From Streptomyces puniciscabiei (GTDB lineage: Bacteria; Actinomycetota; Actinomycetes; Streptomycetales; Streptomycetaceae), in the NCBI RefSeq assembly GCF_006715785.1, contig NZ_VFNX01000005.1:62001-126000 (forward strand): 64,000 nucleotides of DNA, written 5' to 3'. A model generated the notes under the pieces. That model was not told the DNA's origin. It saw only the letters and a list, made by a program, of their open reading frames with translations, and ran no database searches. Made by a program: the position numbers and the translations under genes. Shown one piece after another: positions 1-64,000 of this stretch. How positions within the stretch are numbered: position 1 is the stretch's first letter; the number at the start of each line of letters is the position of its first letter.

Positions 1-52
1 GCAACGCCTCGGGGCCACCGAGGCGGACCGCAGGAAGAGGGAGCAGCCGTGA
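1..52 (+). CDS. C-terminal end of an upstream gene (partial)
   Basis: The last 16 codons of a frame that enters from the left and stops at TGA 50-52. The visible tail is charged (ends EADRRKREQP). The stop overlaps the GTG start of the next gene as GTGA, the usual sign of translational coupling in actinobacteria. Too little remains to name the product. Because the next gene resembles a receptor module, a regulator or kinase partner would fit, but that is only a guess. Confidence 0.55.
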   Translation, partial: QRLGATEADRRKREQP

Positions 53-1746
53 CGGAGACCGTCGACAATCAGGCGCCGCCAGCCCCGCCGTCCTCCCCGG
101 GCGCCCGGACGTACAACGGGTGGACGCAGAACGACACCCTGGAGGACTACTCGCTGCGCTACGCGCCCAAGTCCTTCCGCCGCTGGACGCCGTACGTCGT
201 GGCCACCACGGCCCTCGGCGGCATCGCCTATCTCGCGGACTTCGCCATCGGCGGCTCGATCGCCGTCTCCCACGGCTTCGCCAGCGCCATGGTGGCGATC
301 CTGACCGCGGCGGTGGTCATCTTCCTCACCGGCATCCCGATCTCGTACTACTCGGCGAAGTACTCCATCGACATGGACCTGCTGACCCGGGGCGCCGGAT
401 TCGGATATCTGGGCTCGACGCTGACCTCGGTGATCTACGCGAGTTTCACCTTCATCTTCTTCGCCCTGGAAGGCTCGATCATGGCGCAGGCGCTCGAACT
501 GGGCCTGCACATACCGCTGCCCGTGGGCTACGTCATCTGCTCGCTGATCATCCTGCCGCTCGTCGTGTACGGCATGACCGCGCTGTCGAAGATGCAGGTG
601 TGGACCCAGCCGGTCTGGCTGGTGCTGATGGTCGCGCCGTTCGTGTCCATCGCGATCCAGGAGCCCGGGAAGTTCGCCGAGTTCACGCATTTCGCGGGCA
701 ACTCGCCCACCGGGTCGAGCATCAGCATGCTCGGGGTCGGGGCGGGCGCCGGCGTCGCCCTGTCGCTGATCGCGCAGATCGGGGAGCAGGTCGACTACCT
801 GCGCTTCATGCCCGACAGGACGGCCGGCAACGGCAGGCAGTGGTGGGCCGCGGTCCTCGGTGCCGGGCCCGGGTGGGTGGTGCTGGGCGCGCTGAAGCAG
901 ATCGGCGGCGCCTTCCTCGCCTTCTGCATCGCCTCGAGCGTGGGGCTGGCCAAGGCCAACGAGCCGATCCAGCAGTACGTCCACGGGTTCGGGACCTTCG
1001 CCGCGCCCGTCGCCCTGGGGCTGGCCACCTTCTTCGTCATCCTCTCCCAGGTGAAGATCAACTCCACGAACGCCTACTCCGGTTCGCTGTCCTGGTCGAA
1101 CTTCTTCTCCCGGCTGACCCACCGTCACCCCGGCCGCGTCGTCTACATCTTCCTCAACGTGGGCATCGCCCTCGCCCTGATGGAGGGCGGCGTCTTCGGC
1201 TTCCTCAACACCGTCCTCGGGTTCTACTCCAACGTGGCGATCGCCTGGATCGGCGCGGTCGTCGCCGACCTGGTCATCAACAAGCCGCTGAAGCTGAGCC
1301 CGTCGTACATCGAGTTCAAGCGGGCCCACCTGCACCACTTCAACCCGGTCGGCTTCGGTTCCATGCTGATCGCGTCGGCGGTGTCCATCGCCGCGTACTT
1401 CGACGCCTTCGGCAAGGCGTTCTCCCCCTTCATCGCGCTGTTCCTCGCCATGGTGCTCTCGCCGCTGTTCGCCGTGCTCACGAAGGGCAAGTACTACATC
1501 GCCCGCGCGGACGTTCTGGACGAGCCGCTGCTCGGACCCGACGGGCTGCCCTCGGCGGCCACCCTGACCTGCTCGGTGTGCGCGACCGGCTTCGAACGGC
1601 CGGACATGGCCGGCTGCCCCTTCCACCACGGCGCGATCTGCTCGCTGTGCTGCAGCCTGGAGAAGGACTGCCACGACACGTGCAAGGCCGGGGGCGCCGC
1701 CGGCCCGGTCGCCCTGGGCCTGCCCGCCGTGCGCGCGCAGGACTGA
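49..1746 (+). CDS. NCS1-like membrane protein with C-terminal cysteine-rich module
   Basis: A 565-residue polytopic membrane protein of the purine/cytosine permease-like (NCS1) superfamily, with roughly twelve hydrophobic segments between residues 45 and 480. The soluble tail (about 508-546) is rich in Cys and His: CSVC, then CPFHH, then ICSLCC, then DCHDTC, which looks like a metal-binding knuckle. From memory, proteobacterial hybrid sensor kinases carry the same order, NCS1-like transporter then a very similar Cys motif, followed by PAS and kinase domains; here the protein ends right after the Cys module. It may therefore be a receptor half rather than a plain transporter. The GTG start is preceded by GGAAGAGGGAG and overlaps the upstream stop. 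Substrate unknown. Confidence 0.8.
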   Translation: MTETVDNQAPPAPPSSPGARTYNGWTQNDTLEDYSLRYAPKSFRRWTPYVVATTALGGIAYLADFAIGGSIAVSHGFASAMVAILTAAVVIFLTGIPISYYSAKYSIDMDLLTRGAGFGYLGSTLTSVIYASFTFIFFALEGSIMAQALELGLHIPLPVGYVICSLIILPLVVYGMTALSKMQVWTQPVWLVLMVAPFVSIAIQEPGKFAEFTHFAGNSPTGSSISMLGVGAGAGVALSLIAQIGEQVDYLRFMPDRTAGNGRQWWAAVLGAGPGWVVLGALKQIGGAFLAFCIASSVGLAKANEPIQQYVHGFGTFAAPVALGLATFFVILSQVKINSTNAYSGSLSWSNFFSRLTHRHPGRVVYIFLNVGIALALMEGGVFGFLNTVLGFYSNVAIAWIGAVVADLVINKPLKLSPSYIEFKRAHLHHFNPVGFGSMLIASAVSIAAYFDAFGKAFSPFIALFLAMVLSPLFAVLTKGKYYIARADVLDEPLLGPDGLPSAATLTCSVCATGFERPDMAGCPFHHGAICSLCCSLEKDCHDTCKAGGAAGPVALGLPAVRAQD

Positions 1747-1771
1747 GCCCGGCCGCGTGTGCGCGGAACGC

Positions 1772-1804
1772 GCGGTGGCCGGGGCGAGGTGCCCCGGCCA
1801 CCGC
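1772..1804. terminator. Bidirectional hairpin terminator between convergent genes
   Basis: A perfect 14-bp inverted repeat (arm GCGGTGGCCGGGGC, 5-base loop GAGGT) fills the 71-bp space between the convergent NCS1-like gene and the DUF2795 gene. It can fold on either transcript, so it probably ends both. There is no T tract, which is common for actinobacterial terminators. Confidence 0.75.
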
Positions 1805-1817
1805 ACACCGCGGCCGG

Positions 1818-2012
1818 TCATTCGTTCTGGAAGACGGCCTTGCTCACCTCGGCGGGGTTCTGGAACTCCTTCTTCCCGAGGTGCGCGATGCGCTCGGTGA
1901 CCTCCTTGGACGCGTGGTTCTTCTCGGCGACCTTCCGAAGCTGGTCGGAGTTCGCCGGGTACTCCGCGCCGGACAGCGCTTTCTGCAGGTCAGGGGGGTT
2001 GATACCCGCCAT
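1818..2012 (-). CDS. DUF2795 domain protein
   Basis: A small soluble protein of 64 residues starting MAGINPPDLQKAL. The start at 2012 was chosen because GGAGGAG lies just upstream; a longer frame to 2087 has no such site. The pattern is typical of DUF2795: a proline/Tyr-Pro turn (AEYPANSDQLRKVAE) followed by helices ending in an IAHLGKKEFQNPAEVSKAV-like segment. The same fold appears in the gene at 2338, so the two are likely paralogues. Function unknown; family members are often found near stress genes in Streptomyces, and I infer nothing further. Confidence 0.8.
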   Translation of the reverse strand: MAGINPPDLQKALSGAEYPANSDQLRKVAEKNHASKEVTERIAHLGKKEFQNPAEVSKAVFQNE

Positions 2013-2175
2013 GGCTCCTCCAGGCGGTGAGATGGTCCTCGGTACACCGGCGCCGCAACGCCGCGCCGGGACTGCCCAGGTACCCACCCACTGGCAGCGG
2101 ATTCACGGATCTCCCCCTGTCTTGGGACCCGTGACGGACGGGTACCCGAGGGCTTTGGAACCGGCACGGACGCGT

Positions 2176-2328
2176 GTGGGAGGCCCCCTGAGCGAGAGCA
2201 CCCCTTCGCAGGCCGAGGGCGAGCGGGAGCCGGGCAGCGCGGAGGCCGAGCAGCCGTCGCGTACGACTCCGTCCCAGGCCGAGGGCGAGGACACCGCGGA
2301 CGAGAACGCCGAGGAAGGCGACGAGTGA
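2176..2328 (+). CDS. Possible small acidic repeat peptide
   Basis: An open frame of about 50 codons from GTG 2176 (or a later start) to TGA 2328. It is strongly acidic and low in complexity, with the heptapeptide PSQAEGE occurring twice. Its stop sits inside the ribosome binding site of the following DUF2795 gene (GAGTGAGGAGGAGCC), which would suit translational coupling. No good ribosome binding site precedes the GTG, so this is a tentative call. It may equally be the 3' part of a leader. Confidence 0.35.
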   Translation: MGGPLSESTPSQAEGEREPGSAEAEQPSRTTPSQAEGEDTADENAEEGDE

Positions 2329-2337
2329 GGAGGAGCC

Positions 2338-2661
2338 ATGAGCACGGCACGCACCAGCGTCCCCGAGGTGCTGGCCGCGCTGAAGGACGTGTCGTACCCG
2401 GCCGACAAGGACCGCCTGGTCACGGCCGCGCGTGAGGCGGGCGCGTCGGACGAGGTCGTCAAGGCCCTGCGCGGCATCCCCGCCGAGCAGTACACCGGCC
2501 GCGAGGACGTGGCGAGGTCGGTACGGGTGGATCCGGACTCCGACCTCGACCGCACCGCCGCACAGCGCGCGGAACAGGCACGGGAGGGCGGCAAGCCGGG
2601 ACTCTCCCAGCACCTGCGGGAGGAGCCGAGGACACCGATCCAGGAGGAGTTCGACCGCTGA
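2338..2661 (+). CDS. DUF2795 domain protein
   Basis: A 107-residue soluble protein with an excellent GAGGAG site 6 bases before ATG. Residues 8-68 carry the DUF2795 pattern (VLAALKDVSYPADKDRLV, then helices with LRGIPAEQYTGREDVARSV), closely resembling the convergent gene at 1818. The C-terminal third is charged and probably disordered (REEPRTPIQEEFDR). Function unknown. The paralogue pair flanks a possible small acidic peptide gene. Confidence 0.8.
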   Translation: MSTARTSVPEVLAALKDVSYPADKDRLVTAAREAGASDEVVKALRGIPAEQYTGREDVARSVRVDPDSDLDRTAAQRAEQAREGGKPGLSQHLREEPRTPIQEEFDR

Positions 2662-2678
2662 ACCCACGAGGACCGGCC

Positions 2679-2708
2679 GGGCCGTTGGACGAAAAGGCCT
2701 GACGGCCC
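2679..2708 (+). terminator. Possible hairpin after the DUF2795 gene
   Basis: GGGCCGT (2679-2685) can pair with ACGGCCC (2702-2708) across a 16-base loop containing AAAAGG. It lies between the DUF2795 stop and the next permease start, so it may end the upstream transcript. The stem is short; weak call. Confidence 0.35.
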
Positions 2709-2767
2709 GCCGGCCCGGCTCTAGCGTGAGGGGACACGTCTGGACAGGTAGGGCAGGTGGCTCGGCG

Positions 2768-4282
2768 ATGACGCAACCGCAGGAACCGCTCGACAGCACC
2801 GGCGGCAGATCCGCCGGCCGCCCGCTGCAGGTGGAGACTCACGGCCTCGACGTCATCGGGGACGCGGAGCGCAAGGGCACCCCGCGTTCGCTGTTCTGGC
2901 CCTGGTTCGGCGCCAACGTCTCCGTACTCGGCCTGAGCTACGGCGCCTTCGCGTTCGGCTTCGGGATCTCCTTCTGGCAGGCCCTCGCGGCCGGAGTGCT
3001 CGGCATCGCCGGCTCGTTCCTGCTGTGCGGGGTCGTCGCGGTCGCCGGGAAGCGCGGCTCGGCGCCCACGATGGTGCTCAGCCGGGCGGCGTACGGAGTG
3101 CGCGGCAACCGGCTGCCGTCCGTGATCTCCTGGATGCTCACCGTCGGCTGGGAGACCGTCCTCACCGCGCTCGCCACGATGGCCACCGCGACCGTCCTCG
3201 GCCGCCTCGGCTGGGGCGGCGGCACCGGGACCGAGATCGCCGCCCTCGCGGTCGTGGCCGCGCTGACCGTCGTCGGCGGAGTCATGGGCTTCGACCTGAT
3301 CATGCGGCTGCAGACGGTGATCACCGTGGTCACCGGCTTCCTCACCGTCGTCTACGTCGCCCTCGTCGCCGGCCACATCCACTGGAGCACGGTGAGCGCC
3401 GTGCCGTCCGGCTCCGCGCAGGAGTTCATCGGCGCGCTGGTGTTCATGATGACCGGCTTCGGCCTGGGCTGGGTGAACGCCGCCGCCGACTACTCCCGCT
3501 ATCTGCCCCGGAGTTCCTCCAGCCGCGGGGTGATCGGCTGGACCACCTTCGGCGCCTCGGCGGCCCCCCTGCTCCTGCTGGTCTTCGGCCTGCTGCTGGC
3601 CGGTTCCTCCCAAGCGCTGAGCAAGGCCGTCGCGGCCGACCCGATCGGCGCGCTCACCACGATCCTGCCCACCTGGTTCCTGGTGCCGTTCGCCGTGGTC
3701 GCCGTGCTCGGCCTGGTCGGCGGCGCAGTCCTCGACATCTACTCCTCGGGCCTCGCCCTGCTCTCCGCCGGCCTGCCGGTGCCCCGCTATCTGGCCGCTC
3801 TCCTCGACGGCGTCCTGATGATCGCCGGCTCGGTCTACATCGTGTTCTTCGCCGGCGACTTCCTCGGCCAGTTCATGGGCTTCCTCACCACGCTCGGCGT
3901 CCCCATCGCCGCCTGGTGCGGCATCGTCCTCGCCGACCTCGCCCTGCGCCGCCGCGACTACGACGACGGCGACCTCTACCGCCCGCACGGCCGCTACGGC
4001 GACATCGCCCCGGCGCCCCTGCTCCTCACCCTCGCCGCCACGGCCGTCGGCTGGGGCCTGGTCACCAACACCGCCGCGAGCTGGCTCACCTGGCAGGGCT
4101 ACCTCCTCGGCCCCGTGGGCCTCGGCGGCAGGGCCGGTGCCTGGGCCTACGCCAACCTCGGCGTCCTGGTGTCGCTGGCCGTCGCCTTCCTCGGGCACCT
4201 GCTGACGGGCCGGGGCCGGGTCCACGCCCAGGAGGCGCGGGCACCGAGCCCGGTGACCGACGAGGAGGTGCTCCACGCATGA
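2768..4282 (+). CDS. NCS1 family cytosine/purine permease
   Basis: A 504-residue inner-membrane symporter of the nucleobase:cation symporter-1 family (CodB-like). The hydrophilic N-terminus ends in ERKGTPRSLFWPWFGANVS, the family's usual entry into the first helix, followed by about twelve membrane segments. ATG 2768 was chosen as the first start just before the conserved region; the longer upstream frame lacks homology-like sequence. The stop overlaps the ATG of a cysteine hydrolase (ATGA), so the pair probably imports and degrades a nitrogen heterocycle or amide. The exact substrate cannot be read from the sequence. Confidence 0.85.
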   Translation: MTQPQEPLDSTGGRSAGRPLQVETHGLDVIGDAERKGTPRSLFWPWFGANVSVLGLSYGAFAFGFGISFWQALAAGVLGIAGSFLLCGVVAVAGKRGSAPTMVLSRAAYGVRGNRLPSVISWMLTVGWETVLTALATMATATVLGRLGWGGGTGTEIAALAVVAALTVVGGVMGFDLIMRLQTVITVVTGFLTVVYVALVAGHIHWSTVSAVPSGSAQEFIGALVFMMTGFGLGWVNAAADYSRYLPRSSSSRGVIGWTTFGASAAPLLLLVFGLLLAGSSQALSKAVAADPIGALTTILPTWFLVPFAVVAVLGLVGGAVLDIYSSGLALLSAGLPVPRYLAALLDGVLMIAGSVYIVFFAGDFLGQFMGFLTTLGVPIAAWCGIVLADLALRRRDYDDGDLYRPHGRYGDIAPAPLLLTLAATAVGWGLVTNTAASWLTWQGYLLGPVGLGGRAGAWAYANLGVLVSLAVAFLGHLLTGRGRVHAQEARAPSPVTDEEVLHA

Positions 4283-4830
4283 CCGGCGGACACCTCGCCG
4301 TCATCGACATGCAGCGTGTCTTCGCCGACCCGGCGAGCCCATGGGCCACGCCCCGGTACGCCGACGCGGCGGCGGGGGTGCGCAGCCTGCTGCCGGCCTT
4401 CGCGGGCCGCGTCACCTTCACCCGCTTCCTGGCCCCCGGGGAACCGGCCGGGGCCTGGCGCGCGTACTACGACCAGTGGCCCTTCGCCCGGCAGCCCCCG
4501 GACGCCGAACTCTGGCGGCTCTCCGGCGAGTTCGCCGGCCTGGCCGACCACGTCGTGGACGCCACCACCTTCGGCAAGTGGATCCCGGAACTCGCCGCGC
4601 GCGTCGGCCCGGACGACCGTCTGGTCCTGGCCGGTGTCAGCACCGAGTGCTGTGTGCTCTCCACCGCCCTGGCCGCCGCCGACGCCGGCACGGAGGTGCT
4701 GGTGGTCGCGGACGCCTGCGCGGGCGCGGACGACGACTCCCACCTCAAGGCCCTGCAGATCATGGAGCTGTACCGGCCGCTGGTCCGGGTCACCACGGTC
4801 GACGAGCTGCTCGCCGAGGCCGGGCCGTGA
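4279..4830 (+). CDS. Isochorismatase-family cysteine hydrolase
   Basis: A 183-residue cytoplasmic hydrolase of the isochorismatase-like superfamily. The catalytic triad is visible: Asp in LAVIDMQ near residue 10, Lys in TFGKW near 99, and Cys in STECCV near 118. Family members hydrolyse amides such as nicotinamide, N-carbamoylsarcosine or ureidoacrylate. The start overlaps the permease stop (ATGA), and its own stop overlaps the start of a broken GntR gene (GTGA), so this was a three-gene operon of importer, amidase and regulator. The ureidoacrylate or carbamoyl-amide branch of pyrimidine breakdown would fit the permease, but this is inferred from context. Confidence 0.85.
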   Translation: MTGGHLAVIDMQRVFADPASPWATPRYADAAAGVRSLLPAFAGRVTFTRFLAPGEPAGAWRAYYDQWPFARQPPDAELWRLSGEFAGLADHVVDATTFGKWIPELAARVGPDDRLVLAGVSTECCVLSTALAAADAGTEVLVVADACAGADDDSHLKALQIMELYRPLVRVTTVDELLAEAGP

Positions 4831-5553
4831 CCGGCGTTCCGCTCGAGCACCAGCGGATCAGCCGGATCCTCGCCCGGGAGATCCGCGACGGCAGCGGCCG
4901 GGCCGGTGCGCGGCTGCCCGGCGAACACGTCCTCGCCGAGCGGTTCGGCGTCAGCCGTACGGCCGTGCGCGCGGCCCTCGCCGAACTGTCCGAGGAGGCC
5001 TGATCACCACCCGCACCGGCAAGGGCTCGTACGTCCTCTTCGCCGGCGGGCCGCCGGAGGACCGGCTCGCCGGGGCCCGCGCCCGGGCCGTGCGGGGCGT
5101 GGCCACCAGCGTGCGCGCCCTCGCCGCACACGAGACGCACGAGAGAGCGCCCACGCCGCCGAACTCCGTCTGGGGGAGGGCGAGTTCGTGTACGGGGGGG
5201 GCGGATCCGCGAGCTGGTCGCGACGGGGCCGTGGTGTCGTACGAGTGCAGTTACCTGCCGCCGGGGCCGGTGATCCGCGAGCCGGCCGCCCGCGGCCTCG
5301 GCGAGGAACCGCTCACCGAGCTGCTCCTGCGGGCCGGGCTGCGGCCCGACCATGGGAGCAGCGGGTCTGCGGGCGGCTGGTCGACACCGGGGAGGCGGAG
5401 CTGCTGCGCCGCGCGCCGCGGGACTGGTTCCCCAGGGCACGGCGTCCCAGTCACGCGGCCGACGGTTCCTTCCCCGACACACTCCTCCGGCACCCGGTCG
5501 CGCAGGCCGCGTCCCAGCAGGCGAGGAACCACGCCCATGCCGTCGGATCCTGA
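4827..5553 (+). pseudogene. GntR/UTRA regulator destroyed by several frameshifts
   Basis: The frame opens with a GntR helix-turn-helix (LPGEHVLAERFGVSRTAVRAAL) and stops at 5003, where one missing G turns the expected EEGLITTRTGKGSYV into a stop. GLITTRTGKGSYVLF continues in another frame. AELRLGEGEFVYG appears in a third frame; RIRELVATG follows a run of eight G; VVSYECSYLPPGPVIREP returns to the second frame; and GRLVDTGEAELLRRAPRDWF lies again in the third. At least five indels are needed to rebuild one UTRA-type regulator. The tail fades near 5550. This is true decay unless the assembly is poor at G runs. Confidence 0.85.
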
Positions 5554-5908
5554 TTGCCGGGCCGGGGCTGTACCGGCGTACCGGGCACCCACCGGCACTG
5601 GCGAACGGGTCCGCTCGGGCACCGGGTCGCGGAGGGAGGCGGTGAAGCCGCCCCTCTTGGGCTCGCGGAACCATGGCTGCATCGGCATACGGCCGAGCCA
5701 GGGCCTGTCCGCGCGGTCCCGCGTGGGGACGACCACTTTCACCGGCCGGCTTCCTCGATCCCAGGCCACCACCGCTCCCGGGCACCATCGGATCTCCCGC
5801 CGATCCGCACGCATGCCCCACGACCCACCGGGTACGCGAGGCGGAGCACGCCCGGGTGCGGTTCCGCCCCGGGTGGCCCGTACGACCGTCGCTACCTGGG
5901 GACCTGCC
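5554..5908. other. 355-bp stretch with no recognisable gene
   Basis: Lies between the decayed GntR gene and the SseB-like gene. Open frames here have no recognisable domain and no ribosome binding site. It probably holds further remnants and the promoter of the next gene, which I cannot place with confidence. Confidence 0.5.
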
Positions 5909-6307
5909 ATGGAGACACCCGCACACAACGACCTGCCGACGCCGGCCCAGCAGGCGCTGGACACGCTGGCCGTGAACGCCGAGGACGAGGCCGCGCTGGA
6001 CGTCCTCGCCCACAGTGACGTGCTCGTCCCCGTGCCGGACGACGCGGTCGACGGAGAGGGCGCCGACGCCACGACCGTGGCCCTGCCCGTTCTGGAACAG
6101 CCCGGAGGGGGCCCGGTCGTGCCCGTCTTCACCACGGAGGGCGAGATGGCCGGGCTCCTGCCCTTCGTCTCCCGGTACCGTCTCATCCCCCTCGGCGCCC
6201 TGGCCTCCCAGTGGCCCGACGAGGACCTCTCCCTGGCCATAGACGGCAACTCCACGCACGCCCTGACGCTCACGTCCCAGGGGGTACGCACGCTGCTGGC
6301 CCGCTGA
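5909..6307 (+). CDS. SseB-like domain protein
   Basis: A 132-residue acidic cytoplasmic protein, start ATG 5909 preceded by GGGGA. The segment with LVPVPDD, LPVLEQ, VVPVFTTEGEM, PFVSRYRLIPL and a C-terminal ALTLTSQGVRTLL follows the pattern of SseB N-terminal domain proteins, which are common and poorly understood in Streptomyces. It is not overlapped with its neighbours and is probably a single-gene unit. A role in protein-protein contact is possible; none is demonstrated. Confidence 0.6.
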   Translation: METPAHNDLPTPAQQALDTLAVNAEDEAALDVLAHSDVLVPVPDDAVDGEGADATTVALPVLEQPGGGPVVPVFTTEGEMAGLLPFVSRYRLIPLGALASQWPDEDLSLAIDGNSTHALTLTSQGVRTLLAR

Positions 6308-6453
6308 CACACAACCGCCCCCGCCCCCGTGGACAACCGCGCATCGGCCGAAGGACGGCCGGAACTGACCCCTGCCAAGGGGTGGTCACACGTCGCCGGA
6401 AGGGGAAGATCCCCGGCGACGGACAGACCACGGCGCGCGAAGGAGTGGGGGTC

Positions 6454-7344
6454 GTGAGGGTCGTCCTGCTGGGCACCGCCGCCGGTGGCGGCTTCCCGCA
6501 GTGGAACTGCGCCTGCTCACTGTGTACGGCGGCGAGGGACGGCAAGCTGCCCTCCCGCACCCAGGAGTGCGCCGCCGTCACGGGCAACGGCCGCGACTGG
6601 TGGCTGCTGAACGCCTCGCCCGATCTGCGTATCCAGCTCACCGCCACACCGGCGCTGTGGCCCGGCCCCGGCCCCCGGGACACCCCGCTCCGCGGCGTCC
6701 TGCTCACCGACGCCGAGGCCGACCACGTCACCGGCATGGCCGAGCTGCGCGGGGCGGCGCGGCTGAAGGTCTACGCCGCCCCGCCGGTCCACGCCGTGCT
6801 GGCACCCGCCCGGGCCGCCCTGGACCGATACGCTCCCTGGGAGTGGGCGGACAGCCTGGCCGACGGCGGGTTCGTGCTGGCCGGCGGGCTGGTGGTCACG
6901 GCCCATCCGCTGGGCGCGAAGATCCCGAAGTACGTGCCGGTGCAGGCGCCGGAGCCGTCCGCCCCGTGGGTGACGGCGTACCGGGTCGAGGACCTGGCCA
7001 GCGGGGGAGTGCTGGTCTACGCGCCCTGTGTGGGCACCTGGAGTCCGGACCTGGACGAGCTGTGCGCCGAGGCCGACTGCGTGCTGCTGGACGGCACCTT
7101 CTACGCGGCCGACGAGATGGGCATGACGGTACGGACCCCGGCCCGCCAGGCCGCCATGGGCCATCTGCCGGTCAGCGGCCCGGACGGCACCCTCGCCGCC
7201 CTGGCCCGGCATCCCGGCGCACGCCGGATCTACACCCACCTCAACAACACGAACCCGCTGCTCGACCCCGCCTCCCCGGCCCGCGCCCGCATTGCCGAGG
7301 AGGGCGTGGAGATCCTGCCCGACGGGGCGGAGCTGGTGCTGTAG
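6454..7344 (+). CDS. pqqB: Coenzyme PQQ biosynthesis protein PqqB
   Basis: A 296-residue protein of the metallo-beta-lactamase fold, the usual PqqB length. It starts RVVLLGTAAGGGFPQWNC, carries the family zinc knuckle CACSLC (Cys19, 21, 24), the metal-ligand segment LTDAEADHVTG near 90 and the near-invariant HLNNTNPLL near 258. In established pathways PqqB acts on the PqqA-derived Glu-Tyr intermediate, probably as a tyrosine hydroxylase. GTG 6454 was chosen over GTG 6445 because GAAGGAG then sits at a proper distance. No pqqA, C, D or E is visible within the window, so the gene is isolated here; the rest may lie elsewhere, or the protein may have another substrate. Confidence 0.88.
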   Translation: MRVVLLGTAAGGGFPQWNCACSLCTAARDGKLPSRTQECAAVTGNGRDWWLLNASPDLRIQLTATPALWPGPGPRDTPLRGVLLTDAEADHVTGMAELRGAARLKVYAAPPVHAVLAPARAALDRYAPWEWADSLADGGFVLAGGLVVTAHPLGAKIPKYVPVQAPEPSAPWVTAYRVEDLASGGVLVYAPCVGTWSPDLDELCAEADCVLLDGTFYAADEMGMTVRTPARQAAMGHLPVSGPDGTLAALARHPGARRIYTHLNNTNPLLDPASPARARIAEEGVEILPDGAELVL

Positions 7345-7394
7345 ACGGCCGAGCCGGCGCTCCACCGGTCCTGCGGGGAATGTGACGACAGGCC

Positions 7395-7814
7395 CTACTG
7401 GTCCTGCCGGCTGCCCTGGCGCTCCAGACCGGTCAGCATGCGCTCCAGCACGGCGCGCTGGAGCGGCAGCACCTCGGCGTGCAGGGCGCGGCCCTTCGGG
7501 GTGAGCGCCACCCACACCCCGCGGCGATCCTCCGCGCAGACCGAGCGCTCCACCAGCCCGTCCTTCTCCAGCCGGCCGATCAGCCGGGACAGCGCGCTCT
7601 GGGTGAGATGAACCCGCCCGACCAGGTTCTGCACCCGGCACTGGTCGCCCTGCGCGGGCGACTCGGTCGCCAGGATGTCCAGCACCTCGAAGTCGCTGGC
7701 GCCCAGCCCGTGCGGATGCAGGGACCGGTCGATCTCGCACATGGTGCGGGCGTGCACGGCGAGGATGTCCCGCCACCGCTCCTCGAGCCGGGCGTCGGCC
7801 GTCTTGACTGCCAT
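7395..7814 (-). CDS. MarR family transcriptional regulator
   Basis: A 139-residue dimeric winged-helix repressor. The DNA-binding region spans about residues 45-110 (LVGRVHLTQSALSRLIGRLEKDGLVER) with the wing CAEDRRGVWVALTPKG. N- and C-terminal helices would form the dimer interface. It is convergent with pqqB and transcribed away from the VOC gene. The sequence upstream (7851-7862) contains a 12-mer also found in the fadH promoter region, so it may control fadH as well as itself. Ligand unknown. Confidence 0.85.
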   Translation of the reverse strand: MAVKTADARLEERWRDILAVHARTMCEIDRSLHPHGLGASDFEVLDILATESPAQGDQCRVQNLVGRVHLTQSALSRLIGRLEKDGLVERSVCAEDRRGVWVALTPKGRALHAEVLPLQRAVLERMLTGLERQGSRQDQ

Positions 7815-7850
7815 ACCCGCACCGTAGCACCGATCCGGCCAATCGTTGAG

Positions 7851-7862
7851 TGTGCAACTAGT
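7851..7862. promoter_or_regulatory. Candidate MarR operator (TGTGCAACTAGT)
   Basis: TGTGCAACTAGT lies 37 bases upstream of the MarR start. The same 12 bases occur at 55981-55992 inside the palindrome before fadH. Exact sharing between a MarR gene and a likely MarR-type operator suggests a common regulator. Not tested. Confidence 0.4.
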
Positions 7863-7899
7863 GCGGGTACATGCGGCGGGGCGAGCCGAGGGGCGGTGC

Positions 7900-8250
7900 T
7901 CAGGCGACCGGGTCCTGGAGGAGGCCGATCGGGTTGCCGTCGGGGTCCTTGACCGAGGCGATCAGCCTGCCGTTGCCGACGTCCCGCACGTCCTGGACGA
8001 CCTCGGCGCCCGCCGCCAGCAGGGCCGCGAGGCGCTCCCGGAGATCGGTGACGTGCCAGAACGGCACCGGCCCGGTCAGTCCCTGGGCATGCCCGTTCGG
8101 GTCGAGGCCGACGTCCTGTCCCTCGGCCTTGAAACCGACGTAGTAGGGCTCGTCCGCGTACGGCTCGACACCCAGGAGGGCGGTGAACAGGGCCTTGGCG
8201 CGGTCCTTGTCCTTCACGGGGTAGATGATCGTCTGCACGCCGGCGGTCAT
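7900..8250 (-). CDS. VOC superfamily (glyoxalase-like) protein
   Basis: A 116-residue protein of the vicinal-oxygen-chelate fold with two beta-alpha-beta-beta-beta modules: TIIYPVKDKDRAKALFTALLG and later VPFWHVTDL... ending SVKDPDGNPIGLLQD. Start ATG 8250 has GGAGAG just upstream; a longer frame to 8418 was dismissed for lack of such a site. Members include glyoxalases, dioxygenases and antibiotic-binding proteins. No clear operon partner; specific activity unknown. Confidence 0.8.
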   Translation of the reverse strand: MTAGVQTIIYPVKDKDRAKALFTALLGVEPYADEPYYVGFKAEGQDVGLDPNGHAQGLTGPVPFWHVTDLRERLAALLAAGAEVVQDVRDVGNGRLIASVKDPDGNPIGLLQDPVA

Positions 8251-8384
8251 GGGACTCTCCTTTTTCTGAGGCGCGTGGCCCGACGGGTTTTCCGTCGGTG
8301 CCCTCACGCTAGGACCGGGGAGCCCGCTCCGGCTTCTCCGATCCTGACCGGTTGCGGGAGCTTCCGAGACGGGCGCGGTCGCGC

Positions 8385-8440
8385 CCGTAGGGGCGCGGGG
8401 AACGGCGCGGCCGGCCACGACTGAGCCGCAGACGCCCGAC
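8385..8440. repeat. Dispersed Streptomyces intergenic repeat
   Basis: The string CCGTAGGGGCGCGGGGAACG, followed by GCGCGGCCGGCCACGAC and ending GCAGACGCCCGACGAC, resembles a degenerate sequence that I recall recurring between genes in many Streptomyces genomes (GGGGCGCGGGGAAC-GCGCGA-CCACGAC type). Its 5' side can fold (GCGCCC with GGGCGC). It sits between the LacI and VOC genes. Family assignment is from memory. Confidence 0.55.
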
Positions 8441-8473
8441 GACGTTTCCCGGCACCCCAGTGGCCGCCCCGGC

Positions 8474-9505
8474 TCACGCGGAAGCGCGCCGCACCAACTC
8501 CGTAGGAAGGATCACCGCCGCCGGATCCTCCCCGCCGATCTGCGCGAGCAGCACCCGCACCATCTCGTTGCTGATCCGGTCCCACGGCTGCCGGATCGTG
8601 GTGAGCTGGGGCGTCGCGGCCGTAGCCGCCGGGGAGTCGTCGAAGCCGCCGACAGCGATGTCATCCGGCACCTTTTTGCCCGCGCGGTGCAGCGCGGCCA
8701 GCACGCCCTGCGCCATCAGGTCGGAGGCGACGAACACGGCGTCCATGTCCGGTGCCTGCGCCAGCAGCCGCTCCGCGCCCGCCTCACCGCTCGCCCGGCT
8801 GTAGTCCCCGGAGACGATCAGGCTCTCGTCGACCCCGAGGCCCGCCTCGGCCAGCACCTCCTTGTACCCGGCGAGCCGCTCCACACCACCGGGGGTGTCC
8901 AGCGGACCGGTGACCACACCGATCCGCCGACGCCCCAGTGACAGCAGATGCCGGACCATGTCCCGGGCCCCGTCCCGGTCGTCGGCGGCCACGTAACTCA
9001 CCTTCGAGCCAAGGCCGATCGGCTTGCCGCAGGCGACGAGCGGCACGCCCGCCTCCCGCAGTTCCTCCGCGACCGGATCGCCCGAGTGGCTGGAGACCAG
9101 CAGCACCCCGTCGACATGCCCGGCGGTGATGTACCGCGTGATGCGCCGCCGTTCGTCCTCGGTGCCCGCGATCATCAGCAGCAGCGGGACGTCGTGCGCG
9201 GCCAGCGCCTGGGTGCAACCGCGCAGCAGCACATTGAAGTTGGGGTCCTCGAAGAACCGCTCCTGCGGCTCGGTCAGCAGGAAGCCGACCGAGTCGGAGC
9301 GGCCGGTGATCAGCGAGCGGGCGTGCCGGTTCACCACGTACCCGGTCCTGCGGATGGCGGCGTTGACCGCCTCGGCCGCGGCGGGGCTGACGTAGTGCCC
9401 GCCGTTGAGCACACGCGAGACGGTGCCGCGCGAGACGCCTGCCTCCCGCGCCACGTCGTGGATCGTCGGCGGTTTGCGCCGGCCCCCCGAATTGCTCATG
9501 GTCAT
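8474..9505 (-). CDS. LacI family repressor of the galactan locus
   Basis: A 343-residue LacI/GalR regulator. Residues 13-60 hold the helix-turn-helix and hinge (TIHDVAREAGVSRGTVSRVL), followed by a periplasmic-binding-protein-like sugar sensor with DGVLLVSSHS and VGGFDDSPAA. The start ATG 9505 overlaps the stop of the second permease (ATGA), so it is the last gene of the importer operon. It very likely binds the three near-identical palindromes at 12696, 12751 and 12840 and is relieved by galactose or galacto-oligosaccharides; the inducer is inferred from neighbours. Confidence 0.9.
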   Translation of the reverse strand: MTMSNSGGRRKPPTIHDVAREAGVSRGTVSRVLNGGHYVSPAAAEAVNAAIRRTGYVVNRHARSLITGRSDSVGFLLTEPQERFFEDPNFNVLLRGCTQALAAHDVPLLLMIAGTEDERRRITRYITAGHVDGVLLVSSHSGDPVAEELREAGVPLVACGKPIGLGSKVSYVAADDRDGARDMVRHLLSLGRRRIGVVTGPLDTPGGVERLAGYKEVLAEAGLGVDESLIVSGDYSRASGEAGAERLLAQAPDMDAVFVASDLMAQGVLAALHRAGKKVPDDIAVGGFDDSPAATAATPQLTTIRQPWDRISNEMVRVLLAQIGGEDPAAVILPTELVRRASA

Positions 9506-10407
9506 GACTTTACGGCCCCGGAGAGCAGGTCGAGGCTCCAGAACCGCTGAATCACCAGGAACAGCGCGATCAGCGGCAGGACCGCGAGGAACGCGCCCGT
9601 GATCACCAGCGTGTACAGCGCGGGGGTGTTGGAGCCCTGCTCCAGCAGCGTGTACAGACCCAGCGTGAGCGGGAACTTCTCGTCGTCGCTGAGCATGATG
9701 TACGGCAGCAGGAAGTTGTTCCAGATCGCGACGAACTGGAACAGGAACACCGTGACCATGCCCGGGATCATCATGGGCAGCGCGATCCGGGTGAAGATCC
9801 GCCACTCGCTCGCCCCGTCCATCCGCCCGGCCTCCACCACGTCGGCGGGGACGGCGGCTGACGCGTAGATCCGGGCGAGGTAGACGCCGTAGGGGGAGAG
9901 GATCTGTGGCAGCAGCACGGACAGGTAGGAGTCCGTGAGATTCGCCTTCGCCAGCAGCAGGTACTGCGGGATGGCGAGGATCACCGGCGGCATCAGTACG
10001 CCCGCGAGCAGGACGTTGAAGATCGTCTCGCGGGCCTTGAAGCGGTAGGTCGCGAGGGCGTAGCCGCTGAACGCCGAGACGGCGGTCGACAGCAGGGCGC
10101 CGAGACCGGCGTACAGCGCGGAGTTGCCCATCCACGTCCAGTAGATGCCGCCTCGGTAGGCGTTGAGGTCCTTGATGTTGCCGGTGAAGCCGGAGCCGGG
10201 CAGGAAGGTGAAGGTGGAGAACAGCTCGTGGCCGGACTTGGTGGACGCGATCACCACCCAGGCGACCGGCAGCAGCATGTAGATCGCGCCGATCAGCAGG
10301 GTGATCGTCGGGACCAGGGCGATCCGGTGGCGCAACGGCGGGGCCTGCGCGGTTCCGGGCGAGGTGCCCGCGGCCGGGGCGGCCTTGCGGACGGCAAGAG
10401 AACTCAC
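9502..10407 (-). CDS. Sugar ABC transporter permease (MalG/GanQ-like)
   Basis: A 301-residue inner-membrane subunit with six predicted membrane segments and the EAA loop near residue 200 (EAGRMDGASEWRIFTRIALP) that contacts the ATPase. The N-terminal 25 residues are a flexible Ala/Pro-rich cytoplasmic tail. Its start overlaps the previous permease stop (10404-10407). With the upstream permease and the lipoprotein it forms a carbohydrate importer of the CUT1 type, here presumably for beta-1,4-galacto-oligosaccharides released by the GH53 enzyme. Confidence 0.9.
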   Translation of the reverse strand: MSSLAVRKAAPAAGTSPGTAQAPPLRHRIALVPTITLLIGAIYMLLPVAWVVIASTKSGHELFSTFTFLPGSGFTGNIKDLNAYRGGIYWTWMGNSALYAGLGALLSTAVSAFSGYALATYRFKARETIFNVLLAGVLMPPVILAIPQYLLLAKANLTDSYLSVLLPQILSPYGVYLARIYASAAVPADVVEAGRMDGASEWRIFTRIALPMMIPGMVTVFLFQFVAIWNNFLLPYIMLSDDEKFPLTLGLYTLLEQGSNTPALYTLVITGAFLAVLPLIALFLVIQRFWSLDLLSGAVKS

Positions 10408-11330
10408 CGCGCCTCCTCCTGCTTGTCACGGCGGTTCGCAGCCCGCAGGAACCCGAAGGACAGCACCAGGGTGGCCAGGGCGATCAGCGTCGCCTCGGCC
10501 GCCGCCGAGTAGATGTCGTTCCGGTGGAAGGCGTCCTGGTACACCTTCATCAGCGGACTCCAGCTCAGGTTCACGGAATTGGTCAGCGGGTGGAGGGTGG
10601 TCGGCTCGTTGAACACCTGGAGCGTCGCGATGATCGAGAAGAAGAACGTCAGCACCAGCGAGGGTGCCACCAGCGGGACCTTGATCTTCAGCGCGATCTG
10701 CAGCGGGGTGGCGCCGTCGAGCCTCGCCGCCTCGTACACCTCGGCCGGGATCGACCGGAGCGAGGTGTAGATGACGATCATGTTGAAGCCGGTGCCGCCC
10801 CAGACCGCGATGTTCGACAGGGCGACGTAGAGCGGGCCGCCGTCCAGCAGGTTCGGCTGCGGCAGGTGCAGCTTCTGCAGGACGTAGTAGAAGGGGCTGA
10901 CGGACGGCAGGTACAGGAAGCCCCACATCAGCGCGGCCACCACACCGGGGATGGCGTACGGCAGGAAGATCGCGAGCCGGGTGAACGGGGCGAGCCGCAC
11001 CTTCTCCGAGTCCAGCATCAGCGCGAACAGCAGCGCGAGACCGAGCATCACCGGTACGACGATGCAGCCGTACCCGAGCACGCGCAGCGCGCCGTGCAGC
11101 AGCTCGCTGTCCTGGAAGGCCTCGGTGTAGTTCTCGAAGCCGGCCCAGACCTCGTGCCGCGCCCCGGACCCGAGGCCCAGGCCGGAGACGTGGATCTTGC
11201 GGAAGCTGAGCCAGAGGGCGTACCCGATGGGCAGCGCGAAGAAGAGGGCGAAGAGGATCGTTGCCGGAACGAGGAAGGCGTACGGGGCCCCCTTGACCCC
11301 GTACGACCTCCGGCCTGCCGTGCTGCTCAC
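10404..11330 (-). CDS. Sugar ABC transporter permease (MalF/GanP-like)
   Basis: A 308-residue permease starting at GTG 11330, which overlaps the stop of the binding-protein gene as GTGA. Six membrane segments are visible, from APYAFLVPATILFALFF to LIALATLVLSFGFL. The EAA motif is near residue 215 (YEAARLDGATPLQIALKIKVP). It pairs with the permease at 9502. No ABC ATPase gene is present in the operon; in Streptomyces such CUT1 importers are usually energised by the shared ATPase MsiK, encoded elsewhere. Confidence 0.9.
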   Translation of the reverse strand: MSSTAGRRSYGVKGAPYAFLVPATILFALFFALPIGYALWLSFRKIHVSGLGLGSGARHEVWAGFENYTEAFQDSELLHGALRVLGYGCIVVPVMLGLALLFALMLDSEKVRLAPFTRLAIFLPYAIPGVVAALMWGFLYLPSVSPFYYVLQKLHLPQPNLLDGGPLYVALSNIAVWGGTGFNMIVIYTSLRSIPAEVYEAARLDGATPLQIALKIKVPLVAPSLVLTFFFSIIATLQVFNEPTTLHPLTNSVNLSWSPLMKVYQDAFHRNDIYSAAAEATLIALATLVLSFGFLRAANRRDKQEEAR

Positions 11331-12643
11331 CGAGAGACCCCGAAGCCCTGCTTCTTCATGTCGGCGACCGTGGCGTCCTGCATCCTGTTCAGGGCGGTGA
11401 CGAAGTCCGACTTGTTCTTGGCGGCGGCGCCGAACGCGTCGTTGAAGGTCGCGTAGGCGACGTTCACGTTCGGGCCCCAGGCGGAAGGCGCCGTGGTCTT
11501 CGCGATGTCGGCGGCCTTGGTGTAGAAGTCGGGCTGGTTGGAGAAGAACGCCGGCGGGGTGGTGAACGCGCCGCTGAGCTGGGCGGAGGTGGAGGCGGGG
11601 TAGATACCGCCGTCCTTCGCCAGCGCGTTGAGGGCGTCGTGGTCGGTGTTCAGCCAGGCGGCGAACTCGGCGGCGGCGTCCTTGTGCGCGGAGTCGGTGG
11701 TGACGGCCGTGGAGGAGCCGCCCCAGCTGCCGGTCACGTCCTGGCCCTGCGACCACTGGGGGAGCGGGGCCATGGCCCACTTGCCCTTGGTGTCCGGGGC
11801 TGCCGTGGTCAGCGTGCCCGGCGCCCACACGGCGCTGACCCAGGCGATCTCCTCGCCCGTGTCGAGCGCCTTGTTCCAGGCCGGCTGGTACATCGGCTGG
11901 TTGTCGATGACGCCTTCCCTGACCAGCCCGCCCCAGAACCTGGCGACCTTCTGGGTGGCGGCGTCGTTGATGGCGACCTTCCACTTGTCGCCGGATGTGG
12001 TCCACCACTTGGCGCCGGCCTGCTGGGCGAGACCGGCGAAGAGACCGGAGTCATTGGCGGAGAAGGTGGTCAGGTACTTGTCCGGCGCCTTCTTCCTCAG
12101 CTGCCGGGCGACCTGCGCGAACTCGTCCCAGGTGGTCGGCACCGTCAGGCCGTACTTCTTGAACAGGTCCGCGCGGTAGTAGAACATCATCGGGCCGATG
12201 TCCTGCGGGACCGCGTAGACCGCGTCCGTGCCGAGCGTGGTCTGCTGCCAGACGCCGTCGGCGAACTTGCTCTTCACGTCGCCGACTTCCTTGGATATGT
12301 CGGCCAGCGCGTCATTGCTGACCAGTGTCGGCAGCGCCTGGTACTCGGCCTGCACCAGGTCCGGGGCCTTCTTCGCCTTGTGCGCGGTGAGGATCTTGGT
12401 GACGAGCGTGTCGCCGGACGCCTGCTTCTTCACCGTGACGGTGATCCGGTCCTTCTTCCCGGGCCCCTTGTTCCACAGGTCGACGACCTTGTCCATGCCG
12501 GGCGTCCAGGTCCAGTACGTCAGCGAGACCGGACCGGACTCGGACCTGCTGTCGTCCCCGGAGCCGCAGGCGGCGAGGGTGGTCGCGCCGAGCGCGACGG
12601 CGAGGGCGGTTGTCACGAGGCGACGACGCTTCGTGTGCGGCAT
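11327..12643 (-). CDS. Sugar-binding lipoprotein of ABC importer
   Basis: A 438-residue extracellular solute-binding protein (family 1). It has a lipoprotein signal peptide: Arg-rich start MPHTKRRRLV, hydrophobic core and lipobox LAAC with Cys26 as the lipid anchor. The mature domain begins with VSLTYWTWTPG and includes aromatic residues typical of sugar pockets (PQDIGPMMFYYRADLFKKYG). First gene of a four-gene operon with two permeases and the LacI repressor. Expression is likely driven from the promoter at 12764-12792 and blocked by the operator over its start. Ligand inferred as galacto-oligosaccharide. Confidence 0.92.
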   Translation of the reverse strand: MPHTKRRRLVTTALAVALGATTLAACGSGDDSRSESGPVSLTYWTWTPGMDKVVDLWNKGPGKKDRITVTVKKQASGDTLVTKILTAHKAKKAPDLVQAEYQALPTLVSNDALADISKEVGDVKSKFADGVWQQTTLGTDAVYAVPQDIGPMMFYYRADLFKKYGLTVPTTWDEFAQVARQLRKKAPDKYLTTFSANDSGLFAGLAQQAGAKWWTTSGDKWKVAINDAATQKVARFWGGLVREGVIDNQPMYQPAWNKALDTGEEIAWVSAVWAPGTLTTAAPDTKGKWAMAPLPQWSQGQDVTGSWGGSSTAVTTDSAHKDAAAEFAAWLNTDHDALNALAKDGGIYPASTSAQLSGAFTTPPAFFSNQPDFYTKAADIAKTTAPSAWGPNVNVAYATFNDAFGAAAKNKSDFVTALNRMQDATVADMKKQGFGVSR

Positions 12644-12695
12644 GGTTTCTCCCCTGACCTGGGTCCCCGCCCGCTGCGGGGACCTGCCGTGCAGA

Positions 12696-12709
12696 TGTGC
12701 ACGTTCACA
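12696..12709. promoter_or_regulatory. LacI operator 1 (TGTGCACGTTCACA)
   Basis: Near-palindrome TGTGCACGTTCACA, 53 bases upstream of the binding-protein start and downstream of the predicted importer transcription start. It matches operators 2 and 3 in the consensus TGTGNNCGTTCMCA with the central CG step typical of LacI/GalR sites. Probably a roadblock or loop partner for the repressor encoded at 8474. Confidence 0.75.
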
Positions 12710-12750
12710 TGACCCGGGCGCTCACCTGCCGCGAGTCCCTGCCATGCTTC

Positions 12751-12764
12751 TGTGAGCGTTCACA
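12751..12764. promoter_or_regulatory. LacI operator 2 (TGTGAGCGTTCACA)
   Basis: The best palindrome of the three, TGTGAGCGTTCACA. It touches the -10 element of the minus-strand promoter and covers its start point, an ideal place for repression of the importer operon. Confidence 0.8.
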
Positions 12765-12792
12765 GTAGAGAAACATCCTGGACACTTGTCAA
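12764..12792 (-). promoter_or_regulatory. Promoter of the galactan importer operon
   Basis: Read on the minus strand: TTGACA (12792-12787), a 17-base spacer, then TCTACT (12769-12764). This is close to the vegetative HrdB consensus. Operator 2 begins at the last base of the -10 box, so occupancy by LacI would block transcription of the binding protein, permeases and repressor. Confidence 0.75.
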
Positions 12793-12839
12793 TGGTTGTT
12801 GCTGTGCGGTTATGTTGGGATCGCAGCGCCGCCGCTGTG

Positions 12840-12853
12840 TGTGCACGTTCCCA
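12840..12853. promoter_or_regulatory. LacI operator 3 (TGTGCACGTTCCCA)
   Basis: TGTGCACGTTCCCA differs from operator 1 at one base. It lies 25 bases before the beta-galactosidase start, so it should repress the plus-strand arm, whose -10 may be TATGTT near 12811. Together the three sites place both divergent arms under one repressor. Confidence 0.75.
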
Positions 12854-12878
12854 AATGATCGACCCACGGGAGACACCC

Positions 12879-14900
12879 ATGCCGGACACCAGCCCCAGGG
12901 GCCTCACCAGGCTCGCCTTCGGTGGGGACTACAACCCCGAGCAGTGGCCGGAAGGCGTCTGGCAGGAGGACGTCCGGCTGATGCGCGAGGCCGGCGTCAC
13001 GATGGTGAGCGTCGGGATCTTCTCCTGGGCCCTGCTGGAACCGGCTCCGGGGGAGTACGACTTCGGCTGGCTGGACCGGGTCCTCGGCCTGCTGCACGAG
13101 AACGGCATCCGCGTCGACCTGGGCACGCCCACCGTCGCGCCGCCCGCCTGGTTCTACCGCGCGCACCCGGAGGCGCTGCCGGTCACCGCCGAGGGCCTGC
13201 GCTACGAGTTCGGCTCGCGCGGTGCGATCTGCCACAGCAACGCCGACTACCGCGCCGCCGCCAAGGCCATCACCACCAAGCTCGCCGAGCGCTACGGCGA
13301 CCACCCCGCGCTCGCGCTCTGGCACGTGCACAACGAGTACGGCGTCCCCGTCTCGGCCTGCTACTGCGACTCCTGCGCCGACCGCTTCCGTCGCTGGCTC
13401 GCCCAGACGTATGGCACCGTGGACGCCGTCAACGAGGCCTGGGGGACTGCCTTCTGGGGCCAGCGCTACACCGCCTTCGAGCAGATCAACCCGCCCCGGG
13501 CCACCCCGACCGTCGGCAACCCGGGCCAGGCCCTCGACTACAAGCGGTTCGCCGACGCCACCATCCGCGAGAACTTCCGCGCCGAGCGCGACATCCTGCA
13601 CCGCCTCTCGCCCGGCGTCCCGGTGACCACCAACTTCATGACCGCCCTCAGCCAGTGCGACTCCATGGACTACTGGGCCTGGGGCCGCGAGGTCGACCTC
13701 GTGACCAACGACCACTACCTGATCACCGACGGCCGCCGCACCCACGTCAACCTGGCGATGGCCGCCGACCTCACCCGCTCGGTCGCCGGCGGCGCCCCCT
13801 GGCTGCTCCTGGAGCACTCCACCTCGGGCGTCAACTGGCAGCCCCGCAACCCCGCCAAGGCGCCCGCCCAGATGGCCCGCAACTCCCTGGCCCATGTGGC
13901 CCGCGGCTCCGAGGGCGCGATGTTCTTCCAGTGGCGCCAGTCCCGGCGCGGCGCCGAGAAGTTCCACTCGGCGATGCTCCCGCACGGCGGCACCGAGACC
14001 CGGGTGTGGCGCGAGGTCGTCGAACTCGGCGCGGCCGTCGACTCGTTGAGCGCCATCCGGGGCACCCGCACCGAGGCCGACGTGGCCATGCTGTGGGACT
14101 GGCAGTCCTGGTGGGCGCAGAACCTCGCCTGGCGCCCCAGCGAGGACCACGACCCGCGCGAACGCGCCGACGCCTTCTACGAGGCCCTCTACGACCGCCA
14201 CCTCACGGTCGACTTCGCCCACCCGGAAGCCGACTTGTCGGCCTATCCCCTTGTCGTCGTACCGGCGCTGTACCTGATGACAGAGGCGGCCGGGAACAAC
14301 CTCACCGAGTACGTCGAGAACGGCGGCACCCTCCTGGTGTCGTACTTCTCCGGCATCGTCGACGAGCACGACGCCGTGCACGAGGGCGCCTACCCGGGCG
14401 CGCTGCGCGACGTCCTCGGCCTGACCGTCGAAGAGTTCTCGCCCCTGCTGAAGGACGAGCGGGTGCGCCTCACCGGCCCCGACGGCTCCGAGCTGAGCGG
14501 GGACGTGTGGACCGAGTTCGTCGTGCCGCGCGGCGCCGAGACCGTGTGGGCGTACGCCGACGGCCTCACCGCGGGCCGTCCGGCCGTCACCCGGCACCGG
14601 CACGGCCGGGGCACCGCGTGGTACGTCTCCACCCGCCTGGACGCGGCGGGTCTGGACGCACTCGTCGGCCGGGCGGCCGACGACGCCCGGATCGCCCCCC
14701 GCGCCGACCTGCCCCGGGACGTCGAAGTCGTCCGCCGCAGCGGCGAGTCCGGGACCTACCTCTTCGCGATCAACCACACCGCCGGCGACACCAAGGTGCC
14801 GCTGGACGCGCCCGGCACCGAGCTGCTGACGGGCGAGCGCGCCGCGGGCCGCCTCGCGGTCCCGGCGGGGGCCGTCCGGGTAGTACGACTCGACGGCTGA
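12879..14900 (+). CDS. GH42 beta-galactosidase
   Basis: A 673-residue cytoplasmic enzyme of glycoside hydrolase family 42, without a signal peptide. The TIM barrel starts FGGDYNPEQWPEGVWQED; the acid/base Glu153 lies in HNEYG and the nucleophile Glu312 in LLEHSTSG. A cysteine cluster near residue 166 (CYCDSC) fits the GH42 zinc site. A trimerisation domain and a small beta domain follow. ATG 12879 has GGGAGA at a good distance; an in-frame ATG at 12855 is less likely. It should cleave galactose from imported beta-1,4-galacto-oligosaccharides. Divergent from the importer and followed by the secreted galactanase. Confidence 0.93.
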   Translation: MPDTSPRGLTRLAFGGDYNPEQWPEGVWQEDVRLMREAGVTMVSVGIFSWALLEPAPGEYDFGWLDRVLGLLHENGIRVDLGTPTVAPPAWFYRAHPEALPVTAEGLRYEFGSRGAICHSNADYRAAAKAITTKLAERYGDHPALALWHVHNEYGVPVSACYCDSCADRFRRWLAQTYGTVDAVNEAWGTAFWGQRYTAFEQINPPRATPTVGNPGQALDYKRFADATIRENFRAERDILHRLSPGVPVTTNFMTALSQCDSMDYWAWGREVDLVTNDHYLITDGRRTHVNLAMAADLTRSVAGGAPWLLLEHSTSGVNWQPRNPAKAPAQMARNSLAHVARGSEGAMFFQWRQSRRGAEKFHSAMLPHGGTETRVWREVVELGAAVDSLSAIRGTRTEADVAMLWDWQSWWAQNLAWRPSEDHDPRERADAFYEALYDRHLTVDFAHPEADLSAYPLVVVPALYLMTEAAGNNLTEYVENGGTLLVSYFSGIVDEHDAVHEGAYPGALRDVLGLTVEEFSPLLKDERVRLTGPDGSELSGDVWTEFVVPRGAETVWAYADGLTAGRPAVTRHRHGRGTAWYVSTRLDAAGLDALVGRAADDARIAPRADLPRDVEVVRRSGESGTYLFAINHTAGDTKVPLDAPGTELLTGERAAGRLAVPAGAVRVVRLDG

Positions 14901-14952
14901 GCCGGCTCCCCTCCGCCCGCGTGTGCCACGAGAGCCGTGGGCGGCAGGGTTC

Positions 14953-14973
14953 TCCTCCGGCCCCACCGGAGGA
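14953..14973 (+). terminator. Hairpin between beta-galactosidase and galactanase genes
   Basis: TCCTCCGG and CCGGAGGA form a perfect 8-bp stem with loop CCCCA, 52 bases after the GH42 stop and 35 before the GH53 start. It could attenuate read-through so that the secreted enzyme is made at a different level. There is no T tract. Confidence 0.5.
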
Positions 14974-15008
14974 CCCCCTCCCCGTTCACGTCGAAGGGAC
15001 GACGGACG

Positions 15009-16571
15009 ATGAAGTTCCATCCCAGACGCACCACCAGAGCCCTGCTGCTGCCGCTCACGGCCGGGCTCGCCCTCACCTTCCTGCCCGCGCAGACCGCGCA
15101 GGCCGCGAGCACCCTCACCAACGGCGGCTTCGAGGCCGACGGCACCGGCGTGGCCACCCCCACCGGCTGGTCCGAGTACGGCGACACCGGCGCCTCGTAC
15201 ACCGAGGCCGGCGGCCACAGCGGCGGTTACCGCCTCACCCAGTACGCGTCCTCGGCCTACAAGGTCGAGACGTACCAGTACCTGCCGGGGCTGGCCAACG
15301 GCAACTACACCTTGACCGCATGGGTCCGCTCAAGTGGTGGGCAGAACGCCGCGTACATAGCGCTCAAGAATTGCGGGAGTGCGGAGCAGCGCACCGATCT
15401 GCCCATCTCGTCCAGTGGGTGGATCAGGATCGTCACGCCGATCAAGGTGACCAACAACCAGTGCACCATCAGCGTCAACAGTGACGCGAACGCCGGCAAC
15501 TGGATCAACGTTGACGATCTGACCTTTGCTTCCGGCACCACTGGTACATCCATCCATGGTGCCGACATCTCCTCCCTCGCCAAGAGCGAGGCCAAGGGCG
15601 GTGTCTACAAGACCGCCTCCGGCACCACCGGTGACGCCCTCGCCATCCTGAAGTCGTACGGCATGAACTACGCCCGGCTGAAGGTCTGGGTGGACCCGGC
15701 CGACGGCTTCAACGACAAGACGCACGTCCTGGCGATGGCCAAGCGGATCAAGGCACAGGGCATGAAGCTGCTGGTCGACTTCCACTACTCGGACAGCTGG
15801 GCCGATCCGGGCCGGCAGAACAAGCCGGCCGCCTGGGTGGGCCATACATACAGTCAACTCAAGACGGACGTGTACAACCACACCTACGACGTGTTGAACG
15901 CCTTGAAGGCGCAAGGCACCACCGCCGACATGGTCCAGATCGGCAATGAGATCAATGCCGGCATCCTGTGGTCCGAGGGCTCGACGGACAACTGGAGCCA
16001 GCTCGCCGGCCTGCTCAACTCCGGTTACAACGCGGCCAAGGCGGTCAGCTCCTCCACGGTCGTCGCGCTGCACCTGGCCAAGGGCGGGGACAAGTCCGGC
16101 ACGGAGTGGTGGTTCGACAACGCGGTGGCGGCCGGCGTGAAGTTCGATGCGATCGGCCTGTCGTACTACGGCTACTGGCACGGCCCGCTCTCCGACTTCC
16201 AGACCACCCTGGACGACGCGGCCTCCCGCTACGGCAAGCCGGTGTTCGTCGCGGAGACGGCCTACCCGTTCACCCTGGCCCAGGACGACTCCCTGGAGAA
16301 CCAGATCGACACCAGCGGCGAGCTGGTGAACGGCTACCCGGCGACCGTGGCCGGGCAGACCAAGTGGATGAACGACGTGGCGAGCATCGTGGAGGCCGTC
16401 CCGAACGGCCGCGGTCTCGGCGTCTTCTACTGGGAGGCCACCTGGACCGCCGTCACCGGCAACGGCTGGGACCCCACCGACGCCACCTCCGGCAACGGCT
16501 GGGAGAACCAGGCCCTGTTCGGCTACGACGACAAGGCGCTCTCCTCCATGACGTGGTTCAGCCACCGCTGA
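15009..16571 (+). CDS. Secreted GH53 endo-beta-1,4-galactanase with N-terminal carbohydrate-binding domain
   Basis: A 520-residue secreted enzyme. Residues 1-36 are a signal peptide with a twin-Arg-like RRTTR start and cleavage near AQAA. Residues 37-170 form a beta-sandwich starting LTNGGFEADG, of the CBM61-like type often linked to galactanases. The GH53 barrel covers about 180-520, with acid/base Glu314 (GNEINAG) and nucleophile Glu416 (VAETAYP). It should cut type I arabinogalactan outside the cell, feeding the ABC importer and GH42 enzyme encoded beside it. A clear hairpin terminator follows. Confidence 0.93.
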   Translation: MKFHPRRTTRALLLPLTAGLALTFLPAQTAQAASTLTNGGFEADGTGVATPTGWSEYGDTGASYTEAGGHSGGYRLTQYASSAYKVETYQYLPGLANGNYTLTAWVRSSGGQNAAYIALKNCGSAEQRTDLPISSSGWIRIVTPIKVTNNQCTISVNSDANAGNWINVDDLTFASGTTGTSIHGADISSLAKSEAKGGVYKTASGTTGDALAILKSYGMNYARLKVWVDPADGFNDKTHVLAMAKRIKAQGMKLLVDFHYSDSWADPGRQNKPAAWVGHTYSQLKTDVYNHTYDVLNALKAQGTTADMVQIGNEINAGILWSEGSTDNWSQLAGLLNSGYNAAKAVSSSTVVALHLAKGGDKSGTEWWFDNAVAAGVKFDAIGLSYYGYWHGPLSDFQTTLDDAASRYGKPVFVAETAYPFTLAQDDSLENQIDTSGELVNGYPATVAGQTKWMNDVASIVEAVPNGRGLGVFYWEATWTAVTGNGWDPTDATSGNGWENQALFGYDDKALSSMTWFSHR

Positions 16572-16584
16572 ACCACCGGTGACG

Positions 16585-16611
16585 GGCCCGGCCGTAAGGG
16601 GCGGCCGGGCC
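16585..16611 (+). terminator. Hairpin terminator after galactanase gene
   Basis: GGCCCGGCCG and CGGCCGGGCC form a perfect 10-bp stem with loop TAAGGGG, 14 bases after the stop, followed by TTCGCCCATTTT. A good factor-independent terminator for the GH42-GH53 unit. Confidence 0.85.
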
Positions 16612-16760
16612 TTCGCCCATTTTCCGGGGTCATATGCACCCACCCCGGTCGTACGGCCGTTCGGTACCGGACAACGAGCACCGATTCCCGGACGCTGCGG
16701 CGTCGTCCGCGCGACAGTGGGAACACTGCGTACGAGGAGGCCGGGGACGGAGGCGGACGG

Positions 16761-17048
16761 ATGATGGGAACCCCGTCGGGCCGCATGCGGCAGACGATTC
16801 TGTTATGGCTCAAGGACCCCGCGGCCCATTTCCCGGCGCCCCGCCGCCGCGATCTCGCCGAGACGGGAGTCACCGCGCGTGCCGTGGCGGCCAAGCTGGG
16901 CGTGCCCCGCCGGACCGCCGAAGCCCACCTGGACTTTCTCACCCGGCTCGGCCTGCTGCGCGCCCGCCGCAGCTGCTGGGGCACCTGCTACCGGCGCGAC
17001 GAGATCCGCATCGCGGAGGTGGCCCGGGTTTTCGAGAAGGGCTGGTGA
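16761..17048 (+). CDS. Small winged-helix (ArsR-like) regulator
   Basis: A 95-residue DNA-binding protein. Residues 30-75 form a helix-turn-helix and wing (VTARAVAAKLGVPRRTAEAHLDFLTRLGLLRARR) followed by WGTCYRRDEIRIAEVARVF. Two consecutive ATG codons (16761 and 16764) follow GGACGG. It lies 48 bases before the SMP-30-like gene on the same strand and may control it. No metal-binding cysteine pair typical of ArsR sensors is present; effector unknown. Confidence 0.75.
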   Translation: MMGTPSGRMRQTILLWLKDPAAHFPAPRRRDLAETGVTARAVAAKLGVPRRTAEAHLDFLTRLGLLRARRSCWGTCYRRDEIRIAEVARVFEKGW

Positions 17049-17096
17049 GGGGACGACACAGGGGACACCGGCCGGCCGACTGCGAAGGGCACGCGC

Positions 17097-18053
17097 ATGG
17101 ACCGACCCACGGCACTCGTCCCGCAGCACTACCTCTCCCTGGGCGCCCACGGTCCCGAGGACGTGGTGGCCGACGCGGACGGGCGCGTGCTGACCGGAGT
17201 GGCGGACGGCCGGATCCTGCGCGTCCACGGCCTCGGCGACCCGCGCACGGCCCGGGTGGAGGTGGTGGCCGAGACGGGCGGCCGTCCGCTGGGACTCGAA
17301 CCGCTCCCGGACGGCGGTCTGCTGGCCTGCGACGCGGAACGCGGCCTGCTGCGCGTCGACCCCGGCGGTGCCGTACGCGTGCTCGCGGACTCGGTGGCGG
17401 GGGAGCGGCTCCGCTTCTGCAGCAACGTCGTCGCCCTGCCGGACGGCACGGTGTACTTCACCGTCTCCAGCCGCCGCTACCCACTGGAGCAGTGGATCGG
17501 CGACATCGTCGAGCACACCGGCAGCGGACGCCTGCTCCGCCTCACCCCCGAGGGCGGTGAGCCGGAAGTCCTGCTGGAGGGGCTGCAGTTCGCCAACGGC
17601 CTGGCCCTGAGCGGCGACGGTTCCTTCCTGGTCATCGCCGAGACGGGCGCCTGCCGCCTCACCCGGTACCACCTCACCGGCCCGCGCGCCGGCCACGCCG
17701 GCCTCTTCGCCGCGCTGCCCGGCATGCCGGACAACCTCTGGCGCGAAGGCCCCGACGGCCCGCTCTGGGTCGCGCTCGCCAGCCCCCGGGTCCCGCCGCT
17801 GGACCTCCTGCACCGCACCCCGCCCACCGTGCGCGCCGCCGCCGCCCGGGCCGCCGTACACGCGCCGTACCGCCCGAGCGGGACGACCGCGGTGATGGCC
17901 CTCGACGACACCGGAGGGACCGTCCGGCACCTCACCCGCCGCCGCTCGGGCTTCCGCATGGTCACCAGCGTCTGCGCGACCGGGGACCACCTCGTCCTGG
18001 GCAGCCTGTGGGAGCCCGGCATCGCGGTCTGCGCACGGCCCGGCGCCGCCTGA
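17097..18053 (+). CDS. SMP-30 / strictosidine-synthase-like beta-propeller protein
   Basis: A 318-residue six-bladed beta-propeller. Repeating blades show the pattern [34 protein letters not shown] and [20 protein letters not shown]; the last two are hallmark strings of the strictosidine synthase/SMP-30/gluconolactonase group. No signal peptide is visible. Family members are lactonases or esterases; true strictosidine chemistry is not expected in bacteria. ATG 17097 follows GAAGGG. The preceding small regulator may be its partner. Confidence 0.8.
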
Positions 18054-18120
18054 CCCGGCGGTACCCTGGTGCCCGGCCGTGATCACCCGTCGGGGCAGGC
18101 CGAACAGGAGACGCAACCGC

Positions 18121-18579
18121 ATGACAGCCCCGGAAGCCGAGAGCCTCCGTGTCCGCCCCGCCCCACGGCGGTCTGAATGGCGTGCCCAGATACCCGTCGT
18201 CGCCGTGGTCGCCCTCGGCGGCGCCCTCGGCGCGTGCGCCCGCTACGGCCTCGCCCTGGCCTGGCCCACGCCGCCCGGCGGATTCCCCTGGGCGACCTTC
18301 TGCACCAACGTGATCGGCTGCGCGGTGATCGGGGTCTTCATGGTGCTCATCACCGACGTGTGGGCCGCGCACCGCCTCGTACGCCCCTTCTTCGGCACCG
18401 GCGTGCTCGGCGGCTTCACCACCTTCTCCACCTACGCCGTCGACATCCGCAGGCTGGTCGACGCGGGCCGCCCGGGCCTCGGGCTCGGCTATCTCGCCGC
18501 GACGCCGTGCGCGGCGCTCGCCGCGGTGTGGCTGGCCTCGGTCGCCGCCCGCCGGGTGCTGATCGGGAGGAAGCGATGA
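18121..18579 (+). CDS. crcB: Fluoride exporter CrcB (first subunit)
   Basis: A 152-residue protein with four membrane segments of the Fluc/CrcB family. Signature elements are [29 protein letters not shown] and [12 protein letters not shown], the last carrying residues that line the fluoride pore. A basic tail of about 33 residues precedes the first helix. ATG 18121 follows AGGAGAC. Overlaps the next gene (ATGA). Fluc channels work as dual-topology dimers or as heterodimers; the second CrcB two genes downstream suggests a heterodimer. No fluoride riboswitch was recognised upstream. Confidence 0.92.
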
Positions 18580-18956
18580 CCTCACTCACCGGCCGGGCCC
18601 TCAGGCTGACCGTCTACATCGGCGAGGACGACACCTGGCACCACAAGCCCCTCTACTCCGAGATCGTGCACCGCGCGCACGCGGCCGGCCTCGCCGGGGC
18701 GAGCGTCTTCCGGGGCATCGAGGGCTTCGGCGCCTCCTCCCGCATCCACACCTCCCGCCTGCTCTCCCTGAGCGAGGACCTGCCCGTGGCGGTCGTCGTC
18801 GTGGACACCGAGGAGCGCGTACGGGCCTTCCTGCCGCAGCTCGACGAACTGGTCGACGAAGGTCTCGTGACCCTGGAGGAGTGCGAGGTGGTCCGGTACG
18901 TGGGGCGCTCCGGGGAGCCGGGGGACACGGATCCGAAGGGTAAGAAGTCGTTGTGA
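18576..18956 (+). CDS. DUF190 domain protein
   Basis: A 126-residue soluble protein of the DUF190 family, with a ferredoxin-like, PII-like pattern: [13 protein letters not shown], then [21 protein letters not shown] and [14 protein letters not shown]. It is encoded between two crcB genes, overlapping both (ATGA at its start, GTGA at its end). The constant link between DUF190 and CrcB in bacteria suggests a regulator of fluoride export, perhaps sensing a ligand as PII proteins do. That role is inferred. Confidence 0.88.
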
Positions 18957-19327
18957 ACTGGCTGCTCGTCATCGCGGGGGCCGTGGTCGGCGCACCGCTG
19001 CGCTACCTCACCGACCGTGCCGTGCAGGCCCGCCACGACCCGGTCTTCCCCTGGGGCACCTTCGTGGTGAACGTCACCGGCTGTCTGGCCCTCGGGCTGC
19101 TCACCGGCGCCTTCTCCGCCGGAGCGGCCGGGCCCCACCTACAGCTGCTCCTGGGCACCGGATTCTGCGGCGCGCTGACGACGTATTCGACCTTCTCGTA
19201 CGAGACCCTGCGGCTGGCCGAGGCAGGCTCCGGCCTGTACGCCGCGGCCAACGTCGTGGCGAGCCTGGTGGCCGGGCTCGCCGCCGCCTTCGCGGGTGTC
19301 TCGCTCGCCGCCGCCCTGTGGTCCTAG
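18953..19327 (+). CDS. crcB: Fluoride exporter CrcB (second subunit)
   Basis: A 124-residue four-helix Fluc protein starting at GTG 18953, overlapping the DUF190 stop. Signatures include [29 protein letters not shown] and [12 protein letters not shown]. It is shorter at the N-terminus than the first CrcB and less charged, in keeping with opposite membrane topology in a heterodimer. It completes the crcB-DUF190-crcB operon. Confidence 0.92.
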
Positions 19328-19402
19328 GCGCTTGCCAGAGCGCCGGCCGCAGCAAGTACTGTCTACAGCAATGTCGACCAACTCTCCTCAGAACTGGATC
19401 CC

Positions 19403-20239
19403 ATGAGCGCCATCTCCGTCGGTCAGGCCGTCGTCCTCGGAGTAGTCGAGGGGGTGACCGAGTTCCTCCCGGTGTCCTCCACCGGTCACCTGAAGATCGC
19501 CGAGGGACTCATGCACATCCCCGTCGACGACAAGTCCGTCGTCGGTTTCTCCGCCGTCATCCAGGTCGGCGCCATCGCCGCCGTGCTCGTGTACTTCTTC
19601 AAGGACATCAAGCGGATCGTCTCCGCCTGGTTCCGCGGTCTGACCAACCGCGAGGAGCGCTACCACCACGACTACAAGTTCGCCTGGTGGGTCATCTACG
19701 CCACCATCCCGATCGTCCTGGTCGGCCTGGCCGCCAAGCCGCTGATCGACGGTCCGCTGGGGTCCCTCTGGGTCGTCGCCGGCTCCCTGATCCTCGGCTC
19801 CGTGGTGATGTGGTGCGCGGACCAGATGGGCCGGCACAAGCGCGGTGAGGACGACACCTCGTTCAAGGACGCGATGTGGGTCGGCTGCTCGCAGATCCTC
19901 GCCCTGCTCTTCCCCGGCTTCTCCCGCTCCGGCGCCACCATGTCCACCGCGCTCATCCTGGACCTGGACCGTGTCGCCGCCACCCGTCTGTCGTTCTTCC
20001 TCGGCATCCCGGCCCTGACCGGCGCCGGCATCTACGAGCTCAAGGACGCCCTCGGTGCGGGCGTCGGCGCGGCCCCGCTGGCCGTCGGCACGATCGTGTC
20101 CTTCGTGGTCGCCTACGCCTCCATCGCCTGGCTGCTGAAGTTCGTCGCCAAGCACTCCTTCAACGCGTTCGTGATCTACCGGATCATCATCGGCGCCGGC
20201 CTGCTCGGCCTGCTCGGTGCGGGCGTGCTCAGCGCCTGA
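19403..20239 (+). CDS. uppP: Undecaprenyl-diphosphate phosphatase UppP (BacA)
   Basis: A 278-residue polytopic membrane enzyme that recycles undecaprenyl diphosphate to the monophosphate carrier for cell-wall synthesis and gives some bacitracin tolerance. Both catalytic motifs are present: EGVTEFLPVSSTGH (residues 15-28) and PGFSRSGATMS near 173. Seven to eight membrane segments are visible. Length is typical. It stands alone, with a strong terminator 20 bases after the stop. Confidence 0.95.
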   Translation: MSAISVGQAVVLGVVEGVTEFLPVSSTGHLKIAEGLMHIPVDDKSVVGFSAVIQVGAIAAVLVYFFKDIKRIVSAWFRGLTNREERYHHDYKFAWWVIYATIPIVLVGLAAKPLIDGPLGSLWVVAGSLILGSVVMWCADQMGRHKRGEDDTSFKDAMWVGCSQILALLFPGFSRSGATMSTALILDLDRVAATRLSFFLGIPALTGAGIYELKDALGAGVGAAPLAVGTIVSFVVAYASIAWLLKFVAKHSFNAFVIYRIIIGAGLLGLLGAGVLSA

Positions 20240-20258
20240 GAGAACTCTGCTGATCACC

Positions 20259-20299
20259 CACGGGGTGCGGATGCCTGCATTCAGGCGCCGCACCCCGTG
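20259..20299 (+). terminator. Strong nested hairpin terminator after uppP
   Basis: CACGGGGTGCGG (20259-20270) pairs perfectly with CCGCACCCCGTG (20288-20299). The loop itself folds as GCCTG-CATT-CAGGC. The stem is followed by AATGTTTGTTT. One of the clearest terminators in the window. Confidence 0.92.
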
Positions 20300-20320
20300 A
20301 ATGTTTGTTTACGTCATGCC

Positions 20321-20350
20321 TTGACAGTCCCGGCGCGCAACCCGCAGGAT
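20321..20350 (+). promoter_or_regulatory. Promoter giving a leaderless FadR-type mRNA
   Basis: TTGACA at 20321-20326, an 18-base spacer and CAGGAT at 20345-20350. The expected start of transcription, about 7-8 bases on, coincides with the GTG at 20358, and no ribosome binding site is present. The regulator mRNA is therefore probably leaderless. Confidence 0.65.
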
Positions 20351-20357
20351 CGCTTCC

Positions 20358-21092
20358 GTGAACCTGTCAGACAGCCAGACAGGTGGTCCGGCACCGCGGC
20401 GCGTCAGCGCCATGGAAGCGGTGCTCGCCCACCTCCGCGGCGCCATCGAACGCGGCGAGTACGCCATCGGGGACAAGCTCCCCTCCGAGGCCGAGCTGTG
20501 CCGCACCCTCGAGGTGTCCCGGCCCGTGCTGCGCGAGGCGCTGCGCGCGCTGCAGACGATGGGCCTCACGGTCTCCAGGACCGGCAAGGGCACCTTCGTC
20601 GTCGCGAACGCCGTCGAGGACCCCACGTTCGGCGACTACGCGGCCAGCGACCTCCTGGAGGTCCGCCGGCACATCGAGATCCCCGTCGCCGGATACGCGG
20701 CCGCGCGCCGCACCCCGGAGGACCTGGACCACCTGGCCCACCTGCTCGACCGCATGGAGCGGGAGACGGACACCACCGCGTGGGTCGCGATGGACACCCT
20801 CTTCCACCTGGCCGTGGCCGAGGCCGCCCAGAACCCGGTCTTCCGCCGGGTCATCGAGGAGATCCGCGACGCACTGGCGCGTCAGTCGGCCTTCCTCAAC
20901 GAGCTGGGCGGGCGCCGCGAGCAGTCCAACCGCGAGCACCGGGCCATCGTCGAGGCGCTGATCGACGGTTCCGAACACGACGCGGTGCAGGCCATGAGCC
21001 ACCACCTGGACCGCGTCGAGACGACCCTCACCGACATCGTGCGTCCCCAGCGGACGGACGATCTCCCCACGGAAGGCGGACCCGAGGCGTGA
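20358..21092 (+). CDS. FadR-subfamily GntR regulator of the amide/acidic amino acid block
   Basis: A 244-residue GntR-family regulator: winged helix at about residues 18-85 ([28 protein letters not shown], then TGKGTFVV) and an all-helical FCD ligand domain with the metal-binding pattern Asp/His ([16 protein letters not shown], later [10 protein letters not shown]). GTG 20358 was chosen because it sits where the promoter should start; ATG 20412 is possible but would cut into the recognition region. The stop overlaps the start of the amino acid permease. It likely controls this operon in response to aspartate, asparagine or a related acid. Confidence 0.85.
20363..20383. promoter_or_regulatory. 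Candidate FadR-type operator inside the regulator's own 5' end
   Basis: CCTGTCAGACAGCCAGACAGG contains TGTCAGACA, which fits the GT-N-AC core of FCD-type GntR operators, and an outer CCTGTC/GACAGG inverted repeat. It covers codons 2-9 of the regulator, just past the predicted start, so binding would repress the whole operon. Confidence 0.55.
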
Positions 21093-22528
21093 GCGAGCAG
21101 CACCTCAAAGACGAGACGCGCCCCTCGTCCGGCCATGTCGACGCCGGAGACGCCGGCTACAGCAAAGGCCTGAAGCACCGGCACGTCAACATGATCGCCA
21201 TCGGCGGAGCCATCGGCACCGGCCTCTTCCTCGGCGCGGGCGGCAGGCTCGCCGACGCCGGGCCCTCTCTCTTCGTCGCCTACGCCGTGTGCGGCGTCTT
21301 CGCCTTCCTGGTCGTACGCGCCCTCGGCGAACTCGTCCTGTACCGCCCGTCCTCCGGTGCCTTCGTGTCCTACGCCCGGGAGTTCCTGGGCGAGAAGGGC
21401 GCCTACACGGCGGGCTGGATGTACTTCCTGAACTGGGCGACCACCGGCATCGCCGACATCACGGCGGTGGCCACCTACACGCACTACTGGGGCATGTTCT
21501 CCGACATCCCTCAATGGTTTATCGCATTGATCGCCCTCGCGGTCGTCCTGACCGTCAACCTGATCTCCGTCAAGATATTCGGTGAGCTGGAGTTCTGGTT
21601 CGCCATCGTCAAGGTCGGCGCGCTCGTCGTCTTCATGGCGATCGGCATCTTCCTGCTGGTCACCCAGCACCCGGTGGCGGGCCACCACCCCGGCCCGTCC
21701 CTGATCACCGACAACGGCGGCGTCTTCCCCAACGGCCTGCTGCCCATGTTGCTGATCATCCAGGGCGTCGTCTTCGCCTACGCCTCCGTCGAACTGGTCG
21801 GCGTGGCCGCCGGCGAGACCGAGAACCCCGAGAAGATCATGCCGAAGGCGATCAACTCGATCATGTGGCGCGTGGGCCTGTTCTACGTCGGCTCCGTCGT
21901 CCTGCTGTCCATGCTGCTGCCCTGGAACCAGTACAGCGCCGGGGAGAGCCCCTTCGTGACGGTCCTGTCGCACATCGGCGTCCCCGCGGCCGGCGACGTG
22001 ATGAACCTGGTCGTGCTCACCGCCGCCATGTCCTCGCTGAACTCGGGCCTGTACTCCACCGGCCGCATCCTGCGCTCCATGGCCATGAGCGGCTCGGCCC
22101 CGAAGTTCACCGCGCGGATGAGCCGCAGCCAGGTCCCGTACGGCGGCATCCTCCTCACCAGCGGTATCTGTGTCCTCGGCGTGGGCCTCAACTACGTCGT
22201 CCCCGCCGACGCGTTCGAGATCGTCCTGAACTTCGCGGCGATCGGCATCCTCGCGACCTGGGGCATGATCATGCTCTGTCACCTGCTCTTCTGGCGGAAG
22301 ACCCAGAGGGGCGAACTGATCCGGCCGTCGTACCGGCTGCCGGGCTCCCCCTGGACCGAAGGCGTGACGCTGGCGTTCCTCGCCGCCGTCCTGGTCCTCA
22401 TGTACGCCGACGGCGGCGCCGGACGCACCACCGTGCTCTGTCTGCCGCTGATCGTCGCAGCACTGGTCGCGGGCTGGTACGCCATCCGCGGCCGGATATC
22501 CCGCACGTCCACCGGCGCAGACGCGTGA
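21089..22528 (+). CDS. ansP: Amino acid permease, AnsP/GabP type
   Basis: A 479-residue permease of the APC superfamily with twelve membrane segments. The first helix carries the substrate-binding [13 protein letters not shown], preceded by the family string [29 protein letters not shown] is the conserved loop 5-6 region. Most similar in pattern to L-asparagine permease AnsP, which fits the asparaginase and aspartase genes that follow. GTG 21089 overlaps the regulator stop (GTGA). Substrate assignment rests on context as much as on sequence. Confidence 0.85.
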
Positions 22529-22556
22529 CCCGCGTACCGGCCGACCCGACTCATCG

Positions 22557-23585
22557 ATGCAGGCAGTGATGTACAGCAGTTCTCCCGCCGACGCACCCCT
22601 CGTCCGCGAACCCCTTCACGCCCCGGTCGCCCACCTCATCCGCGGTGGAGTCGTCGAGGGCATCCACTACGGCTCCGTCGTCGTCCTCGACGCCGACGGC
22701 ACGGTGGAGTTCCAGCTCGGCGACATCGAGGCCGCGTTCTACCCGCGCTCGGCCGTCAAGCCCCTCCAGGCCGTGGCGATGCTGCGGGCCGGGCTGCCGC
22801 TCGACGGAGAACTGCTGTCCCTCGCCGCCGCGAGCCACTCCGGCGAGGAGCGTCACCTCGCCGGCACCCGGCGCATCCTCGAACTCGCCGGGCTGACCGA
22901 GGGCGACCTGCGCAACGTCCCCGACATGCCGTTCGACCCGGTCGTCCGGGACTCCTGGGTGCGCGAGGGCCGCCTGCCCTCCCGGCTCGCCCAGAACTGC
23001 TCCGGCAAGCACGCGGCCATGCTGTGGACCGCCAAGCTCAACGGCTGGTCGCTGCAGGACTACCTCGGCCCCGAGCACCCGCTCCAGCAGGCGATCCAGG
23101 AGATCGTCGAGGACCTGACCGGCCAGCGGGTCGCCCGGGTCACCGTCGACGGCTGCGGCGCACCGCTGTTCTCCATCTCCCTGCACGGCCTCGCCCGCGC
23201 CCTGTCCCGGATCACCTCCGCGGCCCCGGGCACGCCCGAGGCCAAGGTCGCCGACGCGATGCGCTCGCATGCCGAGATGGCCTCCGGCTCGGGGCGTGAT
23301 GTCGCCGCGCTGATGCGGGCGGTGCCGGGGCTGCTGGCCAAGGACGGGTTCGAGGGCGTGCAGGTCGCCGCGCTGCCGGATGGCCGTGCCGTCGCCGTGA
23401 AGATCGCCGACGGGGCGAATCGGGCGCGGGTTCCGGTGGCGGCGGCGGCGCTCGCTCGCGCGGGCGTGGACCCTGGCCTGCTGACCGAGTTCGCAGGGGA
23501 GCCACTGCTCGGTGGTGGCGAGCCGGTGGGCTGCGTTCAGGCCGTACGTGCGCTGGATCCGCTTCCGTTCACCGCTTGCGCGTGA
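22557..23585 (+). CDS. L-asparaginase of the Rhizobium etli (PF06089) type
   Basis: A 342-residue cytoplasmic asparaginase, unrelated to the classical E. coli enzymes and with a beta-lactamase-like active site. Its Ser-Lys tandems are visible: Ser65 and Lys68 in YPRSAVKP, Ser93/Ser95 in SHSGEE, and Cys148 with Lys151 in NCSGKHAAM; Cys200 in DGCGAP fits the metal-linked cysteine. It converts asparagine to aspartate and ammonia. It lies 28 bases after the permease gene and before aspA, giving a route Asn to Asp to fumarate. ATG 22557 has no strong ribosome site; ATG 22569 is an alternative. Confidence 0.9.
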   Translation: MQAVMYSSSPADAPLVREPLHAPVAHLIRGGVVEGIHYGSVVVLDADGTVEFQLGDIEAAFYPRSAVKPLQAVAMLRAGLPLDGELLSLAAASHSGEERHLAGTRRILELAGLTEGDLRNVPDMPFDPVVRDSWVREGRLPSRLAQNCSGKHAAMLWTAKLNGWSLQDYLGPEHPLQQAIQEIVEDLTGQRVARVTVDGCGAPLFSISLHGLARALSRITSAAPGTPEAKVADAMRSHAEMASGSGRDVAALMRAVPGLLAKDGFEGVQVAALPDGRAVAVKIADGANRARVPVAAAALARAGVDPGLLTEFAGEPLLGGGEPVGCVQAVRALDPLPFTACA

Positions 23586-23648
23586 CGCTCGGCTCGATCC
23601 GCCGTCCTGCAATCACCTTCTGTACCTCAGAAAGAGGACCTTACCCTC

Positions 23649-25061
23649 ATGACCGCCGCCACCACCCGCAGCGAACACGATCTGCTCGGCGACCGTGACA
23701 TACCCGCCGAGGCGTACTGGGGTGTGCACACCCTGCGCGCCACGGAGAACTTCCCCATCACCGGCACCCCGATCTCCGCCTACCCGCATCTGATCGACGC
23801 CCTGGCCGCCGTCAAGGAGGCCGCCGCTCTCGCCAACGAGGAACTCGGCCTGCTGGCACCGGAGAAGGCACGTGCGATCGTCGCCGCCTGCCAGGAGATC
23901 CGGGCGGGCAAGCTGCACGACCAGTTCGTCGTCGACGTCATCCAGGGCGGCGCCGGCACGTCCACCAACATGAACGCCAACGAGGTCGTGGCGAACCGCG
24001 CGCTGGAACTCCTCGGCCACGCCAAGGGCGAGTACACGTATCTGCACCCCAACGAGGACGTCAACCTCGGTCAGTCGACCAATGACGTCTATCCCACCGC
24101 CGTCAAGATCGCGACGGTTTTCGCCGTACGTGGGCTGCTCAAGGCGATGTCGGTCCTGCAGGACGCCTTCGCCCGCAAGGCCGTCGAGTTCCGTGACGTG
24201 CTCAAGATGGGCCGTACACAGCTGCAGGACGCCGTGCCGATGACGCTCGGTCAGGAGTTCTCCGCATTCGCCGTCATGATCGAGGAGGACCGCAGCCGTC
24301 TTGCCGAGGCCGTCGAGCTGATCCATGAGATCAACCTGGGCGCCACTGCCATCGGCACCGGCCTCAACGCCCCGGCCGGGTACGCCGAGGCCGCCCGCCG
24401 GCACCTGTCCGTGATCACCGGGCTGCCACTGGTCACCGCCGCCAACCTGGTCGAGGCCACCCAGGACTGCGGGGCCTTCGTGCAGATGTCCGGTGTCCTG
24501 AAGCGGATCGCCGTCAAGCTCTCCAAGAGCTGCAACGACCTGCGGCTGCTGTCCTCCGGTCCGCGTGCGGGCCTCGGCGAGATCAACCTGCCGCCGGTGC
24601 AGGCGGGTTCGTCCATCATGCCGGGCAAGGTCAACCCGGTGATCCCCGAGGTGGTCAACCAGGTCGCCTTCGAGGTGATCGGCAACGACGTCGCCATCAC
24701 CATGGCCGCCGAGGCCGGACAGCTCCAGCTCAACGCCTTCGAGCCGATCATCCTGCACTCGCTGTCGGAGTCCGTCACGCACCTGCAGAGGGCCTGCCTC
24801 ACCCTGGCCGAGCGCTGCGTGTCCGGCATCACCGCCAACACCGAGCGGCTGCGCGCCACCGTGGAGAACTCCATCGGCCTGGTCACCGCCCTCAACCCGC
24901 ACATCGGGTACACGGCCGCCACCGAGATCGCCAAGGAGGCGCTCGTCACCGGCCGGGGCGTGGCCGAACTCGTCCTGGAGAAGGGCCTGTTGCCGGCCGA
25001 GCGGCTGGCCGACCTGCTGCGCCCCGAGGTCGTCGCCGGCAGCGGGGCACCTGCCGCCTGA
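23649..25061 (+). CDS. aspA: Aspartate ammonia-lyase
   Basis: A 470-residue aspartase of the fumarase/aspartase superfamily, catalysing aspartate to fumarate plus ammonia. Signature features are QGGAGTSTNMNANEV, the HPNEDVNLGQSTNDV segment and the GSSIMPGKVNP loop near residue 320 that carries the catalytic serine. Length is usual. AAAGAGGA precedes the ATG. It is the last gene of the regulator-permease-asparaginase-aspartase unit, followed by a short hairpin. Confidence 0.95.
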   Translation: MTAATTRSEHDLLGDRDIPAEAYWGVHTLRATENFPITGTPISAYPHLIDALAAVKEAAALANEELGLLAPEKARAIVAACQEIRAGKLHDQFVVDVIQGGAGTSTNMNANEVVANRALELLGHAKGEYTYLHPNEDVNLGQSTNDVYPTAVKIATVFAVRGLLKAMSVLQDAFARKAVEFRDVLKMGRTQLQDAVPMTLGQEFSAFAVMIEEDRSRLAEAVELIHEINLGATAIGTGLNAPAGYAEAARRHLSVITGLPLVTAANLVEATQDCGAFVQMSGVLKRIAVKLSKSCNDLRLLSSGPRAGLGEINLPPVQAGSSIMPGKVNPVIPEVVNQVAFEVIGNDVAITMAAEAGQLQLNAFEPIILHSLSESVTHLQRACLTLAERCVSGITANTERLRATVENSIGLVTALNPHIGYTAATEIAKEALVTGRGVAELVLEKGLLPAERLADLLRPEVVAGSGAPAA

Positions 25062-25083
25062 CCTGCGGTAACGGGCAGATATC

Positions 25084-25103
25084 AGCCCACGCGCGAGTGG
25101 GCT
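25084..25103 (+). terminator. Short hairpin after aspA
   Basis: AGCCCAC (25084-25090) pairs with GTGGGCT (25097-25103) over a 6-base loop. It lies 22 bases after the aspA stop and before the glutaminase ribosome site. The stem is only 7 bp, so termination may be partial. Confidence 0.5.
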
Positions 25104-25125
25104 CCAGGGCCGGTACGGAGGCACA

Positions 25126-26064
25126 ATGGTGATCATGACAACGACGTCGTCCCTCACCTTCCTGCCGGTCCTGGAGCGCATCGCCGAGGAGATGGAACGC
25201 ACGCCCGGCCGCGGCCGGGCCGCCGACTACATCCCGGCCCTCGCCGCCTGCGATCCCCGCCGCTTCGGCATGGCCGTCGCCGAGCTGGACGGCACGGTGT
25301 ACGGGGTGGGGGAGTGGCGCGAGCCGTTCTCCACGCAGTCCATCACCAAGGTCTTCACCCTGGCCCTGGACCTGGCCCGGGAGGGCGACGAACTCTGGGA
25401 GCACGTGGGCCGCGAGCCCTCCGGCAACCCCTTCAACTCCCTGGTCCAGCTGGAGTACGAGAACGGCATCCCGCGGAATCCTTTCATCAACGCGGGCGCC
25501 CTCGTCGTCACCGACCGCCTCCAGACCCGCACCGGGGACGCCGCCGGTGAGCTGCTGGCCTTTCTGCGCAGCGAGAGCGGAAACGCCTCCCTGGACTTCG
25601 ACAAGGAGGTCGCGGCCTCCGAGACCGCCCACGGCGACCGCAACGCCGCCCTCGCCCACTTCATGGCCTCCTACGGCAACATCGACAACGACATCCCGGT
25701 CCTGCTCGACCAGTACTTCCGGCAGTGCTCCATCGCCGCTTCCTGCGCCGACCTCGCCCTCGCCACCGGCTTCCTCGCCCGCCATGGCATCCGCGCCGAC
25801 GGCAGCCGGCTGCTCACCCGCAGCCAGGCCAAGCAGGTCAACGCGGTGATGCTGACCTGCGGGACGTACGACGCGGCCGGGGACTTCGCCTACCGGGTCG
25901 GCCTGCCGGGCAAGAGCGGAGTCGGCGGCGGAATCATCGCGGTCGTCCCCGGCCGCTGCACCCTCTGCGTGTGGAGCCCGGGCCTGGACGAACGCGGCAA
26001 CTCGGTGGCGGGGGTGGCGGCACTGGACCGCTTCACGACACTGACCGGTCTGTCAGTGTTCTGA
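25126..26064 (+). CDS. glsA: Glutaminase A
   Basis: A 312-residue serine-dependent glutaminase, hydrolysing glutamine to glutamate and ammonia. The catalytic Ser-Lys pair is in FSTQSITKVFTLAL near residue 66, with NPFINAGAL, the YGNIDNDIPVL region and the conserved KSGVGGGIIAV. GGAGG lies 4 bases before ATG 25126 and 7 before an in-frame GTG. Encoded just after aspA on the same strand, it adds amide nitrogen release to the block, though it may have its own promoter. Confidence 0.95.
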   Translation: MVIMTTTSSLTFLPVLERIAEEMERTPGRGRAADYIPALAACDPRRFGMAVAELDGTVYGVGEWREPFSTQSITKVFTLALDLAREGDELWEHVGREPSGNPFNSLVQLEYENGIPRNPFINAGALVVTDRLQTRTGDAAGELLAFLRSESGNASLDFDKEVAASETAHGDRNAALAHFMASYGNIDNDIPVLLDQYFRQCSIAASCADLALATGFLARHGIRADGSRLLTRSQAKQVNAVMLTCGTYDAAGDFAYRVGLPGKSGVGGGIIAVVPGRCTLCVWSPGLDERGNSVAGVAALDRFTTLTGLSVF

Positions 26065-26207
26065 TCGGTTCGGGGTGGTCGGTCCGGGCAGTTGGTGCGG
26101 GGGACGGCCGTCGCTGCTCACATGCCGGTCACGTACGGGCCGCCCAGTGGTGGAGGGACCGTCGTCTTCCGGCCACCCGGCGTTGACACGCTGAACCAGT
26201 GTTGGCC

Positions 26208-27611
26208 ATGGCTTTCCCCGTCGATCTCCGCCGCTGCCAGGTGCTCGGGCTGGCCGGCACCGCCTTTCTCGCGCTGGGCGGTGAGACGGCCGGTGCCCTG
26301 CCCGTGCAGGATCTCCTGGCCCCCGCCTCGGTGCAGGCCGCGCTCGGTCTGGTCGGGGTCTATTTCGGTGTCGTCCTGCTGATAGCGGCCTGGGTGCTCC
26401 TCGGCCGCCTGGTGCGCGGCCCTCAGCCGCCCAGCCCGCGTGCCCTGCTGCTGGTGCTCGCCGTGTGGACCGCACCGCTGCTGCTCGCACCGCCGCTGTT
26501 CAGCCGGGACGTCTACAGCTATCTCGCGCAGGGCGCCATGGTCGACGCCCACATGGACGTCTACGCCCACGGCCCGGCCGCGCTCGGCGGCCCGCTCGCC
26601 GACGAGGTGGCCCCGATGTGGCAGCACACCGGCGCCCCCTACGGCCCCGCCTTCCTGGCCGTGGCCTCCGCGCTGTCCGGACTGACGCACGGGCGGCTGC
26701 CCGCCGGACTGCTCGGCATGCGGCTGGTCGCCCTGCTCGGCGTGGCCCTGATGGCGGTGGCGCTGCCCCGCCTCGCCCGGCACAGCGGCGCCGACCCGGC
26801 CGCGGCCCTCTGGCTCGGCGCCCTCAACCCGCTCGTCCTGCTGCATCTGGTCGCGGGCGCCCACAACGACGCCCTGATGCTGGGTCTGCTGGGGCTCGGC
26901 CTGGTCGCCGCGCGGGGCGACCGGCCGGCCGGCGGTGCCCTCGGAGCGGTCCTCGTGACCCTGGCCGCCCTGGTCAAGGCGCCGGCCGCGCTCGGCCTGC
27001 CGGCGGTCGTGGCCCTGCAGGTCCGCTCCGGCCGCCGCCCGCTGCCGGCCGTCCTGACCACGGCGGCCGCCTCCGCCGTGACGACGGTCGCCGCCACGGC
27101 CGTCGCAGGCACCGGCTACGGCTGGATCGGCGCCCTGGCCACCCCCGTCTCGCCGCACAACTGGGCCCTGACCAGCCTGCTCGGCCGTGCCACCGGTGCC
27201 CTGCTGGAGCACCTCGGCAGCAACCTGGCCCCGCTGGCGGTGCCGGCCTGGCAGCTGCTCGGCCTCGCCACCACCGCCGTCGCGGTGGCCCTGATATGGC
27301 TCCGGCTGCGCGTCAGACCGGTGTACGCCCTCGGGCTGAGTCTGCTGACGGTCGCCGTGTTCGGTCCGGCGATCCGCCCCTGGTACGTGCTGTGGGGCCT
27401 GTTCCTCATCGCCGCCGCCGCGCCCAGCACCTCGGTACGGCACCGGGTCGCCGCCCTGGCGGGCGTCCTCGCCCTCGCCGTACTGCCGAGCGGCGGGCCT
27501 GCCGACCTCGGGCAGCTGGTGCTCGCCGTCTCCGGCGGCGTGCTCGGCGTCGTCGTGCTGTGGCAGGCCCACCAGGCGGCCCAGGCCCCGGCCCCGGGAC
27601 GCATGGCGTGA
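26208..27611 (+). CDS. Polyprenol-phosphomannose-dependent mannosyltransferase (MptA/B-like)
   Basis: A 467-residue GT-C membrane glycosyltransferase with about twelve hydrophobic segments. The pattern FSRDVYSYLAQG near residue 100 (aspartate in the first long external loop), WQHTGAPYGPAFL and NPLVLLHLVAGAHNDALM is that of actinobacterial alpha-1,6-mannosyltransferases that extend lipoglycans using polyprenol-phosphate-mannose. ATG 26208 was preferred to GTG 26199. Overlaps the next transferase (GTGA). Whether it builds a lipomannan-like glycan or a protein glycan in Streptomyces is unknown. Confidence 0.8.
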   Translation: MAFPVDLRRCQVLGLAGTAFLALGGETAGALPVQDLLAPASVQAALGLVGVYFGVVLLIAAWVLLGRLVRGPQPPSPRALLLVLAVWTAPLLLAPPLFSRDVYSYLAQGAMVDAHMDVYAHGPAALGGPLADEVAPMWQHTGAPYGPAFLAVASALSGLTHGRLPAGLLGMRLVALLGVALMAVALPRLARHSGADPAAALWLGALNPLVLLHLVAGAHNDALMLGLLGLGLVAARGDRPAGGALGAVLVTLAALVKAPAALGLPAVVALQVRSGRRPLPAVLTTAAASAVTTVAATAVAGTGYGWIGALATPVSPHNWALTSLLGRATGALLEHLGSNLAPLAVPAWQLLGLATTAVAVALIWLRLRVRPVYALGLSLLTVAVFGPAIRPWYVLWGLFLIAAAAPSTSVRHRVAALAGVLALAVLPSGGPADLGQLVLAVSGGVLGVVVLWQAHQAAQAPAPGRMA

Positions 27612-28999
27612 GCGGGCCGCGTACGACCCGGGGCCGTCTGCTGCTGGTCCTCGCCCTCGCCGCCGCGGTCACCGTCTTCACCGCCACCGTGCCGCTGCTG
27701 CGCGGTTTCTTCGACCTGCGCGTCTACTACGGCACCGTGCACACCTGGATGCACCACGGCGGCCTGATCTACGACTACCGGGTGCCCGGCACCTCGTACG
27801 GCTTCACCTATCCGCCGTTCGCGGCGCTCACCATGCTGCCGCTGGCCCTGCTGGACCGGACCTCGGCGATCGCCGCGTCCCTGCTGGTCAATCTGGCCGC
27901 GCTGGCGGTGGTCCTGCGGATCCTGGCCGGCCCGGACTGGCGGCGGCACGGCTGGTACCGCTGGTCGCTGTGCCTGTGCCTGCTCGCGCTGTTCGAGCCG
28001 CTGCGGGACACCTTCAGTTTCGGCCAGGTCAACCTGGTGCTGCTCGCCCTTGTTCTGGGGGACTGCCTGCTGCTGGCGGCCGGCCGGGAGCGCTGGGCGG
28101 GCGCGGGGATCGGTCTCGCCGCAGCCGTGAAGCTCACGCCCGCCCTGTTCATCGGTCTGCTGCTGCTCGCCGGACGGCGCCGGGCGGCCGGCGTCGCGAC
28201 GGCCGTGGCCGTCGCGGCGACCGCGCTGGCCGCCTGGGCGGACCCGCGCGCGTCCCGTTTCTACTGGACCGAGGCGCTGTGGGACACCGGCCGGGTGGGC
28301 CGGCTCGACTATGTGTCGAACCAGTCGCTCCAGGGTGTGCTGGCCCGCCTCGGCGAGCCGGGCCGCCCGCTGTGGGCGACGGCGGTCCTGCTGACCCTGT
28401 GCGTCTGGGCATGGCGCACCCGCCGGGCCGTGCGGGCCGGTGACTGGACGGCGGCCTTCGCGCTGACCGGGGCGGCGGCCTGCCTGGTCAGCCCCATCAC
28501 CTGGGTGCACCACCTGGTGTGGCTGCTGCCGTCGTTCGCGGTGCTGCTGCGTGCCGAGCACCCGCGGGTCGCGGGCGCCCTGTACGCGGTGCTGTGCACG
28601 AGCGTGGTCTGGCTGTGGTTCGACGACGCCTCCGGTGTCGGTGGCTTTCTCGGCAGCAACACCTACACCTGGATCACACTGGGCCTCCTGCTCGGCCTGC
28701 CGACGGGTCAGCCGCGCGGGGTCCGCCTGCTCCAGGGCCGGAGCACCGCCACCGTCGCGGCCCCGGCGGCGAGACCCGCGAGCCCCGCGGCGGCGGCGCG
28801 GGCCGGCCAGCCCCAGTCGCCGTCCCGCGCCCGCGACGTCGCCGCGGCCGCGACCACCGGTGGGGCCGTCGACGCCGGCCGGGACTTGACGCGCAGCCCG
28901 TCCAGCGAGCCGACCGGATCCACCCGGCCGGCCGCGGCGAAGCCCCAGTCGAGCAGCTCGCGCGCCTCCTCGTACACCGCCAAGCCGCCGCCGTGCTGA
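27608..28999 (+). CDS. GT87 family (DUF2029) mannosyltransferase with long C-terminal tail
   Basis: A 463-residue GT-C glycosyltransferase of the alpha-1,2-mannosyltransferase type. Ten or so membrane segments cover residues 12-375; the external loop holds FDLRVYYGTVHTWMHHGG, then YGFTYPPFAALTMLPLA, and FGQVNLVLLAL is a family string. GTG 27608 overlaps the previous stop. The final 97 codons, past VRLLQGRS, are Ala/Ser/Pro-rich and lie antisense to the convergent carboxypeptidase gene; no earlier in-frame stop exists. The tail is likely a disordered extension or the result of a lost stop codon. Confidence 0.82.
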   Translation: MSGPRTTRGRLLLVLALAAAVTVFTATVPLLRGFFDLRVYYGTVHTWMHHGGLIYDYRVPGTSYGFTYPPFAALTMLPLALLDRTSAIAASLLVNLAALAVVLRILAGPDWRRHGWYRWSLCLCLLALFEPLRDTFSFGQVNLVLLALVLGDCLLLAAGRERWAGAGIGLAAAVKLTPALFIGLLLLAGRRRAAGVATAVAVAATALAAWADPRASRFYWTEALWDTGRVGRLDYVSNQSLQGVLARLGEPGRPLWATAVLLTLCVWAWRTRRAVRAGDWTAAFALTGAAACLVSPITWVHHLVWLLPSFAVLLRAEHPRVAGALYAVLCTSVVWLWFDDASGVGGFLGSNTYTWITLGLLLGLPTGQPRGVRLLQGRSTATVAAPAARPASPAAAARAGQPQSPSRARDVAAAATTGGAVDAGRDLTRSPSSEPTGSTRPAAAKPQSSSSRASSYTAKPPPC

Positions 29000-29892
29000 G
29001 GGTTCATCACGGTCACCACCAGCGTGCGTGCGCCATGCCGGGCGGCCGCCACCAGGGTGTTGCCCGCGTTGCTGGTGTAGCCGTTCTTGATGCCGATCAG
29101 CCCGGGATACTTCACCACGCCGTTCGCACCGGTCAGCAGCCGGTTGGTGTTCCGGATGCCGAACGACGCGCCGTCCCCGGGGAAGTACGCCTCCGCGGTC
29201 GAGCAGTAGCGGGCGAAGTCGGGATTGCGCAGGCCCTCCCGGCCGAAGACCGCCAGGTCGTAGGCGGAGGACACCTGGCCGTCGGCGTCGTAGCCGTCGG
29301 GGGAGACGACATGGGTGTCCAGGGCGCCGAGTGAGCGCGCCTTGGCCTGCATCGCGGCGGCCGTGGCCGACCACCCGCCGTTCAGCGAGGCGAGCACGTG
29401 CACGGCGTCGTTGCCCGAGTTGAGGAAGACACCGCGCCACAGGTCGGCCACCTGGTAGGTGTGTCCCTCCTGGACGCCGACCAGGCTGCTGCCCGGGCCG
29501 ATGTCCGCCAGTTCCTCGTCGCGCACGGTGTGCCGCATCGTGGCGGGCAGGGACGGCAGCACGGTGAGGGCGAACAGGGTCTTCAGGGTGCTCGCGGGCG
29601 GCAGCTTGCGGTGCGCGTCGCCGGCGGCCAGTACCGCCCCGCTGCCGGCGTCGGCCACCACCCAGGACAGCGCCGACACCTCCGGCAGTTCGGGCGCGTC
29701 GCGGTGCGGCCGGACCTGGGTGCCGGAGCGGTAGAGCTGGGACGGCTGGGGCATGACCGCCCGGGGCCCGGGCGGGGCGGGTTCCCCGGTACGGGGCCCG
29801 GCGGAGGCGGCGGCGGGGGAGAGTGCCAGTACGCCGGCCGCGCACAGGGCACAGGCCGACACGGCCACCCGATGAGAAAGTCCGCTGATCAT
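28708..29892 (-). CDS. D-alanyl-D-alanine carboxypeptidase (low-molecular-weight PBP)
   Basis: A 394-residue secreted, C-terminally anchored serine peptidase. Signal peptide at residues 1-31 (cleavage near AASAG). Catalytic motifs are SxxK as STLK near residue 103, SGN as NSGNDAV, and the third box as IKNGYTSNAG, where KNG stands in place of the common KTG. A membrane segment (LAGLAAGAATVAVL) and a basic tail end the protein. The start codon sits in the palindrome GATCATATGATC. The last 292 bases overlap the convergent GT87 gene. Role: trimming of peptidoglycan pentapeptides. Confidence 0.9.
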   Translation of the reverse strand: MISGLSHRVAVSACALCAAGVLALSPAAASAGPRTGEPAPPGPRAVMPQPSQLYRSGTQVRPHRDAPELPEVSALSWVVADAGSGAVLAAGDAHRKLPPASTLKTLFALTVLPSLPATMRHTVRDEELADIGPGSSLVGVQEGHTYQVADLWRGVFLNSGNDAVHVLASLNGGWSATAAAMQAKARSLGALDTHVVSPDGYDADGQVSSAYDLAVFGREGLRNPDFARYCSTAEAYFPGDGASFGIRNTNRLLTGANGVVKYPGLIGIKNGYTSNAGNTLVAAARHGARTLVVTVMNPQHGGGLAVYEEARELLDWGFAAAGRVDPVGSLDGLRVKSRPASTAPPVVAAAATSRARDGDWGWPARAAAAGLAGLAAGAATVAVLRPWSRRTPRG

Positions 29893-29993
29893 ATGATCAA
29901 CGTACGAACGTGGGCGTCGTCCCTCGCGCCGTGGCGGCCGTTCGGAGCACACGAGCAACCCGGATGCCGCACCGGGGCCGTCTCCGGGCGGGC

Positions 29994-31142
29994 TCAGCCG
30001 GCGGGCAGGGTGGGCAGGATCTGCCGCAGGAACGCGGCGTTGTCGGGCGTGGAGCGCAGCCGCTCCAGGAGGGTCTGAAGGCCGGACGGGCCGCCCTCGC
30101 GGGAGCGCAGGACCCGGCGCAGACCGTGTACGGCCGCCAACTCGGCCGGAGTGAGGAGGAGTTCCTCGCGTCGGGTGCCGGTGGCGTCGAGGTCCACGGC
30201 GGGGAAGAGGCGCCGGGCGGCGGACTCCCGGTCCAGGCGCAGCTCCATGTTGCCCGTGCTCTTCAGCTCCTCGAAGTAGTAGCCGTCGGCGCGCGAGCCG
30301 GTGTCCACCAGGACGGTGGCGAGGATGGTCAGCGAGCCGCCCTCCTCGGCCTGCCGGGCGGCGCCGAAGAACCGCTTCGGCCCGAGCAGCGCGCCCGCGT
30401 CGACACCGCCGCTCAGGGTGCGGCCGCCGGCGGCGGAGGCGTTGTTGTGCGCCCGGCACAGCCGGGTCAGCGAGTCCAGCAGGATCACGACGTCCTCGCC
30501 GGCCTCCACCAGGCGCTTGGCCCGTTCGACGACGAGCTCGGCGAGCGCGATGTGCTCCTTGGGCGTCCGGTCGAAGGTGGAGGCGTACACCTCGCCGCGC
30601 ACCGAGCGGCGCATCTCGGTGACCTCCTCGGGGCGCTCGTCCAGCAGCAGGACGATCAGCCGGCACTCGGGGTGGTTGCCGGCCACGGCGGCTGCGAGCT
30701 GCTGGAGCAGCACCGTCTTGCCGCTCTTCGGCGGGGCCACGATGAGTCCGCGCTGGCCCTTGCCGACCGGCGCGAAGAGATCGGTGACGCGCCCGGCCGG
30801 TCCGGACGCGGGGTGTTCGAGGCGGATGCGCTCGTGCGGGTGGAGCGGGGTGAGGTCGCGGAAGTGACGCCGGCCGCGGAGGTCCGCCGGGTCGCGGCCG
30901 TCGACGCGCGTGATCCCGGTCAGCGCGCGCCGGTCATTTTGGACGCCTTCGACGAGGTCGCCCTTGCGCAGCCCATGGCGCCGGATCAGGCCCGGCGCGA
31001 CCTGGGGATCCGCGGGGGAGGCCAGCAGGTGCGCGGCCCGCAGGTGCCCCTTCCCCTGCGCGTCGATGTCGAGGACACCGGTGACGAGCCGGGCGGCCGG
31101 GGCCTGCTGGACCACGGGAGGGTGTTCGAGTGTGGTGGTCAT
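29994..31142 (-). CDS. rho: Short paralogue of transcription terminator Rho
   Basis: A 382-residue RecA-type RNA helicase of the Rho family. It lacks the N-terminal helix bundle and the large insertion of the usual actinobacterial Rho. The OB-fold region (18-70) reads QGKGHLR where E. coli has DGFGFLR, so the RNA-stacking aromatics are gone. The motor is intact: Walker A APPKSGKT (Lys142), DERPEEVTEM, LLDSLTRL, and the R-loop. Numbering runs 42 behind E. coli without gaps, and Ser295 replaces Gly337, a known bicyclomycin-resistance position. AAAGGA precedes the ATG. It is probably a second, special-purpose Rho. Confidence 0.9.
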   Translation of the reverse strand: MTTTLEHPPVVQQAPAARLVTGVLDIDAQGKGHLRAAHLLASPADPQVAPGLIRRHGLRKGDLVEGVQNDRRALTGITRVDGRDPADLRGRRHFRDLTPLHPHERIRLEHPASGPAGRVTDLFAPVGKGQRGLIVAPPKSGKTVLLQQLAAAVAGNHPECRLIVLLLDERPEEVTEMRRSVRGEVYASTFDRTPKEHIALAELVVERAKRLVEAGEDVVILLDSLTRLCRAHNNASAAGGRTLSGGVDAGALLGPKRFFGAARQAEEGGSLTILATVLVDTGSRADGYYFEELKSTGNMELRLDRESAARRLFPAVDLDATGTRREELLLTPAELAAVHGLRRVLRSREGGPSGLQTLLERLRSTPDNAAFLRQILPTLPAG

Positions 31143-31155
31143 GTGGGAGGTCCTT

Positions 31156-31371
31156 TCACGGACGGAAGACCGAGAGTGGCGAGGGGGGAGAGGCCGCGAG
31201 CGGGAGGCCTTGACAGCTGCCTCCGGGCGGCGGGAACGGCACCTCGGGTATGGCGGAAACGCCCTGGTCACGAGGTGGTGCAGAGAAGAAGCCCGGGCCG
31301 GACGGAAGCCTCGGCCGGGGGCTGATGGAGAGAAGAGCGGCGCCGGTGTCCGTACGCCGGGACACGCACAC
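31156..31371 (-). CDS. Possible leader ORF upstream of the Rho paralogue
   Basis: A 71-codon frame starting GTG 31371, about 5 bases after the predicted transcription start, and stopping (TGA) within the Rho gene's ribosome binding region (TGAAAGGACC). The peptide is rich in Pro and Ser, with a PPPGG motif of the kind that can stall ribosomes. Third codon positions are less G/C-biased than in nearby genes, so it may be a regulatory leader ORF or just chance. The transcript in this stretch is C-rich and poor in G near its 3' end, as Rho-loading sites are. Confidence 0.4.
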   Translation of the reverse strand: MCVSRRTDTGAALLSISPRPRLPSGPGFFSAPPRDQGVSAIPEVPFPPPGGSCQGLPLAASPPSPLSVFRP

Positions 31372-31382
31372 GCTCTGATCGC

Positions 31383-31410
31383 ACTATACCCGTGCGCTCG
31401 GTTCGGTCAA
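31383..31410 (-). promoter_or_regulatory. Promoter of the Rho paralogue
   Basis: On the minus strand, TTGACC (31410-31405), a 16-base spacer and TATAGT (31388-31383). Transcription should begin near 31376 and give a leader of about 230 bases before the Rho start. A strong vegetative-type promoter by Streptomyces standards. Confidence 0.7.
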
Positions 31411-31483
31411 CATCCCGCCGCAGCCGTCCATTCCCGCCCCCGCGCGCTGCAGCACCACCTCGGCCAGTTGGTATTCGGCTGCC

Positions 31484-32172
31484 CATGTTCAACCTGGACC
31501 TGCTGAAGATCCCGTCCTTCGCGGCGGGCGCCGTCGTCGCCCTCACGGACAGGTTCGGGTTGATCGGCACCGCCTACTGCGTCTCCATCCGGCTCGGCGC
31601 CGTGACGCATCTCAGCGCGCTCAGGGCCGGCCTGCCGTTCGTCATCCTCCAGATCGTCCCGCTGCTGCTCGCGCCGGTGCTCAGCCGGATGCTCGCCCGG
31701 GTCGAGCCGCGCACCCTGCTCATGGGCGGACTGCTGCCGATGGCGGCCGGTCAGTTCAGGACTGCCGCGCTGCCCGTCACCACCACCTCGCTCGCCGCCT
31801 TCATCGGCCCGGTGCTGCTCGGTATCGGCTTCATCCGCGTGGTCTCCTTGCCTGGTCCGGGAGTTCGGGCAGGGCCTCGGGCCCGCGGTGATCAGCACCG
31901 GCGCGATGAGCGCCGCGTCCTCGGCTCTGGCGGGCAAACCGGCCGGCACCGACACGGGCATGGAGGCGGCGGCCGGGCCGCTCGCCGTGGTCAGCGCCGG
32001 CAGCGACGGCGCCAGGGCCGCGGCACAGAGCGCGCTCGGCCACGGCATGGCCCTCGGCGTGGTGGTCTGCGGCTGCGCCTCGCTCCTCGGCGCGCTGGTC
32101 ACCCTGTTGCTGCTGCGCGGGAACTCGGCCCGTGCGGCGGTGGCGGCGGCGGTGCCGAGCGCGTCCGTGTGA
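31484..32172 (+). pseudogene. Decayed MFS (DHA2-type) drug transporter
   Basis: Only the second half of a 14-helix exporter is present. FNLDLLKIPSFAAGAVVAL, followed by LTDRFGLIGTAYCVS and SALRAGLPFVIL, match the middle of DHA2 transporters. Near 31850 an internal deletion and frameshift interrupt the protein; it resumes in another frame as LVREFGQGLGPAVIS and ends ALGHGMALGVVV...LLGALVTLLLLRG with stop 32172. The first six or more helices are missing. It lies divergent to the Rho paralogue, so it once shared its regulatory region. Confidence 0.8.
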
Positions 32173-32321
32173 GCCGCAGGCGACACTGGAGGGCCGGGGC
32201 CTCGCACCCCGGCCCTTTCGCTGGGGCCTGTCCTGTGAGGGAACCGCATCAGATGTCCCCAGACCATAACGATCCCGGACGTCGGGGGACTTGACCGTCA
32301 ACCGTGGACTATTTTCAAGGC

Positions 32322-33272
32322 ATGTCCACGCCACCGCAGTCCCCACAGCCGGCCGACCAGCCGGCTCCGCAGCCCCAGCAGCCCGCGCCCGCCGTCCCGC
32401 CGCAGCCGACGGCCTACCCCTACCCGAATCCACAGTCCCCGCCAGGCAACTTCTACGCCCAGCCCACGCTGGTCGGCGGGCCCGCGGCCCAGCCGCAGCC
32501 GGGTCAGCCGGGCCAGTTCGGCCAGGGTCAGCCCGGACAGCCGGGCCAGTTCGGTCAGCCGACTCAGCCGCAGCCGGGCAACCCGTATGCGCAGGCTCCC
32601 CAGTTCGGGGCCGCGGTGCCGCCCGTACCTGCGTCCGGTGGCGGCGCAGTGGGCAAGGCGGTGCTGTGGGCAGCGGTCGGCGCGGTCGTCGCCTCCGCCG
32701 CCTGGGCGGGCGGTGTCTTCCTCCTCGGCGGCAAGGGCGGCAGCGCGGACCTGCGCGGCTACTCGGCGCCGTCCAACATGTGCTCCAGCGCCGACTACTC
32801 CTCCTTCAAGGACGAGTATCCGCAGGGCGACTCCTCGCCGACCAAGACCTCGCTGAAGAACGTGGCGCTGGACGAGAGTTTCTGCAGCGTGGGCCTGAAG
32901 AAGACCGGCTCGACCTATGCGGACGCCTATCTGTCCATGCAGCTCGACCTGCACAGGAAGACCAACCCCGGGCCCGAGTTCACCGCCACCTGGAAGAACT
33001 ACGGTGACAGCCACACCGGTTACGACGTCTCCCCGGTCAGCGGTATCGGCGACGAGGCCTACCTGGTCAGCCAGGACACCACCAGCGGCTCCTCCAGCAG
33101 CGGTTCCCGCTACGCCACGCTGGCCGTCCGCGACGGCTGGGTGACGTACACGATGAGCTACAGCGCCTACCTGACCTCGTACGACCAGGACAAGAACCCG
33201 CCCGCGCTCAGCGACGTGGACGACTGGCTGAAGAAGGACGCCAAGGCCACGCTCGGCCAGCTGAAGAACTGA
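32322..33272 (+). CDS. Proline/glutamine-rich single-pass membrane protein
   Basis: A 316-residue protein. Residues 1-100 are a disordered, Pro/Gln/Gly-rich cytoplasmic tail with repeated GQPGQFGQ-like units. One membrane helix follows (about 108-133, AVLWAAVGAVVASAAWAGGVFLL). The external C-terminal domain of about 180 residues contains two Cys (NMCSSADY and ESFCSVGL) that may form a disulphide. Such proteins are common in Streptomyces, with unknown function. ATG 32322 was preferred; GTG 32304 is in frame. No operon partner. Confidence 0.75.
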   Translation: MSTPPQSPQPADQPAPQPQQPAPAVPPQPTAYPYPNPQSPPGNFYAQPTLVGGPAAQPQPGQPGQFGQGQPGQPGQFGQPTQPQPGNPYAQAPQFGAAVPPVPASGGGAVGKAVLWAAVGAVVASAAWAGGVFLLGGKGGSADLRGYSAPSNMCSSADYSSFKDEYPQGDSSPTKTSLKNVALDESFCSVGLKKTGSTYADAYLSMQLDLHRKTNPGPEFTATWKNYGDSHTGYDVSPVSGIGDEAYLVSQDTTSGSSSSGSRYATLAVRDGWVTYTMSYSAYLTSYDQDKNPPALSDVDDWLKKDAKATLGQLKN

Positions 33273-33275
33273 CCC

Positions 33276-33750
33276 TCAGGCGAGGTCCAGCGCATTGGTG
33301 ATGGCCTCGACACCGCCGTGCGCCGCGTAGCCGCCCTTCGACCGTGATCTCCGCCCCGTTGACGCACGACGCCTCGTCGGACAGCAGGTACACCACCAGC
33401 GGGGCGATCTCGTCCACGGTGCCGGGGCGGCCCTGAGGCGTCACCGCGAGGTGGGCCCGGACGAACACCGGGTTCGCGGAGGCCATCAGCGGGGTCTCGA
33501 TGTATCCGCGATGGACGAGATCGGTGCGGATACCGCGCGGGGCCGGCTCCAGGGCCGCCACCCTGGACGGCGTGGGGGCGGTCAGGGCGGCGACCGAGCC
33601 GACGTTCACGATGGCCGAGCCCGCCGGCATCCGGGGGGCCGGTGCCTGGATGCCGAGCAGCGGCCCCGCCGTGTTCACCGCCAACGCCCGGTTGAGGTAG
33701 GCGAGTTCGACCTCGCCGAGGCGGGCCCGCATGGAGATGCCCGCGTTGTC
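33276..33750 (-). pseudogene. Short-chain dehydrogenase remnant
   Basis: Recognisable SDR pieces are DNAGIS, then YLNRALAVNTAGPLLGIQA, IVNVGSVAALTA, then a jump straight to AALEPAPRGIRTDLVHRGYIETPLM, so the catalytic YxxxK segment is deleted. The Rossmann GxxxGxG start is absent. Near 33345 a frameshift separates AEITVEG from GGYAAHGGVEAITNALDLA and its stop. The 33751-33924 stretch before the next gene holds no recognisable gene and may be further remnant. Confidence 0.8.
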
Positions 33751-33924
33751 AGGGTCGCGGCCGGCTTCTCGCCTGCCTCACGACAGCGACGGGGCCGCCT
33801 CCTTCCACCTGGACGGTCACCGGCACGTCGTACCACACCGCCCTCGCCCTCGCCGAGGACGCGGCCGTGCGCGCCCCGAGCGGCAGGTCCCTGGGCGCGA
33901 GCACCGACGGCACACCGACCACGC

Positions 33925-34323
33925 TCACGCCGACCGCGCCTCCGCCTCCTTCACGATCCCGTCGAACCGCGCACCCATGGCCTCGGCGAGGGCGTGCGCC
34001 CCGGACAGCGGGCGGACCATGACCATGAACTGGTCGATCAGGCCGTCCTCGTTCACATGCAGGAAGTCGCAGCCGGTCAGTTCGCGGTCGCCGACCCGGG
34101 CGGTGAAGACCAGCGCGTGGTCGGGGGCGGCCGGGTCGCCGATCTCGCGGACGTACCGGAAGTCCTCGAAGACCTGGGAGACCGCGCGCAGGATCGCCGC
34201 GGTGATCGCCTTGCCCGGATACGGCTTGAAGACGACCGGGCTGGAGAAGACGACGTCCTCGGCCAGCAGCGCCTCGACGGCATCGAAGTCGCCGGCCTCC
34301 ACCGCCGCGCGGAACGCGTGCAT
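33925..34323 (-). CDS. SnoaL-like / NTF2-fold protein
   Basis: A 132-residue protein of the NTF2-like superfamily: MHAFRAAVEAGDFDAVEALLAED start, VFSSPVVFKPYPGKAITAAIL, and the strand LTGCDFLHVNEDGLIDQFMVMVRP. Members are isomerases, cyclases or hydrolases for small ligands. ATG 34323 follows AGGTGA. It is divergent from a PadR regulator across only 80 bases, which strongly suggests that PadR controls it. Ligand unknown. Confidence 0.8.
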   Translation of the reverse strand: MHAFRAAVEAGDFDAVEALLAEDVVFSSPVVFKPYPGKAITAAILRAVSQVFEDFRYVREIGDPAAPDHALVFTARVGDRELTGCDFLHVNEDGLIDQFMVMVRPLSGAHALAEAMGARFDGIVKEAEARSA

Positions 34324-34403
34324 CGGATCACCTCGCACCATCACATAGACAATTATTTGAATAGGTGCGGATGAGATTAGTCAACGACTGCTAGCCTGTC
34401 CAT

Positions 34404-34967
34404 ATGTCGCTCAAGTACGCCGTCCTGGCCGCCCTGCTGGAGGGCGAGGCCTCGGGCTACGAGCTGTCGAAGTCGTTCGACGTCTCGCTCGCGAACTTCT
34501 GGCCCGCCACCCCGCAGCAGCTCTACCGGGAGCTGGAGCGCCTCGCGCAGGACGGACTGGTCCAGGCCCGGACCGTGCAGCAGGAGCGGCGGCCGAACAA
34601 GCGGATGTTCACGCTCACCGAGGCCGGCCGGGCCGAGCTGGACGCCTTCGCCACCGAGCCGCCGAAACGGCCCACAGCCATCCGTGACGAGCTCCTCATC
34701 AAGATCCAGGCGATGGACGGCGGCGACCCGGAGGTCACCCGCGCGCTGATCGAGGAGCGCATGGGCTGGGCGCGCGGCAAGCTCGACCGCTACCGGCGGG
34801 TGCAGGCCCGCCTCCTCGACGGCCGGACCGAGGACGAGTACCTGAGCAGCGCCGACCGCGTCGGCCCGTACCTCACCCTCATGGCCGGGATCGGCTTCGA
34901 GGAGGAGAACCTGCGCTGGTGCGAGCGGGCACTCGCGGTCCTGACCCGGCGTGTGGCCCTAGGCTGA
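34404..34967 (+). CDS. PadR family regulator
   Basis: A 187-residue regulator. The PadR winged helix covers residues 1-80 (LKYAVLAALLEGEASGYELSKSF, then PQQLYRELERLAQDGLVQ and wing RRPNKRMFTLTEAG). The C-terminal vir-type helical domain (about 90-180) would dimerise. Divergent from the SnoaL-like gene; the AT-rich spacer (CAATTATTTGAATAG) probably holds both promoters and the operator. The methyltransferase start lies 4 bases after its stop, so the two are coupled. Confidence 0.87.
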   Translation: MSLKYAVLAALLEGEASGYELSKSFDVSLANFWPATPQQLYRELERLAQDGLVQARTVQQERRPNKRMFTLTEAGRAELDAFATEPPKRPTAIRDELLIKIQAMDGGDPEVTRALIEERMGWARGKLDRYRRVQARLLDGRTEDEYLSSADRVGPYLTLMAGIGFEEENLRWCERALAVLTRRVALG

Positions 34968-34971
34968 GGAG

Positions 34972-35724
34972 ATGTTCGGTCCCGAAGGCCCCAGCCTGCG
35001 TGAACTCGCCGTGCAGGCACTGTCCTCCGTCGAACGCGGTTACGACCTGCTCGCCCCGAAGTTCGATCACACGCCCTTCCGGACCCCCGACGGCGTCCTG
35101 GATTCCGTGGCGAAGGCGCTCATCCCGCTCGGCCCGTTCGAGGACGGGCTCGATCTGTGCTGCGGCACGGGCGCGGGAGCGGAGGTGCTCACCGGGCTGT
35201 GCCGCCGGAGCGTCACCGGGGTCGACTTCAGCGCCGGCATGCTCGACGTCGCCCGGCACCGGGTGCGGCCCGCCGGCGGGCCCGGGGTCGCCTGGGTGCG
35301 CGGCGACGCCCGTGCCCTGCCGTTCGCGGCCGCCTTCGATCTCGTGGTCTCCTTCGGCGCGTTCGGCCACTTCCTGCCCCGAGAACTGCCGGGGCTGTTC
35401 GGTCAGGTCCACTCGGTACTGCGGCCGGGCGGCCGGTTCGCCTTCCCGGTGCTCGCCCCGCCCCCTGCGACGCGGGCCGGGTTCTGGATGCTGCTCGGCT
35501 TCGACGCGGTGATGCGGGTGCGCAACGCCCTGTGGCGGCCGCCGTTCGTCATGTACTACCGCTCCTTCCGGCTCGGCGGCGTGCTCGGCGAGCTGGGCCG
35601 GGCCGGGTTCACCGTCGAGCTGCACCCCCTGCCCGAGTTCGGACGGCGCGGCGACGGCGGCCCACGGGCCCGGCTGGTGGTGGCACGACGGGCTCAGCCG
35701 GCCGCCGGCAGCGTGAACTCGTAG
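34972..35724 (+). CDS. Class I SAM-dependent methyltransferase
   Basis: A 250-residue methyltransferase. Motif I is LDLCCGTGAGAEVL near residue 62, followed by VTGVDFSAGMLDVAR, the acidic residue of motif II, and GDARALPF of motif III. A conserved opener, ALSSVERGYDLLAPKFDHTPF, is found in actinobacterial methyltransferases of unknown substrate. Translationally coupled to the PadR gene (AGGAG directly before ATG). The last 31 bases overlap the convergent GntR gene. Confidence 0.82.
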   Translation: MFGPEGPSLRELAVQALSSVERGYDLLAPKFDHTPFRTPDGVLDSVAKALIPLGPFEDGLDLCCGTGAGAEVLTGLCRRSVTGVDFSAGMLDVARHRVRPAGGPGVAWVRGDARALPFAAAFDLVVSFGAFGHFLPRELPGLFGQVHSVLRPGGRFAFPVLAPPPATRAGFWMLLGFDAVMRVRNALWRPPFVMYYRSFRLGGVLGELGRAGFTVELHPLPEFGRRGDGGPRARLVVARRAQPAAGSVNS

Positions 35725-36452
35725 ACCAGGGCGTCCCGTTCGGCGTCCACCACCAGGTCGGTGATCTCCAGCGGCCGGGCGTACTGGTCGTGCACCCGCC
35801 GGGTCACCCGCACCGAGGCGGCGCCGTCGACCTGGGTGATGGAATCGCGGTGGTGCAGGGACAGGCCGGCCTTGCGCATCCAGTCGTAGGCCCTCCGTAA
35901 TTGCGCGGGGGTGGTGCCGTCGGCCCGGTTCCGGTAGCGGGCCAGCTCGGCGACCTCGGCCAGTGCCACCGCCGAGAACGACGTCACGGCCGTCCGCAGC
36001 GACCGGCCGTCCGGCGTCGCCGACCGGTAGCGGTGCACCAGCGTCGGCCGGTGCGGGGCCAGACCCAGCGCCCGAGCATGCTGCTCCGGCGGCGCCTCCC
36101 AGGTCACCGTGGCCAGGTCGACCGCGGACGGGTCCGCCGACCGGGCGCCCAGCGGGAAGGCCGGTGTCCCCGGCGCCGCGACCGGCCGGGCGGGCAGCCC
36201 GGCATGGCTGCCCCGCCGGTCGGTGGAGACGGCACCGCTGCGCCGCAGCACCTCCAGGGCCTGCCGGACGGTCTCCCGGCTGACCTGGAAGTAGGCGGCC
36301 AAGTGCCGCTCGCCCGGCAGCCGTTCGCCCGGGGGGATGGTGCCGGCGCGCAGTTCGTCGAGGAGCAGTGCCGCGATCCGCCCGTACAGGGGCCGGTCGT
36401 CGCCCTGCGCGGTTTGCCGCGGTGTGGATTCGTGCGGGGTGGTGCGGGCCAT
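35694..36452 (-). CDS. GntR/UTRA family regulator
   Basis: A 252-residue regulator of the HutC subfamily. Winged helix at residues 25-85 (GTIPPGERLPGERHLAAYF, then QVSRETVRQALEVLRRSG), linker, and a UTRA effector domain ending with DQYARPLEITDLVVDAERDALVYEF. ATG 36452 follows GGAGGGCGCGGC; a longer frame to 36509 has no such site. Tail-to-tail overlap with the methyltransferase. Target genes are not obvious; the serine hydrolase upstream is in the same direction. Confidence 0.85.
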   Translation of the reverse strand: MARTTPHESTPRQTAQGDDRPLYGRIAALLLDELRAGTIPPGERLPGERHLAAYFQVSRETVRQALEVLRRSGAVSTDRRGSHAGLPARPVAAPGTPAFPLGARSADPSAVDLATVTWEAPPEQHARALGLAPHRPTLVHRYRSATPDGRSLRTAVTSFSAVALAEVAELARYRNRADGTTPAQLRRAYDWMRKAGLSLHHRDSITQVDGAASVRVTRRVHDQYARPLEITDLVVDAERDALVYEFTLPAAG

Positions 36453-36582
36453 GCCGCGCCCTCCTGTGGTGACAAGACGTAGTCGTGCGGGCTCGTTGCG
36501 CGACCACACTTAGCATTGGTCTAAACCACGAGGGAAGGGCGGTCTGCCGGTTCGGCCGAAACCCACCCGCGCGATCGTGCCG

Positions 36583-37749
36583 TCACAGAGCGCTGTACAG
36601 GGCGTCGATCAGCGCCATCTTCCGTGGGTCGTCGGCGATGCGCGGCCCCATCCGGTTCATCACGTACCCCAGCGACACGCCTGCCTCCGGGTCGGCGAGC
36701 CCGCATGAACCGCCGAAGCCGTCATGACCGAAAGCCCGCGGATTCGGGCCGTACGACCCCTGCGGACCGCTCAGCCACAGCCCGAGCCCCGCCTCGGTCT
36801 CCCGGTCGAAGCCCGCGCCCAGCACCAGATCGCGGCAGCTTCCCTGACCCTCGCGCACCCGCTCCGCCGCCTCCGGCGACAGAAGACGCCGCCCGCCGTG
36901 GCGGCCGCGCCCGGCGAAGACGCCGTACAGTGCCGCGACGGCGCGTGCGGTGCCGTGTCCGTTCGCCGCGGGGATCTCCGCCGCTCGCCACTCGTCCGTG
37001 TTCGCCTCCGCCGCGCCGACCGCCGGATTCGTCAGTGCCGCCAGCGCGGCGGGTGTCAACTGGCTGAAGACCGCCACCTGTTCACCGCGGTCGGCGGCCG
37101 GCGGATGCACCAGCTCGGCCGCCCGCCCCGCCTCCTTCGCCGGCAGTCCGACGGTGAAGTCGATCCCGAGCGGCCCGGTGACCTCCCGTTCCAGGAGGGC
37201 CCCCGGGCGCAGCCCGGAGACTCGCCGGACGACCTCGCCGACCAGGTGGCCGTACGTCAGCGCGTGGTACCCGGAGACGGTGCCCGGCTCCCACCACGGC
37301 TCGGTCGCCGCCAGCCGGGCGGTCGTCAGCTCCCAGTCGTACAGGTCCGCCAGGGAGTGCGGCTCGCGCAGCCCGGACAGCCCGGCGCGGTGCGACAGCA
37401 GATGCCGTACGAGCACCTTCTCCTTGCCGGCGGCCGCGAACTCGGGCCAGTACGCCGCCACGGGCGCGTCGAGGTCGAGCAGTCCCCGGTCGGCGAGCAG
37501 ATGGGCGCACAGTGCCACCGGACCCTTGGTGGTCGACCACACGTTCACCAGCGTGTCCCGCTCCCACGCCCGGGTGGCCCTCGCGTCCGCCCAGCCGCCC
37601 CAGAGGTCCACCACCGTGGTGCCGTCGACGGTCACGGCGACGGCGGCGCCCAGTTCGCCCCGCTCCCGGAAGTTGGCCTCGAAGGCCTCCCGCACCGCTG
37701 TGAAGCGCGCGTCGCAGTGGCCGTGGACCTGTGTCTTGTGCGCGGACAT
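36583..37749 (-). CDS. Serine hydrolase (class C beta-lactamase/esterase fold)
   Basis: A 388-residue cytoplasmic enzyme of the beta-lactamase-related esterase group (EstB-like). The nucleophile is in VWSTTKGPVA (SxxK) near residue 72, the second motif is YHALTYGH, and the third region is FGHDGFGGS, where HDG replaces KTG. No signal peptide, so carboxylesterase or amidase activity is more likely than penicillin cleavage. GGAGG precedes the ATG. The acetyl esterase gene lies upstream in the same direction, 108 bases away. Confidence 0.85.
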   Translation of the reverse strand: MSAHKTQVHGHCDARFTAVREAFEANFRERGELGAAVAVTVDGTTVVDLWGGWADARATRAWERDTLVNVWSTTKGPVALCAHLLADRGLLDLDAPVAAYWPEFAAAGKEKVLVRHLLSHRAGLSGLREPHSLADLYDWELTTARLAATEPWWEPGTVSGYHALTYGHLVGEVVRRVSGLRPGALLEREVTGPLGIDFTVGLPAKEAGRAAELVHPPAADRGEQVAVFSQLTPAALAALTNPAVGAAEANTDEWRAAEIPAANGHGTARAVAALYGVFAGRGRHGGRRLLSPEAAERVREGQGSCRDLVLGAGFDRETEAGLGLWLSGPQGSYGPNPRAFGHDGFGGSCGLADPEAGVSLGYVMNRMGPRIADDPRKMALIDALYSAL

Positions 37750-37857
37750 GGGACCTCCGTCGTCGCCGGAAACCCGGGTCGCGGCGCTGCGGCCCGGGTG
37801 CCCCGAACGTACCGACTGGTCGGACTGGAGGGAAGACCCTCACACAGGCCCGCCGCC

Positions 37858-38826
37858 TCAGGCGTACGACCGCAGCCAGCGGAGCTTCTCCGCCTCGTGG
37901 AAGGGACCGCCGCCCTCGTGGTCGTTGAAGTCGTAGACCTCGATCGCCTTGTCCTCGTGCGCCCAGGCGTTGAACGCGGCGAACACCGTCGACGGCGGGC
38001 AGGTCTGGTCCTCCAGCGCCGCCGAGAAGAGGGCCGGCGCCCGGCCGCGGGCCGCGAAGTGCACGCCGTCGAAGTAGGACAGCGTGCGCTGCACCTCCGC
38101 CGAGCGGCCGCGGTGCGTCTTGAGGAACAGGCCGATCTCGCGGTAGGGATGCCGGTCGGTCAGCGTCGCCGCGCGCGGGAAGTCGCACAGGAACGGCACG
38201 TCCGGCGCCACCGCGACCAGGTCGGGGACCAGACCGCCGACGGCCAGGGTGATGCCGCCGCCCTGGCTGGCGCCGAGCGCCACGGTCCGCGACGCGTCGG
38301 CCAGCGGGTGCGAGCGGGCCGCCTCGACGGCGCGCACGGCGTCCGTGTACACCCGGCGGTAGTAGTAGTTCTCGGGTGCGTCTATGCCCCGCGTCATGAA
38401 CCCGGGATAGGCCGGGGCCGCGCCGACCGGGTCCGCAGTGCCGCCCCCGGCGCCCCAGGCGCTGCCCTGGCCGCGGGTGTCCATCAGGAAGTGGGCCCGG
38501 CCCGTCGAGGCCCACAGCAGGCTCTCGTGCGGCAGCCCGCGCCCGCCGCCGTAGCCGAGGAACTCCACGACCAGGGGCAGCGGTTCGGTGGTTCCGGCCG
38601 GCAGCCGGAGCCAGCCCTTGACCGGGTGGCCGCCGAACCCCGCGAACGTGACGTCGTACACCTGGACCGTCGACAGTCCGGTGTCCACCGGCTCGAAGCG
38701 GGCGTCCAGCTCGTGCTCGCGCGCCTCCTCGAGGGTCTTGTCCCAGAAGGCGTCGAAGTCCTCGGGCTCGGTGGACTCGCTGCGGTGCTCCCGGAGTTCG
38801 TCCAGGGGCAGGTCGAACAGGGCCAT
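37858..38826 (-). CDS. Acetylxylan esterase / cephalosporin-C deacetylase family
   Basis: A 322-residue alpha/beta hydrolase of carbohydrate esterase family 7. Features: ALFDLPLDELREHR opening, the Arg-Gly-Gln of DTRGQGSAWG, catalytic Ser in ALGASQGGGITLA near residue 185, Asp in LEDQTCPPSTVFAAFN and His in NDHEGGGPF. These enzymes remove acetyl groups from xylo-oligosaccharides and similar compounds in the cytoplasm. ATG 38826 was chosen for its AGGTGG site; the ATG two codons earlier is possible. Confidence 0.9.
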   Translation of the reverse strand: MALFDLPLDELREHRSESTEPEDFDAFWDKTLEEAREHELDARFEPVDTGLSTVQVYDVTFAGFGGHPVKGWLRLPAGTTEPLPLVVEFLGYGGGRGLPHESLLWASTGRAHFLMDTRGQGSAWGAGGGTADPVGAAPAYPGFMTRGIDAPENYYYRRVYTDAVRAVEAARSHPLADASRTVALGASQGGGITLAVGGLVPDLVAVAPDVPFLCDFPRAATLTDRHPYREIGLFLKTHRGRSAEVQRTLSYFDGVHFAARGRAPALFSAALEDQTCPPSTVFAAFNAWAHEDKAIEVYDFNDHEGGGPFHEAEKLRWLRSYA

Positions 38827-38933
38827 GTGCAACCACCTTTGCGAAGGGAGACTGCGTCAGCTCACCGTACGGTGGGTGCCCGAGGGCTGACCAGTAAGCG
38901 TTTGCTCCCTCGTGGCGGCCGCGCATCCGCCGC

Positions 38934-39518
38934 TCACGCCCGCGGCTGGGTCCACCTCGGTCCCGTCCGCGCCCACTCCCGCTCCCACTCCGCCAGCCGG
39001 TGGCGCAGCGCGATCCGGCGCTCGACGGCGTGTCCGAGGAGCACGAGGGCCGCCGAACCGCCCGCTGCGACCAGGCCGACGGTCACCGTGTGCTGCCAGA
39101 CCGCCGCGTCGCCCGGCGGCGGCGCGACACTGCGGCCCCGGGCGTCGAACCACACCGAGACGGTGTCACCGGTACGCGTCCCCGCGGGTACCCGGGCCCA
39201 GGCCGTACGGACTCCCCTGCCCGGCTCGGTCCAGCGGACCTGGGCGCGGTACGCGTACGCGCGGTCGCTCTGCTCGGACGACGGCCGCTCGGGCGGGTCG
39301 CCGATCACCCGGGCGCGCACCTGGTGGCGCTCGGCCCGCTGGGTGGCCGCGAGGCTCCGGGCCGTGTCATGCGCGCGCAGGCCCGCGGCGACGCCCACCA
39401 GCGGTGTGACGACGAACAGCAGGACGGCGACGATGAGCACCGTCCACGCCTCCACGACATCCGAGCGGCGCCGCAGCGGATTGCGCCGCCAGCGCCAGCC
39501 ACGCACCCCGGTACGCAT
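38934..39518 (-). CDS. Rv1733c-like two-helix membrane protein
   Basis: A 194-residue protein with the layout of the Rv1733c family: a basic start RGWRWRRNPLRRRSDVVEAW, membrane helix near residues 25-50, an extracellular domain of about 85 residues (with the string RVPAGTRTGDTVSVWFDARG), a second helix near 150-170 and a charged cytoplasmic tail. GAGGAGG precedes the ATG. Function unknown; in mycobacteria the namesake belongs to the dormancy response, which may not apply here. Confidence 0.82.
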   Translation of the reverse strand: MRTGVRGWRWRRNPLRRRSDVVEAWTVLIVAVLLFVVTPLVGVAAGLRAHDTARSLAATQRAERHQVRARVIGDPPERPSSEQSDRAYAYRAQVRWTEPGRGVRTAWARVPAGTRTGDTVSVWFDARGRSVAPPPGDAAVWQHTVTVGLVAAGGSAALVLLGHAVERRIALRHRLAEWEREWARTGPRWTQPRA

Positions 39519-39733
39519 GTCCACCTCCTCGCACCGTCGGAGCCGGAGAGCCGACGAGTCGGTCTGGTACGGCGCTTCACCCCCGCCGCTCGCGCACACG
39601 AGCGCCCACACCCGTCTCGTACCCCGTACGGAGCACCTCGCTCACGCCGCGAAGCGTAAGTTCGAGCCCACCTGGAGCACGGAACGCGCCACGCGCCCCA
39701 CGGCCGCTCGGACGACCCCGGCGTGCGACCCGG

Positions 39734-40621
39734 TCAGCCGAAGCGCTCGATCCGGATCCGGTCGGCCGGCTGGCCCGCCGCGACGAGGAGCCGGGACGCG
39801 TGCTCGGCGAACCCGTTGGATCCGCACACATAGGCTTCCCACCCACCGGGAGGCTGCTCGGCCAGGAGCGGCGCCACATGTGCGGCGCTCATACGTCCCA
39901 CTGGCACACCCTGTGGGGCGCTGCGCGTGAAGACGGGCGTCGTCTCCGCGCCGAGCTCGGCCGCGTAGATCAGCTCCTCGGGGCTGCGCGCGGACACCAG
40001 CATGCGCAGAGGCACGGTGAGCGAGCGCCTGCGGTGGTGCCGCACCATCGACATCAGCGGGACGATCCCGGAGCCGGCGCCGATCAGCAGCGCGGGCCGG
40101 TCGCCCGGCCAGGCGAAGAAGCCGCTCAGCGGCCCGCGCACCTCGACCGTGTCGCCGGGGCGGGCGACCGTGTGGAACCAGCCGGAGACCTCGCCGTCCG
40201 GCACCTGGTCCAGGGTCAGTTCGATGTGCCCGGAGTCGTCCGGGGCCGACGCGATCGAGTAGTGCCGCTGGGCCACGTAACCGTCCTGCGCGGTGAGGCG
40301 CACCATCAGATGCTGGCCGGGCAGGTGCCCCGCCCAGCCCGGCACCGCAAGCCGGAAGCTGGCCGCACGCGCCGTCTCCCGCCGGATCCCCACCACCGTG
40401 GCGCTCTGCCACACCGCCGCGACCTGCTCACTCACGGCGATCCGCCCGGGCACGGCGAAACGCGTGGCGGGAACGGCGGGCCCGGAGGCCGGGGCGGGGG
40501 CGTCCGGCGTCAGGGCCGTGCGGGGAGTACCCGCGTCCGGTGTGCGGGCGGCCGGGGCCTGGGGCGCGGACGGAGCCTCCGGTTCCGGGTGGACGGCGTG
40601 GGTGCCTGGGTTCTTCGTCAT
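39734..40621 (-). CDS. Ferredoxin-NADP reductase-like flavoprotein
   Basis: A 295-residue oxidoreductase. After an Ala/Pro-rich leader of about 65 residues comes the FAD-binding barrel with RHYSIASAPDD (RxYS motif) and the nucleotide domain with LIGAGSGIVPLMSMV and YVCGSNGFAEHASRLL. There is no 2Fe-2S domain. Its start is 4 bases from the stop of the YedY-like molybdoenzyme, so the pair is likely one redox system in which this protein passes electrons from NAD(P)H. Confidence 0.87.
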   Translation of the reverse strand: MTKNPGTHAVHPEPEAPSAPQAPAARTPDAGTPRTALTPDAPAPASGPAVPATRFAVPGRIAVSEQVAAVWQSATVVGIRRETARAASFRLAVPGWAGHLPGQHLMVRLTAQDGYVAQRHYSIASAPDDSGHIELTLDQVPDGEVSGWFHTVARPGDTVEVRGPLSGFFAWPGDRPALLIGAGSGIVPLMSMVRHHRRRSLTVPLRMLVSARSPEELIYAAELGAETTPVFTRSAPQGVPVGRMSAAHVAPLLAEQPPGGWEAYVCGSNGFAEHASRLLVAAGQPADRIRIERFG

Positions 40622-40625
40622 CCTG

Positions 40626-41231
<606 letters not shown>

Positions 41232-41410
41232 CCTTCAACCGTACGTGGTCGGTCCGGGTGCTCCGTCCCTGGTCACCGCCTCTCAGGCCCGGATGATTGC
41301 GGCCGTATGAACTCTTTCGGGCCAGGGGAATAGCTCTGCGGCGCTTCTCCTTTGCGCTCGATGCCGACACCGGTAGACCGGTGACAGCGCGAGAGAAGCG
41401 AGGAACGAGC

Positions 41411-42334
41411 ATGCCCAAGGCGTATGTCTACACACGGCACGGAGGACCGGAGACCGAGGCGCTGATCGACCTGGACCGTCCCAGCCCGGGCCCCGGCGAG
41501 ATCCTGATCGCGGTCCGCGCGGCAGGCGTCAACCCCGTCGACTGGAAGCTGCGTGACGGCTTCCGCCGCCCCGGCGAGGGCGAGCGTGTCTTTCCGGTGG
41601 TCTTCGGCAGCGAGGCCGCCGGCGTCGTCGAGGAGGTCGGCCCGGGAGTCACCGGCTTCGCCGCCGGCGATGAGGTGTTCGGCAGCGCCGCGCACGGCGG
41701 ATTCGCCGAGTACGCCCTGCTCACCGCCGACTCGACCGTCCACAAGCCCGCCGCGCTGTCCTTCCGCGACGCCGCCACCCTCCCGGTCGCCGCCGCCACC
41801 GCCTACGACGGCGTCCGCCAGCTGAGCCTGCCCGGTGGCTCGACCCTGCTGGTGACGGGCGCGGGCGGCGGCGTCGGCAGCGCTGCCGTGCAGATCGCCC
41901 GCGCTTTCGGGCTGCGGGTCGTGGGCGTGGCGAGCGAGGGCAAGAGGGAGTTCGTCCAGTCGCTGGGCGCGGTGCACGTGGCCTCCGGCCCCGATCTGGC
42001 CGAGCGGGTGCGGGCCGCCGCGCCGGACGGGATCGACGGGGTGTACGACCTGGTGGGCGGACCGGTGCTCGGCGCGGTCGCCGAGCTGCTGAAGGACCGG
42101 AGCAAGCTGGTCACCGCGGGCTCCCCGCAGGAGGCCGTGACCGCGCTCGGCGGCGCCCCCGTGAAGCGGGTCCGCACCGCCGCCGTCTTCGAGGCGGTGG
42201 CCGACCTCGCCGTACGCGGCGCCCTGAAGCCGCACATCACCCGCGTCTTCCCGCTGGAGCAGGCCGGCCAGGCGCTGCGCACCGTGGAGGACGGGCACGC
42301 CCTCGGCAAGATCGTGATCGAGGTGGCCGCGTGA
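41411..42334 (+). CDS. Zinc-free quinone oxidoreductase (MDR superfamily)
   Basis: A 307-residue NADPH-dependent reductase. The catalytic domain carries AAGVNPVDWKLRDG and FPVVFGSEAAGVVEEVG; the Rossmann fold has LLVTGAGGGVGSAAVQIARAFG. The zinc-binding cysteines of alcohol dehydrogenases are absent, as in quinone reductases. Start ATG 41411 follows GCGAGGAAC. Its stop overlaps the start of the GNAT gene. Probably detoxifies quinones or enones. Confidence 0.9.
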   Translation: MPKAYVYTRHGGPETEALIDLDRPSPGPGEILIAVRAAGVNPVDWKLRDGFRRPGEGERVFPVVFGSEAAGVVEEVGPGVTGFAAGDEVFGSAAHGGFAEYALLTADSTVHKPAALSFRDAATLPVAAATAYDGVRQLSLPGGSTLLVTGAGGGVGSAAVQIARAFGLRVVGVASEGKREFVQSLGAVHVASGPDLAERVRAAAPDGIDGVYDLVGGPVLGAVAELLKDRSKLVTAGSPQEAVTALGGAPVKRVRTAAVFEAVADLAVRGALKPHITRVFPLEQAGQALRTVEDGHALGKIVIEVAA

Positions 42335-43092
42335 GCCTCATAGCCGGAGCGGGTGTCGGCGACGGGACCGCCGCCGACACCCCGCACGTCCTCGACAACC
42401 CCGCTCTCACCTCCCTGGCCGGCCCGCACGCGCACTTCGCCGAGCGCCGCGGCCGTGTGCTGCGCTACCCCGTCGACGTCTCGCCCTGGCTGGCGCTGCC
42501 CGACGAACCTCACGCACGGGACTGGGCGGACCTGGCGGCGCTGGCCGGTCCCGGTGCGGAGATCCCGCTGGCGGGGTACTGCGGTGAGGTGCCGGACGGC
42601 TGGGAGATCACCTTCCGGATCGACGGGGTGCAGTTCGTGGACGACGGTCTCGCCGCCGCGCCGGACGCGGAGGCGGTCCGCCTCGGCCCGGCGGACGTGC
42701 CCGAGATGCTCGACCTCGTGGCCCGCACCCGGCCCGGACCGTTCCTGCCGCGCACTGTCGAACTCGGCACCTACCTCGGCATCCGCCGGGACGGCGCGCT
42801 GATCGCCATGGCGGGGGAGCGGCTGCATCCGCCGGGCTGGACCGAGATCAGCGCGGTCTGCACCGATCCCGCGTTCCGCGGCGAGGGCCTCGCCACGCGG
42901 CTGATCCTCGCGGTCGCGCACGGCATACGGGAGCGCGGCGAGACGCCGTTCCTGCACACGAGCGCCGAGAACACGGGCGCGATCCGGCTGTACGAGTCCC
43001 TCGGCTTCCGGCTGCGCCGCCGTACGGCGTTCCTCGCGGCCCGCGCCCCGGAGCGGCCGGCCGACGCGCGGGCCGTGGTGCCGGTGGCATGA
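42331..43092 (+). CDS. GNAT family N-acetyltransferase
   Basis: A 253-residue protein starting at GTG 42331 (overlapping the previous stop). The N-terminal half resembles the FR47-type extension; the C-terminal acetyl-CoA domain shows FRGEGLATRLILAVAHGIRERGE, the R/Q-x-x-G-x-G/A pyrophosphate loop, followed by FLHTSAENTGAIRLYESLGF. Substrate unknown; an amine of small size is usual. Coupled to the quinone reductase but probably unrelated in function. Confidence 0.87.
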   Translation: MSLIAGAGVGDGTAADTPHVLDNPALTSLAGPHAHFAERRGRVLRYPVDVSPWLALPDEPHARDWADLAALAGPGAEIPLAGYCGEVPDGWEITFRIDGVQFVDDGLAAAPDAEAVRLGPADVPEMLDLVARTRPGPFLPRTVELGTYLGIRRDGALIAMAGERLHPPGWTEISAVCTDPAFRGEGLATRLILAVAHGIRERGETPFLHTSAENTGAIRLYESLGFRLRRRTAFLAARAPERPADARAVVPVA

Positions 43093-43114
43093 GCGGCGTC
43101 GGACGATCGGGGGG

Positions 43115-43555
43115 TCAGTCGGCCCCGGTCTCGCCCGGACCCGCGTTGTACCGCTCCAGGTAGGCCGCGAAGCGCACCAGGTCCTCCTCCGGCCAGTCCG
43201 CGAGCCGTTCGCGGAACGCGGCCCGGCGGCTGCGGGTGACCTGGGCGAGGATCTCCCGGCCGGCCTCCGTCAGGTGCAGCACCTGGACCCGGTGGTCCTC
43301 CGGGTCCAGGCGGCGCTCGATCAGCCCCGCCCGCTCCAGCGCGGCCACCTGGCGGCTGACGGTGGACTTGTCCAGCGCGTAGTGCGCCGCCAGGTCGGTC
43401 GCGCGGCAGCCGTCACGCTCCTCCAGATGGCCGAGCAGGGTGTACGACACCAGGGACAGCTCGGGATGCATCCGGCCCGCCGAGGCGCGGGCCCGGCGGG
43501 CGAAGATGGTCATCTCGCGCTGGATCGCCTCGACGGCCGACTCCGCTGCGCTCAC
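43115..43555 (-). CDS. MarR family regulator
   Basis: A 146-residue repressor with winged helix at residues 48-105 (LAAHYALDKSTVSRQVAALERAGLIERR and wing DPEDHRVQVLHLTEAG). GTG 43555 follows GGAGGTATTCCC. It is divergent from a membrane protein gene, with two operator-like repeats in the 83-base spacer, so it most likely represses itself and that gene. The inducer may be a drug or phenolic compound exported by the partner. Confidence 0.9.
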   Translation of the reverse strand: MSAAESAVEAIQREMTIFARRARASAGRMHPELSLVSYTLLGHLEERDGCRATDLAAHYALDKSTVSRQVAALERAGLIERRLDPEDHRVQVLHLTEAGREILAQVTRSRRAAFRERLADWPEEDLVRFAAYLERYNAGPGETGAD

Positions 43556-43578
43556 GGGAATACCTCCTTCGGCGTTCT

Positions 43579-43595
43579 AGTTGTATAGTACAACT
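43579..43595. promoter_or_regulatory. MarR operator A (AGTTGTATAGTACAACT)
   Basis: A perfect palindrome, AGTTGTA-TAG-TACAACT, between the divergent MarR and membrane protein genes. It is AT-rich in a very G+C-rich setting and is spaced about two and a half helical turns from the related site at 43605. Confidence 0.8.
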
Positions 43596-43604
43596 TGAAG
43601 TGAA

Positions 43605-43621
43605 AGTTGTATAAGCCAACC
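43605..43621. promoter_or_regulatory. MarR operator B (AGTTGTATAAGCCAACC)
   Basis: The left half repeats operator A exactly (AGTTGTATA); the right half is degenerate (GCCAACC). The offset from operator A is 26 bases. It lies just before the ribosome site (GGAGG) of the membrane protein gene. Confidence 0.6.
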
Positions 43622-43638
43622 TTTGGAGGTCGTGCGCG

Positions 43639-44739
43639 ATGAGGTCACCGGCCCTGCGCCATGTGCTCACGCACCTGATCACCCCGCTGCTGATGTGCCT
43701 GGGCATGGGGCTCGCGTACATGGGGGCCTTCGTGACCCCGGAGCCGCACCACCTGCCGGTCGCCGTGGTCGGCAGCACCCCGCAGGCGAAGGTCTTCGCC
43801 CAGACGGTCAAGGACACCGCCGGGGACAAGCTCGACGTCCGCACGGTCGCGACCCGCGCCGACGCCGTCGGGCTGCTGAAGTCCCGCGACGTGACCGGCG
43901 CCTATGTGCCGAGCGTCAAGGCGCCCGAACTGCTGGTGGCGAGCGCCGCCTCCGACATGGGCGCGACGGCCGTCGAGAAGGTCTTCACGCCGGTCGCCGC
44001 CAAGGAGGGCGTACCGCTGAAGGTCACCGACGTGGCCGAACCCGTCGCCGACGACCCCACCGGGCAGGGCCTGTTCTTCCTGCTGATCGCGCTCAGCATC
44101 GGCTCCTACGCCTCGGTCGCCGCCCTCGGTGCCGCGGGCGCCGCCCTCGCGATGCGGGTACGGGCACTGCTCGCGCTCGGCGTCTCCGCCGTGGTCAGCG
44201 GCATCGGCGCGCTGCTCGCCGGACCGGTGTTCCACCTCGCCCACCACGACCTCGCGGGCGTGTGGGGCATGGCCTGGCTGTACTCGGCCGGCATCCTCCT
44301 CATCGGCGTCGGCCTGCACACCTTCCTGAAGCGGTGGACCACGCTCACCATGATGGTGCTGTTCGTGATGCTCAACTTCACCAGCTCCGGCGGGTTGTTC
44401 CGGCCCGAGCTGCAGAACGGCTTCTTCGGCACCCTGCACGCCTTCTGGAACGGCGCCGGCTTCGTCGAGGGCGTCCGCAGCCTGCTGTACTTCGGCGACG
44501 AAGGTCTGACCCGCAACGTGTGGACCCTTGTGGTCTGGCTGCTGGTGGGCCTGGTCGTCACCGGGATCGCGGCCCTGTACGAGCGGCCCCGCCGGGCCCG
44601 GCACGCGGCCGGCCACACCGGCACCGCGACCGGGCCCGAGACGACGGCCACGCCCACCCTGCCGCCGACCGGGCGCCCGGCGACGCGGGCGGTCGAGCAG
44701 GAGGCCGAGGAAGAGCTGGAGGAGACGGTCGGCGTCTGA
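43639..44739 (+). CDS. ABC-2/YhgE-type membrane protein, probable exporter
   Basis: A 366-residue membrane protein. One helix at residues 8-32, a large external domain with LPVAVVGSTPQAKVFAQTV (the family's opening strand-helix), then five helices from about 140 to 320, and a disordered acidic C-terminus (EAEEELEETVGV). This layout matches the Pip/YhgE and ABC-2 permease group, here without an ATPase gene. GGAGG precedes the ATG. Under control of the divergent MarR gene, it may export a toxic compound. Confidence 0.8.
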   Translation: MRSPALRHVLTHLITPLLMCLGMGLAYMGAFVTPEPHHLPVAVVGSTPQAKVFAQTVKDTAGDKLDVRTVATRADAVGLLKSRDVTGAYVPSVKAPELLVASAASDMGATAVEKVFTPVAAKEGVPLKVTDVAEPVADDPTGQGLFFLLIALSIGSYASVAALGAAGAALAMRVRALLALGVSAVVSGIGALLAGPVFHLAHHDLAGVWGMAWLYSAGILLIGVGLHTFLKRWTTLTMMVLFVMLNFTSSGGLFRPELQNGFFGTLHAFWNGAGFVEGVRSLLYFGDEGLTRNVWTLVVWLLVGLVVTGIAALYERPRRARHAAGHTGTATGPETTATPTLPPTGRPATRAVEQEAEEELEETVGV

Positions 44740-44801
44740 CCCGGCACCGCCCGGCCCAGGGAGCACGCCCAGCGACGGGCGGGGCTCCCGGCCGGCTTTT
44801 C

Positions 44802-45035
44802 GCGGGCGGGCTCGCTTCCGGTTCCTCACGGGTCCGGGAAGCTGCGGGCGCTTCAAAGGTCCGGACCCGCTCCGGGCGTTTCACCGGGCGAGGCCACCTA
44901 CCTGCCTTCATTCGCCCGGGCTCGCTTCCGGCGCTTCACAGGGCGGGGCTCGGCTGCGGTGCCTCGCCCGGTGGGCCCCTGGTGGCGCTTCACCGGAGCG
45001 GGCTCCCGGCGTGCACTTCATCGGGCTGGGCCGGC
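44802..45035. repeat. Degenerate tandem repeats between convergent genes
   Basis: The 315-bp space between the membrane protein and VWA genes holds no gene but a run of about eight diverged units of 25-35 bases built on CGGCGCTTCACNGGGCGGGCT. Examples are GGGCGCTTCAAAGG, GGGCGTTTCACCGGGCG, CGGCGCTTCACAGGGCGG and TGGCGCTTCACCGGAGCGGG. The phrase CGGGCTCGCTTCCGG occurs twice exactly. Looks like an old minisatellite. Confidence 0.65.
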
Positions 45036-45054
45036 TTGCCGGCATGTCACTCCG

Positions 45055-46296
45055 TCAGCCCGTCCCACACCCGATCGTCACCACCCGCGCCCACGTCGGC
45101 GGCGCGTCCGGGCGGTAGTCGGGTTGGTCCTCGTCGTACGAGCCACCGGTGCGCGGAAACAGCCCCACCACGGTCCGGCACGGCGGTCGTTCGGCGGGCC
45201 ACGGGGTTTGACCGTCGGTCAGGACGACCACGGCGTCCGGCCGTGTCCGAAGGGCGCGGGCGAACCCCGTGCGCAGGTCCGTGCCGCCGCCTCCCACCAG
45301 CTCGATGCCCTCCGTCCGGCACAGCGGCCGCACGGTCCCGGCCGCGGCGTCGCAGGACAGTACGGAGACGAGGTCCCGCCGGCCGCCCACGGCCCGGCAG
45401 ATCGCGGCCACCTCCAGCAGCGCGCTGCCCAGTTCGGCGTCGCTGACCGACCCCGAGGTGTCGATGACCACGCACACCCGGGGTGGCCTGCGCCGCAGAC
45501 TCGGCAGGACGACCCCGGACAGCCCGGCCGAACGCCGCGCCGGACGGCCGTAGCTGTAGTCCTCGCCGACGCCCGGCGCGGAGACCGCCGACCGCAGCGC
45601 CGACCCCAGCAACTGGCGCCACGGCTGCGGCGGATGGAACACCTCCTCCGCCCACCGCCGCCAGCCCTGCGGCGCGCGGCCCGGGCTGCCCTTGATGCCC
45701 TGCGCCACCCGGAACCGGATCGCGTCCCGCTCCTGCTCGCTCAGCCCGTGCGCGCCGTCCGGCCCCAGCTCCCAGCCCCGCTCCAGCCCGTCGGCGCCGC
45801 TGCCGCAGTCCAGCCAGGCCATTCTTTCCAGCCGAGAGCCGAGCCGGAACCCGGGCAGGTAGTCCTCCATCAACCAGCCCGTGGGCAGCCCCAGTTTCCC
45901 CGGTGTCACCGCGTCCTCGGGACACACCAGACCCTCGCCGTACACGTCGTCGTTGATCTCGCAGTCGGCGGCGATGTTCATGCGCAGCCCTTCCGCGGGC
46001 CCGGTCAGCTGGTGCTCACGGGCGAACCGTTCGCTGCGCCCGTGATGGTCGCGCAGCAGATGCGCCACCTCGTGCACCCACACCGCCGCCAGCTCCGCCA
46101 CCGGTGTGCGGTCCACGAACGCCGGGGAGACATAGCACCGCCAGTACCGGTCCACCCCCATCGTCGGGACCTCCCGCGACTCCACCGGCCGCAGCGCGAA
46201 CAGCGCCGTCGCCAGGTAGGGCCGGACGCGGGCCGCGTGCAACCGGGCGGCGAACAGCTTGCCGAGGTCCAGCGCCCCGGGCGCGGCCGCCGTCAT
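45055..46296 (-). CDS. HExxH metallopeptidase-like + VWA domain protein (DUF2201 type)
   Basis: A 413-residue soluble protein. The N-terminal half has the zinc-protease-like motif HEVAHLLRDHH near residue 75 and the downstream acidic DCEINDDVY, as in DUF2201 putative metallopeptidases. The C-terminal half is a von Willebrand A domain with MIDAS motif DTSGSVSD near 275, GGGGTDLRTGF and VLTDG. Its ATG overlaps the stop of the MoxR ATPase (ATGA). MoxR/VWA pairs act as chaperones or metal-insertion devices; the target here is unknown. Confidence 0.88.
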   Translation of the reverse strand: MTAAAPGALDLGKLFAARLHAARVRPYLATALFALRPVESREVPTMGVDRYWRCYVSPAFVDRTPVAELAAVWVHEVAHLLRDHHGRSERFAREHQLTGPAEGLRMNIAADCEINDDVYGEGLVCPEDAVTPGKLGLPTGWLMEDYLPGFRLGSRLERMAWLDCGSGADGLERGWELGPDGAHGLSEQERDAIRFRVAQGIKGSPGRAPQGWRRWAEEVFHPPQPWRQLLGSALRSAVSAPGVGEDYSYGRPARRSAGLSGVVLPSLRRRPPRVCVVIDTSGSVSDAELGSALLEVAAICRAVGGRRDLVSVLSCDAAAGTVRPLCRTEGIELVGGGGTDLRTGFARALRTRPDAVVVLTDGQTPWPAERPPCRTVVGLFPRTGGSYDEDQPDYRPDAPPTWARVVTIGCGTG

Positions 46297-47534
46297 CGGC
46301 GGGTGCCGGCCGTACGCGCGGCCTGGTCGGCCCGCCGGGACAGCGACACCACGCCGGCCAGCCGCTCGATCGCCGCCGGTACGGCCCAGTCGTCCCGGCG
46401 CAGGGAGGCCAGCGTGGTCGCCGGGACGACCACCACGTCCGGGGCGCCGGTCTCCATCGCCCGCACCAGCAGGGCCCAGGCCGCGTCCCAGCGGGCCCGC
46501 TCGGGGCGCCCACGGACCGCGGCCACCACGCCGTCGAGCACGGCCTGCCGCAGATCCCCGCGCTCGGGCAGTTCCGCACCCACCGGGTCGGCGAGCAGGG
46601 TCTCGGGGTCGGGCAGGTCCATCCGGTCCAGGCTCGCCAGCAGCTCGAGCCCGGGGCCGTCTCCCACGGTGCCGCGGACGAGCAGCGACAGCACGTCCCG
46701 CGAGGATCCGGCGGCGGTCGCGAAGGCGATCAGCCGCAGGGTCGCCTCCCAGCTCCGGGGCGACGGCCACGCCCCTCCCCGGCGGCTCTCCCCGCTCGGC
46801 AGCCGGTGCACCAGCCCCTGCCGGGCGACGAGGAACTGGCACACCGCGCGCCGGGCGAAGGCCACGGCCTCGGGCAGCCGCTCCGCGTCCAGCCGGGGCA
46901 GGGTCGCCCGCGGCCAGGTCCCGCCGAGGCCCCGAACGACGACGTCGTGGTCATGGACCCACTGCAGATGCACGAACCGGTTGGCCAGCGGCGGGCTCAG
47001 CTCCCAGCCGTCGGCCGCCGAGGAGCGCGGGTTGGCGGCTGCCACGATGCGCACCCCGGGCGGCAGCCGCAGCGCGCCGATCCGACGTTCCAGCACGAGT
47101 CGCAGCAGGGCCGCCTGCACCGCCGGGGGAGCGGTGGACAGCTCGTCCAGGAACAGCAGTCCCCGCCCGGCCCGTACCAGCCGCACCGCCCAGTCCGGCG
47201 GGGCCATCGGGACGCCCTGCACCGCCGGATCGTCGCCCAGGACGGGCAGGCCGGAGAAGTCGGACGGCTCGTGGACGCTCGCGATCACGGTGGTCAACGG
47301 CAGGTCCAGGGCACTGGCGAGCTGGGTGAGGGCCGCCGTCTTGCCGATGCCGGGCTCGCCCCACAGCAGCACCGGAAGATCGGCGGCCACGGCCAGGGTC
47401 AGCGCCTCCAGCTGGACGTCGGAGCGTGGTTCGGTGGTCGAGTCGCGCAGCAGGGCCGACAGGGCGTCGGCAACGGCGAGTTGGGAGGAGAGGGGAGGGC
47501 CTGCGGGCAGGGGAGTGGAAACGTACGAGGTCAT
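46293..47534 (-). CDS. MoxR-family AAA+ ATPase
   Basis: A 413-residue ATPase. Walker A is GEPGIGKTAA near residue 60, Walker B LLFLDELST near 130, sensor 1 AAANP, and an arginine-rich second region. It is the usual partner of the VWA protein encoded next, like RavA with ViaA. It stands second in a three-gene operon, 46 bases after the 598-residue protein gene. AGGTGATC precedes the ATG. Confidence 0.92.
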   Translation of the reverse strand: MTSYVSTPLPAGPPLSSQLAVADALSALLRDSTTEPRSDVQLEALTLAVAADLPVLLWGEPGIGKTAALTQLASALDLPLTTVIASVHEPSDFSGLPVLGDDPAVQGVPMAPPDWAVRLVRAGRGLLFLDELSTAPPAVQAALLRLVLERRIGALRLPPGVRIVAAANPRSSAADGWELSPPLANRFVHLQWVHDHDVVVRGLGGTWPRATLPRLDAERLPEAVAFARRAVCQFLVARQGLVHRLPSGESRRGGAWPSPRSWEATLRLIAFATAAGSSRDVLSLLVRGTVGDGPGLELLASLDRMDLPDPETLLADPVGAELPERGDLRQAVLDGVVAAVRGRPERARWDAAWALLVRAMETGAPDVVVVPATTLASLRRDDWAVPAAIERLAGVVSLSRRADQAARTAGTRR

Positions 47535-47580
47535 GGGTGATCACCTGAGGAGTGTGAAGTGGACTGGAATGAAAGCGAGT

Positions 47581-49377
47581 TCAGAAGAAGGTGACGGGAC
47601 GGGCCTGCCGCCGGGTGGGGCGGCGGCCTCGGCCGGTGCGGCGGCTCGGGTGGGGGGAGGTTTCGCCGGGGTCGGTCAGGCCGGCCCGGTACAGCCCGTA
47701 GGCGATGCGCCGCTCGGCGGCCGCCGTGAGCTCGTCCCGCAGCGGCCCCTCGCGCAGCACGGCACCGGGACCCAGCAGGCCCTCGACCACGGCCAGGGCG
47801 CCTTCGGTGTCACCGTGGTCCAGCCGTTCCCGCACACCGGCCAGGCAGTCGGGGCGCCGGTGCGCCTCGTCGATGACCCGCAGACAGGGCAATGGCGGTC
47901 CGCCGAGCGCGGCCAGCAGCTCCTCGCGCCGGATCTCGTCCGGATGGTGGTCCAGCGGTACCAGGACTCCGTCGACCAGGCCGATCCGGTGCGTGGCTCC
48001 CCCGCACTCCACCCGACGTGCCCGATCCACCGGATCCGGATCGCGGAGCGCGCCGGGCGCCGGGTGACCGGGGACCAGTGCGGCCGCGACCAAGGGATGC
48101 AGCCGGTCCGCGCCGATGAGTCCGGCACGCAGCAACTCCAGATCGGGCGTCACCCAGGTCGCCGCGTCGGGCAGCACCGGCACGGCGGAGCGACCGCCCG
48201 GCGGCACCTCGTCGACGATCCGCAGGCGCGGCGCACCGTCCCGGCCCGCGACCTGGTACGGGAGCCCGGCGGGGCCAGGCACCCCGTCGGCACCCGCCCC
48301 ACGCGGAAACCGGGCCGCATCCGGCGCGTCACCCCCGCCCCCGACGTGTCGCGCCTGGCCAGGATGCCGTACCCGGCCCGGGACCGGTGCCGCCTCGTCC
48401 GGGCATGCGCCGCCCAGGAACTCGGCCGCATCCGGCGCGTCACCCCCGCCCCCGATGTGGCGCGCCCGGCCACGGTGACGTATCCGGGCCAGGCCCGGCG
48501 CCCCCTCGGCCGGGCCGGCCCCGCACCCGTTCTCGGCCGGATCCGGCACGTCGCCCACCTGATGCGGTGCGCCACGGTGCCGCACCCCGCCCGGGCCCGG
48601 CGCCCCGTCGGCCGGGTCGGTCCGGCGCCGCTGACGGATCGGCTCCGGTGCGTCGCCGCCGTCCGCCGTCACGGCCAGAAGCAACCGGCGGCCGCCACCG
48701 AGCCGTACCGCGAAGGGTCCGCCGGAGTGTCCTTCGGCGCGCAGCAGGAGATCCGCCTCCGCCGGCCAGCGGCCGACGGCGCAGCCGCTCCCGGGCGGGA
48801 GGAGGCCCAGCGGATCGAGGTCCGGTGGTGCGGGACCGACCGCGCCCGACCGGGCGCGCAGCTCGCCGGACCTGCTCGCGTCCCACAGGTGCCGGTGCAG
48901 ATCGAGCCGGTAGCGGCGGTGCGGGTGGGGATGCGGATGGCGGCCGGCGGGCGGGTCGGCCGGATCGAACAGGGCGAGGCCGATCCGCTGGCCGGCGTCC
49001 GCCCAGGCCGGCGGCGTGCGGGCCACGAGGTGCAGCGGGCCGGCCCGGCCGGGCCGCTCGTACCGGGCCAGCGTCAGGGTCAGGCCGGGGCGCAGCAGCC
49101 CGTCGGGCGCGATCCTGGGCATGTGCCAGCGCAGCAGGTCCGGGGCGAGACGGCGGAGGTCGGCGCGGAGCCGGGCCGCGATCTCCCGGCCGTGGGCGCG
49201 GGCTGCGGAACGCAGATCGAGGTCGACGTCGATCCGGGCGGCGGCGCAGGCCCCGGCCCAGTCCCCGGCCGCACGGCGGCGGGTGGCGAGCTCGATCATG
49301 GACGGTGGCACGGCGTACGTCCGTACGCGCAGCCACATGGAAAGCCGGGAGTCCCCGTGCGCGGTGGAAGGGAGCAT
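47581..49377 (-). CDS. Unknown 598-residue protein with internal 37-residue repeats, first gene of the MoxR/VWA operon
   Basis: I do not recognise this protein. The N-terminal 245 residues are helical and Ala/Arg-rich, with the conserved-looking strings AAGDWAGACAAARIDVDLD and RWHMPRIAPDGLL. Residues about 245-365 consist of low-complexity Gly/Ala/Arg repeats, three copies of a 37-residue unit with GGGGDAPDAA. The C-terminal 230 residues return to normal composition (WVTPDLELLRAGLIGADRLHP; RVIDEAHRRPDCLAGV). AAGGTGAGC precedes the ATG. By position it should be the substrate, adaptor or third subunit of the MoxR/VWA machine. Confidence 0.75.
   Translation of the reverse strand: MLPSTAHGDSRLSMWLRVRTYAVPPSMIELATRRRAAGDWAGACAAARIDVDLDLRSAARAHGREIAARLRADLRRLAPDLLRWHMPRIAPDGLLRPGLTLTLARYERPGRAGPLHLVARTPPAWADAGQRIGLALFDPADPPAGRHPHPHPHRRYRLDLHRHLWDASRSGELRARSGAVGPAPPDLDPLGLLPPGSGCAVGRWPAEADLLLRAEGHSGGPFAVRLGGGRRLLLAVTADGGDAPEPIRQRRRTDPADGAPGPGGVRHRGAPHQVGDVPDPAENGCGAGPAEGAPGLARIRHRGRARHIGGGGDAPDAAEFLGGACPDEAAPVPGRVRHPGQARHVGGGGDAPDAARFPRGAGADGVPGPAGLPYQVAGRDGAPRLRIVDEVPPGGRSAVPVLPDAATWVTPDLELLRAGLIGADRLHPLVAAALVPGHPAPGALRDPDPVDRARRVECGGATHRIGLVDGVLVPLDHHPDEIRREELLAALGGPPLPCLRVIDEAHRRPDCLAGVRERLDHGDTEGALAVVEGLLGPGAVLREGPLRDELTAAAERRIAYGLYRAGLTDPGETSPHPSRRTGRGRRPTRRQARPVTFF
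48315..48647. repeat. In-frame 111-bp minisatellite, three copies
   Basis: The string CCGCATCCGGCGCGTCACCC starts at 48315 and again at 48426, and a diverged copy begins at 48537: spacing is exactly 111 bases each time. The first two copies are almost identical over more than 60 bases. 111 is a multiple of three, so the frame of the 598-residue protein is kept. Confidence 0.85.
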
Positions 49378-49598
49378 CAGCGCTCACCTTGCGCGGACGG
49401 GACCCCCAATCTCTGCGAGGTGTGAGTCGTCATCGCGGCGAGCGTAGCCGCCCGCCCGGCACCGCGCGAGGTGTTTTTCCCGCCCGGAACCGGCGTCCCC
49501 CTTGGGGTAGTGTGGACGTCCGGTCGCGGACGGTGCACCGGCAGCGGTGACCGCGAGAGCGCCCTGAAGTCCCGCGCTCCGAAAGGCTTTTGACCCCC

Positions 49599-50390
49599 AT
49601 GTCCTCTCCTGGTTCCCTGTCTTCTTCCCCCGCCCCTCTCGTCTCCGCCCTGCGCGCCGCCGGGTGTGTCTTCGCCGAGGACGAGGCGGAGTTGATCCTC
49701 GCCACCGCCCGCACGCCCGAGGAAGCGGCCTCGATGGTGGAACGGCGCGCCGCCGGGCACCCGCTCGAACACATCCTGGGCTGGGCCGAGTTCCACGGAG
49801 TGCGCGTCACGGTGGAACCAGGGGTGTTCGTCCCCCGCCGCCGTACCGAGTTCCTGGTGGACCAGGCGCTGGCCCTGGCGCCGCGGGCGAGCGTCGTCGT
49901 GGACCTGTGCTGTGGCTCCGGCGCGCTCGGTGCGGCCCTCGCCGCCGCCCTGGACGGAGCCGAGGTGCACGCCGCCGACATCGACCCGGCCGCCGTACGC
50001 TGTGCCCTGCGCAACCTGGCCCCCTTCGACGGCCGGGCCCATCAGGGCGACCTCTACGACGCCCTGCCCACCGCACTGCGCGGCCGCGTCGGCATCCTCA
50101 CCGCCAACGTGCCGTACGTGCCCACCGCCGAGCTGCCGCTGCTGCCGGCCGAGGCCCGCGACCACGAACCGCGCGGCGCCCTGGACGGCGGCGCGGACGG
50201 GCTGGACATGCTGCGCCGGGTGGCCGCCGGGGCGCCCGAGTGGCTCGCACCGGGCGGCTGCCTGCTGAGCGAGACCAGCGAACGCCAGGCACCGGCCGCC
50301 GTACGGGTCTTCGAGGACGCGGGTCTGACGGCCCGTCTGGCGGTGTCGGAGGAACTGTCCGCGCACGTCGTGATCGGCGTACGGCCCTGA
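49599..50390 (+). CDS. HemK/PrmC-like N5-glutamine methyltransferase
   Basis: A 263-residue SAM-dependent methyltransferase. It has an opening EDEAELILATARTPEE helix, then LEHILGWAEFHGVRV and VPRRRTEFLVDQAL, motif I VVDLCCGSGALGAALA, and TANVPYVPTAELPLLP, where NVPY stands for the NPPY motif that binds the glutamine amide. Shorter than the main PrmC, which is normally next to prfA; so this is a paralogue with unknown target. ATG 49599 chosen; TTG 49590 possible. Confidence 0.87.
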   Translation: MSSPGSLSSSPAPLVSALRAAGCVFAEDEAELILATARTPEEAASMVERRAAGHPLEHILGWAEFHGVRVTVEPGVFVPRRRTEFLVDQALALAPRASVVVDLCCGSGALGAALAAALDGAEVHAADIDPAAVRCALRNLAPFDGRAHQGDLYDALPTALRGRVGILTANVPYVPTAELPLLPAEARDHEPRGALDGGADGLDMLRRVAAGAPEWLAPGGCLLSETSERQAPAAVRVFEDAGLTARLAVSEELSAHVVIGVRP

Positions 50391-50488
50391 CGCCCGTCCC
50401 CCCTGGTGCTTCGACCGTGAAGGTCCGCCGGGTCGCCCGTTGTGGCGGTTGGATGTGCGGTGACGTCCGGCCGACCGTTGGGGGTGTG

Positions 50489-50640
50489 GAGGCCGAGCCT
50501 GTCCGCGTGCGCAGATCGACCGATCAGGAAGGGCGGAAGCTGCGGCAGTTCGTGCGCCGCCGCACAGGCACCGCCAACAGCCTCGCCGCCTTGATGTCGA
50601 TCCGTGCCGCCCGACCCGACCGCGCCCCGACAAACGCCAA
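50489..50640 (+). pseudogene. Remnant of an IS630-type transposase N-terminus
   Basis: Reading PVRVRRSTDQEGRKLRQFVRR resembles the N-terminus of IS630-like transposases in Streptomyces (VRVRRLTDQEG-type opening). It then loses similarity after about 35 codons. The helix-turn-helix core and DDE domain are missing. A further string ERARIRSEKGIRWGGRP is readable nearby in another frame (about 50680-50735), origin unclear. The 50391-50749 gap holds nothing else I can name. Confidence 0.6.
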
Positions 50641-50749
50641 GGCTCGTCACCCCCACGTGCTCGCCGCCCAGCGCGGGAACGCGCCCGCATCCGCAGCGAG
50701 AAGGGCATCCGCTGGGGCGGACGGCCCATCGACTGCGCTGCCTGATGGC

Positions 50750-51916
50750 TCAATTCGCCGAGGCTGACGGACCAGGCATCGACTCCGATCGCAGCAGCGG
50801 CACTCGCCTCGTGAGCGCGGCGGCCGGAAGCAGATTGTCCGGTTCGATGCCAGGGTCCGCCGTGACAACGACGCCGGCTGTTCGAGCGTCGAAGCCGGTC
50901 GGCCAGATCGTGAGGTCGCTCGCCAGCGCGCCTTCCAGCCTCGCCTCGCGCAGGTCGGTGCCGGTGAGGTCGCAGCCCCGGAGGTCGGCCGACCGCAGGT
51001 CCGCGCCGGCGAACACGGCACCCTGGGCACGGGCCTTGCGCAGGTTCGCCTCCCGCAGGTCCGCACCGGAGAAGTCCGCCGACGTCAGGTCGGCTTTGAC
51101 CAGGCGTGCGCCGCGCAGATCGGCTTGCAGACAGCGGACCTGGTGGAGAACGGAAGTGCCGAGTTCGGTGTGCCGCAGGTTGGCGGCGATCAGTGACGCC
51201 TTGCTCAGGTTGACCTGGTAGACGCTCGCCGCTTCCAGGCATGCGCCGTCGAAGTTGACTCCGTGCAGCCACAATCCGTCACAGTCGGCTCGGCGCAGGT
51301 CGGTCAGACTGACGTTGAGCCACTCCGGACGGCGTTCCTGGTACAGGACCCCGAGGCAGGTCAGCGCCGTCTGAGCGTCCGCGGCGCGGGTCTCCAACGG
51401 GGACACCGCGTTGATGGACACCTCCGCCGCCGGAACCGCGGTTTCCCGCGGCGGCCAGGGAAGGTGCGTCCGCAGATACGCCGCCATGATGGAGACGACC
51501 GCCTCGCGGTCGCGGTCGGAGTGATCCGCGAGCCGCCACAGTGCGTAGATGCCCCCGATCCGCACGTCCAGCTTGTCACTGCCGAGCTGATCCACGGCCC
51601 GGCTGAAGCGATCGGTGATGTTCCCCTCCCGGGTTGCGCTCAGCCCGTCTTGGCTGACACGCAGCTGCCGCCATGTGGCACAGGCGCCGAACAGGACGAC
51701 CGCACCGCCGACCGTCTGCAGAAGCGTGGTGCGCACGTTGTTCACCGCGTTCAACCGGTCCGCTGCAGTGAGGTGGCCACCAGCGAGGTCCCGGTCGACC
51801 ATCAGCCCCGGAAGAACCAGGAGCACGACGCCCAATAACACGATCACGGCCAGCGCGGCCAGCGCCACAACGACGGCACGAGTCAGGCGCCGCCGGTCAC
51901 GAAAAGGTCCCCCCAT
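50750..51916 (-). CDS. Membrane-anchored pentapeptide-repeat protein
   Basis: A 388-residue protein. Two hydrophobic helices (about 14-36 and 65-82) are followed by a helical segment with QDGLSATREGNITDRFSRAVDQLGS, a string common to a Streptomyces family of membrane pentapeptide proteins. From about 220 to 330 come pentapeptide repeats A(D/N)LxxA, such as SADFSGADLREANLRKA and GADLRSADLRGCDLTGTDLREA, which fold as a right-handed square helix. Function unknown. A weak AGGATCC precedes the ATG. Confidence 0.85.
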   Translation of the reverse strand: MGGPFRDRRRLTRAVVVALAALAVIVLLGVVLLVLPGLMVDRDLAGGHLTAADRLNAVNNVRTTLLQTVGGAVVLFGACATWRQLRVSQDGLSATREGNITDRFSRAVDQLGSDKLDVRIGGIYALWRLADHSDRDREAVVSIMAAYLRTHLPWPPRETAVPAAEVSINAVSPLETRAADAQTALTCLGVLYQERRPEWLNVSLTDLRRADCDGLWLHGVNFDGACLEAASVYQVNLSKASLIAANLRHTELGTSVLHQVRCLQADLRGARLVKADLTSADFSGADLREANLRKARAQGAVFAGADLRSADLRGCDLTGTDLREARLEGALASDLTIWPTGFDARTAGVVVTADPGIEPDNLLPAAALTRRVPLLRSESMPGPSASAN

Positions 51917-51968
51917 AGCCAGAGGATCCTAGAACAACCCAACCCGGTGAACCTGTGCGGTCGGAGCA

Positions 51969-54047
51969 CTAGGGCAGTTCCTGCGCCCGGGCGATGAGCA
52001 GGGCGACGTCGTCGTGGTTGGCGGGGTGGTGGAGGGTCCGCAGCAGGATGTCGCAGGTGTCCTCCAGGGGGCGGGCGGGGTCGTCGAGCAGGGAGAGCAG
52101 GAAGTCCAGGCGTTCGTCCAGGGAGTGGTACCGGGTCTCCACCAGCCCGTCGGTGTAGAGCACCAGCTCGTCACCGGGCTCGAAGTCGACGGTGACGGTG
52201 GAGAACGCGACGCCGCCCACGCCCAGCGGCACCCCGGTCGGCAGGTCGAGCAGTTCCGGCGGCCGGCCCGGGCGGAGACGGGCCGGCGGCAGATGGCCCG
52301 CGTTGGCGATCCGGCACTGCCGCAGATGCGGATCGTGCACGGCGTACATGCAGGTCGCGATGGAGTGGTCCAGGGCCGACGTCGTCTTGTCCAGGTGCTC
52401 CAGCAGCAGGGCCGGATCGAGGTCCAGGGCGGCCAGCGTGGTGGTCGCGGTGCGCAGGCGGCCCATGGTCGCTGCCGCGCTGAGTCCGCTGCCCATCACA
52501 TCGCCCACCACGAGCGCGGTCTTGCCGCCCTCCAGCGGGATGACGTCGAACCAGTCGCCGCCGACCTCGCTGGTGGCCCCGGCGGGCTGGTAGCGGGAGG
52601 CCACCTCCAGGCCGGTGGTCACCGGCGGACTGCTGGGCAGCAGACTGCGCTGCAGGGTGAGGGCGGTGTTGCGGGCGTTCTGGTACCAGCGCGCGTTGTC
52701 GATCTGCACGGCCGCGCGGGAGGCCAGCTCCCGGGCGAGCAGCACGTCGTCCTCGTCGAACGGCGCCGGATTGCGGGTCCGTTTCAGGTCCAGGGCGCCC
52801 AGCACCTCGCCGCGCGCGATCAGCGGCACGGCGAGATACGAGTGCAGTCCCGCGCGGCTGAGCAGCTCGGCCGCCTCCGGGGAGCGGGCGATGCGCGGCA
52901 GGTCCTCGTCCTTCACCCGCGGCACCAGCACCGCCTCGCCGGTGCGCACGCACTCGGTGACCAGCCGGTCGGGTCCGTAGCGGGCGATCCGGCCGGGCGG
53001 GTCGGCGGCCCGTACGGCGTCCGTGTCGTCCTGCGGGCGTACCGCGAGGGCCCGGATCACCGCCTCCTCCGAAGGGCCGAGCGTGCTGGGCCGGCCCTCC
53101 ACCACAGCGTCCAGCAGATCGACGGCGGCCACGTCGGCGAGTTCCGGCACCGCGACCTCGGCCAGCTCGCAGGCGGTGCGGTCCAGTTCCAGCGTCGTAC
53201 CGATCCGGGCGGAGGCGTCGGCGATGACCGCGAGGCGGCGCCGGGCGGCCTCCGCCTCCAGGGAGGCCCGGTGCTGCTCGGTGATGTCGACGACCGAGAC
53301 CGCGACGCCGAGCACATTGCCCATGGCGTCGTCGAGCCGGTACAGAGAATGCGCCCAGGTGTGGTCCTGGTCCGGGTCGGCGGGGGTACGGCCGACCATG
53401 GTGTTGTCGATGACGGGGACCCCGGTCTCCAGCACCCGCCGGGCGTCGATCTCCACCGACTCGGGGTTCAGCATGGGCAGCACCTCGCGCAGCGTCCGCC
53501 CGACGTGCTCGGCGGCCGGCACCCCGTTGATCTTCTCCAGGGCCGGGTTGACCGAGACGAACCGCAGCTGCGTGTCCAGGACGGCGTATCCGATCGGTGA
53601 CTGCTTCACCATCCGCTCGGACAGCGCCACGTCCTGCTCCAGACGCCGTACGGTCGACTGGTCGGCGGCGAGGCCGAGCGCGTACACATCACCCCGGTCG
53701 TCCAGCAGCCGCATGTTGCGGAACTCGACCACGCGGGTGGTGCCGTCCTTGTGCCGGACGGGGAAGCCGCCGGCCCAGCTCTGCCCGGTGCGCATCACAT
53801 CGGCGAAGAGCTTGCCGACCAGCTCGAAGTGCCGCTCGTGGACCATGAGCCGGGCGGCGTACTGGCCGAGGGCCTCCCGCGCGCTGTAGCCGAACAGCTC
53901 CTCCGCCTGCGGGCTCCACAGCACGATGCGGCCGCTGGTGTCCAGCACCACCGACGCCACGCCGAGCACGTCGAGCAGCCCGCCCGGCCGCACCGGACCG
54001 CGTACCGGCTCGCCGCCCTCCGTCACCGGAGCCTCGGCTGCGCTCAT
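51969..54047 (-). CDS. PAS-PAS-GAF-PP2C (SpoIIE) protein phosphatase
   Basis: A 692-residue soluble signalling protein. A first PAS domain lies near residues 25-135 (ASVVLDTSGRIVLWSPQAEELFGYS), a second near 145-260 (IGYAVLDTQLRFVSVNPALEKING), a GAF domain near 285-455 (SYLAVPLIARGEVLGALDLKR), and the SpoIIE phosphatase near 480-690 with metal-binding VVGDVMGSGLSAAATMG and ELVLYTDGLVE. Such proteins dephosphorylate anti-anti-sigma factors; Streptomyces has dozens. The ATG at 54047 is one of two near starts (54053 also possible). Confidence 0.9.
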   Translation of the reverse strand: MSAAEAPVTEGGEPVRGPVRPGGLLDVLGVASVVLDTSGRIVLWSPQAEELFGYSAREALGQYAARLMVHERHFELVGKLFADVMRTGQSWAGGFPVRHKDGTTRVVEFRNMRLLDDRGDVYALGLAADQSTVRRLEQDVALSERMVKQSPIGYAVLDTQLRFVSVNPALEKINGVPAAEHVGRTLREVLPMLNPESVEIDARRVLETGVPVIDNTMVGRTPADPDQDHTWAHSLYRLDDAMGNVLGVAVSVVDITEQHRASLEAEAARRRLAVIADASARIGTTLELDRTACELAEVAVPELADVAAVDLLDAVVEGRPSTLGPSEEAVIRALAVRPQDDTDAVRAADPPGRIARYGPDRLVTECVRTGEAVLVPRVKDEDLPRIARSPEAAELLSRAGLHSYLAVPLIARGEVLGALDLKRTRNPAPFDEDDVLLARELASRAAVQIDNARWYQNARNTALTLQRSLLPSSPPVTTGLEVASRYQPAGATSEVGGDWFDVIPLEGGKTALVVGDVMGSGLSAAATMGRLRTATTTLAALDLDPALLLEHLDKTTSALDHSIATCMYAVHDPHLRQCRIANAGHLPPARLRPGRPPELLDLPTGVPLGVGGVAFSTVTVDFEPGDELVLYTDGLVETRYHSLDERLDFLLSLLDDPARPLEDTCDILLRTLHHPANHDDVALLIARAQELP

Positions 54048-54382
54048 GCCATGTACCGCCTTCGCCCGTCCGCACGGCACGTCGTCCCCCGTGCCGACTC
54101 CCCTTGATCCACCGCGCTCACACCCGACTCTCCGTCGCCGGTTACCTCCACCATCTCTCACCACAGCGGTGCACGTCCGCCGAAGCCGCCACGCCGGGAC
54201 CGGACGGCCTGCCCGGACATCGTGCACGTCCTCACGGCGGACCGGGAGAGTTCACGCTCATGTTGCTGCATTGGCCTGTACATGACTATCGCGCCACGCC
54301 AGACTGTCCGCCGACCGAGTGTCCCCGCCGCCCGGTCGTTCCTGCTCCCGCCCGGTGTCACCCCCAGTCCAAGGAGTCGGCC
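54048..54382. other. 335-bp intergenic region between divergent genes
   Basis: Lies between the phosphatase start and the start of a secreted protein. No gene seen. An AT-richer patch near 54255-54300 (CATGTTGCTGCATTGG, then CTGTACATGACTATC) is the likeliest promoter site, with TTGCTG as a possible -35 and GACTAT as a -10 for the plus strand. No clear operator. Confidence 0.45.
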
Positions 54383-55264
54383 ATGCCCGCGCCCGCCCGG
54401 CAACGTTGTCACGCAGTTCTCGCAGGACTCGTCACCCTCGCCACCGCCGCCGTGGCGTCCCTCGCCGCACCCGGGTCCGCCGCCGCGGCCGACACCTGGA
54501 CGGAGACGGGCTCCGACCACGCCCGCCCGCTGGACGAGAGTCAGGGGCTGACCTCCGTCGAGGTCCCGGCGAACAGTCCCAACCGGTACACGGGTATCGG
54601 CACCATTCCCCTCGATGTCTACAGCCGCGGCTGGAACCACGTCGGTGACCCCGACGCCTCGTACAACGGCTACTACATCGAGCCCTACCAGCAGGACTCC
54701 GGCAACTCGAAGATGTACCGCGTGCAGGCGCCCGACGGCACCTGGTCGGAGTACGTCCACGCGCTGAGCCCCGGCGAGGCCCTCAACAACTCCTGGGACG
54801 CGATCTCGCCCGACGGCCAGTGGATGCTCTCGGGCGAGTGGGGCACGATGAACCGCCTGCTCGTCTTCCCGACCCCCGGCGTCAACCCGTCCACCTCGCC
54901 CTCGGCCAACCTCCCGCAGGCATCCCAGGTCGACCTCGACCACGCCGTCCGCGACGTCCAGGGCTGCGACTTCTCCGGCCCCACCACCCTGTTGTGCTCC
55001 TCCGACGACCCGGACGGCAGCCTCTTCGGCATGACCAAGCCGCTGCTCCAGATCGACCTGTCGGCCCCGCCGAACGGCTCCGGGGACGTCACCGGGCATG
55101 TGACCGCCCTGCGCCAGCTGCCGCTGCGCAGCTCCTGCTCGGGCACCTTCGAGGTGGAGGGCATCGACTACGACCGCCGCACCGGGATCCTGCGCGTGAT
55201 CGTGATGTCGCCCGGCTTCTGCATCCTCACGGACAGCAAGACGTACAAGTTCTCCCGCGGCTGA
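54383..55264 (+). CDS. Secreted protein of unknown function
   Basis: A 293-residue exported protein. Signal peptide at residues 1-35 (CHAVLAGLVTLATAAVASLAAPG, cleavage near AAAAD). The mature part looks like an incomplete beta-propeller: NRYTGIGTIPLDVYSRGWNHVGD, ISPDGQWMLSGEWGTMNRLLVFPTP, CDFSGPTTLLCSSDDPDG, and a C-terminal CSGTFEVEGIDYDRRTG. Four cysteines could pair. AAGGAG precedes ATG 54383. Function not recognised. Confidence 0.8.
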   Translation: MPAPARQRCHAVLAGLVTLATAAVASLAAPGSAAAADTWTETGSDHARPLDESQGLTSVEVPANSPNRYTGIGTIPLDVYSRGWNHVGDPDASYNGYYIEPYQQDSGNSKMYRVQAPDGTWSEYVHALSPGEALNNSWDAISPDGQWMLSGEWGTMNRLLVFPTPGVNPSTSPSANLPQASQVDLDHAVRDVQGCDFSGPTTLLCSSDDPDGSLFGMTKPLLQIDLSAPPNGSGDVTGHVTALRQLPLRSSCSGTFEVEGIDYDRRTGILRVIVMSPGFCILTDSKTYKFSRG

Positions 55265-55368
55265 GCCCGCCTGGGGTGTGCCGACGAGCCGGTGGTGCTT
55301 TCCTGGGGGTGGACGCGGCTGGGCGGGGTACCCCCTTCCACCGCGGCGCGGCACGGAAGGAGCGGTCA

Positions 55369-55740
55369 ATGGCACACACGGAGCGGTCGCACCCGGAAAC
55401 CGTCACGGTGGAGATCAGCGGCTCCAAGGAGGACGCCCGCCTCGTCTTCGACGCGCTGAGCTCCTGCTTCGCGTCCGACCGGGGCGCGGACGAGATCCCT
55501 CAGCAGCTCCACGAGGTCCGGCCGATGGTGTGGCTCGGCACGTACGACGTCGCGGACGCGCGGGGGCCGGGCTGCCCGCCGGTCCACCTCGACGCGTCCG
55601 TCCAGGCGGACGTCCAGGGCGGCTACTGGGCCGTGGACCGGTTCCGGCACACCCTGGACTCGATGTTCGCCGTCGAGGAGACCTGCACGGCCTCCGGCGA
55701 CCAGGAGCGGGACCTGCATCTGCGGCTGCGCAGCCGCTGA
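55369..55740 (+). CDS. Small unknown protein
   Basis: A 123-residue acidic cytoplasmic protein beginning with VTVEISGSKEDARLVFDALSS and containing MVWLGTYDVADARG, a pattern of alternating strands and helices. GGAAGGAG lies 8 bases before the ATG, which supports expression. No family recognised. It follows the secreted protein gene by 104 bases on the same strand. Confidence 0.65.
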   Translation: MAHTERSHPETVTVEISGSKEDARLVFDALSSCFASDRGADEIPQQLHEVRPMVWLGTYDVADARGPGCPPVHLDASVQADVQGGYWAVDRFRHTLDSMFAVEETCTASGDQERDLHLRLRSR

Positions 55741-55790
55741 CCCTTCCGGGTGCTTTGACGGCGCCCCGGCCGGCGCCACGCCGGCCGGGG

Positions 55791-55970
55791 CGTACTCGTG
55801 GACCAGCTCGGCGCTCCGCCGGCAGAGCGCGCGCTTGCGCTCAGGAGAACGCCCCGAGCGCATGGTGATGGCCACGAACAGCACGTTCGTCGGGCGGCAC
55901 GCCGAGCGTCTCCAGCAGGGCCTCCTGGACGGCCTGGCCCAGGGCCTCGAGCAGAGTGGGCGGTGTCACC
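55791..55970 (-). pseudogene. Remnant of a tautomerase gene
   Basis: On the minus strand, ALGQAVQEALLETLGVPPDER is followed, after a one-base frame change, by LFVAITMRSGRSPERKRALCRR and ELVHEYA. These are the start helix and the FVxVTMxxGRSxExKR strand-helix of tautomerase family proteins, with the middle segment deleted and the initial Pro1 region lost. No start codon or ribosome site. A decayed gene. Confidence 0.7.
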
Positions 55971-55982
55971 CTCCAGCGGTTG

Positions 55983-55996
55983 TGCAACTAGTTGCA
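55983..55996. promoter_or_regulatory. Palindromic operator before fadH (TGCAACTAGTTGCA)
   Basis: A perfect 14-base palindrome 57 bases before the fadH start, inside TTGTGCAACTAGTTGCATAA. AT-rich for this genome and shaped like MarR-type sites. It shares TGTGCAACTAGT with 7851-7862, upstream of the MarR gene at 7395. Confidence 0.7.
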
Positions 55997-55999
55997 TAA

Positions 56000-58069
<2,070 letters not shown>

Positions 58070-58100
58070 GCCCCGTGCCGGCGGTCCCTAGGATGAGGCC

Positions 58101-58646
58101 ATGTCCCTCCCGCACGCGATCCTCACCGCCCTGCTGGAAAAGCCGTCGTCGGGCCTGGAGCTGACCCGCCGGTTCGACAAGTCGATCGGCTACTTCTGGT
58201 CCGCGACGCACCAGCAGATCTATCGCGAGCTGGGGAGGCTGGAGGCCGAGGGCCTCATCCGCGCCCTGCCGACAGAAGCGCCGGCCCGCGGGCAGAAGAA
58301 GAGCTACGAGGTCCTGCCCGCGGGCCGCGCCGAACTGGCCCGCTGGACCGCCGCTGCCCAGGACCCCAAGCCGCTGCGGGACACGCTCCTGCTGCGGCTG
58401 CGGGCCGCGGCGGTGGTCGGCACGGCGGGCCTGGACGCGGACCTGCGCCGCCATCTCGAGCTGCACCGACGGCAGTTGGCCGAGTACCGGGAGATCGAAC
58501 AGCGCGACTTCCCGCCGGACCGGGACGCCCCCGAGGACCGGCTGCGCCATCTCGTGCTGCGGGCCGGCATCGACCTGGAGACCTTCTGGACCCAGTGGCT
58601 CACCCACGCCCTGGCGGAGTTCGCCGAACTGCCCGCGGGCGACTGA
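58101..58646 (+). CDS. PadR family regulator
   Basis: A 181-residue regulator: winged helix at residues 1-80 (LPHAILTALLEKPSSGLELTRRF; HQQIYRELGRLEAEGLI; wing QKKSYEVLPAG) and a helical C-terminal dimer domain. It lies 31 bases after fadH and may be co-transcribed with it, giving a feedback loop on the fadH promoter. Distinct from the PadR at 34404. Confidence 0.87.
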   Translation: MSLPHAILTALLEKPSSGLELTRRFDKSIGYFWSATHQQIYRELGRLEAEGLIRALPTEAPARGQKKSYEVLPAGRAELARWTAAAQDPKPLRDTLLLRLRAAAVVGTAGLDADLRRHLELHRRQLAEYREIEQRDFPPDRDAPEDRLRHLVLRAGIDLETFWTQWLTHALAEFAELPAGD

Positions 58647-58667
58647 GCCGGGTTCGCGGGCGGTGCG

Positions 58668-59246
58668 TCAGAGCCGGTACGGCTTCGAGCGCCGGCGCAG
58701 GAACCAGCCCGTGGCGAGGGCCCCGGCGCTCACCAGGGCCGCGCCGATGCCCAGCGTCAGCGGGCCGTAGTCCCGGGCGGCACCGCCCAGGCCGCCCAGT
58801 ACGCCACGGGAGGGCGCCGGCGAGGCCGATGACGAGGTCGTCGTCGACGAGGTCTGCGACGAGGCCGTCGAGGAGATCGTCGGCCCCGAACCGGACGAGA
58901 CGATCACCGACTGGGTGCCCGCGGTGCTGCCGCTGGAGCAGACCACGACCACGGTGTACGTCCCCGGGCTCACCCCGGTCCAGGCCGCGGACTGGCTGAC
59001 GGACGTGCCGGCCAGACTCACCTGCCGGCCCTGGGAGAAATTGGCCTGCCTGCTGGTGAGCAGGGCCGCGTTGCCCCAGCTGCCGTTGATCTCGGAGCAC
59101 GCGCTGGTGACCACCGAGACGGTGGAACCGGTGGTGCTGACGGAAATGCCCGAGGCCGCGGCGGACGGTCCGGCGAGGGCGCCGGTGAGCGCCGCGGCGG
59201 CCGCCAGGGCCGGACCGGAGCGGGCGAGGAGTCGCGAGGTGTGCAT
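58668..59246 (-). CDS. Secreted Ser/Thr-rich protein with C-terminal membrane anchor
   Basis: A 192-residue exported protein. Signal peptide at 1-32 (LARSGPALAAAAALTGALAGP). The core of about 90 residues begins ISVSTTGSTVSVVTSACSEINGSWG and ends with TYTVVVVCSSG; the two Cys could pair, as in small Ig-like folds. A Ser/Thr-rich stalk (120-145) is followed by a membrane helix (LGIGAALVSAGALATGWFL) and an RRRSK tail, like a sortase-type anchor but with no LPxTG box. Function unknown. Confidence 0.75.
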   Translation of the reverse strand: MHTSRLLARSGPALAAAAALTGALAGPSAAASGISVSTTGSTVSVVTSACSEINGSWGNAALLTSRQANFSQGRQVSLAGTSVSQSAAWTGVSPGTYTVVVVCSSGSTAGTQSVIVSSGSGPTISSTASSQTSSTTTSSSASPAPSRGVLGGLGGAARDYGPLTLGIGAALVSAGALATGWFLRRRSKPYRL

Positions 59247-59375
59247 GGACAGCAGCCAACGGGGCCGCGGAGGTGGCCGCACCCGGGAGGCGGCCGGTCA
59301 GGTGACGGATTCCTTCGGGCGGCGGAGAGCGGGCCCGGGCGCGCTGCCGTGGCCGGCGTGGGCAGGCCGCCCCCC

Positions 59376-60350
59376 TCAGCCGCCCGTCGTCACCGTCCGC
59401 TCCGGCGACCAGCCGCCCCAGGTGCCGTCCGGGAGCCGCGCCCGCAGCGCCACCCGGTGTTCCTCTCCGGCTGTCCGGCCGATGTAGAAGCTGTAGCTCG
59501 CCGGTCCGCGCGGGGGAGTGCCGCCCCACATCAGGGAGGTCGCCGCGGTGCCGTCGAGACGGACCTGGTACTCGGTGACCACCCCGTCCACGCGCGGCGG
59601 GTCCCAGGACAGGTCGAGGTAGTACGCCCCGCCGGCCCGATGGGTCCGCGCGCCGAAGGCGGTGGGCGCGGTGTTCCGCCCGTCGTCGGTGCCCGGGGTC
59701 GTGAGGCGGACCGAGGTGCTCGCGGGGGAGAGGTTGTCGGCGGCGTCGCGGGACCGCACCGTGAAGACGTAACCGGTGCCGGGACGCAGTCCGGTGACCA
59801 CGGCCGCGGTCTGGTTCCCGCCGACACTGTGGATCTTCGCGCCGCCCTGGTACACGTCGTACGACACCACACCCCGGTCGTCCCTGGACGCGCCCCAGGA
59901 CAGCTGGACCTCCCGGGCGCCGAGCACCCGCCCGGCGGGATGCTCCGGCCGGGTGGGCGCAGCACGGTCCGCCGCCGTCCTGGCCGGTGTCCGGGCCCGC
60001 ACCGGGCGGCTCGGCGGACCGAGCCGCCCCTCGGTGTCCCGGGCCCGCACGGTGAAGGCATACGTGGTGGACGGCCTGAGCCTGGTGACGTCCACCATGT
60101 GCAGTGAACCCGGCACGTCCTCCACCTTCGTGCTGCCGCGATACACCTCGTAGGTGCGGACACCGGAGCTGTCCGGCACCGCGTTCCACATCACGTGCAC
60201 GCTCGTGGCGCTTCCCGCCTGCGCGGTCACCCCCGTCGGAGCACCGGGTGCCCGGCCTTCGTCGGCTTCGCCGGCCCGGCCCCAGCCGCAGGACGCGACC
60301 AGCAGCAGGACCCCGCAGACCGGCACGAGCGGCCACGGAACGCGTCGCAC
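59376..60350 (-). CDS. Lipoprotein with fibronectin type III domains
   Basis: A 324-residue lipoprotein. GTG 60350 follows GGGGAGG. The signal peptide ends in lipobox VASC (Cys near 21). Two clear FN3 domains follow, near 36-125 (APTGVTAQAGSATSVHVMWNAV ending YAFTVRARD) and 135-220 (GAREVQLSWGAS ending YVFTVRSRDAADN), and a third, less regular, near 230-320. No catalytic domain. Such proteins bind glycans or proteins at the cell surface. Divergent from the GH75 gene's leader. Confidence 0.82.
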   Translation of the reverse strand: MRRVPWPLVPVCGVLLLVASCGWGRAGEADEGRAPGAPTGVTAQAGSATSVHVMWNAVPDSSGVRTYEVYRGSTKVEDVPGSLHMVDVTRLRPSTTYAFTVRARDTEGRLGPPSRPVRARTPARTAADRAAPTRPEHPAGRVLGAREVQLSWGASRDDRGVVSYDVYQGGAKIHSVGGNQTAAVVTGLRPGTGYVFTVRSRDAADNLSPASTSVRLTTPGTDDGRNTAPTAFGARTHRAGGAYYLDLSWDPPRVDGVVTEYQVRLDGTAATSLMWGGTPPRGPASYSFYIGRTAGEEHRVALRARLPDGTWGGWSPERTVTTGG

Positions 60351-60513
60351 GGCTCTGCCTCCCCGGGGACGGCGGCATCGGCATTCACGTAAAGGTCCGT
60401 ACCAATATGGCGCGGTGGGCGCCGACGCGGCAAGAGGGCCGTGTGGGGGACCGCCAAGGGGCCGCCCGGGTGACCGACCGGCGTCCGCGCGGGTGACCGG
60501 TGCGGGACCCGCG

Positions 60514-60544
60514 TTGGTGACCACCCCGGGACGTTACGTATGCT
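60514..60544 (+). promoter_or_regulatory. Possible promoter of the GH75 leader
   Basis: TTGGTG at 60514-60519 and TATGCT at 60539-60544 with a 19-base spacer, or TACGTA at 60535 with 15. Neither spacing is ideal. It precedes the structured leader, whose first stem begins at 60557. Confidence 0.4.
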
Positions 60545-60554
60545 GAGGCTCTCT

Positions 60555-60680
60555 GCGGCTGAACTACCCGAGAGGGCAGGGAAGTTCATGCCTGTGGCGC
60601 GGACACGCTGTCGTCGCCCGTCCCGCGCCGGCGCGGGCGGCCGGGGGATCCGGACCGGCTTCGGCCCGGATCCCCGGCCC
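60555..60680 (+). ncRNA. Candidate structured leader RNA with terminator-like hairpin
   Basis: Three helices in series. (1) GGC-TGAACT (60557-60565) pairs with AGTTCA-T-GCC (60583-60592) with one bulged U, enclosing a CCC-GAGA-GGG hairpin with a GNRA loop. (2) The self-complementary CCCGCGCCGGCGCGGG (60622-60637). (3) GGGGATCCGG (60644-60653) pairs with CCGGATCCCC (60666-60675), with a nested CCG-GCTT-CGG. The last could act as an attenuator. It lies about 210 bases before the GH75 start. It does not match the riboswitch classes I can recall. Confidence 0.5.
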
Positions 60681-60886
60681 CTGTTGTCGCGGGCCACCGC
60701 CGCCACTGCCGAAGTCCCCCCGATGCCCCTCCTCATGTCCCTCACGGGGCGTCAGAAACCTGCTCCATCCGGCCGCTTCGGAGCGGGCCGGACGGCCGGG
60801 GGCGCTGTCGCGCACCAGAGTGGCCGGGATGTCCGCCGCGCAGCGGCCGGACGTCCGCCCCGTCCCCGACGAGAGGTTCCCTCATC

Positions 60887-61606
60887 GTGCGTGTCCCGTC
60901 GCTGACGCCGGCCGTGGCCGGCGTCGCCCTGCTCGCCCCGGCCGCGCTGCATGCCCCGGCCGTGCTGCCCGCCCCGGCAGCCGACGGCCCGCCCCGGGAA
61001 AGGCCCGTGGCCCACAGCGAGGGCGCGGTGGCCGCCACCGACCTGTTGGACCGGCTGGGCACCTGCCACCAGATCTCCCGCGGCCGGTACCGCACCGACG
61101 CCGGCCGTCCCGCGACCGTGCCCGTCTGCGGCACCCGGGACGCCGTCTACTGGAAGGCCGACCTGGACGTCGACTGCGACGGACGGTCCACCGCACGCTG
61201 CAACCGCCACACCGACCCGCAGTTCTCCACCATGACCGCCTACGAGCAGTCCGACGGCCGCCATCTGAACGCGGCGAGGCTGCCCTACATCGTCGTCCCG
61301 GCCCCCAGCCGCATCTGGAACCCCCGGAAGTACGGCGTACGGGGCGGCTCGGTCGCCGCCGTGGTCTACCGGGGCCGGGTGCGGTACGCCGTGGTCGGTG
61401 ACATCGGTCCCCGCGACGTCATCGGCGAGGCCTCCTACGCCACTGCCCGGGGCCTGGGCATCCGGGCCGACCCGAGCGGCGGCGGGGCGCCCTCCGGGGT
61501 CACCTACATCGTGTTCAGGAACTCCCGAGTGCACCCCATCGAGAACCACGCGGCGGCCGTGTCCGCGGGTACGCGGCTGGCCAGGCTGTTCCTCGCGAAC
61601 AGGTGA
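60887..61606 (+). CDS. GH75 chitosanase-like secreted protein
   Basis: A 239-residue exported protein starting at GTG 60887 (GAGAGG upstream). Signal peptide about 1-32. The mature domain has the GH75 pattern: VYWKADLDVDCDGRSTARCN (two Asp and paired Cys), PQFSTMTAYEQSDG, LPYIVVP, and VRYAVVGDIGPRDVIGEASYA, where GD.GP carries a catalytic acid region. GH75 enzymes cut chitosan; in Streptomyces related proteins may act on other amino-sugar polymers. Expression may depend on the long leader upstream. Confidence 0.85.
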   Translation: MRVPSLTPAVAGVALLAPAALHAPAVLPAPAADGPPRERPVAHSEGAVAATDLLDRLGTCHQISRGRYRTDAGRPATVPVCGTRDAVYWKADLDVDCDGRSTARCNRHTDPQFSTMTAYEQSDGRHLNAARLPYIVVPAPSRIWNPRKYGVRGGSVAAVVYRGRVRYAVVGDIGPRDVIGEASYATARGLGIRADPSGGGAPSGVTYIVFRNSRVHPIENHAAAVSAGTRLARLFLANR

Positions 61607-61627
61607 CCGGCCGGTCCCGTGGCCGTG

Positions 61628-62038
61628 TCACACCTTGCGGTAGCCGTACGCCTCCGTCGCCGCGGCCTCCACCGCGTCCAGGCCGGCCCCGGTGGCGGCG
61701 GTGACGACGGCCGCCACCGCCCCCTCGACGAATGGCGCGTCCAGCAGCCGGGTGCCGTCCGGCAGTTCGCCACCCTCGGCGATCAGCGCCTTCACGGTCA
61801 GCACGGCACTGCCGAGATCGGTGAGCACCGCCACCCCGGCGCCCCGGTCCACCGAGGCCGCCGCGGCGCGGATCAGTTCGGCGCTGGTGCCCAGCCCGCC
61901 GCCCTCGGTGCCGCCCGCCGGGGCCACGGGCACCGCCGGGGCCCCGCCCGCCAGGCCCTTCGCCAACTCGGCGACCGAGGCGGCCACTTCCGCGCTGTGC
62001 GACACCAGCACGATCCCGACCACCTTCTCGTCGCTCAC
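61628..62038 (-). CDS. dhaM: PTS-dependent dihydroxyacetone kinase, phosphotransfer subunit
   Basis: A 136-residue EIIA-mannose-like protein. The phospho-accepting histidine is in IVLVSHSAEVA near residue 14; GGTEGGGLGTSAELI and VLTDLGSAVLTVKALI are family strings. GTG 62038 overlaps the dhaL stop. Only the EIIA domain is present, so the phosphate must come from HPr and enzyme I encoded elsewhere. It rephosphorylates the ADP bound to DhaL. Confidence 0.93.
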   Translation of the reverse strand: MSDEKVVGIVLVSHSAEVAASVAELAKGLAGGAPAVPVAPAGGTEGGGLGTSAELIRAAAASVDRGAGVAVLTDLGSAVLTVKALIAEGGELPDGTRLLDAPFVEGAVAAVVTAATGAGLDAVEAAATEAYGYRKV

Positions 62039-62640
62039 CGTCCGCCCTCCGCCGCCTCTTCCAGGGCGGCGACGAGCAGGGCCGACGAGGTCGCCCCCGG
62101 GTCCTGGTGGCCGATGCTGCGCTCACCGAGATAGCTCGCCCGGCCCTTGCGGGCCTGCAGCGGGGTGGTGGCCACCGCGCCCTCCTCGGCGGCGGCCCGC
62201 GCGGCGGCGAAGCCGTCAGCGAGCGCGTCCACGGCCGGGACCAGGGCGTCGATCATGGTCTTGTCGCCGGGGGCCGCCCCGCCCAGCGCCATCACCCCGT
62301 CCACACCCGCGCGCAGCGCCTCGGCCAGCTGCTCCTCGCCGACCTCGGCGGCGTCGCCGAGGGCCTTGCCGGTCCGGCGGAGCAGCGTGCCGTACAGCGG
62401 CCCGGCCGCGCCGCCGACCGTGGAGATGAGCTGCCGCCCGGCGAGCACCAGAACGGCGCCCGGGGTGTCCGTCGCCTCCTTCTCCAGGGCGGCCCGGACG
62501 GCGGTGAAGCCACGCTGCATATTGCTGCCGTGGTCGGCGTCGCCGATGGCCGAGTCGAGGGCGGTGAGCCGCTCCGCCTCACGGTCGACGGACGCGGCGG
62601 CGGCCGCCATCCAACGGCGGAAGAAGTCGGCGTCGAGCAC
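62035..62640 (-). CDS. dhaL: Dihydroxyacetone kinase, ADP-binding subunit
   Basis: A 201-residue helical-barrel protein. Metal- and nucleotide-binding residues are in LDSAIGDADHGSNMQRGF (Asp pair and His), with ISTVGGAAGPLYGTL and KTMIDALVPAVDAL; a typical DPGATSSALL ends the domain. GTG 62640 follows AAGGAG. It phosphorylates the dihydroxyacetone held on DhaK. Confidence 0.94.
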   Translation of the reverse strand: MLDADFFRRWMAAAAASVDREAERLTALDSAIGDADHGSNMQRGFTAVRAALEKEATDTPGAVLVLAGRQLISTVGGAAGPLYGTLLRRTGKALGDAAEVGEEQLAEALRAGVDGVMALGGAAPGDKTMIDALVPAVDALADGFAAARAAAEEGAVATTPLQARKGRASYLGERSIGHQDPGATSSALLVAALEEAAEGGR

Positions 62641-62707
62641 GGGATCTCCTTGCGTGACAGGGGTGTTGACCGGCGTTCTACGGGTGATGGTCGCCTCCTT
62701 CGCCGTA

Positions 62708-63700
62708 TCACATCCCCCACCGCAGCGCGGGAGTCTTCACCGGAGCGTCCCACAACCGCAGCAGCTCCTCGTCGGCCTGGCAGAGCGTCACCGACGCGCC
62801 CGCCATGTCCAGGGAGGTGACGTAGTTGCCGACGAGCGTACGGGCCACGGCGACCCCGCGCTCGCGCAGCACCCGCTGCACCTCGGCGTTGAAGCCGTAC
62901 AGCTCCAGCAGCGGGGTCGCGCCCATGCCGTTGACCAGCACCAGCACGGGGCTGTGCGGTGGCATGTCCTCCAGGATCGCGTTCACCGCGAAGTCGGCGA
63001 TCTCCCCCGAGGTCATCATCGGCCGCCGCTCCCGGCCCGGTTCGCCGTGGATGCCGATGCCCAACTCCAGCTCACCGTCGGGCAGTTCGAAGGTGGGGCT
63101 GCCCTTGGCCGGGGTCGTGCAGGCGCTGAGCGCGACACCGAAACTGCGGGAGTTCTCGTTCACCTGACGCCCGATGGACTCGACCCGCTCCAGCGGCTGC
63201 CCCTCGGCCGCGGCGGCACCCGCGATCTTCTCCACGAACAGCGTCGCACCGGTGCCGCGCCGCCCGGCCGTGTACAGGCTGTCGGTCACCGCCACATCAT
63301 CGTTGACCAGCACCTTGGCGACCTGAATGCCCTCGTCCTCGGCCAGTTCGGCCGCCATGTCGAAGTTGAGCACGTCACCGGTGTAGTTCTTCACGACGAA
63401 CAGCACACCGGCACCGCTGTCCACGGCCGCCGCCGCACGCACCATCTGGTCCGGCACCGGGGAGGTGAACACCTCTCCGGGACAGGCGGCGGCGAGCATG
63501 CCCGGGCCCACGAACCCGCCGTGCAACGGCTCGTGCCCCGACCCGCCCCCGGACACCAGCGCGACCTGCCCCGCCACCGGAGCGTCCCGGCGGACGATCA
63601 CCCGGTTCTCCACGTCGACGGTCAGATCGGGGTACGCGGCCGCCAACCCACGCAGCGCGTCCGCCACGACGGTTTCCGGGACGTTGATCAGCATCTTCAT
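62708..63700 (-). CDS. dhaK: Dihydroxyacetone kinase, substrate-binding subunit
   Basis: A 330-residue protein. SGGGSGHEPLHGGFVG near residue 50-65 forms the phosphate end of the pocket, and the covalent substrate His lies in LGIGIHGEPGR near 217. NYTGDVLNFDMA and LVNGMGATPLLELY are also conserved. GAGGAGAC precedes ATG 63700; the longer frame to 63835 lacks a site. First gene of dhaKLM, channelling dihydroxyacetone to glycolysis with PEP as the energy source. Confidence 0.95.
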   Translation of the reverse strand: MKMLINVPETVVADALRGLAAAYPDLTVDVENRVIVRRDAPVAGQVALVSGGGSGHEPLHGGFVGPGMLAAACPGEVFTSPVPDQMVRAAAAVDSGAGVLFVVKNYTGDVLNFDMAAELAEDEGIQVAKVLVNDDVAVTDSLYTAGRRGTGATLFVEKIAGAAAAEGQPLERVESIGRQVNENSRSFGVALSACTTPAKGSPTFELPDGELELGIGIHGEPGRERRPMMTSGEIADFAVNAILEDMPPHSPVLVLVNGMGATPLLELYGFNAEVQRVLRERGVAVARTLVGNYVTSLDMAGASVTLCQADEELLRLWDAPVKTPALRWGM

Positions 63701-64000
63701 GGGTGTCTCCTCGTGGGCTTGGCACTGGGGCTCAGGACCGGTGTCTTCGCAGGTCACCGGCGGCGAGGGCGATATTCGATCTTGGTGGTGCGCTGCGGTC
63801 CGAGGCGGGTCGTGGCGGGTTTGTCGCTGACTCAAAGCTGACTTCGGTGACGGGACGTCAGGTGCCGGCGGCCACCCGGTGGGGGGCGTCGCCCGTCCCG
63901 TCTATCGCAGTATCGACCTTGCGGCAGCGAAGGTCACCTGTGACGGTGGTTTTACGGTACGTAGCGCCCGGTCCGGGTGTCTCCTCCGCCCCCTCCTCGG
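63701..64000. other. Intergenic end of the window
   Basis: About 300 bases upstream of dhaK. No gene is recognised. The minus-strand promoter of dhaKLM should lie here; GTCAGC occurs twice (on the minus strand near 63822-63840), possibly part of a regulator site. The final 100 bases may belong to the promoter region of a gene beyond the window. Confidence 0.4.

Follow-up and report, generated by a model that had tools for sequence, protein, structure and literature searches.

Comparison of rho genes across Streptomyces points to a second, accessory Rho (Rho2) that would be gated by Rho activity at the leader of its own gene and would act without canonical Rut recognition. To this reading, taken jointly with Rho2 being an old accessory Rho paralogue of Streptomyces and, as a sister group, of Streptosporangiaceae, we give a probability of roughly 0.38. 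The usual view is that a genome has a single rho gene, whose product selects RNA through its primary site. A second Rho that is conserved in roughly half of the Streptomyces species sampled, appears to lack this site and is tied to a conserved leader of its own opens three questions to experiment, namely whether Rho motors can be mixed or directed to other targets, by what means Rho is backed up in the cell, and for what reason bicyclomycin-making Streptomyces tolerate the compound. No account of a second Rho in Streptomyces or of its leader was found in the open-access literature, searched mostly at the level of listings, and in the accessible part of PMC11109978, which lists new Streptomyces RNA motifs, rho is named only in a reference. 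The gene lies in the window, that is, the whole stretch of 64,000 nucleotides of Streptomyces puniciscabiei DNA that was analysed, and its features are given in Table 1.

Table 1. Features of the rho2 locus in the window.
Feature	Position	Strand	Basis
D-Ala-D-Ala carboxypeptidase (Peptidase_S11), co-directional, downstream of rho2	28708..29892	minus	domain scan
rho2, 382-aa accessory Rho (motor residues kept, without long N-terminal extension)	29994..31142	minus	ORF, alignments
Codon of Ser295 (EcRho Gly337)	30258..30260	minus	computed from reading frame
Rho_RNA_bind domain, residues 21-85, primary RNA-binding site degenerate	30888..31082	minus	domain scan, alignment
C-rich, G-poor leader with hairpins CACCTCG/CGAGGTG and GCCGC/GCGGC	31143..31331	minus	skew, hairpin comparison
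Shine-Dalgarno-like GAAAGGAC; 3' part inside small GUCC-GUGAAA-GGAC hairpin	31150..31157	minus	hairpin in most of 33 leaders
Leader element: -10-like TATAGT, then 5' hairpin (model R1, 41 bits, E 2e-6 in genome)	31332..31392	minus	covariance model
GGGAAT-N18-GTT, SigR-promoter-like	31409..31435	minus	pattern

The Rho2 protein and its relatives

The earlier note on this DNA had described a second, short Rho with all motor motifs, aligned at a constant offset of 42 with E. coli Rho (EcRho) and carrying a serine where EcRho has Gly337, and this description holds throughout. The 382-residue paralogue is real; its K142, M177, S224, K294 and S295 align with EcRho K184, M219, S266, K336 and G337, and K184, E211, R212, E215, D265, S266, R269, K336, R353 and R366 (EcRho numbering, used from here on) are all kept. 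The reading frame starts with the ATG at 31142, preceded by the Shine-Dalgarno-like GAAAGGAC, and 382 residues is also the length of most of the 120 nearest database proteins listed. The protein has the Rho ATPase motor (ATP-synt_ab/RecA, with the Walker A lysine, the catalytic glutamate and the arginine fingers) and the PF07497 domain, in which the residues that form the OB-fold primary RNA-binding site of E. coli Rho, F62, F64, Y80, E108 and Y110, are replaced or deleted. A phage origin of rho2 finds no support, as there is no PHROG match. The genome contains one other full Rho, the main Rho, which is encoded on another contig (C1:1684129-1685235, within a 685-aa frame) and is 56% identical to Rho2. 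A weak third match to Rho2 (G000:C1:1668366-1669004; 30% identity, E 5.5e-4), ~15 kb from the main rho, is perhaps another RecA-type ATPase.

Rho2, counted as a second match that outscored any main Rho, was found in 107 of 199 Streptomyces genomes, and the anatomy of the protein was followed in an alignment of 84 of these 107, 21 Streptomyces main Rhos and E. coli Rho, with loci fetched twice counted once. K184, E211, R212, D265, S266, R269, K336 and R366 are kept in 84/84 Rho2 and R353 in 83/84, and the sequence also retains the arginine fingers together with most secondary-site loops. At the primary site, positions 62, 64, 80 and 110 carry no aromatic residue in 68/84 Rho2 and a single one in 16/84, never more. 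Position 62, which is Phe in E. coli and Tyr in main Rho, is never aromatic and is mostly Lys (46) or His (17); at the position of Phe64, 38 proteins have His and 16 retain an aromatic residue; that of Tyr80 is Gln in 62 and that of Tyr110 is Gln, Pro or Arg in 77, with an aromatic in none at either; and the loop of positions 102-109 is gapped in 77-79 of the 84. Arg66 (83/84) and Asp78 (84/84) are retained. Taken together, these residues suggest that the motor of Rho2 is intact and that the usual RNA-gripping primary site has been worn away, and this loss makes a plain back-up Rho unlikely.

The same alignment places the serine in a wider context. Among 138 positions that are invariant in 44 other Rhos, the Rho2 majority deviates at 11, namely 64, 72 and 80 in the RNA-binding domain, 330, 331, 335 and 337 just after the R-loop, and 168, 195, 220 and 306. 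Four of the 11 fall at 330-337, so that Ser337 is not an isolated change but belongs to a remodelled segment after the R-loop.

A scan of 296 genomes across the class gave twelve genomes outside Streptomyces with two Rho matches, of which ten belong to a single family (f17) and the others to f4 and f37; the named short Rhos are those of Nonomuraea, Planobispora and [Actinomadura] parvosata, all Streptosporangiaceae. Eight Streptosporangiaceae-type short Rhos were read, four named and four from family f17 (L034, L036, L037, L039, L297, L298, L299 and L300), and all eight read GERPEE, which corresponds to EcRho D210G; a long Rho of family f17, presumably the main one, has Asp at 210. Six Streptosporangiaceae-type short Rhos have no aromatics at 62 and 80 and lack most of the loop, with Phe64 in 4/6 and Tyr110 in 2/6, so that the loss of the primary site is less complete. 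In a tree of 81 rows, built without column 337 and including 56 Rho2 (that of S. typhae among them), the Streptomyces Rho2 and six Streptosporangiaceae-type short Rhos form one clade (SH-aLRT 96), a grouping that is less than certain because this is a quick tree with long branches.

No internal stop codon is present in any of the 107 Streptomyces Rho2 matches, and the dN/dS (NG86) of rho2 against six close relatives is ~0.18-0.32. Both observations, and the conservation of the leader with rho2 in 104/107, argue against Rho2 being a redundant duplicate that is being lost, with Ser337 as neutral drift; that view could appeal to the 92/199 Streptomyces genomes that show no Rho2, to a genome in which most of rho2 after the leader element is gone and to the alternation of Ser and Gly at 337, and we regard it as highly improbable. 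The genome in question, G160 (L331, G160:C50:31001-38000), has a natural internal deletion: of rho2, just the 3' end (residues 314-382) is left after the leader element, and the S11 carboxypeptidase gene, 71% identical, comes next. Of 81 rho2 loci, 45 have a co-directional carboxypeptidase gene no more than 3.5 kb downstream; farther downstream are glutaminase, aspartase-like lyase and asparaginase genes, and nothing among the genes scanned near rho2 points to an antibiotic cluster. Divergent from rho2, on the plus strand of the window at 31392-32294, there is an apparently frame-broken stretch with partial likeness to an MFS transporter (weak PF07690, below cut-off).

A patchy but constrained distribution, together with the kept motor residues, the lost primary site and the 56% identity between the two Rhos of S. 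puniciscabiei, is also what would be expected if Rho2 were a modulator subunit within Rho hexamers, which by contributing fewer primary sites or an altered motor would damp or retarget termination, for example in development or stress. We consider this rather unlikely, and mixed rings with Rho are one of the forms that the accessory Rho proposed here might take.

Site 337 and bicyclomycin

Streptomyces make bicyclomycin, and the earlier note had read Ser295 as marking a resistant back-up Rho, for self-protection or for defence against neighbours. Rho2 indeed carries a substitution at a known resistance site, Ser at Gly337, G337S itself being one of the E. coli bicyclomycin-resistance changes; no paper containing both G337S and bicyclomycin was found in the open-access literature. 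The note had also asked whether the housekeeping Rho has serine at this site, and it does not: the main Rho of S. puniciscabiei has Gly, as have 21/21 Streptomyces main Rhos read. In 80 loci of named genomes, the Gly motif is found in 73 and the Ser motif in one, the Rho2 of S. typhae, and six fall outside the motif pattern, four of these being Streptosporangiaceae short Rhos with Gly at the site.

Within the 84 Streptomyces Rho2, the site is Ser in 65 and Gly in 19, and 12 changes between the two are needed on the best tree of 56 Rho2 (in the group table of the tree, the well-supported branches by themselves already require the Ser label to change 9 times and the Gly label 8 times). Codons were read for 79 of the 84, and the 61 that encode Ser are all AGC, a single step away from GGC. 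The presence of Gly in 19/84 and the 12 changes speak against Ser337 as a fixed resistance mark. A total of 24 resistance positions are known according to the accessible part of PMC6934819, the title of whose reference 33 speaks of 38 mutants, and by a rough estimate about one coincidence of the changed residues with these positions would be expected by chance, so that the one found is not surprising.

We also compared the distribution of Rho2 with that of the bicyclomycin biosynthesis (bcm) genes, using the gene set as given in the accessible part of PMC5930311 and calling BcmA-like genes at E<=1e-40 in 392 genomes. Such a gene was found in nine of the 392, in two of them as part-length matches only, and the S. 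puniciscabiei genome has no BcmA match at this threshold; it has one CDPS, around which a comparison of sequences alone gave no set of mutually similar ORFs within 20 kb. Rho2 is present in 1/9 BcmA-bearing genomes against 106/193 others (Fisher p 0.014, or 0.097 when only the 6 BcmA genomes of the 199-genome set are counted, both values ignoring kinship), and in the single genome that has both, rho2 lies about 200 kb from the bcm cluster. Nine CDPS regions were opened, a selection without the regions around the BcmA-like genes in G249, G299 and G300, and a bcm-type set was found in three (G165, G139 and G064; Rho2 only in G064), each with a CDPS, 4-5 mutually similar ORFs and a P450, the dioxygenase and P450 assignments being Pfam-confirmed for part of them. 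Thus, rho2 is neither linked to bcm clusters nor found together with them as a rule, and self-protection of a bicyclomycin producer, as the note had suggested, finds no footing in its own genome or in eight of the nine that bear BcmA. Bicyclomycin-type clusters of this make-up, with a weak CDPS, 4-5 similar dioxygenase-like ORFs and a P450, are those at the three Streptomyces loci L244, L246 and L250. At L248 (G035:C10), just two related dioxygenase-like ORFs accompany a BcmA-like CDPS, and the pathway there may be a shortened one of the bcm type.

What remains of the resistance reading is Rho2 as a back-up Rho in which Ser337 and the neighbouring changes would block the drug, so that termination would continue under attack. 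The restriction of Ser to Rho2 (65/84, against Gly in 21/21 main Rhos) stands in its favour. So does D210G in the eight related short Rhos, since, as we read the accessible part of PMC8967931 and the title of its reference 34, E. coli Rho D210G is a readthrough mutant from a set of bicyclomycin-resistant mutants. The accessible part of PMC6934819 adds that Streptomyces are not affected by bicyclomycin although the ATPase of S. lividans Rho is sensitive in vitro, and offers export or Rho dispensability as reasons; S. lividans Rho is indeed reported, in the part of PMC5379054 available, to be dispensable in rich media, and hence no resistant Rho need be invoked. Rho2 is a candidate for a further reason, only in those species that have it. 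Against a resistant back-up stand the 19 Rho2 with Gly and the 12 changes at the site, the near absence of Rho2 from BcmA-bearing genomes, its absence from 92/199 Streptomyces genomes and its degenerate primary RNA site. A role of Rho2 in bicyclomycin tolerance is possible; the resistance reading of Ser295 is a weak one, supported in part, and we find it quite unlikely that resistance is what Rho2 is for.

The leader of rho2

Comparative analysis shows that rho2 has a dedicated leader, composed of a promoter-like -10 box and a covarying predicted hairpin. The upstream block shared by the relatives consists of a TAnnnT box, often in a GTGGTAC context, followed by the hairpin AGCAC-[8 nt]-GCCC-loop-GGGC-GCCG-GTGC. 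The hairpin model was built from 68 of 81 leaders that were caught by a text pattern, with the leader of the window outside these and found afterwards. Since the pattern itself required the -10-like box, both outer arms and an approximate inner stem, most invariant columns are partly built in, as are the 97.9% of paired cells in the 68 aligned leaders. Compensatory changes were no part of the pattern. Cells in which both sides had changed numbered 22, where shuffles averaged 2.2 and slid controls never exceeded 5; such changes fall at 4/9 hairpin pairs, a number reached by 11/500 shuffles. Neither this covariation nor the presence of the element in 36/39 Rho2 loci that were not used for the model depends on the choice of leaders in the same way.

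At E<=1e-3, the covariance model gave 105 hits in the 199 genomes, one per genome, in a large search whose stricter filters lose some weak matches. All but one precede a rho2 gene of the same orientation, at a distance of 152-1611 nt (median 196) from the stretch matched, which places the element at rho2 in 104/107 Rho2 genomes, those without it at this threshold being G158, G137 and G186; the 105th precedes the deleted rho2 of G160. Fifteen weaker hits fall at E 0.0018-0.1, one at the rho2 of G158 and 14 elsewhere. A weak hit (E 0.056) was also seen in one Nonomuraea locus just upstream of the short rho, and the main rho locus L002 has none to E 1. A regulon sharing the hairpin is rejected, as the element is found only at rho2 at E<=1e-3 in the 199 genomes. 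A known RNA family was likewise rejected after Rfam searches with two leaders, in which that of the window gave no match to E 5 and that of L132 a single match, at chance level (E 9.3) and in the reverse orientation.

Between the hairpin and the start codon, the comparison indicates ~170 nt of C-rich, G-poor RNA. The C/G skew of this stretch has a median of 0.283 and a lowest value of 0.175 in 68 rho2 leaders, compared with a median of 0.009 and a 95th percentile of 0.204 in 972 windows upstream of other predicted ORFs, which are unmatched for leader length and of which many overlap coding sequence; 96% of the rho2 leaders exceed that percentile. In S. puniciscabiei, the skew is 0.29 in the rho2 leader and 0.11-0.16 upstream of the main rho. 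Two further hairpins and one over the Shine-Dalgarno sequence are predicted in most of 33 leaders, and the whole leader of the window folds slightly better than its shuffles (z -1.44; 16/200 as good). In composition the leader resembles a Rho-loading site; C-richness is no proof of loading, and the hairpins interrupt it.

The 5' hairpin could equally bind a protein or a ligand, or protect the mRNA, and the leader might then be a riboswitch or a protein-binding autoregulatory element, with Rho2 or another protein on the hairpin, instead of a Rho-loading attenuator. Conservation of both sequence and structure, as seen in the covariation and in the 36/39 recovery, and the partial pairing of the Shine-Dalgarno sequence in most of 33 leaders are in line with such an element; one copy per genome, only at rho2, would be unusual for a metabolite riboswitch class, and neither of the two leaders searched has an Rfam match. 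We hold this explanation to be rather unlikely, and attenuation by Rho is the mechanism that we carry forward.

Farther upstream, the sequence GGGAAY-N18-GTT, which we take to resemble the SigR (thiol stress) promoter consensus, is found exactly in 12/79 rho2 upstream regions (the window and 11 other Streptomyces, many of them close kin), compared with 9 occurrences in ~4585 control windows of 600 bases. It is also present in 5/8 Streptosporangiaceae-type loci, one more being a base away.

A proposed circuit and its likeness to known systems

In the circuit that we propose, the housekeeping Rho would load on the C-rich rho2 leader and end transcription early, and rho2 would be made only when the housekeeping Rho is inhibited, short in supply or outrun. 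Once made, Rho2 would not depend on canonical Rut recognition: it would form mixed rings with Rho, or another factor would recruit it to RNA as a motor. E. coli rho regulates itself through its leader by Rho-dependent attenuation, which makes attenuation at rho2 a natural idea and not a proven one. Bicyclomycin tolerance would be among the uses of this circuit, though selection need not have acted on it. In a more specific version, the leader would gauge the activity of the housekeeping Rho through Rho-dependent attenuation, and failure of that Rho would set free a second one that is Rut-blind and drug-tolerant. We view this version as distinctly unlikely; if true, it would contribute to explaining how many Streptomyces withstand bicyclomycin though their Rho is sensitive in vitro.

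The idea of resistance built into a Rho has a precedent in M. tuberculosis, whose Rho, according to the accessible part of PMC8828861, is naturally bicyclomycin-resistant through Met at EcRho Leu320; Rho2 instead keeps Leu in 84/84, which rules out this mechanism for it. Among protein models, NF041509 (paralog_Rho2, 'Rho, short form') describes a short Rho paralogue and spans nearly all of Rho2; however, the Rho2 of the window scores 464.5 bits against a cut-off of 628, seven other short Rhos (one a partial stretch) score 459-546 bits, all below the cut-off, and the core of the main Rho, at 580, scores above Rho2, so that Rho2 is not that family as defined. With the housekeeping Rho of E. coli, M. 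tuberculosis and Streptomyces (TIGR00767/PRK09376), Rho2 shares the motor domain, the Walker motifs, the arginine fingers and the Q- and R-loop region, and it passes the PRK09376 (NF006886) equivalog model with 454.1 bits (cut-off 315). It differs in having no long N-terminal extension of the actinobacterial kind, a degenerate primary RNA-binding site and a remodelled segment after the R-loop, and its 459.2 bits with the TIGR00767 equivalog model lie below the cut-off of 509.45. The closest likeness of the leader is to that of E. coli rho, as another rho gene with a leader on which Rho could act; the rho2 leader, known here from its sequence, differs in that it precedes an accessory rho and begins with a conserved 5' hairpin without an Rfam match.
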